64,000 nucleotides of DNA from Bacilli bacterium. GTDB taxonomy: Bacteria; Bacillota_I; Bacilli_A; RF39; UBA660. The position numbers and the translations under genes are program-made. The stretch is taken from positions 1-64,000 of the forward strand of contig JAEENX010000025.1 of assembly GCA_016283935.1 (NCBI GenBank), read 5' to 3'. The notes beneath the pieces are model-generated. The model worked only from the letters and a program-made list of their open reading frames with translations, did not search any database and was not told the DNA's origin. This document shows positions 1-64,000 of this stretch, in pieces. Position 1 is the first letter of the stretch, and every line of letters begins with the position of its first letter.

Positions 1-2059
1 TACTTTTGATATTAATCCAAAAGATATTAGCTATGAAAAATTAACAGAATTTATGATAGATTTTATTGATTCTTTAAGAGGGGATGTTATTAAACCTGGT
101 CTTGAAAAAAAGTTCGAAAAATTAGGAATTAATAATAGTATCAGAGCATATGAACGTTTAATGAAGTATTTAAATGTAAAGAATAGAGATATAACATTAA
201 ATAGAAACTATTATTTTTATTTGTTTTTCTCAGATAATAGTTTAGAGGAGAAAGCTAAATTTTTTTGTAGAAATCTTAATAAAACAAGTGATATTAAAGA
301 TTTATTTTGTAGAACATTTAATAAAGATGAAAGAAAAAGAGAAGATTTTATTGATGAAATATTAAAATATGATGAAACTTTACCATTTGTTTTATATAAA
401 TGTGTTAATAAAAAAATAAAAAAGAAATTGTTAAAAAAATATGCTAAAGATTTTTATGAATGTAGATTTGATGAATTAACTAATGATGATAAGAAATATG
501 TTTTAAGGGTATTAAAAAATACTGGTGTAATTATTTATGTTGACAATAATGAATATGTGTTAGCTGATGAATTAGATTATGAAGGAAGAATCAATTATGA
601 TTTATTTAGAACATTAATAGGTAAAAAAGATATATCTAAGGAATATATATATAAATTTTATGATAATTTAAAAAAACGTAAAATAAGTAAAGTAACTGAA
701 AAACAATTTATTGATCTTGGATTTAAAGACGATTATAAAAGATTTTTACTATTAAGAAGATATTTTGAAAATAGATCTAATTGTTATTGTGGTTTTAAAT
801 ATAAAATGAATAAATATTTTGATATTTTTGAAAATGTATTGTTTAAAATCAAGACAGATGAAGATAGATTTAATTATTATAAAAGTGTTGTTGATAAATT
901 TGATGGTGCCGGTTTAGCTAGAATGGCAAAATTATTGTATACTGCTGAAGAATTAAAATCACCTGATACTTTAATTAAAATAATTGAAGTAGCACCTGAA
1001 CATATAAGACCATTTTTTTCTCTTTTTGATGATAATAATAAAAATGCAATTTTCCAAAGATTTTATAATGAAATAATTGCACGTTGTAATGGATTATTAA
1101 CTGATGAAGAATATGAATATGTAAAACGAATTGCAAAAATGAATAATGAAGGTAAAGATTCTAGCGAAGAAGAAATGTTAAGCCATATATCATTAATAAT
1201 GCAAAAAAGAAATAGTGATTTACTAGAAAGATTAAAAGCTAGATATGGTAAATCTTATGTAGAAAAAACAAATAAAAGTTTAGATGACGAAGATGAATTT
1301 TTCTATATAATTATAAATTCAAATGTATTAGAAAAATTCTATAGTGATCCTTTTTATACAAATGAAGATATTGATACTTTAAACTCTATATTAAATGAAT
1401 ACGATTTCAGTGGTCAATTTGATACTAAACTTATTAGACAAAGAATTGAAAAAATAAAACTTAATTTGAGAAAAAAAGAAAATCATTTATTTAATACTAT
1501 AGTGTCATTAAAAAATAATGATGAAGAATTAGAAATATTCTTAAAATCTATGAATATTAAAAAAGAAAACTTTTCTAAATATATAAGAGAAAGAAAATTC
1601 TTAGATAAAAAAATGAAAGAAAGTTTATTATTAATACTTGCATCACATTATCAAACAGAATATGTATCTTTATATGATGTTCTTGAAATGATTCAAGAAT
1701 CTGAAGAGGCAGGTAAAGATTTAAATGTAATATTAAAAGAAAATGATATAGATGTTAAATACTTTAAACATATATTTGGAAAATTAAAAACTGAAAATCC
1801 AGAGTTATTCAGTTTAATAATGAATGCAAATAATCAAAATAAGAGATTAATAAAAATATATTCTTCATTAAAAGAAAGTAATATTTGTTCATATAAATCT
1901 TTTGTGCTTAGATATAGAAAAACACCTGAAGAAATACTAGCTTTATTTGAAGAAACAGAATTATTTGATGAAGTATTTAAAATGTTATCTAGTTGGTATT
2001 CATTTATGCCACCTGAAGATAATAAAAATATAAATGTAACTGGACCAAAAAAGAATTAG
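1..2059 (+). CDS. Large charged protein of unknown function (5' partial; frame open to window start)
   Basis: Listed ORF starts at 53, but the same frame reads without a stop back to position 2 (TFDINPKDISYEKLTEF-MIDFIDS...), so the gene probably begins upstream. Followed by a terminator. Confidence 0.75.
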   Translation, partial: TFDINPKDISYEKLTEFMIDFIDSLRGDVIKPGLEKKFEKLGINNSIRAYERLMKYLNVKNRDITLNRNYYFYLFFSDNSLEEKAKFFCRNLNKTSDIKDLFCRTFNKDERKREDFIDEILKYDETLPFVLYKCVNKKIKKKLLKKYAKDFYECRFDELTNDDKKYVLRVLKNTGVIIYVDNNEYVLADELDYEGRINYDLFRTLIGKKDISKEYIYKFYDNLKKRKISKVTEKQFIDLGFKDDYKRFLLLRRYFENRSNCYCGFKYKMNKYFDIFENVLFKIKTDEDRFNYYKSVVDKFDGAGLARMAKLLYTAEELKSPDTLIKIIEVAPEHIRPFFSLFDDNNKNAIFQRFYNEIIARCNGLLTDEEYEYVKRIAKMNNEGKDSSEEEMLSHISLIMQKRNSDLLERLKARYGKSYVEKTNKSLDDEDEFFYIIINSNVLEKFYSDPFYTNEDIDTLNSILNEYDFSGQFDTKLIRQRIEKIKLNLRKKENHLFNTIVSLKNNDEELEIFLKSMNIKKENFSKYIRERKFLDKKMKESLLLILASHYQTEYVSLYDVLEMIQESEEAGKDLNVILKENDIDVKYFKHIFGKLKTENPELFSLIMNANNQNKRLIKIYSSLKESNICSYKSFVLRYRKTPEEILALFEETELFDEVFKMLSSWYSFMPPEDNKNINVTGPKKN

Positions 2060-2078
2060 ATAAAATCTAATTCTTTTT
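2051..2078 (+). terminator. Rho-independent terminator overlapping the CDS end
   Basis: AAGAATTAGAT-aaa-ATCTAATTCTT followed by T run; stop codon lies in the stem. Confidence 0.85.
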
Positions 2079-2079
2079 G

Positions 2080-2108
2080 TTTGACTCTAAGTATACCTTC
2101 TAATATAA
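2080..2108 (+). promoter_or_regulatory. Sigma-A-like promoter
   Basis: TTGACT - 17 nt - TATAAT upstream of the 2217 ORF. Confidence 0.6.
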
Positions 2109-2216
2109 TAAAAGTATGGAGGGATATGTTTTTATGGATAAATTTGATGACTAGTTTTAATTTTGAAGATAAAAAGGTATTTATTAATTATATTATATGT
2201 ATAACTAGGTGGTACT

Positions 2217-2672
2217 ATGAAAGAATTAACAATTGTATTTGATACATTAGGACATAAAGAATTAGAAGAATATTTATTAACTGTAAAAGGTATTAAAGAA
2301 GTTAAAGTAACTAATGAAGAAAAGTTAAAAATAGATATTAAATATGATTCTAAAGAAACAAATCCAATAGTTATAAAAACAGAAATATATATATTTCTAG
2401 AAATATCTAAGACACCTAATATGTATTCTTTTGATAAACATGAGAAGAATATGAAGAAGTGCGAAGTATCAAAGAAATCTGTTTGCTGTGATTACTGTTA
2501 TATGGGATTCATAGAAGATTTATATGATATGGAAGGTATTACTAAAGCTGAATCTAATTTTACTGATTTCTTTATGAGTCAGAAAGAAGAGGTTACTATT
2601 AAAGTGGAATATGATCCTAATATATTAAAAGAAGCTGAAGTAATAGAAAAATTAAATAGTTTATATGAATAG
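2217..2672 (+). CDS. Small cytosolic protein with HMA-like repeats and a CC-x2-C motif
   Basis: beta-alpha-beta pattern in both halves (LTIVFDTLGHKELEEYLLTVKGIKEVKV...; CCDYCYMGFIEDLYDMEGITKAESNF...VTIKVEYDPN). Confidence 0.5.
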   Translation: MKELTIVFDTLGHKELEEYLLTVKGIKEVKVTNEEKLKIDIKYDSKETNPIVIKTEIYIFLEISKTPNMYSFDKHEKNMKKCEVSKKSVCCDYCYMGFIEDLYDMEGITKAESNFTDFFMSQKEEVTIKVEYDPNILKEAEVIEKLNSLYE

Positions 2673-2673
2673 A

Positions 2674-2699
2674 AGAATTACATGTGTAATTCTTTTTTT
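2674..2699 (+). terminator. Rho-independent terminator
   Basis: AGAATTAC-atgt-GTAATTCT + T run. Confidence 0.85.
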
Positions 2700-2768
2700 A
2701 TATGTGGATTTATAAATATTAATATGTGGATATTCTTTTAATATAATTATTTTCATGAGGTGAAAAGA

Positions 2769-4148
2769 ATGTTTAATATTAAAGCAAATTCAAGAAGAGT
2801 AGAACCTGGGGATATATTTGTTGCTATAAAAGGACATACTGTAGATGGACATAAATACATAGATGATGCAGTTAAAAGAGGAGCAAGTGTTGTTGTAGTA
2901 TCAGAAAGTATTCCTGATATAGATGGGGTTAAGATAATTAAAACTGATGATACTCAAAAATGGTTAAATGCATATTTATTAGAAATATATAAAGATAAAT
3001 TTAAGAATATGAAGTTTGTAGGTGTAACAGGTACTAATGGAAAAACTACTACATGTTTTTTAACATATGAAACATTATTAAGTATGGGAATAAATGCTTG
3101 TTATATTGGTACTATAGGTTATTATGATAAGAATACACATTATGAATTGCCTAATACAACACCAAGTATGATTGATTTATATGAGATATTAAATAATGCA
3201 TATGAATCTGGTATAGAAACAGTAGTAATGGAAGTTTCTTCTCATTCACTTGTTGAAAAGAGAGTAGCAGGTCTTCAATATGATACAGTTGGTTATACTA
3301 ACATTACTCAAGATCATTTAGATTTTCATAAAACAATGGAAAATTATTTGAATGCAAAATTATTACTATTAAATCATGTTAAAGATAAGAGTAAAGTTAT
3401 ATATAATCAAGATGATTCTTATTTAGGAAAAGAAGAAAAACTACAAGATGGTATTTCATATGGATTTAATGGTAAGGATTTAAAAATATTTGAATATCAA
3501 AATAAAGAATATGGAACACATATAGTATTTAAGTATAAAGATAAATTTTATTATGTAGATACTAAATTAAAAAATAAATTTAATGTTTATAACTATATTA
3601 TGAGTGCAATACTTGTTAATAATTTAGGATATGATTTAGATGAAGTATTATCTCATTCAATGGAAATAGATCCACCTTCAGGTAGATGTGATATTGTTCC
3701 ATATGATCAAGGTAATATTATTGTTGATTATGCACATACTCCAGATGCTGTTGAAAAAATAATCACATCATTTCAAGAAAATAGTAATGGTAGAATAATA
3801 ACTATAATAGGATGTGGTGGAGATAGAGATTCAACTAAAAGACCTATTATGGGTGATATAGCTACTACAAACTCTGACTATGCTATTATTACTTCAGATA
3901 ATCCTAGAACAGAAGATCCTGAAAAGATTATTGAAGATATATTAACTGGTATTAAAAGAAAGAATTTTATTGTTATACCAGATAGAATAAAAGCTATTCA
4001 AAAAGGTATAGATATGTTACATCCTGAAGATACATTATTGATATTAGGAAAAGGCCATGAGAATTATCAAATAATAGGTACTGTTAAATATCATATGGAT
4101 GATAAAGAAATAGCAAAAGATTATATAGAATTAAAAAAGAAAAAATAG
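2769..4148 (+). CDS. murE: UDP-N-acetylmuramyl-tripeptide synthetase (Mur ligase)
   Basis: GVTGTNGKTTT P-loop, EVSSHSL, DYAHTPDAVEK, SDNPRTEDP motifs; ATG at 2769 after AGGTG SD. Confidence 0.9.
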   Translation: MFNIKANSRRVEPGDIFVAIKGHTVDGHKYIDDAVKRGASVVVVSESIPDIDGVKIIKTDDTQKWLNAYLLEIYKDKFKNMKFVGVTGTNGKTTTCFLTYETLLSMGINACYIGTIGYYDKNTHYELPNTTPSMIDLYEILNNAYESGIETVVMEVSSHSLVEKRVAGLQYDTVGYTNITQDHLDFHKTMENYLNAKLLLLNHVKDKSKVIYNQDDSYLGKEEKLQDGISYGFNGKDLKIFEYQNKEYGTHIVFKYKDKFYYVDTKLKNKFNVYNYIMSAILVNNLGYDLDEVLSHSMEIDPPSGRCDIVPYDQGNIIVDYAHTPDAVEKIITSFQENSNGRIITIIGCGGDRDSTKRPIMGDIATTNSDYAIITSDNPRTEDPEKIIEDILTGIKRKNFIVIPDRIKAIQKGIDMLHPEDTLLILGKGHENYQIIGTVKYHMDDKEIAKDYIELKKKK

Positions 4149-4169
4149 GAAGGTTACTTCCTATTTTAT
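4143..4169. terminator. Bidirectional terminator between convergent genes
   Basis: AAATAGGAAG-gtta-CTTCCTATTT between murE (+) and the Sel1-repeat gene (-). Confidence 0.8.
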
Positions 4170-5678
4170 TATGCTTAAATCTATATTTTTATTATCTTTT
4201 ATATCTTTTAATATTTTGTTTATTTTATCTTTTAATTCATTATTATATTTTTTATTATTTTCAATTAAATTAACAATTCTTTTTAATTTAAAATAAACAT
4301 CTTCTTGTTTATTTTTAACATATTTATGAGCATATATATTTAATAACTCTAATTCAGCGTCAAGTATATTAAATTCAGCAGCATTTTCAAAATATTCAAT
4401 AGCTTTATTAATATCTTTATCTATGTATGCATATGGATTTCCATTTAAATAATAATATTTAGCTAAATTATAATAAGCGTAGTTACAAACATTATTAATA
4501 GGTACATTTATTGAATCTGAATAATATTTAAATGCTTCTTTATAGTTACCTAGTTTTCTTTCTCTTTCTCCAAGTTTATTAGCAGCCCATGAATTATCTA
4601 ATTCATATGATTTTTGATAATATTCATATGCTTTATCTAAATCATTTCTATCTTCATATATTTTCCCTAAGTTATTATATGCATATGAATAATTTTTAGA
4701 AGCAGCTTCTTCAAAGTATTCAATAGCTTTATTAATATCTTTTTTTACTGGAGTATATCCGTTTAAATAAAATAATCCAATTTCATTTATAGCAGCTATA
4801 GAACCTAGTTCCATTGCTTTAGTTGCATTTTTATATGCATATTCATAATCTTCTTTTGAATTAGTTCCAACTAATCCTTGTAAATATAATTTAGATATAA
4901 CATAATATGAACCTGCATGATTAGAATTAGCAGCTTCTTTAAAATATTGAAGAGCAATATTATATCTTGGATATCCTTCATATAAACCATTCATTTCTTC
5001 TAATCCTAATTCATAGCATGCATATGCGTTACCTTTATTAGCTAATTTTTTTAAATTCATATTAAAGTTTATTTCTTCTGCAAGTTTAATATTTAAGTAT
5101 TCTTTTAAATCATTAGCAGATATATTAGTATCACTTAATATATTTTCCATGATTTCAACTTTAACTTCTTCTTCATATAAAGGTTGTTTTTTATCTAGTA
5201 TTACAAAGAATAGAATAGTACTCATAGCTTCTATAAGATTATTATGATTTATTAATGATAATAATTCTCTTGTAAATTCTTCTTTACAATCATGATCATT
5301 TTTAGAAATGTTATATAACTTTAAACATAAACTCTTTAATGATTCTGATTGGTTAATATCATATTTATCATCGTGTAATCTACCATCTATAATTGATACT
5401 AAATTTATAATAATATCTTTTAATATATTTTTATCATTTATATATTTCTTTTGATAATTAATATATGTTTGTTTATAATCATCATTTATTCCACGTACTC
5501 CAACACAGTAGTTGTTTATAGTTGTGTCATTTATACTATCAACATTAAATAGAGTACAGAATATTTCAGATTGCATTGCTGAAGATTTATTTTTTGCTTG
5601 AGTTTTGATTAATCTACATAGATTACCAAATGATAAATGATTATCATCTATATTTAATTTTATAAACTTTTTTTTCAT
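4161..5678 (-). CDS. Sel1-like repeat (TPR family) protein
   Basis: Repeats such as KDINKAIEYFEEAASKNYSYAYNNLGKIYE and DKAYEYYQKSYELDNSWAANKLG. Confidence 0.8.
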   Translation of the reverse strand: MKKKFIKLNIDDNHLSFGNLCRLIKTQAKNKSSAMQSEIFCTLFNVDSINDTTINNYCVGVRGINDDYKQTYINYQKKYINDKNILKDIIINLVSIIDGRLHDDKYDINQSESLKSLCLKLYNISKNDHDCKEEFTRELLSLINHNNLIEAMSTILFFVILDKKQPLYEEEVKVEIMENILSDTNISANDLKEYLNIKLAEEINFNMNLKKLANKGNAYACYELGLEEMNGLYEGYPRYNIALQYFKEAANSNHAGSYYVISKLYLQGLVGTNSKEDYEYAYKNATKAMELGSIAAINEIGLFYLNGYTPVKKDINKAIEYFEEAASKNYSYAYNNLGKIYEDRNDLDKAYEYYQKSYELDNSWAANKLGERERKLGNYKEAFKYYSDSINVPINNVCNYAYYNLAKYYYLNGNPYAYIDKDINKAIEYFENAAEFNILDAELELLNIYAHKYVKNKQEDVYFKLKRIVNLIENNKKYNNELKDKINKILKDIKDNKNIDLSIIK

Positions 5679-5810
5679 AATAATCCCTCACTTATGACGT
5701 ATTATACATCAAGTGTGGATTTCTGCAAATAAAATAATAAAAAGTGTGGTTATATGTGTATTAAAAGTGTAAACCTTCAGTTCTATAATGTAGCTATGAA
5801 AGGAGTAATT

Positions 5811-7082
5811 ATGAAGAATTTTCTTAAAAATTACAAACAAACTATTATTTTATTAGCAAGTATTATAGTAGGTGCTATAGTTGGTTTAATATTTAAAGAA
5901 AAGACTGCTGTACTTAGTCCATTTGGTGATATTTTTATCAATATGATGTTTGTTGTAATAGTACCTTTAATATTCTTAACTATTACAACATCTATTGCTA
6001 AGATGAAATCTGGTAAGAGATTAGGCAAAGTATTAGTTACTATATTTGTAATATTCTTTGTTACAAGTTTAGTAGCATTAGTAGTAGGATTTTTAACAAC
6101 ATTTAAAACTAACTTAGTTTCTCCAAATGATACTGAAGCAATCAGAGCAAGTTTTGTAGAACCTGAAGAAGTGACTGAAGAATTAACTATTTTAGAAAGA
6201 ACCGTTAAAACATTAACAGTAAGTGATTTTAGCTTACTTTTATCTAAGAGTAATTTAATTGCTTTATTAGTAGTATCTTTAATAACAGGATTTGCAATTA
6301 GAATGAGCAAAGAGAAAGGTGAAAAGTTTAGAGAAGTACTTGAAAGTGCAAATGATGTTTTAATGAACTTCATTAAAATAATTATGTATTATGCACCTAT
6401 AGGATTAGGTTGTTATTTTGCTGCATTAGTTGGGACATTTGGAAGTGAAATAGCAGTTGGATTCTTAAAAGTATTTATTCTATATACAGTAGTATCTGTT
6501 TTATATTACATTATTGTTTATTCAATATATGCATATATTGCAGGTGGATTTGCTGGTGTTAAAAAGTATTGGTCTAATATTATTCCTGCAACTGTTACAT
6601 CACTTGCAACATGTTCATCAGCTGCATCAATTCCAGTTAATTCAAAATGTGCAAAGAATATAGGTGTATCTGAAGATATAGCAGATACTATGATACCTTT
6701 AGGAACTAGCTTCCATAAAGATGGAAGTATAATTGGATCATTATTTAAAATAATGTTCTTAGTTTGTTTATTTGGAACTCCATTAACAAGTGTTGGAGAA
6801 ATAGCAAAAGTATTTGGAATAGCATTTGTTGCTAACTTACTTATAAGTGCTGTACCAATTGGTGGTGGAACAATCTCTGAAATGATGATTATTACACTTA
6901 TGGGATTCTCACCAGCTTGTTTACCAGTTCTAACAATTATTGCTACTATAATTGATCCACCTGCAACTATGTTAAATGTAGTAGGTGATTCAGCATCAAG
7001 TATGTTAGTTGCAAGAATAGTAGATGGTAAGTATTGGTTAGCACCAACCGATAAGAAAACAAAAAAGAATAAGAAAAAATAA
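5811..7082 (+). CDS. Dicarboxylate/amino acid:cation symporter (DAACS/SstT-GltP family)
   Basis: Multi-TM; PLGTSFHKDGSII and TLMGFSPACLPVLTIIATIIDPPATMLNVVGD; ATG at 5811 after AAAGGAG. Confidence 0.85.
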   Translation: MKNFLKNYKQTIILLASIIVGAIVGLIFKEKTAVLSPFGDIFINMMFVVIVPLIFLTITTSIAKMKSGKRLGKVLVTIFVIFFVTSLVALVVGFLTTFKTNLVSPNDTEAIRASFVEPEEVTEELTILERTVKTLTVSDFSLLLSKSNLIALLVVSLITGFAIRMSKEKGEKFREVLESANDVLMNFIKIIMYYAPIGLGCYFAALVGTFGSEIAVGFLKVFILYTVVSVLYYIIVYSIYAYIAGGFAGVKKYWSNIIPATVTSLATCSSAASIPVNSKCAKNIGVSEDIADTMIPLGTSFHKDGSIIGSLFKIMFLVCLFGTPLTSVGEIAKVFGIAFVANLLISAVPIGGGTISEMMIITLMGFSPACLPVLTIIATIIDPPATMLNVVGDSASSMLVARIVDGKYWLAPTDKKTKKNKKK

Positions 7083-7113
7083 TCTTATTCTTTTTTTATG
7101 TTATAATTGTTAT

Positions 7114-8454
7114 GTGATAGATATGGAAAAAATATATAATAATAAAATTATAACAATCTTTTTTCTTATTCAACCAATTCTAGATATATTAACTAGTTTA
7201 CTTAATATACCTGCATCAATTGGTATTTTATTTAGAGGTGCTTTTGTTTTATATGCACTTATATATTGTTTTATTAAAGGAAATAAAATTACTTATATAT
7301 ATTTAGCTATATCTAGTATATATCTTTTAACTAACTTAATTGTACATGCTCATACTATAGATGGTTTTAGTGTTGGTACTCAAATGAATAGTTTAATTCA
7401 TTTAACATATTTTCCAGTTTTATTATTATTCTTTTATAAATATTTTACTAATATAAAAGGTAAATTATTAGATAATAAAACCTTTATATTAAATGCTCTT
7501 ATAATAGGATTATCATTAGTATTAAGTATGGCTACTAAAACTAATTTATGTTCATATGAAAAATGTATTATGCATGGAACTACAGGTTGGTTTAATTCAG
7601 CAAATGAATATGGAATTATACTTGTATTCTTATTAAGTATATCCATGACATATATGATGAAAAGTAAATCTGTATTACCTGTTATATCTTATTTATTAAC
7701 TAATGCATTTATGATTTTAATAGGTACTAAGACTACTTATATTGCAATGTTATTTATTAATATAGGTTATGTATTATTTTATATAGTTTCTTGTTTTATA
7801 GATAAGAAAAGAATAAAAAAATATTATAAATTTAATATATTATTCTTAATCATGGGAATAGCTGCTATTGTATTCTTTCCTATGACTCCTCTTAAATATA
7901 ATATAGATTTAAGAGCTCAAGATGGAATAGAAAAAGTTGTAGATAATAAAACAGAAGAAAAAATAGATGTACATATATCTACAGAAGAATTAAATAATAA
8001 TTATCAAGAAATTATAGTAGATAATCAAGGTGAAATAAAAGATAGTCAAGTTAAAACAGTAGCTTTCAATGGAAGAGATGAATTCTTAGCATATAATAAA
8101 GATTTATATAAAAAATCTTCTTTATTTGATAAGTTCTTTGGTATAACTAATCAACATAAAGAATATGAACATTTAACTGAAATGGATTTATTTGATATTT
8201 TAATATTCCATGGAATATTTGCTGTAATATTAGATTTAATAGTTCCATTATTTTTAATAGTTAAAATAATCATTGGATTAATTAAAAAGATGGATTTATT
8301 ATTTGATTCTGATGTTGCTTTACCAGGAATGACATTATTTGTATTCTTATTAGTTTTATGGTTTGCAGGACATGTATTATTACAACCAGCAGTTTCAATA
8401 TATTTAGCTTATTTATTAGTCTACTTATATAAGAAAGTAGGTGTTAAAGAATGA
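7114..8454 (+). CDS. O-antigen ligase-like multi-TM membrane protein
   Basis: Hydrophobic with a large extracytoplasmic loop; NEYGIILVFLLSISM; followed directly by a GT2 gene. Confidence 0.65.
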   Translation: MIDMEKIYNNKIITIFFLIQPILDILTSLLNIPASIGILFRGAFVLYALIYCFIKGNKITYIYLAISSIYLLTNLIVHAHTIDGFSVGTQMNSLIHLTYFPVLLLFFYKYFTNIKGKLLDNKTFILNALIIGLSLVLSMATKTNLCSYEKCIMHGTTGWFNSANEYGIILVFLLSISMTYMMKSKSVLPVISYLLTNAFMILIGTKTTYIAMLFINIGYVLFYIVSCFIDKKRIKKYYKFNILFLIMGIAAIVFFPMTPLKYNIDLRAQDGIEKVVDNKTEEKIDVHISTEELNNNYQEIIVDNQGEIKDSQVKTVAFNGRDEFLAYNKDLYKKSSLFDKFFGITNQHKEYEHLTEMDLFDILIFHGIFAVILDLIVPLFLIVKIIIGLIKKMDLLFDSDVALPGMTLFVFLLVLWFAGHVLLQPAVSIYLAYLLVYLYKKVGVKE

Positions 8455-9287
8455 AAAAAACAGGTATAGTAATTGTTAATTATAATGATTATAAAAATAC
8501 ATCTACTATAATAGATGATATATATACTTTTAATAATATTGATGAAATAGTTGTAGTAGATTCTGGATCTACTGATGATTCTTTAGAAAAAATAAAAAAA
8601 ATAAAAGGTATAACTGTATTACCTACAAAAAATAAAGGATATTCACATGCTTTAAATGTAGGTAGTAAATATTTAGTTGATAAATATAAAGATATTAATA
8701 TTATTGAATCAAATGCAGATATATTAATAGGTAAAGAAAGTATTATAAATGAATTAAATAAAATGATTGATGATAATACTAAAGTAGTAATGCCTGCTAT
8801 AAATGAAAATGGTGTTATTAAATATGGATGGAGAAATAGAAATAAATATATAGATTTATTAGTTAATATTCCATTTATAAATAGACTTTATAGAGATAAA
8901 CTTATTTACTATAAAAAAGATTATTATAAAGATATTGTTAATGTAGAATGTGTATATGGATGTTTCTTTATGATAGATGGTAAAACATTAGAAAGTATAG
9001 ATTACTTTGATGAAAATGTATTCTTATATTATGAAGAAGATATATTAGCTAAAAAGTTAAAGAATAAGAACTTATTATCTAAATGTAATTGTAATATACA
9101 AGTTAAACATATGCACAATGCTACTATAGGTAGTAATGTTTCAAATTTAAATAAATATAAAATACATGCTAATTCTAAATTCTATTATGAATCTAAATAT
9201 AATAAAGCTAGATTAAGTATGTTATTATTTAAATTGTTTTATTTAATTAACTTAATACCATATAAAATAAAAGCAAAGAAGAAGTAA
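8451..9287 (+). CDS. Family 2 glycosyltransferase
   Basis: GIVIVNYNDYKNT...VVVDSGSTDDSL...; YYEEDILAKKLK. Confidence 0.85.
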   Translation: MKKTGIVIVNYNDYKNTSTIIDDIYTFNNIDEIVVVDSGSTDDSLEKIKKIKGITVLPTKNKGYSHALNVGSKYLVDKYKDINIIESNADILIGKESIINELNKMIDDNTKVVMPAINENGVIKYGWRNRNKYIDLLVNIPFINRLYRDKLIYYKKDYYKDIVNVECVYGCFFMIDGKTLESIDYFDENVFLYYEEDILAKKLKNKNLLSKCNCNIQVKHMHNATIGSNVSNLNKYKIHANSKFYYESKYNKARLSMLLFKLFYLINLIPYKIKAKKK

Positions 9288-9363
9288 AACTTCTTCTTTT
9301 TAATTTGCAATAAGGGTTAAAAAGTGTTATCATGATAGTCCATTAAAGAGAAAGGGGAAAAAC

Positions 9364-9999
9364 ATGAATATAACTGAGTTAAAGTTAAATGATAAAGCAT
9401 TTGATGATATCATGCTTAAACACAGCTTGGCCTTAAAGATGTTAGAGACAGAATTAAAGATCATGATTCAAAACTATGAATATACAAATAATTGTAATCC
9501 AGTTGATCATGTTAAATCTCGTCTTAAATCTAAGGAAAGCATAATTAAAAAACTTGAAAGAAAAAAATATCCAATTACAACTGAAAATATTGTTAAACAT
9601 GTACATGATATTATAGGTATAAGAATAGTATGTTCTTTTATCAATGATGTATATGATATCATTGATTTAATTAAACAAAATACTAAATATACTATAAGAG
9701 AAGAAAAAGATTATATATCTAATCCTAAAAATACAGGATATATTTCATATCATATTATATTAAAGATGCCTATATTCTTAGATGGTGAAGAAGTTGAAAT
9801 TGAAGCAGAAGTTCAAGTAAGAACAATCGCAATGGATTTCTGGGCTTCATTAGACCATAAGATAGGTTATAAATTAGATGATATGCCTGATGAATTAAGA
9901 GAAGAAATGTATAACTGTTCTAAAGAAATCAAAGAATTGGATAAACAAATGTATAAGATAAAGAAAAAAGCTGATAAATATAAAAGAGAACATCAATAA
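9364..9999 (+). CDS. Small alarmone synthetase, (p)ppGpp synthetase of YjbM/RelQ type
   Basis: RVKSRLKSKESI, HDIIGIRIVCSF, NTGYISYHIIL, EVQVRTIAMDFWASLDHKIGYK: RelA/SpoT synthetase signatures without hydrolase or TGS domains. Confidence 0.9.
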   Translation: MNITELKLNDKAFDDIMLKHSLALKMLETELKIMIQNYEYTNNCNPVDHVKSRLKSKESIIKKLERKKYPITTENIVKHVHDIIGIRIVCSFINDVYDIIDLIKQNTKYTIREEKDYISNPKNTGYISYHIILKMPIFLDGEEVEIEAEVQVRTIAMDFWASLDHKIGYKLDDMPDELREEMYNCSKEIKELDKQMYKIKKKADKYKREHQ

Positions 10000-10015
10000 A
10001 TGTTCTCTTTTTTTT
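9983..10015 (+). terminator. Rho-independent terminator overlapping the CDS end
   Basis: AAAGAGAACAT-caataa-ATGTTCTCTTT + T run; TAA stop in loop. Confidence 0.9.
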
Positions 10016-10023
10016 GTAAAATA

Positions 10024-10055
10024 TACTAAAATGTACTTTTTTGTACTTTTTAGTA
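10024..10055. repeat. Imperfect palindrome (13-nt arms, one mismatch)
   Basis: TACTAAAATGTAC-tttttt-GTACTTTTTAGTA. Confidence 0.7.
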
Positions 10056-10075
10056 TGTTATTTTACTTTTTGGAC

Positions 10076-10124
10076 GCATTAACTAGATGCAAACCATAAT
10101 AAGGTAGCATCAGTTTATTAATGC
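10076..10124 (+). promoter_or_regulatory. Extended hairpin, candidate structured 5' UTR element
   Basis: GCATTAA(CT)agATGCaaACC-ataataa-GGTaGCATc(AG)tttaTTAATGC nested pairing; no T run afterwards. Confidence 0.45.
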
Positions 10125-10183
10125 TTCCTCTAAAAAAATATATATTATTTGATTAATATATTCAATATGAGAGAGGGGATAAA

Positions 10184-10312
10184 ATGGAAGAAAATTATGT
10201 ATTAAAAGTGAGTGATATTAGTAGTGTTTCTAAGAATGGAGGAATTGATAATGGTTATTATTATATAGGCTGTTTATTTTTATTATTAATTTTTTATTTA
10301 TATATGTTATAA
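10184..10312 (+). CDS. Predicted 42-aa small protein with C-terminal TM segment
   Basis: ATG after GAGAGGGG SD: MEENYVLKVSDISSVSKNGGIDNGYYYIGCLFLLLIFYLYML*; not in the supplied ORF track. Confidence 0.45.
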   Translation: MEENYVLKVSDISSVSKNGGIDNGYYYIGCLFLLLIFYLYML

Positions 10313-10356
10313 TTTAATTGATGGAATAACTTTGAGGGTTGAGGAAGAAGGTTTAT

Positions 10357-11373
10357 ATGAAATATTTAGTTACAGGTGGATCAGGATTTGTAGGTTCAAA
10401 TTACTTACATTATGTTGTTAATAAATATCCGGAAGATCAATTTATATGTGTAGACATGCTTACTTATGCAGGTAATTTTAATAATATAGTTTCTTTGGTG
10501 GATAAACCTAATTTTAAATTTTATAAAATAGATATTAGAAATGCAGAAGCTATAGATACATTATTTGCAAAAGAAAGACCTGACTGTGTTATTAACTTTG
10601 CTGCAGAATCACATGTAGATAATTCTATAAAAAATCCTAATTTATTTAGTGAAACTAATATATTAGGAACTATGACAGTTATGAATGCATGTAGAAAACA
10701 TGGAAATGTAAGATTTCATCAAATATCTACTGATGAAGTATATGGAGATTTACCTTTAGATAGACCTGACTTAAAGTTTAAAGAAGATACACCAATTAGA
10801 CCATCAAACCCATATTCAGCTGCTAAAGCTGGAGCTGATATGCAATTAATGGCATATCAAAGAACATATGGATTACCAATTACTATTTCAAGATGTTCTA
10901 ATAACTATGGTGCTTATCAATTCCCTGAAAAGCTTATTCCAGTTGTAGTAAGTAAAGCATTAAAAAATGAACCTATTCCTATATATGGTAAAGGTGAAAA
11001 TATAAGAGACTGGGTTCATGTAGATGATCACAATAATGCTATAGATTTAATATTACACAAAGGTAAAATAGGTGAAATATATAATATAGGTGGACATTCT
11101 GAAAAGAAAAATTTAGAAGTAGTTAAAACTATATTAAATATACTAAAGAAAGATGAATCACTTATATCTTTTGTAGATGATAGACCTGGACACGATTTAA
11201 GATATGCTATTGATTCTAGTAAAATAGAAAATGAATTGGGATGGAGCTTATCTCATACGTTTGAAGATGGTATTGAAGAAACAGTTGATTGGTATGTTAA
11301 TCATCAAGACTGGATAGAAGATATTCAAAGTGGTGAATATAGAAAAGCTTATGAAAAACTATTAAAGAGATAA
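10357..11373 (+). CDS. rfbB: dTDP-glucose 4,6-dehydratase (extended SDR)
   Basis: MKYLVTGGSGFVGSNYLHYV, STDEVYGDLP, YSAAKAGADMQLMAYQRTYGLP, GAYQFPEKLIP. Confidence 0.9.
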   Translation: MKYLVTGGSGFVGSNYLHYVVNKYPEDQFICVDMLTYAGNFNNIVSLVDKPNFKFYKIDIRNAEAIDTLFAKERPDCVINFAAESHVDNSIKNPNLFSETNILGTMTVMNACRKHGNVRFHQISTDEVYGDLPLDRPDLKFKEDTPIRPSNPYSAAKAGADMQLMAYQRTYGLPITISRCSNNYGAYQFPEKLIPVVVSKALKNEPIPIYGKGENIRDWVHVDDHNNAIDLILHKGKIGEIYNIGGHSEKKNLEVVKTILNILKKDESLISFVDDRPGHDLRYAIDSSKIENELGWSLSHTFEDGIEETVDWYVNHQDWIEDIQSGEYRKAYEKLLKR

Positions 11374-11445
11374 TATTATTATCTCTTTTTATTTAATATA
11401 TTTATTATTTAGAAAATATGATATTATATGTATAGGTGGTAATGT

Positions 11446-12486
11446 ATGAAAAAAGTTGCTATATTTCAAAGAAATTTAAACATAGGTGGTATTGAAAGAT
11501 CATTAATTAATCTATTAAATTGTATAGATTATACTAAGTATGAAGTGGATTTATACTTATTTCATCGTGAAAATGTATTTATTAAAGATGTTAATGAAAA
11601 TGTTAATATCTATTATTTAGATAGACTACCTCAATTTACAAAAGTAATAAGTTTTAATCTTGTTAAAGCTTTTTATAGATGTAAAATTAATAAAGAATAT
11701 GATATAGCAATAGATTATAATTCTTATTCTGTAGATTGTGCATTAAATGCAATATTATGTCCTGCTAAGAAAAGAGTTATATGGGTTCATAATGATATAG
11801 ATATTAAATTAAAAGAAGAATTTAAATATAGAATACTTTATAGAGCTTTTAAAGCTAAATATAATTATTTTGATACTTTCGTATGTGTATCTCAAGGAGC
11901 AAAAGATGCATTTGAAAAAGTTACACATATAGATAAAGAATATAAAGTTATACCAAATGTAATTGATACTAAGAAAATAAAAGAATTAAAAGATGTTGAA
12001 ACTAAATTTAAAGTTAATGATGATGTAGTAAATATTTGTTCAACAGGTAGATTAGTACATCAAAAAGGTTTTGACCTACTTATAAGAGAATTTGCTAAAG
12101 TAATAGAAGAAGATACTGGATATCATTTATATATAATTGGTGATGGTAGAGAAAGACAAAATCTTAAACATTTAATTGAAGAATTAAAGATGGAAGAATA
12201 TATTACTTTAACAGGTAAATTTAATAATCCATTTAATGTAATGAATAAATGTGATGCATTTACATTGATGTCTAGATATGAAGGTCAAGGTATGGCAATC
12301 TTAGAAGCTAAAGCTTTAGGATTAGATATAGTTATTCCTAAACATCTAGAAAAATATATTGATGATATTGAAGGATGTGAATCAGTTAAAGAAGGTATTC
12401 TTCAATTATGTAAACATGAAAAAAGAGATTTTGATGATTTAAAGAAATATAATAATGATATTATTGAAAAGATAAATGAACTTTAG
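11446..12486 (+). CDS. Family 4-like glycosyltransferase
   Basis: NIGGIERSLINLL, STGRLVHQKGFDLLI, MSRYEGQGMAILEAKALG. Confidence 0.85.
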   Translation: MKKVAIFQRNLNIGGIERSLINLLNCIDYTKYEVDLYLFHRENVFIKDVNENVNIYYLDRLPQFTKVISFNLVKAFYRCKINKEYDIAIDYNSYSVDCALNAILCPAKKRVIWVHNDIDIKLKEEFKYRILYRAFKAKYNYFDTFVCVSQGAKDAFEKVTHIDKEYKVIPNVIDTKKIKELKDVETKFKVNDDVVNICSTGRLVHQKGFDLLIREFAKVIEEDTGYHLYIIGDGRERQNLKHLIEELKMEEYITLTGKFNNPFNVMNKCDAFTLMSRYEGQGMAILEAKALGLDIVIPKHLEKYIDDIEGCESVKEGILQLCKHEKRDFDDLKKYNNDIIEKINEL

Positions 12487-12495
12487 GAGTTTTTC

Positions 12496-12966
12496 ATGAA
12501 GAAGAAAAAAGTAATATTTGTTGCTGGAGTAGGAGGACATCTAACTGAATTACTTCAATTAGATTCAATCTTTAAAGATTATGATTATACTTTAGTAACT
12601 GAAAAAACTGAAGTTACTAAAGATTTAAAAGATAAATATAATGTTAGATATTTTATATATAATAATAAAAAGAATTTCATTAAATACTTATTTGTAAATG
12701 GATTTAATTTATTAAATAGTATATATACTTATATAAAAATAAGACCTGATGTTGTAGTAACAACAGGACCTAATACAGGTGTTTATCTATGTCAATTAGC
12801 ACATATGTTTAAAAAGAAAGTAATATTCATAGAAACATATGCTAATGTTACTAATTCTACAAAATCAGGTAGAATAGTATATAAATTTGCTGATCATTTT
12901 GTTGTACAATGGGAATCTTTAAAGAAAGAATATCCAAATGCTTTATACTTTGGAGGTATTAATTAA
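12496..12966 (+). CDS. Alg14/PssD/Cps14F-like polysaccharide biosynthesis protein
   Basis: VAGVGGHLTELLQL, VVTTGPNTGVYLCQLAHMFKKKVIFIETYANV. Confidence 0.85.
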   Translation: MKKKKVIFVAGVGGHLTELLQLDSIFKDYDYTLVTEKTEVTKDLKDKYNVRYFIYNNKKNFIKYLFVNGFNLLNSIYTYIKIRPDVVVTTGPNTGVYLCQLAHMFKKKVIFIETYANVTNSTKSGRIVYKFADHFVVQWESLKKEYPNALYFGGIN

Positions 12967-13433
12967 TGATATTAGTTACACTTGGTACTCAAGACCAAAA
13001 AATGTATAGATTATTAGATATGTTAGAACATAGTAATATTAAAGATGAAATAATTGTACAAGCAGGAGGATCATCTGATTATAAATCAGATAAAATGAAA
13101 ATATTTAAATTTGTTTCGATGAGTGAAATGGATGAATTATTAGATAAAGCTGATATAGTTATTACTCATGGAGGATCTGGATCTATATTATCTGCTATAA
13201 AAAAAGATAAAAAAGTTTTAGCAATTCCTAGATTATCTAAATATGGTGAACATATAAATGATCATCAAACTGAAATAGTATCTGAATATGTTAAAGAAGG
13301 ATATATTTTAGATATTAAAGAAAAAGATAATATAGAAGATAAAATAAAAGAGTTAAAGAAATTCAAACCTAAGAAGTTTGTAAGTAATAAAAAACATTTC
13401 ATTGAAGAAATAAAAAAACTAATTGATGAATAA
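12966..13433 (+). CDS. Alg13/PssE/Cps14G-like glycosyltransferase subunit (GT28 C-terminal type)
   Basis: MILVTLGTQDQKMYRLL, THGGSGSILSAIKKDKKVLAIPRLSKYGEHINDHQ. Confidence 0.85.
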   Translation: MILVTLGTQDQKMYRLLDMLEHSNIKDEIIVQAGGSSDYKSDKMKIFKFVSMSEMDELLDKADIVITHGGSGSILSAIKKDKKVLAIPRLSKYGEHINDHQTEIVSEYVKEGYILDIKEKDNIEDKIKELKKFKPKKFVSNKKHFIEEIKKLIDE

Positions 13434-13519
13434 GGAAATATTTAATATTTCCTTTTTTTATATTCTATTAAGAGTAGAGTATTAAAATTGTTTATAGGTG
13501 TTATAATAAGTGTGTGGTG

Positions 13520-14137
13520 ATGAAAATGGATTCAAAAAAGTTTGGTAAACTTGTATATGACTTAAGAATTAAACATAAAATGACTCAAAAGGAATTAGGA
13601 GACAAATTATTTGTTTCTGATAAAACAATTAGTAAATGGGAATGTGGAAAAGGTTTGCCAGACGTTTCATTGTTGATTCCACTTGCTGATTTATTTGGTA
13701 TATCAGTAAGAGAATTAATGGATGGAAAATTAGAAGAAAAAACTACAATTACAAATAAAGATATTAATATAAATGTAAAAAAAGCAATTGATTTTAAAAA
13801 TGAATTTGATAAAAAGAAAAGAAGAAAAATTACAATTATTAAAATAGTTGTTTCTGTTTTAATTATATTTATTGCTATTTTTATAACTAATATTTATATG
13901 GTTAATCAATATTTTGTTAAACCAATTTTTGTTATGAATTCATTTAATAGTCATGTACATACTGAAGATGCAAACTATTATGAAAAAAATTATACTGGTC
14001 TAGGATATAATTTTTATACGAGAGGTCAAATGGAAGATGGTGAGTATTCAATAGATTATGTTGAAACATCTATCTTTGGACATACTATCTCTAAAAATGC
14101 CAAGGGTGTTGGATGGAATGTTAGATGGTTTAATTAA
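13520..14137 (+). CDS. XRE-family HTH protein with single TM and extracytoplasmic tail
   Basis: MTQKELGDKLFVSDKTISKWECGKGLPDVSLL followed by TM ITIIKIVVSVLIIFIAIFI; exact start 13520 or 13526 uncertain. Confidence 0.8.
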   Translation: MKMDSKKFGKLVYDLRIKHKMTQKELGDKLFVSDKTISKWECGKGLPDVSLLIPLADLFGISVRELMDGKLEEKTTITNKDININVKKAIDFKNEFDKKKRRKITIIKIVVSVLIIFIAIFITNIYMVNQYFVKPIFVMNSFNSHVHTEDANYYEKNYTGLGYNFYTRGQMEDGEYSIDYVETSIFGHTISKNAKGVGWNVRWFN

Positions 14138-14231
14138 AGAAAATATACTTAGGTATTATAATAAAATAAATTAAGGGAAATATTTAATATTTCTTTTTTT
14201 TATTGTATAATTAAAGCATGAGGTGATTTAT

Positions 14232-14564
14232 ATGTATAGAATGCATTTAGATAAGGAACATTTTGAAAATGTAAAAGCAGGAAATAAGACTGTTGAAATA
14301 AGACTAAATGATAAGAAAAGAAGAGAATTCAAAGTAGGAGATAAAATTGAATTTGAAAATAGAAGCGATAAGAGTAAGATAGACGCTACTATTACTGAAT
14401 TAAATATATATACATCATTTGAGGAATTATATAAACATGAAGATAAAATATCTATGGGATATAAAGAAGATGAAGTAGCTTGTCCTGATGATATGAGTGT
14501 TTACTATTCAGAAGAAGATCAAATTAAAAATGGCGTAGTCGCTATTCATTTCACATTAAATTAA
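14232..14564 (+). CDS. ASCH/PUA-like domain protein
   Basis: FENVKAGNKTVEIRLNDKKRREFKVGDKIEFEN. Confidence 0.7.
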   Translation: MYRMHLDKEHFENVKAGNKTVEIRLNDKKRREFKVGDKIEFENRSDKSKIDATITELNIYTSFEELYKHEDKISMGYKEDEVACPDDMSVYYSEEDQIKNGVVAIHFTLN

Positions 14565-14579
14565 TTACAGGGTGGTTAC

Positions 14580-15284
14580 ATGAAAAGAAGTAAGAAAACT
14601 TTAAGAGTTTTTGCATTACTATTTGGTGTTATTGGTATATTAGTTACGTTAGTATTTGGAATTATAGGTTTTAGATATTTCTTAGTATATAATAATAGAG
14701 ATATAGCATATGCTAAAGTAATGGAAATAAATCATAGAGAAGGATATACCATAGTAAGATATACAACAAATGAACAATCATATAATAGAAAATTAAGAAT
14801 GATTGATTCAAGTTGGTATGAAAATGGATATATTACAGTTATATATGATAAAGATAATCCAAATAAGAGTTTTATTAAGAATCAAGCTATTACGGCTTTA
14901 TCATTAACAATAGTTGGTGTAGTATTCTCAATGATTGGTTTTATATCATATATGATTTTACGTTCTTATAATAAAAGAAAAAAATATTTATTAAAGAAAG
15001 GTAAAAAGATAGAAGCTAATATTGATAGAGTATCTGTTAATAATGCTATTCATTTTAAAGGTAAAAATCCATATCAAATTGAATTAAGCTATACTGAAAA
15101 TGGTAAAGAATATAAATTTATCCATCAAGAACTATGGTTTGATGTTAATAAAGTTATAGAAGAATACAAATTAAAAACTGTAGAAGTATGTGTAGATAAA
15201 AAGGATTATAATAATTACTATATTAATTTAGGAAAATATGGTAAAAATGACAATAAAAAGAAAAATGTAAAAAAGCGTAAATAG
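14580..15284 (+). CDS. DUF3592-like membrane protein
   Basis: N-terminal TM, A-K-V-x-E-I ... ITVIYDKDNPNKSFIKN, second TM. Confidence 0.6.
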   Translation: MKRSKKTLRVFALLFGVIGILVTLVFGIIGFRYFLVYNNRDIAYAKVMEINHREGYTIVRYTTNEQSYNRKLRMIDSSWYENGYITVIYDKDNPNKSFIKNQAITALSLTIVGVVFSMIGFISYMILRSYNKRKKYLLKKGKKIEANIDRVSVNNAIHFKGKNPYQIELSYTENGKEYKFIHQELWFDVNKVIEEYKLKTVEVCVDKKDYNNYYINLGKYGKNDNKKKNVKKRK

Positions 15285-15350
15285 TTTACGCTTTTTATTT
15301 TATCTTTTACAGTAAATATTGTAGACTATTAATAGTAGGAGAGTGATATT

Positions 15351-15557
15351 ATGATTTATCCATCAATAGATAAAATATTAAATAAAGTAGGTTCTAAGTA
15401 TGTTTTAGTTCATGTAGCATCTATGAGAAGTAAACAAATGTTAGAAACTAAACACTACCAAATGAATGAAAAAGATTATGTTTGTAAAAGAGAAATTGGT
15501 AGAGCTTTAGAAGAAACTGAAAAAGGATTAATCAAAGTTATTAAGCTTGAAGATTAA
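15351..15557 (+). CDS. rpoZ: RNA polymerase omega subunit
   Basis: MIYPSIDKILNKVGSKYVLVHVASMRSKQM...EIGRALEETEKGLIKV. Confidence 0.85.
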   Translation: MIYPSIDKILNKVGSKYVLVHVASMRSKQMLETKHYQMNEKDYVCKREIGRALEETEKGLIKVIKLED

Positions 15558-15596
15558 TTCTTCTTTTTTATTATGTAGCTTAAGGAGTTGGTTTAT

Positions 15597-18176
15597 ATGT
15601 TTTTTAATAAGAATATAAAAGAAATATATAAAGAGTTGAATACTAGTGAAGATGGTTTAACTTTAAAACAAGCTGAGTCTTTATATGTAGAAGTGGGTCC
15701 TAATGAAATAGTAGAAGGAAAAAAGAAATCAAAGATTGTTAAATTTTTAAGTCAATTTAACGATATGATGATTATCATTTTAATAATAGTAGCAATATTA
15801 ATGTTAATATATGGTTTATTATATTCACATGATTATACAGATTCTATTGTTATTGCTGTAGTTGTATTAATAAATGCTATCATGGGATTTATACAAGAAG
15901 AAAAAGCAGAAGTAACACTTGAAGGTTTGAAGAAGTATGTTTCTTCTACTTGTAAGGTAAAAAGAAATGGTAAAGTTGAAGTAATTGATACTAAGCTATT
16001 AGTTCCTGGAGATTATATTATTTTGGAAGCTGGTGAAAAAGTACCAGCTGATGCAAGAATAGTATCTTTATCTAATTTATTAGTAGATGAATCACCTTTA
16101 ACAGGTGAATCAAATCCTGTTAGTAAAAGAAGTGAAAAAGTAGCTGGTACTAAATTACAAATACAAGATCAATATAATATGTTATTCAGTGGTACAAATA
16201 TCACTAATGGTAGAGTTGAAGCAATTGTTACTTCAACAGGTATGTATACTGAATTAGGTAAAATAGCTGTATCTTTAAATACACCATATGAAATAAAGAC
16301 TCCTTTAGAATTAAGAATTGAAGAAATAAGTAAGAAATTAACTTTCTTAGTATTTTTAATATTAATTTTTATATTTATATATAGTTTTATTCAAAAATAT
16401 GAAGTAATGGAAATAATTATGCTATGCGCATCTCTTGCAGTAGCTGTTATTCCAGAAGGATTACCTGCAGTTATTACTATTAGTTTATCTAATGGGGCAG
16501 GTGCACTTGCTAAAAAGAAAACTATAGTTAGACAAATGACTGCTGTAGAAACATTAGGTTCAACTGATGTAATTTGTTCTGATAAAACAGGAACTATTAC
16601 TCAAAATAAAATGAATGTTCAAAAGAATGTAGTTTTAAACCAAGATTGGTTAGACTATGTTAAAATTCTATGTAATGACGCTATGTATTCTAAGGGAAGT
16701 TTTGTTGGAGATCCAACTGAAACTTGTATGTTAGAAGAATTAGGATATAAGAAGGTATCAACTGTTGCAAATGATTGTCCTAGAATAATGGATATTCCAT
16801 TTGATTCTGATAGAAAAATGATGTCTACTGTAAATGTTATAAATGGTAAGACATATTTATTAGTTAAAGGATCTTTAGATAGTTTAATGAAAAAATGTTC
16901 ATATATGTATAAAGACAATAAGAAAGTTAAATTAACTAAAGAAATGCAAAGAATTATAAATGAAGAAGAAGCTCATATGGCTGAAAATGCATTGAGAGTT
17001 ATTTCTTTTGCATATAAAGAATTAAAAGGTGTTCCTAAAAAGAATACTGATTTAATAAAAGAAGAAGAGAATCTAATATTAGTTGGATTAACAGGTATGA
17101 TAGATCCACCTAGAGTTGGTGTTAAAGAATCAGTTGCACTTGCTCAAAAAGCTGGTGTTAGAACAATAATGATAACAGGAGATTCTTTAATAACAGCAGG
17201 AGCTATAGCTAAACGTGTAGGTATAGTAGATTCTAGAGATGAATGTTTATTAGGTTCTAAATTAGATGAATATACAGATGAAGAATTAATTGATATTGTT
17301 AATAAGTACTCTGTATATGCAAGAGTTAGTCCTATACATAAAGAAAGAATTGTTAAAGCATTACAAGCTCAAGGTAAAGTAGTTGCCATGACAGGTGATG
17401 GAGTAAATGATGCACCAGCAATTAAAGATGCTCATGTTGGTATTGGTATGGGTATAACAGGTACTGAAGTTACTAAAAATGTGGCAGATATTATATTATT
17501 AGATGATTCATTTAGTACAATTGTAACTGCAATTGAAGAAGGTAGAAGAATATTTGCTAATATTAGAAATAATGTTATTTATTCTTTATCATCTAATTTT
17601 GGTGAATTATTTACTATATTAATTGCGATGTTTACTGGAACTACTATATTATTGCCAATTCATATATTATTTATAGATTTAGTAACAGATTCTATTCCTA
17701 GTATTTGTTTATCATTTGAACCTTCTGAAAAAGGTATTATGGATAAACCACCTAGAGGATTAGATAAACCAATGTTTACACCATTTGCAATTGCTAATAT
17801 TACAACATCAGCAATTGTTGAAACAGTAGCAGTGTGTTTAACATTCTTCTTAGTATTAAAGAATTATAATACTGAAATAGCAATGTCATGTGCTTTATTA
17901 ACATTGGTAATGCAAGAAATAATATATGCAATAACATGTAGAAATCTAAAACAATTTGTATTTAAACAAGGTTTCTTCTCAAATAAACAATTTAATATAG
18001 GAATATTAATTATATTAATAATAGAAGGAATATTCTTCTTAACTCCTTTAAGACAATTTATTGGAGTAGTAAGTGTATCAATTCCTTTAATGTTATTAAT
18101 AATAGTTGCTAATTTAGTAGTATTCTTTATATATGAGTTATTAAAACCTGTTTTAATAGGTTTATTTGAAGATTAA
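15597..18176 (+). CDS. Calcium-transporting-type P-type ATPase
   Basis: VDESPLTGES, CSDKTGTIT, MTGDGVNDAPAIKDAHVGIGMG, PEGLPAVITISLS. Confidence 0.9.
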   Translation: MFFNKNIKEIYKELNTSEDGLTLKQAESLYVEVGPNEIVEGKKKSKIVKFLSQFNDMMIIILIIVAILMLIYGLLYSHDYTDSIVIAVVVLINAIMGFIQEEKAEVTLEGLKKYVSSTCKVKRNGKVEVIDTKLLVPGDYIILEAGEKVPADARIVSLSNLLVDESPLTGESNPVSKRSEKVAGTKLQIQDQYNMLFSGTNITNGRVEAIVTSTGMYTELGKIAVSLNTPYEIKTPLELRIEEISKKLTFLVFLILIFIFIYSFIQKYEVMEIIMLCASLAVAVIPEGLPAVITISLSNGAGALAKKKTIVRQMTAVETLGSTDVICSDKTGTITQNKMNVQKNVVLNQDWLDYVKILCNDAMYSKGSFVGDPTETCMLEELGYKKVSTVANDCPRIMDIPFDSDRKMMSTVNVINGKTYLLVKGSLDSLMKKCSYMYKDNKKVKLTKEMQRIINEEEAHMAENALRVISFAYKELKGVPKKNTDLIKEEENLILVGLTGMIDPPRVGVKESVALAQKAGVRTIMITGDSLITAGAIAKRVGIVDSRDECLLGSKLDEYTDEELIDIVNKYSVYARVSPIHKERIVKALQAQGKVVAMTGDGVNDAPAIKDAHVGIGMGITGTEVTKNVADIILLDDSFSTIVTAIEEGRRIFANIRNNVIYSLSSNFGELFTILIAMFTGTTILLPIHILFIDLVTDSIPSICLSFEPSEKGIMDKPPRGLDKPMFTPFAIANITTSAIVETVAVCLTFFLVLKNYNTEIAMSCALLTLVMQEIIYAITCRNLKQFVFKQGFFSNKQFNIGILIILIIEGIFFLTPLRQFIGVVSVSIPLMLLIIVANLVVFFIYELLKPVLIGLFED

Positions 18177-18270
18177 AACATGGATATTATCCATGTTTTT
18201 TTATGTAAATTAAAAGGTAATTAAGTGTTATATATTATTTATGTATATTATAATTAATATAGGTGATTAT

Positions 18271-19368
18271 ATGGAAATCAGAAAATTGAATGGAAAAGAT
18301 ATTCAAGAAATAATAATTGGAGCTAATCCTGAAAGAGGTTTTAATTTTCCTTTTACTTTATTAGTACCAGTAGATTTATGTGATGATTATTATATGATAT
18401 ATAAATGTAATTTACCTAAGAATTATATTAAGGGGAGTAATAGTTTAGAAGAAATACAAAAAAAGACTTTAGAAGATAAAGGAAATATTGATCCAATAGA
18501 TAAACATTTTTTATGTGAATTGGATTTTCCACTTTTAGTTCCAGCTATTCCAAGAGGATATGAGTGGAGACCTAATTTTTTAGGTAAAGATTTTATACAT
18601 GGAATAAATTTTATAGATGAAAGAGATGATATTCTTGATAAAGATAAATATGTAGGTTTGCCTGAACAAATTAAGAATATGATTCAATATGGATTAGAAA
18701 TATTAAATGATATGAAACCAATTATTCATAATAAGGCAATTATAACTGGTTATTCTGAAGGTGCTAAATGTGCATCTCATTTTGCACTTTTGCATCCGGA
18801 AACAATTGAAGCAGTAGTAGCAGGTGGAACAGGTGGAGCAATGTCTATGCCTATAAAAGAAAAAAATGGATATGAATTTATATATCCAACTGGTATAGCT
18901 GATTTACCTTATTTTGATGAAGAAGAATATAGAAAGATAGCTTTCTTCTATTATATGGGAGATAAAGATGTAACAGATTCAGCTGCTCCATATTTTGATG
19001 ATGTTCATTATATAGATGAAAATGGAGAAGATAGAATCTTATGTGATGTAAATGGTAACCATATACCAGCAGTTGATGAATATGGTAGACAAGTATTTAA
19101 ATTAGACGAAAATGGTAATTATACAGCAAAATATTCTTTATTTACTGATTCAGAAGTAAATGCTATATGTAAGGTATTTGGTGCTGAAACACAAGATAGA
19201 TTTGTTAATCAATCTAATCAGTTAAAAGAATTAGGTTTAAATGTTATGTGCAAAAAATATCCTGGTGATCATCATACAGTATTTGACAACAAAGAGGAAA
19301 TAAAGAAAGATATAGATAATTTCTTAGGAGAAGTATTAAATAAAACTAGTGGAAAACAAATGAAATAA
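18271..19368 (+). CDS. Alpha/beta-hydrolase-like protein
   Basis: GYSEGA nucleophile elbow (GxSxG) and late GDHHTV; ATG at 18271 after AGGTGA. Confidence 0.65.
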   Translation: MEIRKLNGKDIQEIIIGANPERGFNFPFTLLVPVDLCDDYYMIYKCNLPKNYIKGSNSLEEIQKKTLEDKGNIDPIDKHFLCELDFPLLVPAIPRGYEWRPNFLGKDFIHGINFIDERDDILDKDKYVGLPEQIKNMIQYGLEILNDMKPIIHNKAIITGYSEGAKCASHFALLHPETIEAVVAGGTGGAMSMPIKEKNGYEFIYPTGIADLPYFDEEEYRKIAFFYYMGDKDVTDSAAPYFDDVHYIDENGEDRILCDVNGNHIPAVDEYGRQVFKLDENGNYTAKYSLFTDSEVNAICKVFGAETQDRFVNQSNQLKELGLNVMCKKYPGDHHTVFDNKEEIKKDIDNFLGEVLNKTSGKQMK

Positions 19369-19381
19369 TATATAAAATATA

Positions 19382-19409
19382 TTGACAAATAATTTATATT
19401 TGATATAAT
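19382..19409 (+). promoter_or_regulatory. Promoter of infC-rpmI-rplT
   Basis: TTGACA - 16 nt - TATAAT. Confidence 0.7.
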
Positions 19410-19415
19410 CATATT

Positions 19416-19591
19416 GTTTTAAAAAGGAAAGCGATGTATCCACATCCACCCGAGATCAGATAGTACTGGGTAAAGAGCCAAATAGAAAATAAATATAATT
19501 AAAGTATTAATTAGAGTTATTTTATAAGAGGTTTCAAAGGTGGATACGTAAGTATTCACTTTTTAATTGAAAAATATTGGAGGTGCTTACC
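19416..19591 (+). promoter_or_regulatory. infC/L20-type leader RNA with attenuator
   Basis: GTATCCAC (19436-19443) can pair with GTGGATAC (19540-19547), which is also the left arm of the terminator ending in T5 (19540-19564). Confidence 0.7.
19540..19564 (+). terminator. Leader terminator upstream of infC
   Basis: GTGGATAC-gtaa-GTATTCAC-TTTTT. Confidence 0.75.
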
Positions 19592-20149
19592 ATAGCAAAT
19601 TTTAACAATAAGAAAAATGATGATTTACCTATTAATGATAGAATAAGAGTTCCTGAACTTATGCTTATAGGACCTAATGGAGAACAAATGGGTACAAAAC
19701 CTTTAGCATTCGCAATGCAAATTGCAACAGCTGCTGGTTTAGACTTAGTTCTTATGAATCCTGGAGCAGATAGACCAGTTGGAAAGATCATGGACTATAA
19801 TAAGTTCAAATATGAAAAGAACAAAAAAGCTAAAGATGCATTAAAGAGACAAAGAGAAAACAACAAAGATATGAAAGAATATCAATTATCATTAAAGATT
19901 GATGTTCATGATTTTGAAACTAGAAGAAAAAATGCAAGAGAATATCTTGAAAAAGGTCATAAGATAAAAGTTACTATCAGATTTAGAGGTAGAGAAATGG
20001 CTTTTACTGATCAAGGTAAAGATGTAATGCAAAGATTCTTTGAAGCATTAGAAGAAGTATGTACTATCGAAAGCAATCCATCATTAGAAGGTAGAACAAT
20101 GACAATGATATTAGCACCTAAAAAAGAGAAAGAAGTAGGAGGAAATTAA
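19592..20149 (+). CDS. infC: Translation initiation factor IF-3, probable AUA start
   Basis: INDRIRVPELMLIGPNGEQMG...; GGAGGTG SD 8 nt before ATA; the ORF-track TTG at 19577 overlaps the SD itself. Confidence 0.85.
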   Translation: MANFNNKKNDDLPINDRIRVPELMLIGPNGEQMGTKPLAFAMQIATAAGLDLVLMNPGADRPVGKIMDYNKFKYEKNKKAKDALKRQRENNKDMKEYQLSLKIDVHDFETRRKNAREYLEKGHKIKVTIRFRGREMAFTDQGKDVMQRFFEALEEVCTIESNPSLEGRTMTMILAPKKEKEVGGN

Positions 20150-20150
20150 T

Positions 20151-20339
20151 ATGCCAAAACAAAAAACACATAAAGCAACTGCAAAAGTTTTAAACAAACA
20201 TAAAAGTGGATTAATCACTTACAAAAAATCAGGTGGTAACCACCAAACTGCTGGAGATTCATCTAAGCAAATAAGACAAAGAAGAAGAAAAGGACAATTA
20301 GCGAAAGGAATAGCAGATAGACTTAAAAAAGTTATCTAG
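20151..20339 (+). CDS. rpmI: Ribosomal protein L35 (bL35)
   Basis: MPKQKTHKATAKVLNKHKSGLITYKKSGGNH; between infC and rplT. Confidence 0.9.
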   Translation: MPKQKTHKATAKVLNKHKSGLITYKKSGGNHQTAGDSSKQIRQRRRKGQLAKGIADRLKKVI

Positions 20340-20356
20340 TTATAAGGTGATGTAAG

Positions 20357-20902
20357 ATGACAAGAGTTAAAGGCGGAAACGTAGCTAAAAATAGAAGAAG
20401 AAAAGTATTAAAAGCTGCAAAAGGATATTTTGGATCTAAACATAGATTATATAAAACAGCTCAAGAACAATTATTCCATTCAGGAGTTTATGCTTATAGA
20501 GATAGAAAAGCAAACAAGAGAAACTTCAGAAAATTATGGATTACAAGAATCAATGCTGCTTGTAGAATGAATGATATTTCTTATTCAAGATTTATCTCAG
20601 GATTATCAAAAGCTGGTGTAGAAATCAATAGAAAGATGTTAGCTGAAATCGCTATCGATAACGCTACATTATTTACTTCTTATGTAAATATTGCTAAAGA
20701 TGCATTAGCTGGTAAATCAGTTGCTGCTAAAGCTGAAAAAGCAAACAAAGAAGTAGCTAAAGCTGAAAAAGAATCTTCAGTTGAAAACACTGATATTTCT
20801 AAATTATCTGTTGCTGAATTAAGAGAAATGGCTACAGCTAATGGTATTGAAGGCGCTGCTTCAATGAAAAAAGCTGAATTAGTAGAAGCTTTAAATAAGT
20901 AA
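20357..20902 (+). CDS. rplT: Ribosomal protein L20 (bL20) with C-terminal Rho_N/SAP-like extension
   Basis: [36 protein letters not shown] core, then [32 protein letters not shown] tail. Confidence 0.9.
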
Positions 20903-20905
20903 TAA

Positions 20906-20934
20906 AAAGGGTATAAAAAATATACCCTTTTTTT
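20906..20934 (+). terminator. Rho-independent terminator
   Basis: AAAGGGTATA-aaaaa-TATACCCTTT + T run. Confidence 0.9.
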
Positions 20935-21002
20935 GTTGTAAAATTCATGTAATTATATGTATTAATATTTTTATATTTTATATAATAAATTAGGTGATAT
21001 TA

Positions 21003-21551
21003 ATGATTAGAACATATGTGGGTCCAATGTTCAGTGGAAAGTCAGACTCATTGATTACAATTTACAACAAAATATGGAACAAAAAGCTTGTTTTAGCTTT
21101 TAAACCTAAATGTGATTCTAGAGATGGAGCATCAATAAAATCTAAGAATTATGATGTTGAAATACCAGCTATTTATATTAAAGATTTAAAAGAAATTAAG
21201 AAACATATAAAGGGTAAAAATATACATACTATTTTTATTGATGAAGCTCAATTTTTAACAGGTGATGTTAAAGAATTAGTCAAATTATCAGTAGTAGATG
21301 AAATTGATTTCTATATTGCTGGCTTAAATATGACAAGTGAACAAAAACCATTCGGTATTATGCCTGAAATATTAGCTGTATCTGATACAGTACATACTAT
21401 AACTGGTTTTTGCCAAGAATGTAATAAACCTTCAACTTTTACATATTATGAAGCTAAAAAGAAAGAAGATGTATTAGTAGGAGATGAAGGATATATATCT
21501 TTATGTCAAAGATGTTTAAAAAAACATATGTTGAAAGGAAAAAAGAAATAA
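21003..21551 (+). CDS. tdk: Thymidine kinase
   Basis: GPMFSGKSDSLI, FIDEAQFL, zinc Cys motif CQEC...CQRC. Confidence 0.9.
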   Translation: MIRTYVGPMFSGKSDSLITIYNKIWNKKLVLAFKPKCDSRDGASIKSKNYDVEIPAIYIKDLKEIKKHIKGKNIHTIFIDEAQFLTGDVKELVKLSVVDEIDFYIAGLNMTSEQKPFGIMPEILAVSDTVHTITGFCQECNKPSTFTYYEAKKKEDVLVGDEGYISLCQRCLKKHMLKGKKK

Positions 21552-22375
21552 TGAGTTTAGGAAAAGTTATTGTTATTGAAGGAACAGATTGTAGTGGTAA
21601 AGAAACACAAAGTAAAATGTTGATAACTAAATTATCTAGAAATGGAGAAAAAACACATTATTTATGTTATCCAGATTATGATACTCCAACAGGTAAAATA
21701 ATTGGATTACCATATTTAGGTAAATCTTATATTGCTGAAGATTTTGTTAGAGCAACAAGAGAAAAAGTAATAGAAAGATTACATGAAAAGAATAAAGAAA
21801 TTTCAGATGATGTAGTTGATTCGGTTTTAGAATCTGTATCAGCTGAATTAGGACATGGTTGGTTCCCAGAAGGAGCACCTCAAGTACCTGGTAAGATTGC
21901 ATCTTTATATTACACAGCAGATCGTGCATACAATAAACATAAGATAGATGAAATTGTTTCTACAGGTGATAATGTTATTCTTGATAGATATGTATATTCT
22001 AACTTTGCACATCAAGGTGGAAAATTGGAAAATGATCAAGATAGACATGATATGTATGAATGGTTATATGATTTAGAATTTAATAAGATGGAATTAAATG
22101 AACCTGATATTAAAATATTCTTACATATGCCTACTGAATATGCTGCACTTTTAAAAGCTTTAAGAGAAGAAAAATTAGATGAGCATGAACAAAACGGAGA
22201 ATATCTAAAGAGAGCAGAAAATGCATATGTAGAAGTGGCTAATTTATATGGATTTATTACTATTGAATGTGTTAGAAATATGGATGGTCCTGTGTCGTTA
22301 GAAAACATTAAAACTAAAGAAGAAATTAACGAAGAATTGTATGAAATTGTAAAGAAAAAAATGGATGAAAAATAA
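21551..22375 (+). CDS. tmk: Thymidylate (dTMP) kinase, long form (274 aa)
   Basis: IVIEGTDCSGKETQSKML P-loop, DRYVYSNFAHQG; 1-nt overlap with the tdk stop. Confidence 0.85.
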   Translation: MSLGKVIVIEGTDCSGKETQSKMLITKLSRNGEKTHYLCYPDYDTPTGKIIGLPYLGKSYIAEDFVRATREKVIERLHEKNKEISDDVVDSVLESVSAELGHGWFPEGAPQVPGKIASLYYTADRAYNKHKIDEIVSTGDNVILDRYVYSNFAHQGGKLENDQDRHDMYEWLYDLEFNKMELNEPDIKIFLHMPTEYAALLKALREEKLDEHEQNGEYLKRAENAYVEVANLYGFITIECVRNMDGPVSLENIKTKEEINEELYEIVKKKMDEK

Positions 22376-22401
22376 TTGGCTAAATAATAGCCAATTTTTT
22401 T
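22374..22401 (+). terminator. Rho-independent terminator after tmk
   Basis: AATTGGCTA-aataa-TAGCCAATT + T7. Confidence 0.85.
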
Positions 22402-22432
22402 GATTTTACTTAACATTTTTCATACATTTTGG

Positions 22433-22462
22433 TTGATAATAAAGTGTATTTTATATTATAAT
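22433..22462 (+). promoter_or_regulatory. Promoter upstream of T4SS cluster
   Basis: TTGATA - 18 nt - TATAAT. Confidence 0.55.
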
Positions 22463-22520
22463 TATTATAGTGTATTATAGGGATTACTATAAATATAAAA
22501 GCAATTGGAAGTGAATAGAT

Positions 22521-25169
22521 ATGCTAATAAGCGGTGTTTTGTCTTGGGGAGCAACTTTACTCCTTGAATTAATAATGATATTTTTTGATACTACTGCATA
22601 CGGTTTAGCCATAGTAGCAATTTCTATTTTTAACGGTTTAGCACGTATGGATTTCTTCTCGACTAAAGCAGGAGCTGCAATTTATACTGATATAACTAAT
22701 AGAATTTATGGCATTATTGGTATTATTATGATTTTCTTTTTCACTTATCAATTGATAATGCTTGTTATAAATCCGGATGGAGATTCTAAAACTTCATCTG
22801 CATTAGTAAAAAAACTTATCACTTCAGTTATAATGATTGCGTTCTTCCCAACACTTTACCATTACATGGCGGTGTTCCAAGAACATGTACTAACTGAAGG
22901 AACTATATTTGGTATTGTTACAGGAACTGCTTCTGGCGGTGATTCTGATTCGATGGGTAGAAATACAGCACTGATTGTTTATCTATCTATGTACCATCCT
23001 GCAGGTGGAGGATATCAATCTCTGGTTGATTCTGATTCGATGGATGAAAATGGAAATATAAGCGTTAAAACTGCACAAGAATGCTATGATGATATTCATG
23101 CAGATGGTGGCGAGGGAGCAAGCCTCGATACATGTCAAAAGTGGGTTGATGCTGTTACAGATTTTAAAAATAAATCAGCTAAATCTAGCATAGGAATTTT
23201 TGGAGGTATTACAGCGTTTACTTTAAATCTTGATTTGACACACACTGTGTTTGAAGAGGGCGGTAGCGAATACATGATAATCATCACATTTGTTTGTGGA
23301 TTCGTATTAGCTTGGTATTATATATCTTATGCAATAGATTTGGGTTACAGAACTATTAAATTGGGATTCTTACAAATTATAAGCCCTGCACCTTTAGTAA
23401 TGAGAATTTTCCCTAAAACTGATGGTGCATATAAAAAGTGGAGACATCAAATGTTTGTGACTTATATGGAAATATTTGTTAGAGTTGCAATTATTGCTTT
23501 CCAAATAGTTATTATTCAAGTAATACCAACTGTAATTAAAGGATTATTTTCAACTTTATTAATGAGCAAATTCTACATTGGATTTGGTGTAGTTGCAATG
23601 ATCTTTGGTATTATGAAGTTTGGTAAAGAATTACCAAAACTAGTTAAAGATATGTTCAGTAATGGTAGTGGATTACTTGATGGTATTGATTGGAAACCAG
23701 GATTCAGAAGAAGAATGAGAGCCGGTGGACAAGAACTTATTGGATATGGAAAGAAAGCCGCTGCTTGGACTAAGAAGAAAGTTGATGGAGCAATTTCACT
23801 TCCTGGTAAAGTTAAAAAATTCACTAGAGGTGTTGGCGGTATTATTGGTGGAGCAAAAACAGGAAGAAACTCATGGAATAATGCTAATCCAGCTGCTACA
23901 GGAATTAGTAAAGCTATTGGTAATATTGCTGGTAGCGTAAAAGGTGGAATATCTGCTTATAATGCATCACAACATATTAGTTCTAAGGCTACACCGGATC
24001 AAGCGCAAAAATTAATGCATGATGCTGCTTCAAGTGCTGGTGGCTCATTGAAAATTAAAAATCTTGCTCAAATGATTAAGGATCGTTCAATTGAATTGGA
24101 AGCTGAAGAAACAATGAGTACTCGTAGAAAAGTAGTTAGAGATGCAAGCAACAATAATAAAGCTCATACTGACTATTTTGATGAAAAAACAGGTGTAAAA
24201 GATATGATATCAAATATCGAAGACTTGAAAAATCAAGCACTAGATAATTTGGCTCAATCAGCGGATGGTACTGCAACAGGTTATACTGTTAATATGAATA
24301 CAGGTAAACGTGGAGAAGATACTGAATCATTTACAAGTGCTAAACAAATTATTGAATATTATGATCGAGCTAAACAAGATGCTCTTAAAGGAAAATTCGA
24401 GAAAAAAATTACTGATGGTATTACTGATCATAACTTTGACAAAATGGTTGAAGATATAACAGCAAGTGGTAGCAAATATGCAACTGATGTATTAAATATG
24501 GATCAATCAGATGATGTTAAGGACAAATATGCAAAAGCAATTTCTAATAAATTGTCTTCATCATTCTTTAAAGTTGCAAATGAAGTATTGAATACTAATT
24601 ATGATACTTCTATGGCACTTGATTCTATAAAGAGTACTAATCTTGAAAGAGAAACAAAGAATAGAGAATGTCAGTTGAAAAATTCTACTCTTGAAAGCGA
24701 AATAGATGCTTTACAAAAATCAATGGATCGTAAGGCTCTAGAAAAAAGATTTACAGATGAACTTGTTGGCACATATGCACCTGAAATTCTTAATGAAGAA
24801 GTAGATAAGGCTGTTAACGCTGAAATTAAAAATATTCAATCTCAAATAGCTGCTAAAAAGAGTGAAATTGCTAATAATACTAGTGAGATAAAAGATTTAT
24901 TAGATGAGAAGGCATCAACTTATATGAGTTTAGAAGATGCTAATAGATTGCTTGCTACAATTAATAGTGACCCTGAAAGTTTCTTTACAGCTCCATCATC
25001 TATGAGTGAAACAGAAGCTGAAGCTTTCCGCAAAGAAAGAGCAGAAGTTTTAAGAGATGTCAGGGAAATGGTTACTAATATGAACAAAGCTGCAAATATG
25101 GATATATTAACTGACTTTGAAGTTTATAGTGCTCCTGCTGAAGAAAGTTCTGGAGATAGTAAGAAGTAA
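22521..25169 (+). CDS. VirB6/TrbL-like polytopic T4SS membrane protein with long hydrophilic C-terminal half
   Basis: N-terminal TM segments typical of VirB6-like conjugation proteins, followed by ~480 aa Gly/Ala- and coiled-coil-rich region; immediately upstream of PrgI/VirB4 genes. Confidence 0.65.
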   Translation: MLISGVLSWGATLLLELIMIFFDTTAYGLAIVAISIFNGLARMDFFSTKAGAAIYTDITNRIYGIIGIIMIFFFTYQLIMLVINPDGDSKTSSALVKKLITSVIMIAFFPTLYHYMAVFQEHVLTEGTIFGIVTGTASGGDSDSMGRNTALIVYLSMYHPAGGGYQSLVDSDSMDENGNISVKTAQECYDDIHADGGEGASLDTCQKWVDAVTDFKNKSAKSSIGIFGGITAFTLNLDLTHTVFEEGGSEYMIIITFVCGFVLAWYYISYAIDLGYRTIKLGFLQIISPAPLVMRIFPKTDGAYKKWRHQMFVTYMEIFVRVAIIAFQIVIIQVIPTVIKGLFSTLLMSKFYIGFGVVAMIFGIMKFGKELPKLVKDMFSNGSGLLDGIDWKPGFRRRMRAGGQELIGYGKKAAAWTKKKVDGAISLPGKVKKFTRGVGGIIGGAKTGRNSWNNANPAATGISKAIGNIAGSVKGGISAYNASQHISSKATPDQAQKLMHDAASSAGGSLKIKNLAQMIKDRSIELEAEETMSTRRKVVRDASNNNKAHTDYFDEKTGVKDMISNIEDLKNQALDNLAQSADGTATGYTVNMNTGKRGEDTESFTSAKQIIEYYDRAKQDALKGKFEKKITDGITDHNFDKMVEDITASGSKYATDVLNMDQSDDVKDKYAKAISNKLSSSFFKVANEVLNTNYDTSMALDSIKSTNLERETKNRECQLKNSTLESEIDALQKSMDRKALEKRFTDELVGTYAPEILNEEVDKAVNAEIKNIQSQIAAKKSEIANNTSEIKDLLDEKASTYMSLEDANRLLATINSDPESFFTAPSSMSETEAEAFRKERAEVLRDVREMVTNMNKAANMDILTDFEVYSAPAEESSGDSKK

Positions 25170-25193
25170 TAGAATAAAAAGGAAGATGATAAT

Positions 25194-25511
25194 ATGAATC
25201 GATATTTAATTCCTGCGAACTCAAAAAGATCAATGTTGATCTTGAGTATGTTTGCACCAATTGATTTGATTATTGGTGGCGTAGGTGCATTTATTTCAAT
25301 GATCTTATTCTTTATAATAAGCGTTGAAACTACCACTGATATTTTAATAGTTTTGACACCGGCGTTGATTAGCGCTGCTATGATTATACCGGTGCCAAAT
25401 CATAGAAATGTTTGGCAATTAACTGCTAACATTTTGTACTATTTTACAAATCAAAGAAAATATAGATGGAGAGGTTGGTGTATGCTACATGGCGAAGAAG
25501 GAGAACAATAA
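25194..25511 (+). CDS. PrgI/VirB3-like T4SS protein
   Basis: ~105 aa, two TM, ...NHRNVWQLTANILYYFTNQRKYRWRG; position before VirB4. Confidence 0.7.
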   Translation: MNRYLIPANSKRSMLILSMFAPIDLIIGGVGAFISMILFFIISVETTTDILIVLTPALISAAMIIPVPNHRNVWQLTANILYYFTNQRKYRWRGWCMLHGEEGEQ

Positions 25512-26079
25512 TCAAGCTAAAAGTTGTGAAGATTGGTTACCAATAATTGATATTAAAGGTAGTTATATCGAAGTAAAAGGTGCTAATGCACTAGAAGGCA
25601 ATCAATATGTTACAGGAGTTAGAGTTGAGCCTAAAAATATATTCATTCAAGATGAATTAGTTCAATCTCAAACAATTCGTGGTTTAACTAATTTTTACAA
25701 CACACTAGATTTTGAATTCTGGTTAATGTGTTGCGATAGACCAGTAGATATTAACTTATATAAATCTCAACTTGAAATTATGTATGCTGATGCAACAAGT
25801 CAACAACAAAGAAAGTTAATTGCTGAAGATTTAAGAAAAGTTGATAAGTTTATTGGACCAGAAATTAATGCAGTTGATACAGAATTTTATATATTGTTTA
25901 AAACTTCTGTTAAACAAACTGAATTAATTCAAAAGAGAGTATCAAATATGATATCTGGTTTAGCAAGTGCTGGATTAAATTGTAGACAAATAACTGAAGA
26001 AGATATTAGAGTTTTATTAGATAGTATGTTTAATGATAGTGAAAGAGTAGAATTTGGAACGGTGATGAGTAATGTCTAA
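25489..26079 (+). CDS. TrsD/TraD-like protein (corresponds to VirB4 N-terminal region)
   Basis: DWLPIIDIKGSYIEVKG...; overlaps flanking PrgI and VirB4 genes. Confidence 0.65.
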   Translation: MAKKENNNQAKSCEDWLPIIDIKGSYIEVKGANALEGNQYVTGVRVEPKNIFIQDELVQSQTIRGLTNFYNTLDFEFWLMCCDRPVDINLYKSQLEIMYADATSQQQRKLIAEDLRKVDKFIGPEINAVDTEFYILFKTSVKQTELIQKRVSNMISGLASAGLNCRQITEEDIRVLLDSMFNDSERVEFGTVMSNV

Positions 26080-27865
26080 GAGTACATTAAAAAGTGAAAT
26101 CGCACCTAAGGGGTTAAATTTTAAAATTAGAGAATTTGATATTAGTGGTAAATACGCTACTATCCTTACAGTGTTAGAATTTCCTAAAGAAATAGGTCCA
26201 GGATATTTAAGTAATTTAACTTCAATTCCTGGAGTTAAAGTTGTTGTAAAACATACTCCAATTGACTTTGGAACAATGTCAAAAACTATCAATAAAGAAA
26301 TTGCTGAATTAAAACAAGAATATCAAAAAGAAAATGATTTAACATTAAAAGAGAGATTAAGACTAGACTATGAATCAATGGAACAATTCATTCAAATGTT
26401 AGCAGCAACAGGATCAAAAATATTCGACTTCCAATTGCATGTTATGATCACTGCTGATACTCAAGATGAATTAGATTCTAGAAAAGTAGAAATAAAGAAT
26501 TATTTAACTGGTATTGGACTTCGTGCAATACCTATGATGTTTGAACAAGAAAAAGTACTAAAGAGTATGGTACCTATCTTCCCAAAACAAGATGTTGAAG
26601 ATAGAATTGGTATACCTGTTCCTGCACCAACAGTTGCAGCTATGTATCCATTTGTTTTCGATAGTATCAAAGACCCAGGATTATCAAGTTTATTAGGAAT
26701 TGATTTCTCTGGTGGTGTTGTTCTATTTAACCAATTTGCTTATCAACAAAGAAGTGTTGAAAATAGACATAATGCTAATATGATTATTTTAGGTACATCT
26801 GGTAGTGGTAAATCTACTGCTGCTAAGTTATTACTTAGAGGACATATTAGAAATGGATATCAAATTGTTTGTATCGACCCTGAAGGTGAATTAGAATTCA
26901 TGGCTCAAAAGAATGAAGGATCATTCATCGATTTAGGTAAAGGTGGATCATATGGTATGATTAATCCATTAGAAATTGTTACAGATACAGATGAAGATGA
27001 TCCAAATGCAACAAGTGGTACAGCTGTACTTGCAAGTGCATTACAATCATTAAAAGCATTTATGAAATATTATTCTCCAGAAATTGAAGATGATGTTTTA
27101 CAAATGTTTAGTGAAGTAGTTCAAGAAACTTATAAGAGATTTGGTATTGATTTTAGTACTAATTTCAATACTTTCGTTCCTGAAAGTTTCCCAGTATTTG
27201 ATGATGTTTATGCTACTATTAAAGGTAAACTATTATCAATGCCTGAAGCTACTAGAGAAAGAGATGTAATGGAAAGACTTGAATTAAGAGTTAGACCATT
27301 CGTTAATGAATTAAGATATTATTTCAATGGACATACAACAATTAATCCTAATACAAACTTTATTGTATTTAGTATTAAGAATGTTATGAACAGTGATGAA
27401 AATATTAGAAATGCATTATTCTTCAACATATTAAAATATGCATGGAGTTTATGCTTAGATAGAAGTAAAAATACTGTAATGATGGTAGATGAAGCACATA
27501 TCTTATTACAAGGAAGTAATGAATTGGGTGCTGAATACTTAGCACAAATGCAAAGACGTGCTCGTAAGTATAACACTGGTACTATCATTATTACTCAACA
27601 ACCTACAGACTTTGCTGCTGATAAAGTTATTATGCATGGTAAAGCAATTTTCGATAATGCTGCTTACTATTTAGTAATGGGATTAAAGAAACAAGCTGTA
27701 GAAGATTTAAGTAAATTAATTGACTTAAATGAAAATGAAAAAGAAAGTATTAAAACGTATACTCAAGGTGAAGCATTATTTGTATGTGGATCTAGAAGAA
27801 TGCGTATTAATGTTGTATTAACTCAAGATGAGTTAGATTCCTTTGGCTCAGGCGGAGGACTATAA
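26072..27865 (+). CDS. VirB4/TrsE/TraE conjugation-type ATPase
   Basis: Walker A GTSGSGKSTAAK, Walker B NTVMMVDEAHILL, RRARKYNTGTIIITQQPTDF. Confidence 0.9.
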   Translation: MSKSTLKSEIAPKGLNFKIREFDISGKYATILTVLEFPKEIGPGYLSNLTSIPGVKVVVKHTPIDFGTMSKTINKEIAELKQEYQKENDLTLKERLRLDYESMEQFIQMLAATGSKIFDFQLHVMITADTQDELDSRKVEIKNYLTGIGLRAIPMMFEQEKVLKSMVPIFPKQDVEDRIGIPVPAPTVAAMYPFVFDSIKDPGLSSLLGIDFSGGVVLFNQFAYQQRSVENRHNANMIILGTSGSGKSTAAKLLLRGHIRNGYQIVCIDPEGELEFMAQKNEGSFIDLGKGGSYGMINPLEIVTDTDEDDPNATSGTAVLASALQSLKAFMKYYSPEIEDDVLQMFSEVVQETYKRFGIDFSTNFNTFVPESFPVFDDVYATIKGKLLSMPEATRERDVMERLELRVRPFVNELRYYFNGHTTINPNTNFIVFSIKNVMNSDENIRNALFFNILKYAWSLCLDRSKNTVMMVDEAHILLQGSNELGAEYLAQMQRRARKYNTGTIIITQQPTDFAADKVIMHGKAIFDNAAYYLVMGLKKQAVEDLSKLIDLNENEKESIKTYTQGEALFVCGSRRMRINVVLTQDELDSFGSGGGL

Positions 27866-27883
27866 TATCTGTGAGGTGAGCTT

Positions 27884-30196
27884 ATGAAAAATAAAAAAAT
27901 GAATAAGATGTTATTGCTAAAGAATATAGGAAAAGTATTGTTAGCAATAACACTTTTTTCAGTTATAGTATATGTTCCAAATAAAGTATATGGAGCCGGT
28001 TTTGAGTATAAAGATTTTGATTGGGATCAATTCCAAGCCAAAAGAAATTATTTCTGGGATGGGGAATGTAGTGATGGTGATACAGAATGTAAGAATTCTG
28101 TTCTAGAATCACAAAAGAAATTTTATACAAAACTATATAAAGCATTAGCTGCATATGATAGAAAAATAGGTAAGGATGGTCAAAGATTACATATAAATGA
28201 TAATATCATTTTAGAAACAATATTCTTTGAACTTACTCATGAAGTTTTTGAAGATAGTGGAACAGGTTATCAAGACAGTTTAAAATCTAAATCACCAGGT
28301 TATACCGTAGATGAAACAAGTGATGGTTCAGCAGCAGCTGATATTGATTACAATACTGTTGATGAACATTACTTTGAAAAAGAAACAGACTCAATTGAAA
28401 CATTAGTTGATAATATGATTGCATATGAAACTATTTGTTGGGGTATTGTTGGAGATGCTACTGCTGTAACTGATTCTGAAGGTGGTACATATTATACATG
28501 TGAAGATGGACATATTCCTAAAGAAGTTTATTTAATAGGTCAAGCTTGGGGATGGAAATGTACTGATAAATTAAGTGATAATGAATTAGGATTCTGGGAA
28601 TATTTTGGATCTAAATTAATGCATGATGTTGCATTAAACAGATTAATATCTCAAGTATTCTTCTTAGATAAATTAATTGTTGATCAAGCTTATGAAGATT
28701 GTAAAAATGCTCAAGGATATGAAAATGGTACATATTATGAATTTACAGATGATAGATATGTAAGTACTGATAGATATTTTGATTTCTTAAAAGATAATAA
28801 CTATTTTGATAAAAAAGCTCATTTACAAAGATATTTTAAAGAAGATGTTTTAGATAAGGCTACAGAAAAATATGGTCAAAAAGTAGATTGTTTAACAAGT
28901 GACGTATGTGATAATTCACTTGATTCAATTGAAGGTGGATATGAAGAATTTTATGGAAATATAGTAGAAGATAGATTAGAAATCATTAAATATATTATTT
29001 CAAATTTAAGATCATATGGAATTGAAATTTCTTATATGGATGATTTTGAATCGGAATTAACTGAAATAAGTAATTCTCAACAAAGAAAGAGTTTCTATTG
29101 GCCAATTGGTAGTGATGAAACTGAAGAAAGAAATGGTAGAACATTTGCTGATAAAGAACCAGCAAGTACTACTATTGTTAGAGAATATGGTGAAAATGCT
29201 AATCCAAGAACTGGAGAAATACAAAAACATTATGGTATAGATATTCAAGGTGTTGAAGGTTCTACTAATGTTATTGCTGTTTATTCAGGTACAGTATTAT
29301 CAGTATACAATTCTTGTACAAAAGGTAATTATTCATGTAATGATGGATATGGAAATACAGTTATTATTTCACATCCAAATGGTGATTTTACTGTATATGG
29401 TCATTTAGCAACTATTCCTTCTAATATAGGACCTGGATATGATGTTGTTAAAGGTGAAGTAATTGGTAAAGTTGGTTCTACTGGTGATACTAATCAAGCT
29501 GCTCTTCATTATGAATTAAGAGTAGGTGGAAACTCAGTAGATAATACAGTTAATCCAACTGATAATACAGATCCAAGTAATCCTAGACCAACAATTCCAT
29601 CTGGAGATTTCTCAGTACATGAAACTTCATTAACAAAAGATCAATTTTGTTCTGGATTAAGAAGTTATTGTAATAGTCATAGCTGTGGAGTATTCTCAGT
29701 AAATTGTGAGACAGTATATGATACTTCAATTAGTTCAAATGTTAACCCTGAATTAGTTGTAGCAAGAGCTATGTGTGAAGGTTTCTCACCTGGTGGTTCT
29801 ACTAATAACTACTGGGGTATTGGATGTTCTAATACTGGTGGTGGAAGAGACTGTCGTTCATACGGAAGTTTAGCTGCTGGTATTCAAGGATTTGCTTCTG
29901 TAGTAGCTAAATATAATACAGCAAGTGATATGATGAAAAAATATGCATATATTGGAAAATATTGGTATAATCCAGGATCATGGTCTACAGGTGGATGTAT
30001 TTATTTCAACTATATTAGACAATATATGAGTACTGGAAGACAATCAACTGTTAATAGTGTATGTAATAGTAGTAGTCATTGCGATACAAGTGGTGGTGTA
30101 TGTACTTCTACAACTGATGAAGACCAAACAGCATATGCTACATGGCAAGTTGCTAATAAAATGGGTCCAATTAGATCTAATATATGGGGATTATAG
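27884..30196 (+). CDS. T4SS-associated cell-wall hydrolase: M23 (LytM) domain plus C-terminal glucosaminidase/lysozyme-like domain
   Basis: Signal/TM at N-term; HYGIDIQG, VYGHLATI, ALHYELRVGG; C-term NPELVVARAMCEGFSPGGSTNNYWGIGC... Confidence 0.75.
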   Translation: MKNKKMNKMLLLKNIGKVLLAITLFSVIVYVPNKVYGAGFEYKDFDWDQFQAKRNYFWDGECSDGDTECKNSVLESQKKFYTKLYKALAAYDRKIGKDGQRLHINDNIILETIFFELTHEVFEDSGTGYQDSLKSKSPGYTVDETSDGSAAADIDYNTVDEHYFEKETDSIETLVDNMIAYETICWGIVGDATAVTDSEGGTYYTCEDGHIPKEVYLIGQAWGWKCTDKLSDNELGFWEYFGSKLMHDVALNRLISQVFFLDKLIVDQAYEDCKNAQGYENGTYYEFTDDRYVSTDRYFDFLKDNNYFDKKAHLQRYFKEDVLDKATEKYGQKVDCLTSDVCDNSLDSIEGGYEEFYGNIVEDRLEIIKYIISNLRSYGIEISYMDDFESELTEISNSQQRKSFYWPIGSDETEERNGRTFADKEPASTTIVREYGENANPRTGEIQKHYGIDIQGVEGSTNVIAVYSGTVLSVYNSCTKGNYSCNDGYGNTVIISHPNGDFTVYGHLATIPSNIGPGYDVVKGEVIGKVGSTGDTNQAALHYELRVGGNSVDNTVNPTDNTDPSNPRPTIPSGDFSVHETSLTKDQFCSGLRSYCNSHSCGVFSVNCETVYDTSISSNVNPELVVARAMCEGFSPGGSTNNYWGIGCSNTGGGRDCRSYGSLAAGIQGFASVVAKYNTASDMMKKYAYIGKYWYNPGSWSTGGCIYFNYIRQYMSTGRQSTVNSVCNSSSHCDTSGGVCTSTTDEDQTAYATWQVANKMGPIRSNIWGL

Positions 30197-30205
30197 GAGG
30201 ATAAT

Positions 30206-30742
30206 ATGAATTTAAAAAAATTAAGTGATTCAGAAAAAAAAGTATTAACCTTCTGGGCTATCTTAGGTGTATTAATTATTTCGGGACTACTAATTTTTAA
30301 ATTAGTAGCTCCTGATTCATTTGATAGATTATTTAAACTTGGAGAATATGATAAAAAGTATAAATTAGTTCAAGATAGAACACGTTATTATACTGTATCT
30401 AATTCATTAATTAAGTATTATGAATATTCTAGCAATAAAGATTCGCAAGCTGTATTTGATATATTAAATGATAATTATAAAAAGAATAATAATATTAATT
30501 CTTCATCAGATATTAAATTTAAAGAAGATCAAACTAATTTAACATTTAATTCTAGATTAATGTGTCAAAAGAAAATAAAAAAAGGTGTATACAGTTTTTA
30601 TGTATCTGGATTTGAATCAAATCCAAATGTATCTGGAAGATTAAATGTTGCTTATTATGAAGTAGTATTAGATGATAATAATTATTTATTCAGTGTTCAA
30701 CCAATAGATGAAAAAACATTTGGAGGTGAATGTCATGAATAA
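30206..30742 (+). CDS. Bitopic membrane protein, possible VirB8-like
   Basis: Short cytosolic N-term, one TM (FWAILGVLIISGLLIFKLV), ~140 aa extracytoplasmic domain. Confidence 0.5.
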   Translation: MNLKKLSDSEKKVLTFWAILGVLIISGLLIFKLVAPDSFDRLFKLGEYDKKYKLVQDRTRYYTVSNSLIKYYEYSSNKDSQAVFDILNDNYKKNNNINSSSDIKFKEDQTNLTFNSRLMCQKKIKKGVYSFYVSGFESNPNVSGRLNVAYYEVVLDDNNYLFSVQPIDEKTFGGECHE

Positions 30743-31274
30743 ATTTAAAGACTATGTTAAAAAGAATTATTTATTTGTAGGACTAATAGTAGTAGTAATC
30801 ATTATATTTACCATATTAGTCGTAGTTAGAATAAATAATAAAAATAATTTAAAATTTGAACCTATAGAAGGTGACGTTGCATATGAAATAAAAAAACATA
30901 ATGCAAATGAATATAAAATCATATCAGTAGAAGATCAAGATATAGCTATAGCTTATTACAAAGACTGGATATATTTAGTTGTTAATAAGCCAGAAGAAGC
31001 TTATCAAAAATTATCAAAAAAATCTTTAAAGAAATATGATACATATGAAAAGTTTAAAGAATGGGTTGATAGATATAAAACTGTTAAAACAAAAGATAAT
31101 ACTTTAACAGGTTATTCATTCAAACAAAATGGTGAACATAATGAAATACTTGTATCATCAAGTGAAAATATGAGATATCGTTTTTATGAATATTCTGTTT
31201 GGAATTATAAAGTTGAAATTATAGGACAAGAAAGAAAAACAGATAAAACAACTATCGTGACAAAGAAACACTAG
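30735..31274 (+). CDS. Bitopic membrane protein, NTF2-like/VirB8-like candidate
   Basis: One TM (YLFVGLIVVVIIIFTILVVV) then YYKDWIYLVVNKPEEAYQKLSKKSLKKYDTYEKFKEWVDRY; overlaps the previous gene. Confidence 0.5.
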   Translation: MNKFKDYVKKNYLFVGLIVVVIIIFTILVVVRINNKNNLKFEPIEGDVAYEIKKHNANEYKIISVEDQDIAIAYYKDWIYLVVNKPEEAYQKLSKKSLKKYDTYEKFKEWVDRYKTVKTKDNTLTGYSFKQNGEHNEILVSSSENMRYRFYEYSVWNYKVEIIGQERKTDKTTIVTKKH

Positions 31275-31310
31275 TTGTATAACAAAATAAACTGAAAGGA
31301 GGTGTATCTT

Positions 31311-32810
31311 ATGCCATTACCTGTCGTTGCTGCCGGAGTTGCTGCTGCTGGAACTGCTGCTGGAACTGCCGCTGCTGGAACTGCCGCTGCTGGAACTGCT
31401 GCTGCTGGAACTGCCGCTGCTGGAACTGCCGCTGCTGGAACCGCTGCTGCTGGAACAACCGCTGCTGCTGGAACAACCGCTGCTGCTGGAACAACTGCTG
31501 CTGCTGGATCAACTGCTGCTGGATCAACCGCTGCCGCTGGATCTACTGCTACTGCCGGAGGAACTGCTGGAACAACTGCTGGAGCTAACGTTGGTACTCA
31601 AGCTGCAGGTCAAGGATTAACACAAGGTGCTAATGCTGGTACTCAAGCTGCAAATGCAGGAACTCAAGGTTCTCAACAAGTTGCACAACAAGCACAAAAT
31701 CAAATAAAGAATGAAGCTCAACAAAAAATAGAAGATGAAGCTAAGAAACGTGTTCAAGATGAAGCAAAGAAAAAAGCAGAAGAAGAACAACGTGAAAATC
31801 TTAAAGACGAGATAAAAGATAGAGTTCAAGATGAATTAAATAAAGAAGATGAAGAACAAGAACAAGTAGAAGAAGATACATCTCCAAGTAAATCTCAATC
31901 TTCAAATGGCAGAAAGCCATATGAAAGAAATAACAATCAAACAAGAACTCAAAGAAGAACAAATCAAAGACAAGAAGGTATTAGAAACGGACAACAAACT
32001 AGTGATAGTGAAGAATCCGATGATCAAGATGAAGAACAAGAACAAGCGGATCAACCACAAACACCAGAACAACAAAAACAACAAAAACAACAAAAGAAAG
32101 TAGAAAGAAAAGAAAAATTCAAAAATTTTATAGAGAAGAGATTAACATTAAAATTTTTGGGTCCAATTATTTTTGGAGTAATTTGCTTATTTATAATCCT
32201 TATGATGGTACTTATACCTATTTTTACAGTTGTTGGTGGCTTCATGGAAGTAACTGATAAAATACAAGAATGGGTTAGTAATGTTGTTGAAGATGTTGAA
32301 CAAGTTGGAGAAACAAACTATACTGCCAAAGAATATGATGTTAATGGATTATTAGCTAAAGTACCTAATTATGATTCATTAAGTTCAACAAGAAAGTCAA
32401 TATTAAATGCTGCTGCTGAAGTAGTAGCTGCAGGATATCCATATAATTGGGGTGGCCATCCATCTGGTCCTGGATTAAGTGGAGTTCCTTCTACAGGTTT
32501 AGACTGTGCTGGATTTGTTCAATATTCATTGTGGACTGGAACTGGATCATCACCTGGATATTTAACTACTGGTACAATTAGTAGTAAGATTGGAACTGAT
32601 TTTATTGAAATAGATTGTATTCATGCTAAACCTGGTGATATTGGATTAAAACGTAGAGGTGGTAGTACAGAAGGTTCTACTAACCATACAGGTGTATATG
32701 CAGGAAATGGATTATGGTTTCATGCTGCATCTAAAAAGACAGGTATAGTAATGGGTACATATAGTAATTTTAAAATATGTTTAAGATATAAAGGGGTGCC
32801 AGAAAATTAA
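31311..32810 (+). CDS. NlpC/P60 cysteine peptidase with (AAAGT)n N-terminal low-complexity repeat, charged linker and TM
   Basis: C-term LDCAGFVQYSLW ... HAKPGDIGL ... NHTGVYAGNGLWFHAAS; TM FLGPIIFGVICLFIILMMVLIPIF. Confidence 0.8.
   Translation: MPLPVVAAGVAAAGTAAGTAAAGTAAAGTAAAGTAAAGTAAAGTAAAGTTAAAGTTAAAGTTAAAGSTAAGSTAAAGSTATAGGTAGTTAGANVGTQAAGQGLTQGANAGTQAANAGTQGSQQVAQQAQNQIKNEAQQKIEDEAKKRVQDEAKKKAEEEQRENLKDEIKDRVQDELNKEDEEQEQVEEDTSPSKSQSSNGRKPYERNNNQTRTQRRTNQRQEGIRNGQQTSDSEESDDQDEEQEQADQPQTPEQQKQQKQQKKVERKEKFKNFIEKRLTLKFLGPIIFGVICLFIILMMVLIPIFTVVGGFMEVTDKIQEWVSNVVEDVEQVGETNYTAKEYDVNGLLAKVPNYDSLSSTRKSILNAAAEVVAAGYPYNWGGHPSGPGLSGVPSTGLDCAGFVQYSLWTGTGSSPGYLTTGTISSKIGTDFIEIDCIHAKPGDIGLKRRGGSTEGSTNHTGVYAGNGLWFHAASKKTGIVMGTYSNFKICLRYKGVPEN
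31335..31590 (+). repeat. 15-nt tandem repeat tract (consensus GCTGCTGGAACTGCC)
   Basis: Consecutive AAAGT/TAAAGT peptide units encoded by near-identical 15-18-nt units. Confidence 0.85.
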
Positions 32811-32811
32811 T

Positions 32812-33441
32812 ATGAAAAAGATTAATATATTAGTAATTATTCTATTATCTTTTATTTTTATTCCAACAGTTAAAGCAGAAAATTTCACAAAATTTACTGC
32901 TAGATCTAACTTTTCAAATAATATTAATGTTTCAGCTATACAATCAGTTGTAGCATTAATATCTGTGCCTGGAGAAGAAGATTTTAGAGAAATAGAATTA
33001 ACAAATACAAATTTATTTAATTATGAAACCACTGATATGCCAACTAATGCAGAATTTGATAGTGCATATGTTAAAGGTGATAGAGGTGGAGATTTTACAA
33101 TAACTGGTAGATTAAATAAATCAGGCAGTACAGCTACATTAGAAATAATGGTTTCAGTTTATACAACAACTACAACAACTACAACAACAAAAGTTCAAAC
33201 ATCTAAGTTAGTTGGAGATGATGATATCATTATTATTGATGATAATGGGAATGTAAATACAACTGAAGGAACTAATCCTTATGAAACAGTTGTTATTACA
33301 TCATCATCCGCTTCAATAAGCGAAGCTGCGCAAAATCGTAAGACTATATATAGAATTGTATTATTAGCAGTTGGCTTATTATTAGCAGTAGTAATATTTA
33401 TGATAATTGTAAAGGCAATAAGAACTTCTAACTTAATGTAG
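32812..33441 (+). CDS. Secreted/anchored protein with signal peptide, Thr tract and C-terminal TM
   Basis: MKKINILVIILLSFIFIPTVKAENF signal; YTTTTTTTTTK; TM IVLLAVGLLLAVVIFMIIV. Confidence 0.6.
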   Translation: MKKINILVIILLSFIFIPTVKAENFTKFTARSNFSNNINVSAIQSVVALISVPGEEDFREIELTNTNLFNYETTDMPTNAEFDSAYVKGDRGGDFTITGRLNKSGSTATLEIMVSVYTTTTTTTTTKVQTSKLVGDDDIIIIDDNGNVNTTEGTNPYETVVITSSSASISEAAQNRKTIYRIVLLAVGLLLAVVIFMIIVKAIRTSNLM

Positions 33442-33506
33442 CAAAATGTGTATATTTATACTATAATTTTTAATAGAGGATACTAAAAGAAAGTGAGGGG
33501 ATAATA

Positions 33507-36254
33507 ATGAAATTGAATATTAAAGTTACTTCAAAAGATTTAACTGTTTTTATCATATTTTCTGTAATATTATTTTATGTATGTTCAATAACTGTACTTA
33601 ATATTATGTCTATGGTAAATGAAGGCGAATTCGCTGGTTTAAATCCATTTCCTGCATTATTACCTCCATATTTATTATTTACTTTAGTAATATTCTTTTC
33701 TGTTGAAATAGGTATAATTTTAAGCGTAAAAGATACTATCTTTGATATGTCTGATGGTATTGGTTTCTCAATTGGAGAAAAAGAATCTAAAGGATATTCT
33801 AGATGGTTTACTGAAAAAGAAATGAAAAAAGCCTATAAGATTTATAAAGTAGGTGTTAAAGATAAAGATGCTGAACAAGCAGGTGTAGTATTTATCAATG
33901 ATGGTAAGGATATGTGGGTTGATGATTCTGAAAACCATACATTAGTAATTGGTACTACTGGATCTGGTAAAACATCAGCTGTTGTTAATCCTTTGATTTA
34001 TTCTTTAATTAAACATAGAGAATCAATGGTTATAACAGACCCTAAAGGTGAAATTCATGCAGGATTTGCAAATTTACTTAAAGATAGAGGATATAAGATA
34101 GTTGTATTAAACTTCCGTAATCCAAATTTAGGTAATGCGTGGAATCCTTTAACATTACCATATAGATTATATAAAGAAGGTAATGTTGATAAAGCATCAG
34201 AATTAATTGATGACGTTGCATCAAATATTATTAAAGATAAAAAATCTCAAGATCCATTCTGGGAAAATTCATCTGCAGACTACTTTGCAGGTTGTGCTCT
34301 TGGATTAATGGAAGATGGATCAGAAGAAGAATGTAATATTAATTCAATCAACTATATGACTACAGTTGGTGAAGAAAAAATAGGTAGTAAAACATTTATT
34401 CAAGAATATTTCACTATGAAAGGTGAAAATTCAAATGCTTATGTATTTGCATCTAATACTATTAATTCACCTAATGAAACTAAAGGTGGTATTTTAGCAG
34501 TATTTAGATCAAAGATAAGATTATTTGCATCACGTGAACAATTATCTGAAATGTTATCACATTCAGATTTCGATATGGAAATGATTGGTAAAGAACCAAC
34601 AGCTGTATTTATTGTTATACATGATGAAAAGACAACATACCATGCTTTAGCAACAATCTTTGTTAAACAATGTTATGAAACATTAATTGCTGTTGCACAA
34701 GCTAATGGTGGACCACTACCAGTTAGAACAAATTTCATTCTTGATGAGTTTGCGAACATGCCAGCGTTAAAAGACGTTACAACAATGGTAACTGCAGCTC
34801 GTTCAAGACAAATAAGATTCACATTCATCATCCAAAACTTCTCACAATTAAATGAAGTATATGGTAAAGAAGATGCTGAAACAATTAGATCTAACTGTCA
34901 GAACTTAATATATATCTTAACAACTGAGTTATCAGCTCTAGAAGAAATATCTAAGTTATGTGGTGAAGTTAAGAGTAAGAAAGATGATAAGACTGAATCT
35001 CATCCATTAATTACTGTATCTGATTTACAAAAATTAAAGATGAATGAGGTTATTATTTTAAGAAATAGATTACATCCTTTTAAGACTGTATTAAAACAAG
35101 GATTTAATACAGACTGGGGTGATGCAGAATTTGATAAACATGCATCATTTACTGAAAGAGATAAAGTAGAAATTAAATACTTTGATATTAAGAACTTTGT
35201 TACTGTTAGAAAACGTAGTAAAGGTGAAGATATAACTCAATCTAAATCACCATTCGGAGGCGGAAGTCCATTTGGAGGAAGTAGTCCTTTTGGAGGAGGT
35301 TCAAGTCCATTTGGTGGATCAAGTCCATTTGGAGATAATTCGGGTGGAGGCGCAAGAATTCCATCATTTGAAGAATTCATGGCTCAAAGAAATAAAGAAA
35401 AGGCTGAAAGAGCTAAGATGGAACAAAATAAACCTGCAGTACCAAAACCTAACTTTGATATTGATGATTTAGTTAAGAGAATTGATGCTAAGATAGCAGA
35501 ATTAGAAGAAGAACAAAGAAAAGAAGAAGAGGAACAAGCAAGAAAACTTGGTGGTGCACCTGTTGCATCAACTCCTGAAACTCCATTTATTCCTTCTAAA
35601 CCTATAGAAGAAAAGAAAGAAGTTTCTCAACCATTTGTTGAAAAGAAAACATTTGTTGATCCAATCTTGGATGAAGAAGTTCCAATTCCTCCTGAAAATA
35701 ATACAGGTATTAAGACATTTGAAGATATTATTAAACAAACTAATGCTAATATTCCTGATACAAAGAAGGAAGAACCTAAACCAAGTGTAATGATTAATAA
35801 TCCAATTGAAGAAGTTCCAAGTACACCAGTATTTGATACTGATCCAACACCAATCAAAGATGTTGATTCAAGTAGTTTATCTGGTATTGTAGATCCAACT
35901 AATATGACATTTGAGTCATTTATGAATAGTAATGGAGCAAATATTCCAGTTAATAATAATGTTCCAAATAACATTAATATTAATGAAGCTTCAAGTGTTT
36001 CTTCATTTGAAACACCTACAGAACCAATTGCTCCTGATGTACCAACTCAAGTTGTTAATCAAGATACAGTTGTTACACCCGTTATTCATCAACCACAACA
36101 ACAAGTTGTTATTAATACAACAGTTAAGAAACCAATTCAAACTCAAGTACAAGTTGATACTGGTATTAATAATATTAAGGTTGATACTCAATCTCAAGTT
36201 GTTTCACAACCTAAAGACGATGAAGATTTCTTCGATGATTTCTTTGATGAATAA
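33507..36254 (+). CDS. VirD4/TraG-type coupling protein with long disordered C-terminal tail
   Basis: N-term TMs; Walker A IGTTGSGKTSAVV; TDPKGEIH; ILDEFANMPALKDVTTMVTAARSRQIRFTFIIQNFSQL; SPFGG repeats afterwards. Confidence 0.9.
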   Translation: MKLNIKVTSKDLTVFIIFSVILFYVCSITVLNIMSMVNEGEFAGLNPFPALLPPYLLFTLVIFFSVEIGIILSVKDTIFDMSDGIGFSIGEKESKGYSRWFTEKEMKKAYKIYKVGVKDKDAEQAGVVFINDGKDMWVDDSENHTLVIGTTGSGKTSAVVNPLIYSLIKHRESMVITDPKGEIHAGFANLLKDRGYKIVVLNFRNPNLGNAWNPLTLPYRLYKEGNVDKASELIDDVASNIIKDKKSQDPFWENSSADYFAGCALGLMEDGSEEECNINSINYMTTVGEEKIGSKTFIQEYFTMKGENSNAYVFASNTINSPNETKGGILAVFRSKIRLFASREQLSEMLSHSDFDMEMIGKEPTAVFIVIHDEKTTYHALATIFVKQCYETLIAVAQANGGPLPVRTNFILDEFANMPALKDVTTMVTAARSRQIRFTFIIQNFSQLNEVYGKEDAETIRSNCQNLIYILTTELSALEEISKLCGEVKSKKDDKTESHPLITVSDLQKLKMNEVIILRNRLHPFKTVLKQGFNTDWGDAEFDKHASFTERDKVEIKYFDIKNFVTVRKRSKGEDITQSKSPFGGGSPFGGSSPFGGGSSPFGGSSPFGDNSGGGARIPSFEEFMAQRNKEKAERAKMEQNKPAVPKPNFDIDDLVKRIDAKIAELEEEQRKEEEEQARKLGGAPVASTPETPFIPSKPIEEKKEVSQPFVEKKTFVDPILDEEVPIPPENNTGIKTFEDIIKQTNANIPDTKKEEPKPSVMINNPIEEVPSTPVFDTDPTPIKDVDSSSLSGIVDPTNMTFESFMNSNGANIPVNNNVPNNININEASSVSSFETPTEPIAPDVPTQVVNQDTVVTPVIHQPQQQVVINTTVKKPIQTQVQVDTGINNIKVDTQSQVVSQPKDDEDFFDDFFDE

Positions 36255-36283
36255 AAAAGGAAAAGTATATTTTCCTTTTTTTT
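36253..36283 (+). terminator. Rho-independent terminator closing the T4SS cluster
   Basis: AAAAAAGGAAAA-gtata-TTTTCCTTTTTTTT. Confidence 0.8.
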
Positions 36284-36320
36284 ATTGTTATTATTTTATA
36301 TAATATTAATGTGATTAAAT

Positions 36321-36911
36321 ATGTTAAGTAGTATAAGTGATTTAAGTTTTTATTTACAAAACTTCCTACTAAGTATTGGTATATGGGGAGGATTATTAGG
36401 TATTCTATTAATAATTGTAGAATCTATTTTACCATGTCTTCCTTTATGTGTTTTTATTACTTTAGTATTTTTAACATTTGGTAATTTAATAGGATTCTTT
36501 ATATGTTGGGGAGCAACAGTTATAGGTTGTTTATTATCATTTACTATATGTAAAAAGCTTAAAGATTGGATGCATAGACATATAAAGAAAAGTAAATATC
36601 ATAAAAAAGTAGATGAGATGATGACTTATATAGGAGATATGAGTGTAGCTAGTTTGGCTATGTTAGTAGCAGTTCCTTTTACACCAGCTTTTGTTGTAAA
36701 TATAGCTGCTGGATTATCAGATATGTCTTATAAAAAATATACATTAGCTATAATAATAGGTAAGTCATTTATGGTTTACTTTTGGGGATATGTCGGAGTT
36801 AATTTAATTGAGTGTTTTACTCATCCAATATATTTAGTAAAAATAATTATCATGGTATTACTTGCTTATGTTTTAGGTAAGATAGTTAATAAATATGTGA
36901 AAGTAGATTAA
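36321..36911 (+). CDS. VTT-domain (TVP38/TMEM64, DedA-like) membrane protein
   Basis: GGLLGILLIIVESILPCLPLCVFITLVFLTFGNLIGFFICWGATVIGCLLSF; VAVPFTPAFVVNIAAGLSDMSYKKYTLA. Confidence 0.75.
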   Translation: MLSSISDLSFYLQNFLLSIGIWGGLLGILLIIVESILPCLPLCVFITLVFLTFGNLIGFFICWGATVIGCLLSFTICKKLKDWMHRHIKKSKYHKKVDEMMTYIGDMSVASLAMLVAVPFTPAFVVNIAAGLSDMSYKKYTLAIIIGKSFMVYFWGYVGVNLIECFTHPIYLVKIIIMVLLAYVLGKIVNKYVKVD

Positions 36912-36922
36912 GAGGTGTTAAT

Positions 36923-38086
36923 ATGATGGATTATATAATAATTGGTTTATTAGTTGTTACTATTCTTTTATTAATTGCTAATTTATTTAAAAAGAATAAT
37001 AATACAAAAGAGTTAAATGAATTAAAACAAGATTTAATTAAAGAACAAGGCTCTATAAATGAAAATGTTGTTAAAAACTTAGGAGAGTTTTATGCAAACA
37101 TTAATAAAGAATTAGGTAATAATAATACTAGTTTTAGTAAGAATATGAGTGCATTTAAATATGATATGGCTAAAGACTTAAAAGAAGATTTTGAAAAACT
37201 TAATAAGTTAATGGAAGACCGTATAAATATGTTAAATGATAAAGTTAATGAAAAGATTGATAAGAACTTTGAGAAAACTAATAAAACATTTAATGATGTA
37301 TTAGAACGTATTACTAAGATAGATGAAGCTCAAAAGAATATTGATGAATTATCAAAAGATATAGTTAACTTACAATCTGTTTTAACTGATAAAAAAACAA
37401 GAGGTACATTTGGTGAAGTTAACTTAAACTATATTTTAACTTCAGTATTTGGAGAAAAAAGAACAGTATATGATATTCAACATAAGATGTCTAATGGTAA
37501 TATAGCTGATTCTATTATATTTGCACCTGAACCTTTAGGTACAATTTGTATAGATTCTAAATTCCCATTAGAAAACTATGAAAGAATGCTTAATAAGAAG
37601 TTAGAAGCATCTGTTAGAGAACAAGCATTTAAACTATTTAAAACAGATGTTAAAAAACATATTGATGATATAGCATCTAAATATATTATTGAAGGTGAAA
37701 CAGCTGATCAAGCTATCATGTTTATACCAGCTGAAGCAGTATTTGCTGAATTAAATGCATATCATGAAGACTTATTGAGATATGCTTATTCTAAAAAAGT
37801 TTGGATATGTGGTCCAACAACTTTAATGTCTACATTATCAACAATAAGTATGATATTAAAGAACATTGAAAGAGATAAATATACTAAAGTAATTCATGAA
37901 GAATTAAATAAATTAGGTGTTGAATTTAGAAGATATAAAGATAGATGGGATAAGTTATCTAAATCTATTGATTCTGTATCTACAGAAGTTAAAGATATTC
38001 ATACAACAACTGATAAAATATCTAAGAAATTCGAGTCTATTTCAAGTGTTGATATTAAAGAACTTGGATATACTGAGGAAGAGTAA
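36923..38086 (+). CDS. rmuC: DNA recombination protein RmuC family
   Basis: TM + coiled coil; RGTFGEVNLNYILTSVF, IDSKFPLENYERM, FIPAEAVFAEL, VWICGPTTLMSTLSTI. Confidence 0.9.
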   Translation: MMDYIIIGLLVVTILLLIANLFKKNNNTKELNELKQDLIKEQGSINENVVKNLGEFYANINKELGNNNTSFSKNMSAFKYDMAKDLKEDFEKLNKLMEDRINMLNDKVNEKIDKNFEKTNKTFNDVLERITKIDEAQKNIDELSKDIVNLQSVLTDKKTRGTFGEVNLNYILTSVFGEKRTVYDIQHKMSNGNIADSIIFAPEPLGTICIDSKFPLENYERMLNKKLEASVREQAFKLFKTDVKKHIDDIASKYIIEGETADQAIMFIPAEAVFAELNAYHEDLLRYAYSKKVWICGPTTLMSTLSTISMILKNIERDKYTKVIHEELNKLGVEFRRYKDRWDKLSKSIDSVSTEVKDIHTTTDKISKKFESISSVDIKELGYTEEE

Positions 38087-38109
38087 AGGTCTAGTAAATA
38101 GACCTTTTT
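38085..38109 (+). terminator. Rho-independent terminator
   Basis: AAAGGTCTA-gtaaa-TAGACCTTTTT. Confidence 0.85.
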
Positions 38110-38188
38110 ATATGTAAAAATATATTCAATCCTATATAATTGGACTTGATTTTATGTTATACTTTATATATAAGTAGGGTGATATCTA

Positions 38189-38890
38189 ATGGCATTTATT
38201 GAATTAAATAATGTTTATAAAGTTTATAACAATGGTGTATCTGCTTTAGCTGATGTTAATTTATCTATTGAGAAAGGTGAATTTGTCTTTTTTATAGGTG
38301 AATCTGGATCAGGTAAATCAACACTTACTAAGTTATTATATAGAGAAGAAAAACCAAATCGTGGTTCAGTTATAGTAGGAGGTATAAACGTTGCTAGATT
38401 AAGAAATGGTAATGTTTATAAATTAAGAAGAAAGATTGGTGTAGTATTCCAAGATTTCAAATTATTACCTAAATTAACTGTATATGAAAACGTTGCATAT
38501 CCATTAGAATCATTTGGTTTATCCAAAGCTGAGATTCATGATAAAGTTATCAATGCAATTGAAAGAGTTGGATTAAAAGATAAACTTAGAAGTTTTCCAA
38601 ATCAATTATCAGGTGGAGAACAACAAAGAGTTTGTATAGCTAGAGCTATAGTAAATGATCCTAAATTAATAATATGCGATGAACCTACTGGAGACCTAGA
38701 TCCTAAGTTATCAAGAGAAGTCATGGATGTAATTGAAAAGATTAATAAAGAATTAGGTTCAACTATTATCATGGCTACTCATGATAAAGAAATAGTTAAT
38801 AGAATGAAAAAAAGAGTTATTTGTATACATCAAGGTGTAGTAGTCTCTGATAAAGAAAAAGGAGGTTACGTAGAAAATGAAAGTATTTAG
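38189..38890 (+). CDS. ftsE: Cell division ATP-binding protein FtsE
   Basis: GESGSGKSTLTKLLYR, LSGGEQQRVCIARAI, CDEPTGDLD; followed by ftsX. Confidence 0.9.
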   Translation: MAFIELNNVYKVYNNGVSALADVNLSIEKGEFVFFIGESGSGKSTLTKLLYREEKPNRGSVIVGGINVARLRNGNVYKLRRKIGVVFQDFKLLPKLTVYENVAYPLESFGLSKAEIHDKVINAIERVGLKDKLRSFPNQLSGGEQQRVCIARAIVNDPKLIICDEPTGDLDPKLSREVMDVIEKINKELGSTIIMATHDKEIVNRMKKRVICIHQGVVVSDKEKGGYVENESI

Positions 38891-39773
38891 AATATTAGGT
38901 AAAAGTATAAGAGAAGCTTTTAAATCAATATTTAGAAATTTCTCATTATCAGTTGCATCTATATCATGTACTACAATTACATTGATAATTGTAGCGATAG
39001 CATTACTTGCAACATACAATGTTAATAGTATTACTAAGGAGATAGAAGATGTATTAACAATAGTAGTATTTGTAGATAAGAAAGCTACTGAAGATGAAAT
39101 AAAAGAATTAAGTAATAAGATTTATGCAACAGATAATGTTGATAAAGATAACACAGTATATAATTCAAAAGAAAAGTTAAAGGAAGATTTATCACAAGAT
39201 GAAAAGATGAAAGTATTATTAGATACTGTAGATGAAAATCCTTTACAAGCTACATTTGTTGTTAAAGTTACAGATGTTAAACATTTAACTGAAACAGCAG
39301 AAAAATTTAAAACATATGATAAAGTAGCTAATGTTAAATATGGTGAATCATTAGTTAATAAATTATTAAGAGTATTTAGTATTATAAGAAATGGATGTGT
39401 AGTAGCTGTAGTTGCTTTAATACTTGTTACAGCATTCTTAATAGCTAATACAATTAAAATAACAATATTCTCAAGAAGAACTGAAATAGGAATTATGAGA
39501 TTAGTTGGTACAAGTAATACAGTTATTAAATTACCTTTCTTAATTGAAGGTTTTGTATTAGGTGTAATTGGATCAATTATTCCAATCCTTTTAACTATAT
39601 ATGGATATACATTCTTATATGATTATTCAGGTGGAAACTTATTTACTGAATTAGTAGTATTAGTTAAACCAGCTGAAATAGTATATAGTTCTTCACTTGT
39701 ACTATTAATAGTAGGTGGAGTTGTTGGAATGTTCGGTTCTGTTAGAGCTGTAAGAAAGTTCTTAAAGGTGTAA
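38877..39773 (+). CDS. ftsX: Cell division protein FtsX
   Basis: 4-TM FtsX architecture; FSRRTEIGIMRLVGTSNTVIKLPFLIEGFVLGVIGS. Confidence 0.9.
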   Translation: MKVFRILGKSIREAFKSIFRNFSLSVASISCTTITLIIVAIALLATYNVNSITKEIEDVLTIVVFVDKKATEDEIKELSNKIYATDNVDKDNTVYNSKEKLKEDLSQDEKMKVLLDTVDENPLQATFVVKVTDVKHLTETAEKFKTYDKVANVKYGESLVNKLLRVFSIIRNGCVVAVVALILVTAFLIANTIKITIFSRRTEIGIMRLVGTSNTVIKLPFLIEGFVLGVIGSIIPILLTIYGYTFLYDYSGGNLFTELVVLVKPAEIVYSSSLVLLIVGGVVGMFGSVRAVRKFLKV

Positions 39774-39774
39774 T

Positions 39775-40968
39775 ATGAAAAAGAAAGTATTAATAACAAT
39801 TTTAATTATATGTTTATTAATTCTTCCTGTTACTCCAATTAGTGCTGGTTCCAAGGCTAGAACTTTAAAAGAATTAAGATCAGAATTACAACAATTAAAA
39901 AATAAAAAGACTAGCACAGCTAATAAAAAACAACAAACTAAAAATCAAATTTCTTCAGCTAAAAATAATATAGCTAATAATCAAAATGAAATCATAGATA
40001 ATCAACAAAAAGCTATTGATGCTACAAATGAAATAGCAGTATTAGAAGAAGAAATTAAAAATGGTAAAGAAGAATTATCAAACTTAATTGAAACTTATCA
40101 AGTAGCAAACGGAGATAATATTTATCTTGAATATATATTTGAAGCTTCATCTTATGAAGATTTAGTATATAGATATGCTATCATGGAGCAAATATTAAAT
40201 GCTCAAAATGAAAAAATAGAAAATTGGTCTGATAAGGTTAAAAAAGATGAAGAATTAAAAGTTGAACTTGCTAACAGGGAAGTTGAACTTAATAATCAAA
40301 TTAGTAGTTTGAATAAAAATATTGATGATTTAGGAGATAAACTTGCTGAATTAGATGAATTAACAATGGATATTAATGATGAAATTCAATCTACACAAGA
40401 TTTAATTAATTATTATGTTAGTATTGGATGTTCTGAAACTGAAGATCTAGATGCTTGTGTATCAGTTAAAGGTGATACAGGATGGACTAGACCATTATAT
40501 AAAGGTAAAATAACTTCATATTTTGGTTATAGAACAGATCCTATTACGGGAAGAGCTCAAAGTTTCCATAGTGGTACTGATATTGGTGGAAATAGTGAAG
40601 GTACTAATGTTTATGCAGCTGCCAATGGTACTGTGGGTAAAATAATATATAAAGCTTCATGTGGTGGTAACCAAGTATATGTATGGCATACAATTAATGG
40701 TAAGAGATATACTACATGCTACATGCATTTATTAACAATAAATGTTGGCTTAGGTGCTAAAGTAACTCCTAATACTGTAGTTGGTACAGTAGGTGGTGGA
40801 AGAGGTACTCGTGGATGGGAAAACTGTTCCACTGGTGCACATTTACACTTAGGTATTGGTACAGGATGGTATGGACAAACTTATACATCATATAGTACAT
40901 GGAGAAGTAATTTATTATCTGCAAAAGATGTAATGAAATTACCAACTTCATGGTCATCTAGATATTAG
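39775..40968 (+). CDS. Coiled-coil + M23 (LytM) peptidoglycan hydrolase, probable FtsEX partner
   Basis: Signal peptide, long coiled coil, HSGTDIGG, CYMHLLTI, GAHLHLGIG. Confidence 0.85.
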   Translation: MKKKVLITILIICLLILPVTPISAGSKARTLKELRSELQQLKNKKTSTANKKQQTKNQISSAKNNIANNQNEIIDNQQKAIDATNEIAVLEEEIKNGKEELSNLIETYQVANGDNIYLEYIFEASSYEDLVYRYAIMEQILNAQNEKIENWSDKVKKDEELKVELANREVELNNQISSLNKNIDDLGDKLAELDELTMDINDEIQSTQDLINYYVSIGCSETEDLDACVSVKGDTGWTRPLYKGKITSYFGYRTDPITGRAQSFHSGTDIGGNSEGTNVYAAANGTVGKIIYKASCGGNQVYVWHTINGKRYTTCYMHLLTINVGLGAKVTPNTVVGTVGGGRGTRGWENCSTGAHLHLGIGTGWYGQTYTSYSTWRSNLLSAKDVMKLPTSWSSRY

Positions 40969-40979
40969 GAGGTAAGAAT

Positions 40980-41768
40980 ATGAAAAAAAGAATTATAAGT
41001 GGAGTAATAATGGCTATATTATTGGTTATTATATATGTATGTCCACCTATAGTATTTGATATAGCAGTAGGTATACTTGCTGCTGGTGCTTATTATGAAT
41101 TAACTAAAGTAAGAAAAGATTTAACAATTCCTAATATAATGAAATATATTGGTTTTATATTTTTAATGTTAATAATGTATATGAATATTGATACTATATC
41201 TTATTCATTTGGTATAGATTATACATCTTTAACAATTGGATTTATTATAATGTTTATTCCAACATTATTTATGCCTAAAAAATATAATACTAAAGAAGCT
41301 TTCTATTTAGCTTCAACTTCATTATTCTTAGGTGTTACATTTAATCTATTAGTGCAAACATTTAATTTAAATAAAGTTATATTAGTTTGGTTAATATTAA
41401 TTGCTTGTTCAACTGATATTTTTGCATTATTTGGTGGTATGTTAATTGGTAAACATAAGCTTACTCCAATTAGCCCAAAGAAAACTATTGAAGGAAGTAT
41501 AACTGGATTAATAGTAGCAGTTATAGTTGGAACATTCTTCTATTTAATATTTATTAATAAAGAAGTTAGTATTCCAGTTATTATGTTAGTTACTGCAGTA
41601 CTTTCATGTGCTGGTCAAATGGGAGATTTATTCTTCTCACTTATTAAGAGAGAAAATGAAGTAAAAGATTATAGCCATTTAATTCCAGGACATGGTGGTA
41701 TTTTAGATAGAATTGATAGTACAGTATTTATATTATTATTTTATATAGTACTATCTAGATTCTTATAG
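40980..41768 (+). CDS. cdsA: Phosphatidate cytidylyltransferase
   Basis: SPKKTIEGSITGLIVAVIVG...GDLFFSLIKRENEVKDYSHLIPGHGGILDRIDS. Confidence 0.9.
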   Translation: MKKRIISGVIMAILLVIIYVCPPIVFDIAVGILAAGAYYELTKVRKDLTIPNIMKYIGFIFLMLIMYMNIDTISYSFGIDYTSLTIGFIIMFIPTLFMPKKYNTKEAFYLASTSLFLGVTFNLLVQTFNLNKVILVWLILIACSTDIFALFGGMLIGKHKLTPISPKKTIEGSITGLIVAVIVGTFFYLIFINKEVSIPVIMLVTAVLSCAGQMGDLFFSLIKRENEVKDYSHLIPGHGGILDRIDSTVFILLFYIVLSRFL

Positions 41769-41779
41769 GAGGTTAATAT

Positions 41780-43096
41780 ATGGCAACAAAGAAAAAAGAA
41801 GATGAAGTAAAAAAGACTAAAGCAACTAAAGTAACTAAAAAAGAAAAAGAAATAAAAGAAGAAGTTAAAAGAGTAGAAGAAGAAAAAGCTACTCCTTTAG
41901 CTATAGCTGAATTTATAGCTATAATAATTGCAATTATTATTATAGAAGTATTTTTTCAAGGTTCAGTTATTTGTAATATAGTAACATTACTATTAATGTT
42001 AACTGTATTAATAACTGTTCATGAATGGGGACATTTTATAATGTCTAAGAAATTTGGTGTTCATGTATATGAATTTGCTATAGGTATGGGACCAAAGATT
42101 TTAGCATTTAGAAGAAAAAATGATCCAACATTATATACAATCAGAGCTTTACCTATAGGTGGTTATAATCAACTTGCAGGTGAAACAGATGAAGATGATG
42201 AAAAGTTAGCTAAAGATAAGTTCTTATGTAATAAACCAAAATATCAAAGACTATTAATTCTTTGTGCTGGTGTTTTTATGAATTTTGTTACAGCTATAGT
42301 ATTCTTATTCATTATTGCATTTGGATGGGGATATACTGAACAAAATAGTTATGTTGGTGAAATAGAATCTAATTCACCAGCTGCAGAAGCAGGAATAGTT
42401 GCAGGAGATAAGATCATTGAATACAATGGTAAGAAAGTATCTACTTGGGATGAAATAACTATTATTGGTGCTTTAAAGAAAGATGTTGAATATAATACAT
42501 ATAAAGTTCAACATGAAGATGGAAGTGAACAAGAATTCAAAATTACTCCAGCTGATTATGTTGTATATGAAAATAAGTATTATAGAGTAACAACTGATAA
42601 TACAAAAGAACAAATTGCAGAAGAATTAAATGTTTCTGTTGATCAATTAGAAGATGCCAAAATAATTGGTATTAGTCAATCAAATAAAAGATATACTGGA
42701 TTTGTTAATGCTTTAAAATATGCATTTACTAAATTTTGGTCATTAACAAAATTATTATTATTAACTTTAGGATATTTATTTACCGGTAAACTTGGACTAT
42801 CTGCTTTAAGTGGACCTGTTGGTATGTATAAAGTAGTAGGAGAAGTTGCTAAGTTTGGTATTGCTAATGTTATTTATTTAACTGCATATCTTTCAATTAA
42901 CTTAGGAGTAATTAATATATTACCATTCCCAGCATTTGATGGAGGTCATGTAGTATTCTTAGCAATTGAAGCTATTACTAAAAAGAAAGTTAGTCCTAAT
43001 GTAGAAAATATTTTCCATATGATTGGATTTATAATTATTTTCTTATTAATGATAATTGTTACAGGACATGATATTTGGAGCCTATTTAATAAATAG
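41780..43096 (+). CDS. rseP: Site-2 protease RseP/RasP family (M50) with PDZ domain
   Basis: TVHEWGHFIMSKKFGVHVYEFAIGMGP, PDZ region, INILPFPAFDGGHVVFLAIEAI. Confidence 0.9.
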   Translation: MATKKKEDEVKKTKATKVTKKEKEIKEEVKRVEEEKATPLAIAEFIAIIIAIIIIEVFFQGSVICNIVTLLLMLTVLITVHEWGHFIMSKKFGVHVYEFAIGMGPKILAFRRKNDPTLYTIRALPIGGYNQLAGETDEDDEKLAKDKFLCNKPKYQRLLILCAGVFMNFVTAIVFLFIIAFGWGYTEQNSYVGEIESNSPAAEAGIVAGDKIIEYNGKKVSTWDEITIIGALKKDVEYNTYKVQHEDGSEQEFKITPADYVVYENKYYRVTTDNTKEQIAEELNVSVDQLEDAKIIGISQSNKRYTGFVNALKYAFTKFWSLTKLLLLTLGYLFTGKLGLSALSGPVGMYKVVGEVAKFGIANVIYLTAYLSINLGVINILPFPAFDGGHVVFLAIEAITKKKVSPNVENIFHMIGFIIIFLLMIIVTGHDIWSLFNK

Positions 43097-43157
43097 GCTT
43101 CTTTTATTTTGTAAATAAATATGGTAAAATACTTATATAGAATAAGAGGTGTTGAAA

Positions 43158-43961
43158 ATGGGTGCTTTTGAAAAATTTATCGAAAGCGATTTGTTTTTTC
43201 CAGTACTAATAGGTTTACTGTTACTTCTTATTATTGTATTTGTAGTAATTTTAATTTTAGATAGAAAAAGAGAAAAGAAATATATACAAGAATTAAGAGA
43301 GGAATTAGGATCTGATTCTTTAACTCAGACTATTCAAATACCTGTTGTTAAACAAGTTGTTGTTAAGAAACAAGTTGAACCTGTTCAAGAACAAGTAGTT
43401 ATTTCAAATAAGGAAGAACCAGTTCGAGTTGAAGAACCAATTGAAGAAACAAAAGAATCTAATGAATTAGATTTAACTAAAACAGTTGCTCCAACCATTT
43501 TAAAAGAAATGGAAGTTAAACCTAAGGTCGTTGAAAGAACTGAAATAGCAGAAGATGCACCAGTGGTTGATTTAAAGATTGCTGATACATCAAGTGATGA
43601 GTCGTTAGAAGCTACTCAAGTTATTCAAATAAAGGAAGAAGAAAATTTAGATGATGAATTAATAGTACCTGATGCTATTAAACAAATTGAAGAAGAAGGT
43701 GAAGAAATGGAAGCACCTGAAAAAGCAATACAAATTGAAGATGAAGGAACTCAAGTTATTGAACTTCCTAAATTAGCAAAAGAAGAAGATGTAATTAAAA
43801 GGGTTGAAATTAAACAACCTAATGCATTTGAAATCAAAACAGATGGTAATACAAATATAAATGAAGATATTAAGTATGAACCACCTAAAGAATATACAGG
43901 AGTTAAAACTGAAGTATTAGATATAACTGATATAGTTAATGAATTAAATAAGGAGAAATAA
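43158..43961 (+). CDS. Single-TM protein with long acidic cytosolic tail
   Basis: TM FFPVLIGLLLLLIIVFVVILIL near N-term then E/V/P-rich tail. Confidence 0.6.
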   Translation: MGAFEKFIESDLFFPVLIGLLLLLIIVFVVILILDRKREKKYIQELREELGSDSLTQTIQIPVVKQVVVKKQVEPVQEQVVISNKEEPVRVEEPIEETKESNELDLTKTVAPTILKEMEVKPKVVERTEIAEDAPVVDLKIADTSSDESLEATQVIQIKEEENLDDELIVPDAIKQIEEEGEEMEAPEKAIQIEDEGTQVIELPKLAKEEDVIKRVEIKQPNAFEIKTDGNTNINEDIKYEPPKEYTGVKTEVLDITDIVNELNKEK

Positions 43962-43964
43962 TAT

Positions 43965-44162
43965 ATGAACGGAAAAGAATTTAAAAATGTTTACTTAGAA
44001 TTTCCTAATGAAGCAAAAAAAGTTAAAACTGAAGAAGAAAAGAAAAAAGAATTAGAAGAATTTAGAGAAGAAGAAAATCAAAGAATTATTTCTAAGACTA
44101 CTAGATTAAGTAAGGAAGAATTACAAAGACGTCTAGAAGAAACTCAATCTTTACATTTATAG
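43965..44162 (+). CDS. Small highly charged hypothetical protein
   Basis: 65-aa ORF with SD, between the 43158 ORF and parE. Confidence 0.55.
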   Translation: MNGKEFKNVYLEFPNEAKKVKTEEEKKKELEEFREEENQRIISKTTRLSKEELQRRLEETQSLHL

Positions 44163-44220
44163 GACAACAGAGGTTGTCTTTTTTTTTACAATGTGATATT
44201 TTAATTTAAGGTGAGACTTT

Positions 44221-46140
44221 ATGGCAACAAAAAAGTATGATGCTGATTCAATTAAGATTTTAGAGGGTTTAGAAGCAGTACGTAAAAGACCTGGTATGTA
44301 TATTGGATCAACCGATAAAAAAGGATTACATCATTTAGCATGGGAAATAATTGATAATGGTATCGATGAAATTATCAATGGATATGGTAATCAAATTAAA
44401 ATTATATTAAATAAAGATAAATCTATAACAATAGCAGATAATGGACGTGGTGTACCAATTGGAAAACACTCATCAGGTAAATCTACTCCTGAAGTAGTAT
44501 ATACAATACTACATGCAGGTGGTAAATTCGAAGAAGGAAACTATAAAGTTTCAGGTGGATTACATGGTGTAGGTGCATCAGTAGTTAATGCATTATCTGA
44601 TTGGATGGATGTAATTATTTATACAGATGGTAAAATATCTGAAATTAAGTTTAAAGAAGGTGGAAAGGTAGATAAACCACTTACTCAAGTTGGTACATCT
44701 AAAAACACTGGTACAGTTGTTACTTTCATGCCTAATTATAATATATTTAAAAACTGTGAATTCTCTTATTCAACAATATGTGAAAGAATGCAAGAAAGTG
44801 CATTCCTTCTAGATAACATCACTATTGATGTTGAAGATAGAAGAGGAGAAGAAGTTAGAAAAGTAAGTTATCATTATGACAATGGTTTAAATTCATTTGT
44901 TGAATATTTAAATGAAGATAAAACTGCTTTAAATAAAATTGTTCCTATTCATGGAGAAAGCAAAGGAATTGGTATTGATATAGCATTACAATATACAGAT
45001 TCATACAATGAAACTATTCTTTCATTTGTTAATAACGTTAAAACGCCAGATGGTGGTTCTCATGAAGTTGGTTTTAAAACAGGTATTACTAAAATCTTCA
45101 ATGATTATGCTAAAGAACAAGGAATCTTAAAAGCAAAAGATTCTAACTTTGATGGATCAGATGTAAGAGAAGGTTTAACTGCAGTTATTAACTTAAAAGT
45201 TCCTGAAAAATTATTACAATTTGAAGGACAAACTAAAGGTAAGTTAGGTACTCCTGAAGCAAGACCTGCTACAGAACAAATTGTATATGATACATTAAAA
45301 TATTATTTAAATGAAAATAAAGCTGAAGCTACTGCTATATTAACAAAGATGGGTAATTCTAAATTTGCTAGAGAAGCAGCTAGAAAAGCTAGAGAAGAAG
45401 CAAGACTTGGAAAAACTAAGAAGAAAGAACAAGCTAGTCTTTCTGATAAGTTAACTCCACCTCAAGGACATAATTCAAAGATTAATGAATTATTTATAGT
45501 CGAAGGTACATCTGCCGGTGGTTCTGCTAAACAAGGTAGAGATAGAAAATTCCAAGGTGTACTTCCTTTAAGAGGTAAAGTATTAAATACAGAAAAAGCA
45601 TCATTAGCAGATGCATATAAGAATGAAGAATTAAATACATTAATCCATTGTATAGGTGGAGGTGTAGGTGCTGAATTTAATTGCAAAGATATTAACTATG
45701 ATAAAGTTATAATCATGACCGATGCCGATGATGATGGATGTCATATTCAATGTTTATTATTAACTTTCTTCTATAGATTTATGAGACCATTAATTGAAGA
45801 AGGACATTTATATATAGCAATGCCTCCTTTATATAAGGTTAATTTCCCAAATAGTAAGAAAGATAATTATTGTTATACTAATGAAGAACTTAAAGAAATT
45901 ACTGCTGGTAAGACAAGTTATACAGTACAAAGATACAAAGGTCTTGGTGAAATGAATCCAGAACCATTAAGAGTAACAACAATGTCTCCAGAAACTCGTA
46001 ATTTAATTAAGGTAAATATCAACGATGCTGCATTAGCAGAAAGAAGAGTATCTGTTCTAATGGGTGACTCAGTTGAACCTAGAAAAGAATGGATAAATGA
46101 AAATGTTGATTTCACATTAGAAGATGATTTTAAAAAGTAG
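44221..46140 (+). CDS. parE: Type IIA topoisomerase B subunit (topoisomerase IV ParE most likely)
   Basis: VRKRPGMYIGSTDKKGLHHLAWEIIDNGIDE, GGLHGVGASVVNALS, VEGTSAGGSAKQGRDRKFQGVLPLRGKVLN, MTDADDDGCHI. Confidence 0.9.
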   Translation: MATKKYDADSIKILEGLEAVRKRPGMYIGSTDKKGLHHLAWEIIDNGIDEIINGYGNQIKIILNKDKSITIADNGRGVPIGKHSSGKSTPEVVYTILHAGGKFEEGNYKVSGGLHGVGASVVNALSDWMDVIIYTDGKISEIKFKEGGKVDKPLTQVGTSKNTGTVVTFMPNYNIFKNCEFSYSTICERMQESAFLLDNITIDVEDRRGEEVRKVSYHYDNGLNSFVEYLNEDKTALNKIVPIHGESKGIGIDIALQYTDSYNETILSFVNNVKTPDGGSHEVGFKTGITKIFNDYAKEQGILKAKDSNFDGSDVREGLTAVINLKVPEKLLQFEGQTKGKLGTPEARPATEQIVYDTLKYYLNENKAEATAILTKMGNSKFAREAARKAREEARLGKTKKKEQASLSDKLTPPQGHNSKINELFIVEGTSAGGSAKQGRDRKFQGVLPLRGKVLNTEKASLADAYKNEELNTLIHCIGGGVGAEFNCKDINYDKVIIMTDADDDGCHIQCLLLTFFYRFMRPLIEEGHLYIAMPPLYKVNFPNSKKDNYCYTNEELKEITAGKTSYTVQRYKGLGEMNPEPLRVTTMSPETRNLIKVNINDAALAERRVSVLMGDSVEPRKEWINENVDFTLEDDFKK

Positions 46141-46188
46141 ATTTTATATCTACTTTTTATTATTATATAAATAAGAGGTGATATATAT

Positions 46189-47721
46189 ATGGAATTAAAA
46201 AATATATTAGATCAATATAAAATAAACTATAGTATGTATGGAAATGATATGGCTAAAGTAGATATTATGAATAAACCAAAAGGTAAAATAATATTAGTAA
46301 CAGCTACAAATCCTACTAAATATGGTGAAGGAAAAACAACAGTAGCCATTGGATTAAATGATGCTTTTAAAAAGTTAGGTTATAATTCTATAGCATCTTT
46401 AAGAGAACCATCTATGGGACCTGTATTTGGTGTTAAGGGTGGTGCTACAGGTGGAGGTAAAGCTGTAATAGTACCTGAAGATAAAATCAATTTACATTTC
46501 ACAGGTGATTTTCATGCTATAACATCTGCTAATAATTTAATATGTGCACTTATTGATAATCATATATATCAAGGTAATGAATTAGATATACAAAAAGTAA
46601 CATTTAATAGATGCTTGGATATGAATGATCGTGCATTAAGAAATATTACTATTAAAGATAAAAGATATGAAAGAGAAGAAATATTTAATATAACTGCTGC
46701 TTCTGAAATCATGGGAGTATTTTGTTTAGCTAAAGATATGGATGATTTAAGAAGTAGAATAAGTGATATTATAATAGGATATAATTCTAAAAATGAAGAA
46801 ATATATGTTAAAGATTTAAAATGTGTAGAAGCTGTTATTGCTTTATTATTAGATGCAATGAAACCTAATGCAGTTAAATCTTTAGAAGATAATTTGGTAT
46901 TAGTTCATGGAGGTCCATTTGCTAATATTGCTCATGGATGTTCATCACTTATATCTTTAAATACTGCAAGATCAATTTCAGACTATGTTATTACTGAAGC
47001 AGGATTTGGATCAGATGCAGGAGCAACAAAGTTTTTAGATATATTATCAAGAAATAATTTTGATGAAATATATGCAACTGTATTAATTACAACTATAAGA
47101 GCATTAAAACTAAATGGAGATGGAGAATTAGAAAAAGGTATAAGTAATCTTCAAGCTCATATTGATATATTAAAAGCATTTAATGTTAATGTTGTTGTAA
47201 CACTTAATAAATTTGAAGATGATACAGATGATGAAATTAAATTTGTACAAGAATATGTTGAAAAACAAAATATAAAATTTGCTATAAATGAAGTATATTT
47301 AAAAGGATCTATAGGTGGTATAGATTTAGCTAATAAAATATTAGAAATAGAAAATAATAGTAAGATTAATTATTTATATGATTTAAATGATAAGTTAGAA
47401 GATAAAATTAATAAGTATCTTTCTAATATAGGTTGTATTAAATATAATGCATCAGATGAAGTTAAGGAAAAGATTAATGAATTTAATAAATATAAATATC
47501 CAATATGTGTTGCTAAAACACAATATAGTATTTCAGATGATCCTAAAAAATTAGGATATCCAAAAGATTATGAAGTAACCATAAGAGATATAAAAGTAAA
47601 CAATGGTTCTAAATTTATAGTTATATATTTAGGTGATATTATTACAATGCCTGGATTATCCAAAAATCCATCAGCATTAGAAATAAAGATAGAAAATGAT
47701 GTTATATATTTACCTAGATAA
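46189..47721 (+). CDS. fhs: Formate-tetrahydrofolate ligase
   Basis: NPTKYGEGKTTVAIGLNDA, REPSMGPVFGVKGGATGGGKAVIVP, FTGDFHAITSANNL. Confidence 0.9.
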   Translation: MELKNILDQYKINYSMYGNDMAKVDIMNKPKGKIILVTATNPTKYGEGKTTVAIGLNDAFKKLGYNSIASLREPSMGPVFGVKGGATGGGKAVIVPEDKINLHFTGDFHAITSANNLICALIDNHIYQGNELDIQKVTFNRCLDMNDRALRNITIKDKRYEREEIFNITAASEIMGVFCLAKDMDDLRSRISDIIIGYNSKNEEIYVKDLKCVEAVIALLLDAMKPNAVKSLEDNLVLVHGGPFANIAHGCSSLISLNTARSISDYVITEAGFGSDAGATKFLDILSRNNFDEIYATVLITTIRALKLNGDGELEKGISNLQAHIDILKAFNVNVVVTLNKFEDDTDDEIKFVQEYVEKQNIKFAINEVYLKGSIGGIDLANKILEIENNSKINYLYDLNDKLEDKINKYLSNIGCIKYNASDEVKEKINEFNKYKYPICVAKTQYSISDDPKKLGYPKDYEVTIRDIKVNNGSKFIVIYLGDIITMPGLSKNPSALEIKIENDVIYLPR

Positions 47722-47751
47722 TATGCTATAATTATTAAAGGAGGTAATTAT

Positions 47752-49026
47752 ATGAATGAACAAGAAGTAAAGTATTATTCAGTAACACAATACAACAAAG
47801 CAATTAAAAATTATCTTGATGAAATTGATGCATTACGTGATGTTCATATCAAGGGTGAAATAAGTAATTACCGTGGAGCTACAAGAGGACATTTATACTT
47901 CACATTAAAAGATGAAACTTCAAGAATAAGTGTAGTAATGTTTAATGCAGAAGGAAGATTAGACTTTACTCCTAAAGATGGCGATGAAGTTTTAATAGAT
48001 GGTAGAATAACAGTATATGAAGCTAATGGTGGTTATCAAGTATATGCTGACAAAATGACTCTTGCAGGAAATGGAGATCTTCTTAAAAAATTAGAAGAAT
48101 TAAAAAAGAAGTTACAAGCTGAAGGATTATTTGATGAAGCACATAAGAAACCAATTCCTAAGTATCCTGAAAGAATTGGTATAGTAACTGCTCCTAATAA
48201 AGCTGCTATTAAAGATATCTTAAGTACTATTAAGAGAAGATATCCTTTATGTGAAACTATTTTATTTCCAGCTTTAGTACAAGGTGATTTAGCTAAAGAT
48301 AGTATAGTTAAACAAATAGAAGAAGCAAATGATCCTAAATACAATCTTGATACATTAATTGTAGGTAGAGGTGGAGGATCAATTGAAGATTTATGGGCAT
48401 TCAATGAAGAAATAGTTGCAAGAGCTATTTATGATTCTAGAGTACCTATTATATCAGCAGTTGGTCATGAAATAGATTTTACTATTGCAGACTTTGTTGC
48501 AGATATAAGAGCAGCTACTCCTACAGCAGCAGCTGAAATAGCAGTACCTAATTTAGCAGATTTATTAAATACAATTAATCAATATAAGATAAGATTAAAT
48601 AATAATATAACCGGTAATATTTCTTATTTAAAAGATATATTAAAGAAACTAAGTACAAGTTATGTTTTATCTAATCCACTTGCGACTTTTGAAATAAGAG
48701 AGCAAAAGTTAGATGAATTAGTTAATAGATTAAATACTAATTTAATACATAAATTAGATGTATCAAAGAATAGATTTGATAGTATTAAAACTAAGAGAGT
48801 ATTATTACATCCAGAAGATATATTAGTTAAATATAATAATTCAATGGAATTAGTAATTAATAAACTAGAATTATTAAATCCATTAAATGTATTAAAAAAA
48901 GGTTATTCAGTAACTAAAGTTAATGATAAACCTTTAAAGAGTATTAAGGATGTTAAAGAAAAAGATAAATTAAATATTAAAATTATAGATGGTGAAATAG
49001 ACGCTATCGTAGAAGGAGTGAAATAA
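47752..49026 (+). CDS. xseA: Exodeoxyribonuclease VII large subunit
   Basis: VHIKGEISNYRGATRGHLYFTLKDE, VGRGGGSIEDLWAFNEE, SAVGHEIDFTIADFVADIRAATPTAAAE. Confidence 0.95.
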   Translation: MNEQEVKYYSVTQYNKAIKNYLDEIDALRDVHIKGEISNYRGATRGHLYFTLKDETSRISVVMFNAEGRLDFTPKDGDEVLIDGRITVYEANGGYQVYADKMTLAGNGDLLKKLEELKKKLQAEGLFDEAHKKPIPKYPERIGIVTAPNKAAIKDILSTIKRRYPLCETILFPALVQGDLAKDSIVKQIEEANDPKYNLDTLIVGRGGGSIEDLWAFNEEIVARAIYDSRVPIISAVGHEIDFTIADFVADIRAATPTAAAEIAVPNLADLLNTINQYKIRLNNNITGNISYLKDILKKLSTSYVLSNPLATFEIREQKLDELVNRLNTNLIHKLDVSKNRFDSIKTKRVLLHPEDILVKYNNSMELVINKLELLNPLNVLKKGYSVTKVNDKPLKSIKDVKEKDKLNIKIIDGEIDAIVEGVK

Positions 49027-49027
49027 A

Positions 49028-49258
49028 ATGGCAAAAACTGAAGAAAAGAAATTCGAAGAATTAATGAATGAATTAGATGAAATTGTTAAAGACTTAGAAA
49101 GTGGTAATTCTGATTTAGAAGAATCTATTAAAAAGTATACTGAAGCTATGAAAATAGTTAAAATGTGTAATGAAAAATTAGAAACTGCTACAGAAGCAGT
49201 AAATAAAATATTAAAAGAAAATGGAGAATTAGAAGATTATAAAATTGAAGAAGAATAA
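49028..49258 (+). CDS. xseB: Exodeoxyribonuclease VII small subunit
   Basis: KKFEELMNELDEIVKDLESGNSDLEESIKKYTEAMKIVKMCNEKLETA. Confidence 0.9.
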   Translation: MAKTEEKKFEELMNELDEIVKDLESGNSDLEESIKKYTEAMKIVKMCNEKLETATEAVNKILKENGELEDYKIEEE

Positions 49259-49358
49259 TCTTTTATATAAGTGTAAAGTAGAACCTTAAAAAGGTTCTTT
49301 TTTAATTTAATAATATAGTTTTATATTATAATATAGGTAAGAATAGGAGTATGAGAAG

Positions 49359-49715
49359 ATGAATACTGAAATATTAACATCTGCTGGAGTAGATATAAAT
49401 AAGGGGTTAGAGCTACTTGGTGATATGGACATGTACAACGATACTTTGAGAGACTTTTTAACAGAGTCTGAAACAAGACTTCCTAATCTTATTAATTATT
49501 ATAATCAAGGGGATATGGAAAATTATGGTATACTTGCACATGCAATGAAAAGTGATTCTAAGTATTTAGGTTTTACTAAATTAGCTGAAATGTCTTATGA
49601 TCACGAAATGGCAGGAAAAAGTAATAACAAAGCTTTTGCTGATGAACATGTAAGAGAATTACTAACTGAAGCAAATAGAATCATTGGAGTAGTTAAACAA
49701 TATTTAGGAATGTAG
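49359..49715 (+). CDS. Histidine phosphotransfer (Hpt) domain protein
   Basis: GILAHAMKSDSKYLGFTKLAEMSYDHE. Confidence 0.75.
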   Translation: MNTEILTSAGVDINKGLELLGDMDMYNDTLRDFLTESETRLPNLINYYNQGDMENYGILAHAMKSDSKYLGFTKLAEMSYDHEMAGKSNNKAFADEHVRELLTEANRIIGVVKQYLGM

Positions 49716-49724
49716 GTGAATAAT

Positions 49725-50444
49725 ATGGATTTTAATTCCGTAGTTGAAAAGTTACCTGAATATGTTTCTAGTTTAGTTGATAATATTTATATTGTTTCTG
49801 AAAGTAAAAATGAATTTTATGATGTTAAATACAATGGAAATGAAATAAATGTTAGTAAAAAGTATAATTTCAATGAAGTTGAAAAATATGTTGATAAAGA
49901 CATATTAACTAAAGAAGGAAAAAGGGTAATAAAAGATAAGTTTTATAGTGTAGTAACAGATGAAGATTATAAAATTATATTTGTAACTACAGTAGAAACT
50001 GAAGAAGTAAAGGAAGAAAAGAATGAAGAAGAGGAAACAGTAGAATTAGATGATCGTCAAATTCTAATTATTGCTGATGATTCGCCTGTAATAACAAAAT
50101 TCTTTAATAAAATTTTTGATCAAGATTATAATGTATTTGTTGCAACAAATGGTAAAGAAGCAATTGATTTAGTTAAGAAATATAAAGATAAACAATTAGT
50201 TGGTTGTTTCTTTGACTTACAAATGCCAGGTACTGATGGTTATTATGCATTAGATTATTTTAAAGAAAATAATTTATTTAAAGATATACCAGTTAGTATC
50301 ATATCTGGTGAAGAAGATTCTAATGCTATAGCAAATGTAACAGAAAATTATAATATTATTGATATGCTACAAAAACCATTTGGTATAGATGCAGCTAAAT
50401 CTATAGTAAATAAGACTATTTCATTTAGTTCAAAGAATAAATAA
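49725..50444 (+). CDS. Protein with C-terminal response-regulator receiver (REC) domain
   Basis: ILIIADDSPVITKFFNKIF, GCFFDLQMPGTDGYYAL, DMLQKPFG. Confidence 0.8.
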   Translation: MDFNSVVEKLPEYVSSLVDNIYIVSESKNEFYDVKYNGNEINVSKKYNFNEVEKYVDKDILTKEGKRVIKDKFYSVVTDEDYKIIFVTTVETEEVKEEKNEEEETVELDDRQILIIADDSPVITKFFNKIFDQDYNVFVATNGKEAIDLVKKYKDKQLVGCFFDLQMPGTDGYYALDYFKENNLFKDIPVSIISGEEDSNAIANVTENYNIIDMLQKPFGIDAAKSIVNKTISFSSKNK

Positions 50445-50502
50445 AAAGGTACTTTAAAATACCTTTTTTATTTGATAATATATATTGACCGAGGTGATAA
50501 GC

Positions 50503-51690
50503 ATGAAAAAGCTTATAATTATAAAATATGGAGAATTAACTACTAAAAAAGATAATATTAATTTCTTTATTAAAACTTTAAAAGCTAATTTAGAAGAAAC
50601 ATTATCTAATTATAAATGTGATATATCATATGACAAAGGTAGAATGTTTATTGAATCTGATGATGATTTAGAAATCATTAAAGATAAAGTAAAAAATACA
50701 TTTGGTATTCATGAAATAAATATTGCTTATAAATTAGATAATACTAACTTTGATAATATAGCTTCATCTTTATTAACATTAATTGAAGATAAAGAGTTTA
50801 ATACTTTTAAAGTTGAAACTAAAAGAAGTAATAAAAATTATCCAATGGATAGTATGGAAATATCTAGAAAACTTGGTGGAGTAGTTCTAAAAAATAAACA
50901 AGGTGTTAAAGTAGATGTTCATAATCCTGAAGTATTAATAAATGTTGAAATAAGATTTGATGCAGCATTTATTTACTTTGAAAAAGAAAAAGGATTAGGT
51001 GGATATCCAGTAGGAACTTTAGGTAAAGGTTTATTAATGTTATCAGGTGGAATAGATTCACCAGTTGCAGGATATATGGCATTAAAAAGAGGAGTAAGAT
51101 TAGAAGCTATTTATTTTGATGCACCTCCTCATACTTCTGAAGCTGCTAAAAATAAAGTTATTAATTTAGCTAAAAAATTAGCTGGTTATTCAGGATATGT
51201 TAAATTACATGTTATTAACTTTACTGAAGTAGAAGAAAATATTTTAAAGAATTGTCCAAGAGATTATTTGATTACTATCATGAGAAGAATGATGTATAGA
51301 ATAAGTGAAACTATTGCAATTAGAAATAATTGTAAGTGTTTAGTAAATGGAGAATCAATTGGTCAAGTTGCATCTCAAACATTAACAAGTATGTCTGCAA
51401 TTGGTAGGGTTGTAAAACTTCCGGTTATCAGACCAGTTGCATGTTTAGATAAATTAGATATTATTGAAATAGCAAATCAAATTGATACATATGATATATC
51501 TATTGAACCATATGAAGATTGTTGTACTATATTTGTTCCAGATCATCCTGTTATTAATCCAGAGCCTGAATTATGTGAAGAATATGAAAACAATTTCAAT
51601 TGGCAAGATATGATTAAAAAATGTATTGAAGAAGAAACTGTAATAAAGATTGAAAACAAGATAAGTGAAGAATACTCAAGTATATTGTAA
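50503..51690 (+). CDS. thiI: tRNA 4-thiouridine synthetase ThiI
   Basis: LIIIKYGELTTKKDN, LLMLSGGIDSPVAGYMALKRG, VNGESIGQVASQTL. Confidence 0.95.
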   Translation: MKKLIIIKYGELTTKKDNINFFIKTLKANLEETLSNYKCDISYDKGRMFIESDDDLEIIKDKVKNTFGIHEINIAYKLDNTNFDNIASSLLTLIEDKEFNTFKVETKRSNKNYPMDSMEISRKLGGVVLKNKQGVKVDVHNPEVLINVEIRFDAAFIYFEKEKGLGGYPVGTLGKGLLMLSGGIDSPVAGYMALKRGVRLEAIYFDAPPHTSEAAKNKVINLAKKLAGYSGYVKLHVINFTEVEENILKNCPRDYLITIMRRMMYRISETIAIRNNCKCLVNGESIGQVASQTLTSMSAIGRVVKLPVIRPVACLDKLDIIEIANQIDTYDISIEPYEDCCTIFVPDHPVINPEPELCEEYENNFNWQDMIKKCIEEETVIKIENKISEEYSSIL

Positions 51691-51731
51691 TATTAAGCAA
51701 TATTTAATATAATTATAATAGGTGAAGATAT

Positions 51732-52244
51732 ATGAATAAAAAGTTGGTTATTGTGTGGTCGAGTGTTATAGTTGCTTTCATCTTAATTGGTATATATGGT
51801 TTATCTAATGTAGATAGATTGGTTGAAGATGGAGCAGGTGGACAAATATTTTTAGGTAGTGATGAACGTTTAAGAAAATGTACATATAATACTCAAAAAG
51901 CTAATATTACATATAACTTTATAGTAGGTGAAAATAATAAAAATATAGGTAGAATGGTTATTACTTATAAAACAAATAAAGTTGATCCAGATAGATTTAA
52001 ATTTTCTAAAGCTATAGGAGATACTCAAGTTACTGGAGTTAGTTCAGAACATAAAGGACAAACAGATAATTTTACTTTAACAATGAATGTTGATATGTTA
52101 GCTTATACTGGTGCTGAATCAGCTATAAGTACTAATTTAGTATCTATGGATATATTACTTGAAAAGGTACTTGATTACGATACATATATTCTAGATTTAA
52201 GTAAAACATATGCAGATGATATTAAAAATTTAGCTTGTTCATAA
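51732..52244 (+). CDS. Hypothetical exported/anchored protein
   Basis: N-terminal TM, ~140 aa extracytoplasmic domain with a Cys pair. Confidence 0.55.
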   Translation: MNKKLVIVWSSVIVAFILIGIYGLSNVDRLVEDGAGGQIFLGSDERLRKCTYNTQKANITYNFIVGENNKNIGRMVITYKTNKVDPDRFKFSKAIGDTQVTGVSSEHKGQTDNFTLTMNVDMLAYTGAESAISTNLVSMDILLEKVLDYDTYILDLSKTYADDIKNLACS

Positions 52245-52323
52245 AAGATGCGTTTTTTGCATCTTTTTTTATTTAATATGCCTATTTTATTTGATATAAT
52301 TAAATACGAGGTGAAAAGGAATA

Positions 52324-53502
52324 ATGAAAATTTTAACAATCAACGCAGGATCTTCATCAATGAAGTTTTCTGTAATGGAAATTCCAGAAAATAAAGAATT
52401 AGTTAATGGATATTTTCAAAGAATTGGTTTAGACGGATCTTTCTATGACGTTAAAATCAATGGTGAAAAATTACATAGAGATGTAGTTTTAACAAATCAT
52501 TTAGAAGCACTTGAATGTGTTAAGAAAGAATTAGTTGAATTAAATGTTGTTGCATCATTAGATGAAATCGATGCAGTTGGACACAGATTAGTTCATGGTG
52601 GAGAAGAATTCAAAAACTCTACATTAATTACTGATGAAGTAATTGAAGCATGTAAGAAGTTTACTAAATTAGCTCCATTACATAATCCAGCAATGCTTGC
52701 TTGTATTGAAGCATCTAAAGAAGCATTCCCTGGTACTCCAATGGTTGCTGTATTTGATACATCATTCCATCAATCAATGGAAGCATATAATTACTTATAT
52801 CCAGTACCATATGAATGGTATGAAAAATATGGAGTAAGAAAATATGGTTTCCATGGAACTTCTCATAAATTTATTAATAGAGAAATTACTGCTAAATTTG
52901 GTAGAGATGATTTAAAAGTTATTTCATGTCATATCGGATCAGGTGCATCTATTTGTGCAATTAATGGTGGTAAAGTAGTTGATACTTCAATGGGATTCTC
53001 ACCAATGACAGGTATCATGATGGGAACTCGTCCAGGTGACGTTGATCCTTCAATCGTTCCATATATGATGGATGAAGCAGGAATGACTTTAGATGAAGTT
53101 ATGACTCAATTAAACAAACATTCAGGATATGAAGGTGTTTGTGGAAAATCAGATTCAAGAGATGTTGAAGCTGGTATTAATGCTGGAGACGAAAAATGTG
53201 CTTTAGCTCAAAAAATGTATGTTCAAAGAATTGCTAACTACATTGCTATGTACAATAATGAACTTAATGGTGCTGATGTTATCGTATTAACTGCAGGTGT
53301 TGGAGAAAACTCTAAAAGTACTAGATTAGAAATTGGTGAAGCTATTAAATCTTTAGGTGTTAAGATTGATGCTGAAAAGAATGATTTCCGTGGAGAATTC
53401 AGAGAAATCTCGACTGATGATTCATCAATTCCAGTATATGTAGTTCCAACTAATGAAGAATTAATGATTGCATTAGATACATATGAAATTGTAAATAAAT
53501 AA
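52324..53502 (+). CDS. ackA: Acetate kinase
   Basis: ILTINAGSSSMKFSV, FDTSFHQSM, GFHGTSHKFI, MGFSPMTGIMMGTRPGDVDPSI. Confidence 0.95.
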   Translation: MKILTINAGSSSMKFSVMEIPENKELVNGYFQRIGLDGSFYDVKINGEKLHRDVVLTNHLEALECVKKELVELNVVASLDEIDAVGHRLVHGGEEFKNSTLITDEVIEACKKFTKLAPLHNPAMLACIEASKEAFPGTPMVAVFDTSFHQSMEAYNYLYPVPYEWYEKYGVRKYGFHGTSHKFINREITAKFGRDDLKVISCHIGSGASICAINGGKVVDTSMGFSPMTGIMMGTRPGDVDPSIVPYMMDEAGMTLDEVMTQLNKHSGYEGVCGKSDSRDVEAGINAGDEKCALAQKMYVQRIANYIAMYNNELNGADVIVLTAGVGENSKSTRLEIGEAIKSLGVKIDAEKNDFRGEFREISTDDSSIPVYVVPTNEELMIALDTYEIVNK

Positions 53503-53521
53503 TAAATAGTTAGGTTGTGGT

Positions 53522-54487
53522 ATGTATATGATAAAGAAAAATATACATAAACAAATTTTAAAGAAAATTAAAGAGTATGATGAAATAGTAATCGCTAGAC
53601 ATATTGGTCCAGATCCAGATGCTATTTCATCTGAAATTGCTCTTAGAGATATTATTAGATTAAACTTTCCTAAAAAGAAAGTTTATGCTGTAGGTAATGA
53701 AGTTTCTAGATTTAGATATTTCGGCAACTTAGATAAAATATCTTCATCTGAACTATCTAATAATACTTTAATGATTATACTTGATGTTCCAAGATGGGAT
53801 AGAGTAGATTATATGAAAAAAGAAGGTTTTGCATATACTATCAAAATTGATCATCATCCATGTGAAGAACAAGTATGCGATTTAGAATTAGTAGATGATA
53901 CCTCAGCAAGTACTACTCAATTAATTACTGAGTTTATATATGAAACTAAGTTGAAAATAAATAAGAATATAGCTGAAAACTTATTCTGTGGAATAGTATC
54001 TGATTCAGATAGATTCTTACTTAGTTATACAACTCCTAAAACTTTAATGTTAGTTTCTAAATTATTAGAAGATTATAAATTTGAATTAATGCCTTTATAT
54101 AATAATTTATATGAAAGACCATTAGATGAAAGAAAGTTTGAATCATATATTATTAATAATATTGATATAACTGAAAATGGATTTGGATCTATTATATTAG
54201 ATAATAAAATATTTAAATTATTTAACGTAGATTCAGCAACAGCATCTAATATGGTAAATGATTTTAATTTTATTAAAGAATTAAAAGTATGGGCATTTGC
54301 TTCATGGGATGAAAGAAACAATATTTTTAAAGTAAATATTAGAAGTAGAGGAACTCAAATTAATGAAGTAGCTGAAAAGTTTAATGGTGGAGGTCACAAA
54401 TTCGCAAGTGGTGCCAGATTACAAACTTTAGACGAAGTTAAAGCTTTATTCAAAGCTTTAGATGATGTATGTAAAGAGAATAAATAA
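53522..54487 (+). CDS. DHH/DHHA1 phosphoesterase (NrnA-like)
   Basis: RHIGPDPDAISSEIAL, DHHPCEE, SDSDRFLLSYTT, FNGGGHKFASGARL. Confidence 0.85.
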   Translation: MYMIKKNIHKQILKKIKEYDEIVIARHIGPDPDAISSEIALRDIIRLNFPKKKVYAVGNEVSRFRYFGNLDKISSSELSNNTLMIILDVPRWDRVDYMKKEGFAYTIKIDHHPCEEQVCDLELVDDTSASTTQLITEFIYETKLKINKNIAENLFCGIVSDSDRFLLSYTTPKTLMLVSKLLEDYKFELMPLYNNLYERPLDERKFESYIINNIDITENGFGSIILDNKIFKLFNVDSATASNMVNDFNFIKELKVWAFASWDERNNIFKVNIRSRGTQINEVAEKFNGGGHKFASGARLQTLDEVKALFKALDDVCKENK

Positions 54488-54528
54488 AATTCTCTTTTTT
54501 TATGTTATAATTTATGTATGGTGATAGT

Positions 54529-55284
54529 ATGAGTGAGCTTAAATTAATATGTGATGAAGAAGAAATGAAGGTTTCTATAGGAGAATCTTTAATGGAATAC
54601 CAAAAGGTAATAATTAATAACTTAAGAGAAAGATTATTCCTTTATAAGAAAGTATTTCATGTTGATAAATTAGATAAGATAAATTATATAATGTTTGATG
54701 ATTTAGAAGAATTTAGAAATTATAATTTAGTTAATTATGGTTATAAGAATCCTGAATATTCTCGAGGATTGTTTATTCCTTCAGCTAGTTTATCTTTAGT
54801 AGTAATAGATTCTGAAATAAGAAATGATAGATTTAAACTACATAAGATGTTATGTAGTAATTCTCATGAAGCATTTCATTACTATTACCAAAAGTATATA
54901 TATAAAGATTCTAAAAATAGAGTAATATGGTTTGATGAAGGAATGGCTCAAAATCTATCAGGTGAATATGAATTTTTAACTCCTGAGGAACAAGTAAGAT
55001 TTTTTAAACATTGGGAACATCATTATATTCCTATAGATAATTTGAATGATAGAATTCAAGGAACAAAAGATGTACCAGATAATCTTATTTTTAAAAGACA
55101 AGGTGTATTTGATGGATATTTAACTAGTTATTTTATTGTTAAGTATATATATGAAACTAGAGGAATAAAAGGTTTAGATGAGTTAATGTTTGATAGAGAT
55201 AAAGTATTAGAAGTAGGTAATTCTAATATAATTGAAGAAATGAGAGAATATTATCTTAAAAAATACGGTACTAAAGTGTTATAA
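54529..55284 (+). CDS. Putative zinc peptidase (gluzincin-like HExxH)
   Basis: SNSHEAFHYYYQKYI ... VIWFDEGMAQNLSGE. Confidence 0.6.
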   Translation: MSELKLICDEEEMKVSIGESLMEYQKVIINNLRERLFLYKKVFHVDKLDKINYIMFDDLEEFRNYNLVNYGYKNPEYSRGLFIPSASLSLVVIDSEIRNDRFKLHKMLCSNSHEAFHYYYQKYIYKDSKNRVIWFDEGMAQNLSGEYEFLTPEEQVRFFKHWEHHYIPIDNLNDRIQGTKDVPDNLIFKRQGVFDGYLTSYFIVKYIYETRGIKGLDELMFDRDKVLEVGNSNIIEEMREYYLKKYGTKVL

Positions 55285-55303
55285 TACGTAAGAGGTGAAA
55301 GAA

Positions 55304-56251
55304 ATGCCAAAGACTTTAAAAGATATGAAAGTAGTATTCATGGGTACTCCTGAATTTTCAGTACCTATATTAGAAAAATTAAATGAATTAACTGATGTAG
55401 TATTAGTTGTTAGCCAACCTGATAAAGAAGTAGGAAGAAAGAGAATATTAACTCCTTCTCCTGTTAAAGCTAAAGCTTTAGAATTAGGTTTAGAAGTATA
55501 TACACCAGTTAAAGTAAAACAAGAATATGAATATATATTAAATCAACATCCTGATGTAATAATAACAGCTGCATATGGTCAAATAGTTCCTAAACAAATG
55601 ATAGATTATCCATCATATGGATGTATAAATGTTCATGGATCTATTTTACCTAAATATAGAGGTGCTTCTCCAATTCAATCAGCTATTATGAATGGAGATG
55701 AAACAACTGGTATTACTTTAATGTATATGGAAGAAACAATGGATACAGGAGCTATTATTCAAGCTAAAGAAATAGCAATTGATCCTGAAGATACATATGG
55801 AACATTAAATAATAAGTTATCAGAATTAGCTGTAAGTATTCTTGAAAAAGAAATGCCTAAAATATTAGAAGGTGAAAACTTTGATATACCTCAAAGAGAT
55901 GAAGATGCTACATATTGTAAGAAGATTACAAGAGAAGAAGAAAGATTAGATTTCAATGATACAGCTAAACACTTACATGATAAAGTAAGAGCATTAAATC
56001 CATCTCCACTTGCAAATGTAATAATAAATGGAGAAGAATGGAAAGTATTAGAAACTAAGGTTGGAAATGAATCTAATGGAGAAGTAGGAGTTATATCTGA
56101 AGTTAATAAAGATTCATTTGGTATTAATACGAAAGATAATGTTTTATTAATAACTAAAGTAAAAAGACCTGGTAAAAATGAAATGCTTGTTAAAGACTTA
56201 TTCAATGGTTATAATAAAGATAGTTTATTAAATACTAAAGTAGGTGAATAA
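55304..56251 (+). CDS. fmt: Methionyl-tRNA formyltransferase
   Basis: KVVFMGTPEFSVPILEKL, INVHGSILPKYRGASPIQSAIMNGDETTGITLMYMEETMDTG. Confidence 0.95.
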   Translation: MPKTLKDMKVVFMGTPEFSVPILEKLNELTDVVLVVSQPDKEVGRKRILTPSPVKAKALELGLEVYTPVKVKQEYEYILNQHPDVIITAAYGQIVPKQMIDYPSYGCINVHGSILPKYRGASPIQSAIMNGDETTGITLMYMEETMDTGAIIQAKEIAIDPEDTYGTLNNKLSELAVSILEKEMPKILEGENFDIPQRDEDATYCKKITREEERLDFNDTAKHLHDKVRALNPSPLANVIINGEEWKVLETKVGNESNGEVGVISEVNKDSFGINTKDNVLLITKVKRPGKNEMLVKDLFNGYNKDSLLNTKVGE

Positions 56252-56252
56252 T

Positions 56253-56903
56253 ATGGCAAAGAAAAAAAGTAATGGAGAATTAGATAAGGCAAAAAAATTC
56301 TATGATGATATAAAAGATAAAAGAAAGAATGTACCTGGATTTGATTCTTTTTATAAATTAGTATTATGGATGATATTTATTTTTGTTGTACTTTTATTAG
56401 TAGCTATATATGGAAGAACTCCAATCAAAATAGTATCTACTCAACCTACAACATTACCTGCAAATGCATATAGTTATAAAGAACTATTAAATAAAAGAAT
56501 GGAAGTAGGAACTAATTATATTGTTAATGTAGAATACAATGGAACTAAAGTTAGATACGAAGCTACTATTAAAGAAGATAAAATTACTGGTATAGTAGAA
56601 GATAATGTTAATACTGGTAAATTTACTATTAAAGAAGGTAATTATTATTCAGTTAAATTAGATGAAGAAACTTTAGTAAATGATTTAGTTTATAATGTTG
56701 GAGTATTAGATGTTATTAATCTAATTAAAACATTACAAAATAATCAATCATTAAAAACTGTAGATAATAATATTGTTAATTATAAGTATGATATTACTAT
56801 TAATAATATTGCTTATGAAATAAATACTAAAGTAGAAAATAAAGTAGTATCAACTATTATTGTTAAAAATGAAAATATTTCATATGAAATAGTGTTCAAA
56901 TAA
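56253..56903 (+). CDS. Hypothetical bitopic membrane protein
   Basis: One TM (LVLWMIFIFVVLLLVAIYG) and extracytoplasmic domain. Confidence 0.55.
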   Translation: MAKKKSNGELDKAKKFYDDIKDKRKNVPGFDSFYKLVLWMIFIFVVLLLVAIYGRTPIKIVSTQPTTLPANAYSYKELLNKRMEVGTNYIVNVEYNGTKVRYEATIKEDKITGIVEDNVNTGKFTIKEGNYYSVKLDEETLVNDLVYNVGVLDVINLIKTLQNNQSLKTVDNNIVNYKYDITINNIAYEINTKVENKVVSTIIVKNENISYEIVFK

Positions 56904-56955
56904 ACTTAGGTTAATACCTAAGTTTTTTTATGTTATAATTACTTTGGTGGTTGAT

Positions 56956-57915
56956 ATGAAGAAAATCAGTATAGTAGTACCTTGTTATAATGAAGAAGCA
57001 AATGTTTCTTTAATGTATGAAGCTATAGTTAATCTTTTTAAAAATGAATTAAAAAAATATAAATATGAAATATTATTTATAGATAATAAATCTAAAGATA
57101 ATACTAGATATGAAATAAGACAAATATGTAAAAAAGATAAAAATGTATTAGCTATTTTTAATATAAAAAACTTTGGTCAATTTAATTCACCATATTATGC
57201 TTTATTACAAACATCAGGAGATTGTACTATTTCAATTGCTGCTGATTTTCAAGAACCAGTTGAACTTATTCCTGAATTTGTTAAATATTGGGAACAAGGA
57301 TATAAAATAGTATGTGGAGTAAAATCTAAAAGTGAAGAACCTGAAATTATATATGAATTAAGAAAACTAGGATATAAAGTTATAAGAAAACTATCTGAAG
57401 TAGATCATATAGAAAACTTTACTGGATTTGGTTTATATGATAAAGAATTTATAAATATATTAAAAGATCTTAAAGAACCACTTCCATATTTTAGAGGTAT
57501 GGTAGCTGAATTAGGATATAATATAAAGACTGTAGAATTTAAACAAAAAAGAAGAAAACATGGAATATCATCTAATAATGTTATGAGTATATTAGATGCA
57601 GGTATGATAGGACTAACTACATATGCAAAGAAAGAAATGCATATAGCAGCTTTATTTGGATTAGGTATTTCATTTTTATCTATTTTTATAGCATTTATAT
57701 ATTTCTTATATAAATTATTACATTGGTATACATTTGATGCAGGTGTAGCACCAATTGTAATAGGTATATTCTTTTTAGGTGGTATACAAATATTCTTAAT
57801 ATCTTTAATTGGAGAATATATTATTAATATGAATCAAAGAATAATTAATAGACCATTAGTAATAGAAGAAGAGAGAATTAACTTTAGTAGAAAGAATAGT
57901 AAGAAAACTAAATAA
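56956..57915 (+). CDS. GtrB/DPM-like family 2 glycosyltransferase with two C-terminal TMs
   Basis: ISIVVPCYNEEANVSLMYEAI, AADFQEPVELIPEFV, C-terminal hydrophobic helices. Confidence 0.85.
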   Translation: MKKISIVVPCYNEEANVSLMYEAIVNLFKNELKKYKYEILFIDNKSKDNTRYEIRQICKKDKNVLAIFNIKNFGQFNSPYYALLQTSGDCTISIAADFQEPVELIPEFVKYWEQGYKIVCGVKSKSEEPEIIYELRKLGYKVIRKLSEVDHIENFTGFGLYDKEFINILKDLKEPLPYFRGMVAELGYNIKTVEFKQKRRKHGISSNNVMSILDAGMIGLTTYAKKEMHIAALFGLGISFLSIFIAFIYFLYKLLHWYTFDAGVAPIVIGIFFLGGIQIFLISLIGEYIINMNQRIINRPLVIEEERINFSRKNSKKTK

Positions 57916-57970
57916 AACAATAAAGTGTTTACTTTAAAACAATAAAATGTTATAATCTTTTTGACAAGAG

Positions 57971-58000
57971 AAGTGGGCAGCAATGCCTACTTGTTTTATT
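57971..58000 (+). promoter_or_regulatory. Terminator-like hairpin in rimP-nusA leader (candidate attenuator)
   Basis: AAGTGGGCA-gcaa-TGCCTACTT-gTTTTaTT directly upstream of the rimP SD. Confidence 0.5.
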
Positions 58001-58013
58001 GTTAGGAGGAAAT

Positions 58014-58268
58014 ATGGATAGCATTCTTGCAAAAATTAAAGAAAGTATTGAAGCACCTTTGAAAGAAATGGATATTTTCGTAGACTCAGTTACATGGGAA
58101 CTTGAAAATAACTATTATTACTTAAAAATTGTATTAGATAAGGTTAATGGTATTGATTTAGATACTATAGTAGAAGCAACTAATATTATTAATCCTATTG
58201 TAGACAAATTAGATTTAATTCAAGAAGAATACATTTTAGATGTATCAAGTAAGGAAAGAGGAGAATAA
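58014..58268 (+). CDS. rimP: RimP, N-terminal domain only (84 aa)
   Basis: Position before nusA; IKESIEAPLKEMDIFVDSVTWE...LDTIVEATNIINPIVDKLD...YILDVSS then ends. Confidence 0.75.
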   Translation: MDSILAKIKESIEAPLKEMDIFVDSVTWELENNYYYLKIVLDKVNGIDLDTIVEATNIINPIVDKLDLIQEEYILDVSSKERGE

Positions 58269-58269
58269 A

Positions 58270-59388
58270 ATGAACGGTAAAGAATTTATTAAAGCATTAG
58301 ATAATATTATTAAAGAAAAAGGTATTTCTGAAGACGTTGTTTATGAAGCAATGGAACAAGGTTTAACTGCTGCTTATAAGAAAAATTATGGTGGAAGTTC
58401 AAACGTTAGAGTAGACATCGACAGAAAAACTGGTGAATTTAAAGTAGTTAGATATTATGTTGTAGTAGACGAATATCTAGAAGGTGAAGAAGTTGTAGAT
58501 GAAGAAGGAAATGTAACTTATACAGATCCTGAAATCAATGAAGATGCTCAATTACTTTTAGAAGAAGCTAAAGAAAAATGGGCTGATGCTAAAGTTGGAG
58601 AAACATATGAAGAAGAAGTTACTCCTGCAGACTTTGGTAGAGTTGCAGCATCTACTTGTAAACAAGTAGTTACTCAAAAAATTAGAGAAGCTGAAAAGAA
58701 TTCAATAGTAGCTGAATATGAAGATAAGCAAGATGAATTAATGGTTGGTATCTTAGCAATGGAAGATGCAAAGAATTATTATGTTGATTTAGGAAGAACA
58801 AGAGGTATTTTACCTAAAACAGAAATGATTCCTGGTGAAAAAGTTGAAATGGGTTCTTCAATTAAAGTTTATGTTCAAAAAGTTGAAATTGGAAATAAAG
58901 GACCTTTAATTCTTTTATCAAGAAAATTCTATGGATTTGTTAAGAGATTATTTGAAACTGAAATTCCTGAATTCCAAGATGGAACATTAATTTTACATGC
59001 TGTTGCAAGAGAAGCTGGTGTAAGATCTAAAGTAGCTGTTTCTTCTACAAATGAAAAAGTAGATGCAATTGGTACTTGTATTGGTGAAAGAGGATCAAGA
59101 ATTGCTTCTATATTAAAAGAATTAAATGGTGAAAAAGTAGACTTAGTATTATATTCAGAAGATCCTGCTGAATTTATTCAAAATGCATTATCACCTGCAA
59201 AGAATGTTATTGTTTCTATAATTGATCAAGAAAAAACTAATGAAGCATTAGCTATAGTACCAGATGATGAATTACCTATGGCTTATGGTAAGAAAGGTAT
59301 CAATATTAGATTAGCTGCTAGACTTACTAAGTTTAAGATTAACGTTAAAACAATGACTCAAGTTCAAGAAGAAGGAAATCAAAATTAA
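58270..59388 (+). CDS. nusA: Transcription termination/antitermination factor NusA
   Basis: EQGLTAAYKKNYG, RTRGILPKTEMIPGE, IGTCIGERGSRIASILKELNGEKVDLVLYSEDP. Confidence 0.95.
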   Translation: MNGKEFIKALDNIIKEKGISEDVVYEAMEQGLTAAYKKNYGGSSNVRVDIDRKTGEFKVVRYYVVVDEYLEGEEVVDEEGNVTYTDPEINEDAQLLLEEAKEKWADAKVGETYEEEVTPADFGRVAASTCKQVVTQKIREAEKNSIVAEYEDKQDELMVGILAMEDAKNYYVDLGRTRGILPKTEMIPGEKVEMGSSIKVYVQKVEIGNKGPLILLSRKFYGFVKRLFETEIPEFQDGTLILHAVAREAGVRSKVAVSSTNEKVDAIGTCIGERGSRIASILKELNGEKVDLVLYSEDPAEFIQNALSPAKNVIVSIIDQEKTNEALAIVPDDELPMAYGKKGINIRLAARLTKFKINVKTMTQVQEEGNQN

Positions 59389-59639
59389 TGAAGAAAATAC
59401 CAATGAGAACATGTGTTGTTACTCGTGAAAAATTACCTAAGAATGAACTTATAAGAGTAGTTAACACTGAAAATGGTATTGTTGTTGATCTTACTGGTAA
59501 AGTAAATGGACATGGAGTATATCTAAAAAAAGATGAAACAGTTATCTTAGATGCTAAGAAGAAAAAAATATTAGATAGAGCTTTAGAAGTAAAAGTTCCT
59601 GACAATATATATGATGAATTAATAGAAAAAATAAAATAA
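59388..59639 (+). CDS. ylxR: YlxR-family (DUF448) protein
   Basis: RTCVVTREKLPKNELIRVV, KVNGHGVYLKKDETVI. Confidence 0.85.
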   Translation: MKKIPMRTCVVTREKLPKNELIRVVNTENGIVVDLTGKVNGHGVYLKKDETVILDAKKKKILDRALEVKVPDNIYDELIEKIK

Positions 59640-59663
59640 TATAAAGATAAGAGGTGGAAATAT

Positions 59664-61805
59664 ATGACAGTACAAGAATATGCTGAAGAAATGAACTTTA
59701 CTGTTCAAGACGTATTAAATAAATGTAAAGAATTAGGTATTAAAGCAGATTCTAAAGATGATCTATTAGACGATGATGGAATTATCATGTTAGATAACAC
59801 TATGAATTTAATGGATACTGATGAAGAATTATCTTTAGAAGAAAATGATACATTAGATGAATATGTAGAAGATATTATGGCTTCTTCTAATGTTGCTAAT
59901 TCTTATAAAGACGAAAGACTTTCTACTGAAAAAGTTAAGAAGGCTAATAAACAAGAAAACACTTCTACAAATACAAATAATAAAGATTTTTTAAAGAAGA
60001 AAAAACAAATGTATAAAAATAAAGAAAAACTAACATCTAACACTGAAAACAATGTAGATGATTCAGTTGTTCTTTATAAAGAAGCGATGACTGTTCAAGA
60101 ACTTGCTGATGAATTAAAAGTTCCAGGAGTTGAATTAGTTAAGAAATTAATTGGATTAGGAATGATGATTTCATTACCTCAATCAATTGATTTTGAAACT
60201 GCTGAATTATTAGTAGTTGATTATAATAAAACATTAAAGAGAGCCGAAACTCAAGATATTTCTAATTTTGAAAATTTTGAAATTATTGATAAAGAAGAAG
60301 ACTTAGTTAAAAGACCTCCAGTTATTACTATCATGGGACATGTAGACCATGGTAAAACAACTCTATTAGACTATATTAGAAATTCTAATATAGCTGAAGG
60401 AGAAGCTGGTGGAATTACTCAATCAATTGGTGCTTACCAAATTGATTACAATGGAGAAAAATTAACATTCATAGATACTCCAGGACACGCTGCATTTACT
60501 GAAATGAGAGCAAGAGGAGCATCTGTTACAGATATAGTTATTATTATTGTTTCTGCAGAAGATGGTGTAATGCCTCAAACTAAAGAAGCAATTGATCATG
60601 CTAAAGCTGCTGGATGTCCAATCGTTGTTGCAATCAACAAGATTGATAAACCAGATGCTAATCCAGATAGAATTATGCAAGAAATGGCAATGGAAGGAAT
60701 CAACCCAGAAGAATGGGGTGGAGAATATCCATTCGTTAGAATTTCTGCTAAAACTGGACAAGGCATTCCAGAATTAATGGATACATTAATTGCTATAGCT
60801 GAAGTTAATGAATTAAAAGCTAACCCATCTAGATATGCAACTGGTACAGTTATTGAATCTAGATTAGATAAATCAATGGGTGGAGTTGCTTCTATTTTAA
60901 TCCAAAATGGTACTTTAAGAATTGGTGATCCAATTGTAGTAGGTACTGTTCATGGTAGAGTTAGAACAATGAAATCTGATTTAGGAAAAGATATAGTTGA
61001 AGCTGGTCCATCTATGCCTGTAGAAATTTCTGGTTTATCGGGAAATCCTGGAGCTGGAGATAGATTCATGGCATTCGAATCAGAAAAAGAAGCTAGAGAA
61101 ATAGCTGAAAAGAGAGCTATTGAAGCTAAGAATCAAAGAAATGTAACTAAAACAGTTTCATTAGATGATTTATTTGCATCTATTCAATCAGGTGTTAAAG
61201 AAATCAACGTAGTATTAAAATGTGATGTACGTGGTTCAGAAGAAGCTGTTAAGAATTCATTAGAAAAGATTGATGTTGAAGGTGTTAAGATTAAAGTTAT
61301 AAGATCAGGAATTGGTACTATAACTGAATCTGATATTTCACTTGCTCAAGCATCAAATGCAATTATCATTGGATTCAATGTTGTTCCATCAAATGCAATT
61401 AAAGATTCAGCTAAACAAGTTGGTGTTGAATTAAGATTATATACTATTATCTATAAAGTAGTAGAAGAAATGGAACAAGCAATGAAGGGTATGTTAGATC
61501 CTGAATTTGAAGAAAATGTATTAGGTAATGCTGAAGTTAGACAATTATTTAAATTCTCTAAAGTTGGTACTATTGCTGGTTCATATGTTCAAGATGGTAT
61601 TATGAAATCTAATGCTCAAGTTAGAGTTATTAGAGATGGTGTTATCATCTATGATGGTAAGATTGGATCATTACAAAGAGAAAAAGATTCAGTTAAGGAA
61701 GTTAAGAACGGATATGAATGTGGTATAACTATTGAAGGTTATAATGACATTAAAGAAGGAGATATCTTCCAAGCATATGAAATGGTTGAAAAGAAGAGGG
61801 TATAA
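59664..61805 (+). CDS. infB: Translation initiation factor IF-2
   Basis: IF2_N-like repeats; [56 protein letters not shown]. Confidence 0.95.
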
Positions 61806-61807
61806 CT

Positions 61808-62173
61808 ATGAATAGCATTAAACAAGGTAGAATCAGTTCTCAATTAATGAGAGAACTTTCAAATATAATGTTATTAGAAGCAAGAGATGAAACTTTAAAA
61901 CATGTTACTATCACAGGATGTGAAGTTACAAATGATTTATCTGTTGCAAGAATCTATTATACTTATATGGGTGAAGAAGATATTAAAGAAGTAATTAAGA
62001 ATTTAAAAGTAGCTGCTCCTTATTTAAGAACAGTACTTGCATCTAAAATTACTGATTTAAGAAAAATGCCTGAATTAAGATTTATCTATGATAATTCAGT
62101 TGAATATGGTAAACATATTGAAAATATCATAGAAAAAATTCATGAAGATGATGAAGAGATTAATGAAGATTAA
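61808..62173 (+). CDS. rbfA: Ribosome-binding factor A
   Basis: SSQLMRELSNIMLLEARDETLKHVTITGCEVTNDLSVARIYYTYMG; MPELRFIYDNSVEYG. Confidence 0.9.
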   Translation: MNSIKQGRISSQLMRELSNIMLLEARDETLKHVTITGCEVTNDLSVARIYYTYMGEEDIKEVIKNLKVAAPYLRTVLASKITDLRKMPELRFIYDNSVEYGKHIENIIEKIHEDDEEINED

Positions 62174-62211
62174 TCTCTTTTTCTATAATAAAAAAACAAG
62201 ATTTGATAATC

Positions 62212-62240
62212 TTGAATAATTTTATGTAATATATTATAAT
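62212..62240 (+). promoter_or_regulatory. Promoter of candidate antitoxin RNA
   Basis: TTGAAT - 17 nt - TATAAT, consensus -10. Confidence 0.7.
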
Positions 62241-62246
62241 ATTTAT

Positions 62247-62336
62247 AGAAAAAGGGAATACTTAACGGCGCAATGTTGAGTACTCACCTCATATTTGGTG
62301 ATGCACTTAATCCATTGGATTGAGTGCTTTTTCTTT
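62247..62336 (+). ncRNA. Candidate ~90-nt antisense (type I antitoxin-like) RNA
   Basis: Promoter at 62212-62240; terminator GCACTTAATCC-att-GGATTGAGTGC-TTTTTCTTTT; lacks a convincing ORF; overlaps the 3' end of the toxin transcript. Confidence 0.6.
62302..62336 (+). terminator. Terminator of candidate antitoxin RNA
   Basis: GCACTTAATCC-att-GGATTGAGTGC + T-rich tract. Confidence 0.75.
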
Positions 62337-62346
62337 TATAAAATCA

Positions 62347-62424
62347 TTATCTTATGTATAATAATAGTATAAGTAGAATGATGATAATGATTAATGCAAA
62401 GATTAGAAAATCTTTCTTGTTCAT
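62347..62424 (-). CDS. Candidate 25-aa hydrophobic toxin peptide MNKKDFLIFALIIIIILLILLLYIR
   Basis: ATG (62424-62422) preceded by GGAGGTGATGAT; reads to TAA at 62349-62347; basic N-term, one long hydrophobic helix, basic C-term; below the ORF-track length cutoff. Confidence 0.65.
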   Translation of the reverse strand: MNKKDFLIFALIIIIILLILLLYIR

Positions 62425-62479
62425 ATCATCACCTCCTTTCGGAGGTAAGCACTCAACTGTTAAGTATTCCCTAATAAAA

Positions 62480-62508
62480 TTATATCATTTAGCGAACACA
62501 TGTTCAGC
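62480..62508 (-). promoter_or_regulatory. Minus-strand promoter for the small peptide
   Basis: Read on minus: CTGAAC - 17 nt - TATAAT, TSS predicted near 62472. Confidence 0.6.
62494..62507. promoter_or_regulatory. LexA/DinR (SOS) box
   Basis: CGAACACATGTTCA versus Bacillus-type consensus CGAACRNRYGTTYC; perfect GAAC-N4-GTTC core, overlapping the -35/spacer of the minus promoter. Confidence 0.65.
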
Positions 62509-62528
62509 TATAAAATGAGGTGAAATAT

Positions 62529-63371
62529 ATGAATGGAGTAATATTAGTTAATAAAAATAAAAATGTTACATCTAGAGATATTGTTAATGATTTAGTACAT
62601 ATATTTAATACTAAAAAAATAGGACATACTGGTACGTTAGATCCTATAGCATCTGGTGTATTAGTTTGTACAATTGGTAAATATACTAAATTAAATGATG
62701 TATTAACATCTAAATATAAAGAATATATAGCAACAATGGAATTAGGTTATTTAACTGATACTTTGGATAATACAGGTACTATTCTTTCTAAATCAGATGA
62801 TATACCTAATGAAGATAGAATTAGAGAAGTAATATATTCATATCAAAAGAAATATATGCAAGAAGTTCCTATTTATTCATCTGTTAAAGTAAATGGTAGA
62901 AAACTATATGATTATGCTAGAGCTGGAGAAACAGTTGAACTTCCTATTAAAGAAGTAGATATAAAAGAAATAGATATATTAGAAGTAAATGGATATACAA
63001 TTAAATTTAGAGCGTTAGTGTCCAAAGGAACGTATATTAGAAGTCTAATAAGAGATATAGGAGAAGAATTGGGGTGTCATGCTACCATGACAGATCTTAT
63101 TAGAACTAAACAAGGTAAATTTAATATAGAAGATACATATACTATAGACGAAATAAGAGAAGGTAAATATAAGATTTTAAATATAGAAGATGTATTAGAT
63201 TTAGATATAGTTAATACATCAGATAATTTATATAAATTAATATCTAATGGAGTAAAAATAGAATATGATTCTAATAAAGAATTTATATTATTTAGATATC
63301 AAAATGAAGATATAAGCTTATATAAAAAAGAAGATGACAAATATGTCATGTTTATAAGTATAAAGGCGTAA
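62529..63371 (+). CDS. truB: tRNA pseudouridine(55) synthase
   Basis: GVILVNKNKNVTSRDIVNDL, KIGHTGTLDPIASGVLVC, VSKGTYIRSLIRDIGEELGCHATM. Confidence 0.95.
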   Translation: MNGVILVNKNKNVTSRDIVNDLVHIFNTKKIGHTGTLDPIASGVLVCTIGKYTKLNDVLTSKYKEYIATMELGYLTDTLDNTGTILSKSDDIPNEDRIREVIYSYQKKYMQEVPIYSSVKVNGRKLYDYARAGETVELPIKEVDIKEIDILEVNGYTIKFRALVSKGTYIRSLIRDIGEELGCHATMTDLIRTKQGKFNIEDTYTIDEIREGKYKILNIEDVLDLDIVNTSDNLYKLISNGVKIEYDSNKEFILFRYQNEDISLYKKEDDKYVMFISIKA

Positions 63372-63438
63372 AATTATGCCTTTTTTTATTTTATGTATGA
63401 TATAATAATGTGGTACAAAATGAAAGGAAGACAATAAA

Positions 63439-64000
63439 ATGCAAAAGTATGTATATTTATTTACAGAAGGTAATGCAAACATGCGTGATCTTCTAGGTGG
63501 TAAAGGTGCTAACTTAGCTGAAATGACTAACATTGGTTTACCTGTACCACAAGGATTTACTATCACTACTGAAGCATGTACTAAGTACTATGAAGATGGT
63601 AGAGAAATTAATGAAGAAATCCAAGAACAAATTAACGAATATATAGTTAAGATGGAAGAAATTACTGGAAAGAAATTTGGGGATAAAGAAAATCCTTTAT
63701 TAGTTTCAGTAAGATCTGGAGCTAGAGCTTCAATGCCTGGTATGATGGATACAATCCTTAACTTAGGTTTAAATGAAGAAGTAGTAGAAGTATTAGCTGA
63801 AAAGTCTAATAATCCAAGATGGGCTTGGGATTGCTACAGAAGATTCATTCAAATGTATTCTGATGTAGTAATGGAAGTAGGTAAGAAATACTTTGAAGAA
63901 TTAATCGATAAGATGAAAGCAGATAGAGGAGTTAAACAAGACGTTGAACTTACTGCTGAAGATTTAAAAGAATTAGCTAATCAATTCAAAGCTGAATATA
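63439..64000 (+). CDS. ppdK: Pyruvate, phosphate dikinase (3' truncated by window end)
   Basis: [47 protein letters not shown]...[24 protein letters not shown]; open to window end, absent from the ORF track. Confidence 0.9.

What the first reader, a model, noticed from the sequence alone, without database searches (positions are those of the whole stretch)
62429..62446. Toxin SD is sequestered in a perfect GAAA-tetraloop hairpin
In the minus-strand RNA, ACCUCC-GAAA-GGAGGU (read from 62446 to 62431) is a perfect 6-bp stem whose 3' arm is the SD of the 25-aa ORF. Intrinsic SD occlusion is a known theme of type I toxin mRNAs.
Basis: partly seen in the sequence, partly recalled or inferred. Interest (0 to 1): 0.6.

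Follow-up and report, generated by a model that had tools for sequence, protein, structure and literature searches.

The report
Self-locking bacterial toxin mRNA with antisense antitoxin
The hairpin is real and is one lock in the messenger RNA of a tiny membrane-peptide toxin-antitoxin module that is present, unannotated and in many copies, across uncultured gut Bacilli, with the same RNA control device driving at least two different toxin peptides.

Summary
Observation confirmed: minus-strand RNA 62446-62431 is ACCUCC-GAAA-GGAGGU; it extends to 8 bp (62448-62429), and the SD precedes a 25-aa hydrophobic ORF (62424-62347). But it is one part of a larger device. The predicted mRNA's 5' and 3' ends are complementary (13 + 14 bp around the ORF); its start codon is hidden by the ORF's own codons; and a ~85-nt antisense RNA with its own promoter and terminator lies opposite the 3'UTR.

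90 non-redundant relatives from one family of uncultured gut Bacilli show this is selected. The end-to-end pairing, the 3'UTR hairpin and an alternative leader:3'UTR pairing covary (0/500 shuffles reach the observed double-change counts). Wobble direction shows the antisense RNA's hairpins are kept on the plus strand. Synonymous codon choice hides the AUG.

A covariance model of the antisense RNA also finds the same cassette driving an unrelated 30-aa Lys-rich peptide, and orphan antitoxins. No Rfam, Pfam or NCBIfam family covers it.

Best reading: a new type I toxin-antitoxin family, working like AapA/IsoA (end-to-end lock) plus TxpA/RatA and BsrG/SR4 (3'-overlapping antitoxin). The exact SD-hairpin geometry is not conserved, and the GAAA loop is also part of a 13-nt SD. 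Toxicity and expression are untested.

The parts
62479..62506 (-). Predicted promoter of the toxin mRNA (TGAACA-16-TATAAT, TG before the -10); start predicted at 62472/62471
   Evidence: relatives have a perfect TATAAT at this place in 46 of 84
62459..62471 (-). 5' arm of the end-to-end pairing LDI1 (GGGAAUACUUAAC)
   Evidence: 100% inverted repeat with 62254-62266; 91.6% of cells paired, 10 of 13 pairs with double changes in 90 relatives
62444..62457 (-). Leader segment GUUGAGUGCUUACC: LDI2 partner of 62275-62288; its first 9 nt can instead pair with the 3'UTR hairpin arm 62319-62327; its ACC is the anti-SD
62429..62448 (-). SD-sequestering hairpin UUACCUCC-GAAA-GGAGGUGA (8 bp; 6-bp core 62446-62431)
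62428..62440 (-). Extended SD GAAAGGAGGUGAU, 13 nt complementary to the canonical 16S rRNA 3' tail
62347..62424 (-). 25-aa hydrophobic toxin ORF, MNKKDFLIFALIIIIILLILLLYIR (family M.KKDFLI..LIIIIFLL)
   Evidence: diversity at codon positions 1/2/3 = 0.31/0.08/0.44
62421..62430 (-). Start-codon region GAUGAUAUGA, paired with ORF codons 12-15 (62390-62380)
   Evidence: P(AUG unpaired) 0.028 against 0.61 for synonymous shuffles
62380..62390 (-). ORF-internal segment UCAUUAUCAUC that hides the start codon
62303..62327 (.). 3'UTR hairpin of the toxin mRNA, and on the + strand the terminator hairpin of the antitoxin RNA
   Evidence: T-run on the + strand only (7.5 against 2.9 T in 10 nt over relatives)
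62275..62288 (-). 3' arm of LDI2/LDI3 (GGUGAGUACUCAAC)
62254..62266 (-). 3' arm of LDI1 (GUUAAGUAUUCCC), followed by UUUUUCU (62253-62247), predicted end of the toxin mRNA
62212..62240 (+). Predicted promoter of the antitoxin RNA (TTGAAT-17-TATAAT)
   Evidence: relatives have a 5/6 or 6/6 -10 here in 76 of 88
62254..62336 (+). Antitoxin RNA, about 85 nt, complementary to the toxin 3'UTR only; 5' end predicted 62247-62254
   Evidence: covariance model R1 match, 72.5 bits (the window was in the training set)
62259..62282 (+). 5' hairpin of the antitoxin RNA (8 bp, loop about GGCGCAAU)
   Evidence: 64 G:U against 2 A:C cells, i.e. kept on the + strand

Best explanation
It is a chromosomal type I toxin-antitoxin module. 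The minus strand makes a ~225-nt mRNA for a single-helix hydrophobic peptide, presumably membrane-acting. The mRNA is kept untranslatable by layered RNA structure. (1) As soon as the leader is made, the SD is closed in a hairpin. (2) Once the ORF is made, its codons 12-15 cover the start codon. (3) Once the 3'UTR hairpin is made, its arm can hold the leader. (4) When the transcript ends, the 3' end takes the leader over in a 13+14-bp end-to-end pairing. Trimming of the 3' end would remove the last lock and yield a translatable form. The plus strand makes an ~85-nt antitoxin RNA complementary to most of the 3'UTR but not to the SD or ORF. It would bind through its 5' hairpin loop and terminator loop and neutralise the mRNA by RNase III cleavage and/or by holding the 3'UTR arms so that the anti-SD stays on the SD. 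Shown here: sequence complementarity, covariation, wobble-strand asymmetry, codon bias, promoter and terminator conservation, family-wide occurrence. Inferred: transcription, toxicity, activation by trimming, RNase III, membrane target.
For: Toxin-mRNA region folds at -79.8 kcal/mol, z -9.6, 0 of 200 shuffles as low. 117 distinct members were extracted. With an E<=1 toxin profile, 199 of 291 genomes of the family match; with E<=1e-4, 161 of 288 in the order, up to 12 copies per genome. End-to-end pairing: 87.2% of cells paired, 211 double-change cells against 83 shuffled, 34-45% paired when slid. 3'UTR hairpin: 158 against 56. Leader:hairpin-arm alternative: 92.9% paired, 94 against 33. Anti-SD A/GCC fits SD GGU/GGC (Fisher p 0.001) and 3' arm GGU/GGC (p 0.0004). 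Ensemble: LDI1 P>0.8 in 92% of members; the leader is on the 3' arm in full-length RNA and on the hairpin arm when the 3' end is missing. Antitoxin hairpins kept on the plus strand: 64 G:U against 2 A:C and 21 against 4. Both promoters and both T-tracts conserved. AUG hidden by codon choice, family p 1e-6. Same cassette with an unrelated 30-aa peptide. RNase III gene present.
Against: No transcript, toxicity or binding data. Promoters and ends are predicted. Relatives are not independent, so shuffle counts, Fisher and Wilcoxon p overstate significance. The SD hairpin in the window's register is not supported by covariation across the whole family. The antitoxin does not reach the SD or ORF, so how it blocks translation is inferred. 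In the energy model the SD is mostly paired in every form (mean P unpaired 0.31 nascent, 0.26 shortened, 0.20 full-length), so 'activation by 3' trimming' is not clearly reproduced.
Confidence: 0.86

Rival explanations
1. The ORF is a non-toxic small membrane protein whose mRNA is simply riboregulated (for example a stress-induced small protein with an antisense regulator).
For: Toxicity was not tested; small single-helix membrane proteins are common.
Against: Extreme silencing (SD, AUG and end-to-end locks) together with a dedicated antisense RNA, many diverged copies per genome, tandem copies, decay of the peptide end while the antisense part stays intact, and the same cassette driving an unrelated hydrophobic peptide are typical of toxin-antitoxin modules, not of a housekeeping small protein.
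Confidence: 0.09
2. The inverted repeats are the ends of a small non-autonomous transposable element (MITE) and the RNA structure is a by-product.
For: 14-nt perfect terminal inverted repeats 62253-62266/62459-62472; multi-copy; the rbfA-truB junction is empty in three congeners.
Against: The repeats differ between copies in one genome (window GGGAATACTTAAC, L002 GGGACACTTAAT, L007 AGAACGCATTAAC) but stay complementary within each copy; the ORF shows codon-position constraint; both promoters sit just outside the repeats; no target-site duplication is visible by eye.
Confidence: 0.03
3. The SD hairpin is a chance or purely SD-driven feature: a long SD (GAAAGGAGGUGAU) happens to face a CCTCC.
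For: GAAA is part of the 13-nt SD; the window's hairpin register is not conserved family-wide.
Against: Only 1 of 13 GGAGG-ATG sites in the window has CCTCC upstream; leaders of 85 relatives are structured (mean z -2.1) and their SD is less accessible than with shuffled leaders (0.31 against 0.42).
Confidence: 0.04
4. Within the same TA reading, the end-to-end pairing opens rather than closes the SD: its last three pairs take the anti-SD (ACC/GCC) away from the SD, so full-length mRNA would be the active form and the antitoxin would close the SD by freeing the anti-SD.
For: Three-way covariation of the anti-SD with SD and with the 3' arm. Formally like SR4, which lengthens the bsrG SD helix from 4 to 8 bp (PMC7430163).
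Against: Ensemble calculations keep the SD slightly more paired in full-length RNA than in shortened forms; the AUG-hiding helix remains.
Confidence: 0.15

Closest known systems
aapA/IsoA (Helicobacter pylori and other Epsilonproteobacteria), PMC6733600
   Same: Small toxic peptide gene, cis antisense RNA, stable 5'-3' end pairing of the primary transcript, successive SD-hiding hairpins including one formed with the ORF, several copies per genome.
   Different: Unrelated sequences and phylum; here the antisense RNA covers only the 3'UTR, including the 3' arm of the end pairing; the end pairing mainly holds the leader upstream of the SD rather than the SD itself; an extra leader:3'UTR-hairpin pairing exists.
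bsrG/SR4, txpA/RatA, bsrE/SR5 (Bacillus subtilis), PMC7430163
   Same: Short hydrophobic toxin; SD hidden in a short helix (txpA 5 bp, bsrG 4 bp); convergent antitoxin overlapping the toxin mRNA 3' end; RNase III decay.
   Different: No family-profile match; toxin mRNA and antitoxin are shorter here; no end-to-end pairing is described in the passages read; prophage-borne there, between housekeeping genes here.
Clostridioides difficile type I modules (CD2517.1-RCd8 etc.), PMC6563280
   Same: Convergent overlapping toxin and antitoxin RNAs, many copies, hydrophobic peptides.
   Different: Toxins of 34-53 aa with Lys-rich C-terminus; CRISPR-array or prophage association; those toxins were not aligned directly to this family here.
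hok/Sok (from own knowledge; 5'-3' interaction cited in PMC6733600)
   Same: Inactive full-length mRNA through 5'-3' pairing.
   Different: Hok acts through mok coupling and a Sok RNA over the 5' part of the mRNA; unrelated sequence.

Membership tests
Type I toxin-antitoxin system (general) | Gene for a short hydrophobic peptide, under codon-level constraint | tested here: met
   22-28 aa, 117 members, codon-position diversity 0.31/0.08/0.44
Type I toxin-antitoxin system (general) | Antisense RNA antitoxin encoded opposite the toxin mRNA | tested here: met
   By sequence only: promoter, terminator, covarying hairpins with plus-strand wobble bias; expression not tested
Type I toxin-antitoxin system (general) | Peptide is toxic and the RNA neutralises it | not testable with these tools
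   Needs an expression experiment
Type I toxin-antitoxin system (general) | Primary toxin transcript not translatable (SD and start occluded) | tested here: met
   Predicted only:
aapA/IsoA family | 5'-3' end pairing supported by covariation | tested here: met
aapA/IsoA family | Sequence homology of toxin or RNA to known AapA/IsoA | tested here: inconclusive
   No Rfam, Pfam or NCBIfam match of any kind and restriction to one group of Bacilli argue against; AapA/IsoA sequences were not aligned directly
txpA/bsrG group | Antitoxin overlaps the 3' end of the toxin mRNA | tested here: met
   62254-62336 lies 3' of the stop at 62347
txpA/bsrG group | Toxin matches a known toxin profile (Pfam, NCBIfam) | tested here: not met
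MITE | Shared terminal repeats among copies in a genome | tested here: not met
   repeats differ between copies

The most novel reading that the evidence does not exclude
One RNA control cassette, a self-locking mRNA frame plus an antisense RNA confined to the 3'UTR, acts as an interchangeable device that has been coupled to at least two unrelated toxin peptides. It works as a three-way switch: one leader region pairs in turn with the SD, the 3'UTR hairpin and the 3' end, and the antitoxin acts by capturing the two 3'UTR partners.
Probability: 0.45. Interest if true: 0.75.

Novelty: new variant of a known kind. Interest (0 to 1): 0.62.

Why it matters
It adds a large type I toxin-antitoxin family, with no matching Pfam, NCBIfam or Rfam entry, to a group of uncultured gut Bacilli where I found none described in the few literature searches made. 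It gives a natural set of well over a hundred diverged copies with which co-transcriptional locking of a toxin mRNA can be tested by covariation, as was done for aapA3 in H. pylori. If the same RNA cassette really serves unrelated peptides, the RNA, not the toxin, is the conserved unit, and RNA-model searches are the way to find such systems.

Tried and rejected
Rfam, Pfam, NCBIfam, PHROGs, PADLOC and PDB gave no family. The window-register SD hairpin on the family alignment was not supported; subgroups differ in register, so per-sequence folding was used. The 16S tail was not found in 11 congeners, so SD strength uses the canonical tail. Phage, plasmid and viral-contig searches were negative or weak. 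Homology of the two toxin types was not supported (hhalign probability 18%). MITE reading rejected. Hit L032 and several low-scoring loci were chance matches to AT-rich sequence and left out of the alignment; L076, L127 and L140 kept in it have a toxin but a replaced leader, which lowers the pairing percentages slightly.

Full report
What was claimed and what is there. On the minus strand 62446-62431 reads ACCTCC-GAAA-GGAGGT, and two more pairs extend the stem to 62448/62429. It precedes ATG 62424 of a 25-aa ORF, MNKKDFLIFALIIIIILLILLLYIR. G/C-rich 6-bp stems are very rare here (2 in 64 kb), and no other GGAGG-ATG site has a CCTCC upstream.

Surroundings. The locus lies between rbfA (61808-62173) and truB (start 62529), identified by Pfam. 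Three congeners have rbfA and truB adjacent with only a short gap and no module. Perfect inverted repeats 62253-62266 and 62459-62472 flank the locus, and the segment folds at -79.8 kcal/mol, z -9.6. The minus-strand promoter ends at 62479 and a plus-strand promoter at 62240. The only terminator-like site found is on the plus strand at 62303-62327. This gives two convergent transcripts: a toxin mRNA from about 62471 to 62247, and an antisense RNA from about 62250 to 62337.

Relatives. A DNA search of the genus found a 94% orthologue (L009) and diverged paralogues. A toxin profile matched 199 of 291 genomes of the family at E<=1 and 161 of 288 in the order at E<=1e-4. In a class-wide sample it matched 23 of 395, all in this family. 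A DNA pattern found at least 116 stretches in GTDB genomes; the listed records are uncultured Bacilli and Tenericutes MAGs, mostly from animal guts, including Candidatus Onthousia and Coprosoma. None were found in viral contigs. From fetched loci, 117 distinct members with consensus M.KKDFLI..LIIIIFLL were extracted and 90 non-redundant ones aligned.

Structure tested by covariation. End-to-end pairing (27 pairs): 87.2% of cells paired against 78.6% in shuffles, 211 double-change cells against 83, and only 34-45% paired when slid. 3'UTR hairpin: 158 against 56. The leader segment GUUGRGUGx also pairs with the 5' arm of that hairpin in 92.9% of cells, with CG, GC, AU and UA at one position. The anti-SD bases covary both with the SD and with the 3' arm. 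The SD hairpin in the window's register is not supported family-wide. Per-sequence folding shows the leader is nevertheless structured in 88% of members (z below -1) with SD bases mostly paired. Ensemble calculations place the leader on the 3' end in full-length RNA and on the 3'UTR hairpin when the 3' end is absent. This gives an order of events: SD hairpin, ORF:AUG helix, leader:hairpin arm, end-to-end pairing.

Start codon. In the window the AUG is paired with codons 12-15, P(unpaired) 0.028. With the same protein but shuffled synonymous codons it is 0.61. Over 85 members the shift is consistent, Wilcoxon p about 1e-6, overstated because members are related.

Antitoxin. On the plus strand the predicted RNA has a 5' hairpin and a terminator. 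Its G:U cells outnumber A:C cells 64 to 2 and 21 to 4, which means these hairpins are maintained as RNA on that strand. The end-to-end and leader:hairpin pairings show the opposite bias, toward the toxin strand. The -10 box is conserved on both sides, and the T-run follows the hairpin on the antitoxin strand only.

SD strength. The window SD is GAAAGGAGGUGAU, 13 nt complementary to the canonical 16S tail, while 36 window genes reach at most 9. The GAAA 'tetraloop' is therefore also SD. It may leave a toehold for the ribosome in the loop (inference).

Second toxin. A covariance model of the antitoxin found two loci in this genome and, across the class, loci lacking the KKDFLI peptide. Several carry a 30-aa peptide such as MKKRIFVIKVLRYLSIILLLQIIMIIVIKK in the same frame of leader, hairpin and 3' arm, also in a genome of another family. 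A profile of it matches 27 of 395 class genomes. It has no Pfam or NCBIfam family and no clear homology to the first peptide. Others are orphan antitoxins with the toxin start or leader lost.

Mechanism. The AapA model (inactive full-length mRNA, metastable SD hairpins during transcription, 3' trimming, antisense RNA) is described in PMC6733600. The B. subtilis model (SD in a 4-5 bp helix, 3'-overlapping antitoxin, RNase III decay, SR4 lengthening the SD helix) is in PMC7430163. The present system combines features of both. RNase III is encoded. What is shown is sequence and evolutionary constraint; expression, toxicity and the antitoxin's action are inferred.

Verdict. The hairpin is real and is part of a device under selection. 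It is not, by itself, the conserved lock. The locus is most likely a member of a new type I toxin-antitoxin family with a modular RNA cassette.

Noticed in passing
L320, L321, L323, L329, L331, L332 (G298, G207, G109, G053, G578): The same RNA cassette encodes an unrelated 30-aa Lys-rich hydrophobic peptide (MK.K.FIIKVLRL..IILLLL...VIKK); 27 of 395 class genomes, three GTDB families.
   Followed up: partly
L324, L325, L326, L328, L330, L333, L334; L012: Antitoxin/3'UTR part intact but toxin start or leader lost: orphan antitoxins or decay products.
   Followed up: no
A3 columns about 370-395, just downstream of the toxin mRNA end (upstream of the antitoxin start): Most members carry a short palindrome (CAAG-n-CTTG, GAAG..CTTC, GTAAA..TTTAC) next to the antitoxin -10 box; the sequence varies but stays palindromic (78 of 90 at least 4 bp, no chance control run). 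Possible operator or hairpin.
   Followed up: partly
L068, L087, L101, L106, L134: Tandem copies of the module roughly 330-850 bp apart.
   Followed up: no
window 22521-36254: By eye, a cluster of conjugation-like genes (VirB4-like ATPase, VirD4-like coupling protein, cell-wall hydrolases) in a 1.3-Mb genome; may be an integrated conjugative element.
   Followed up: no
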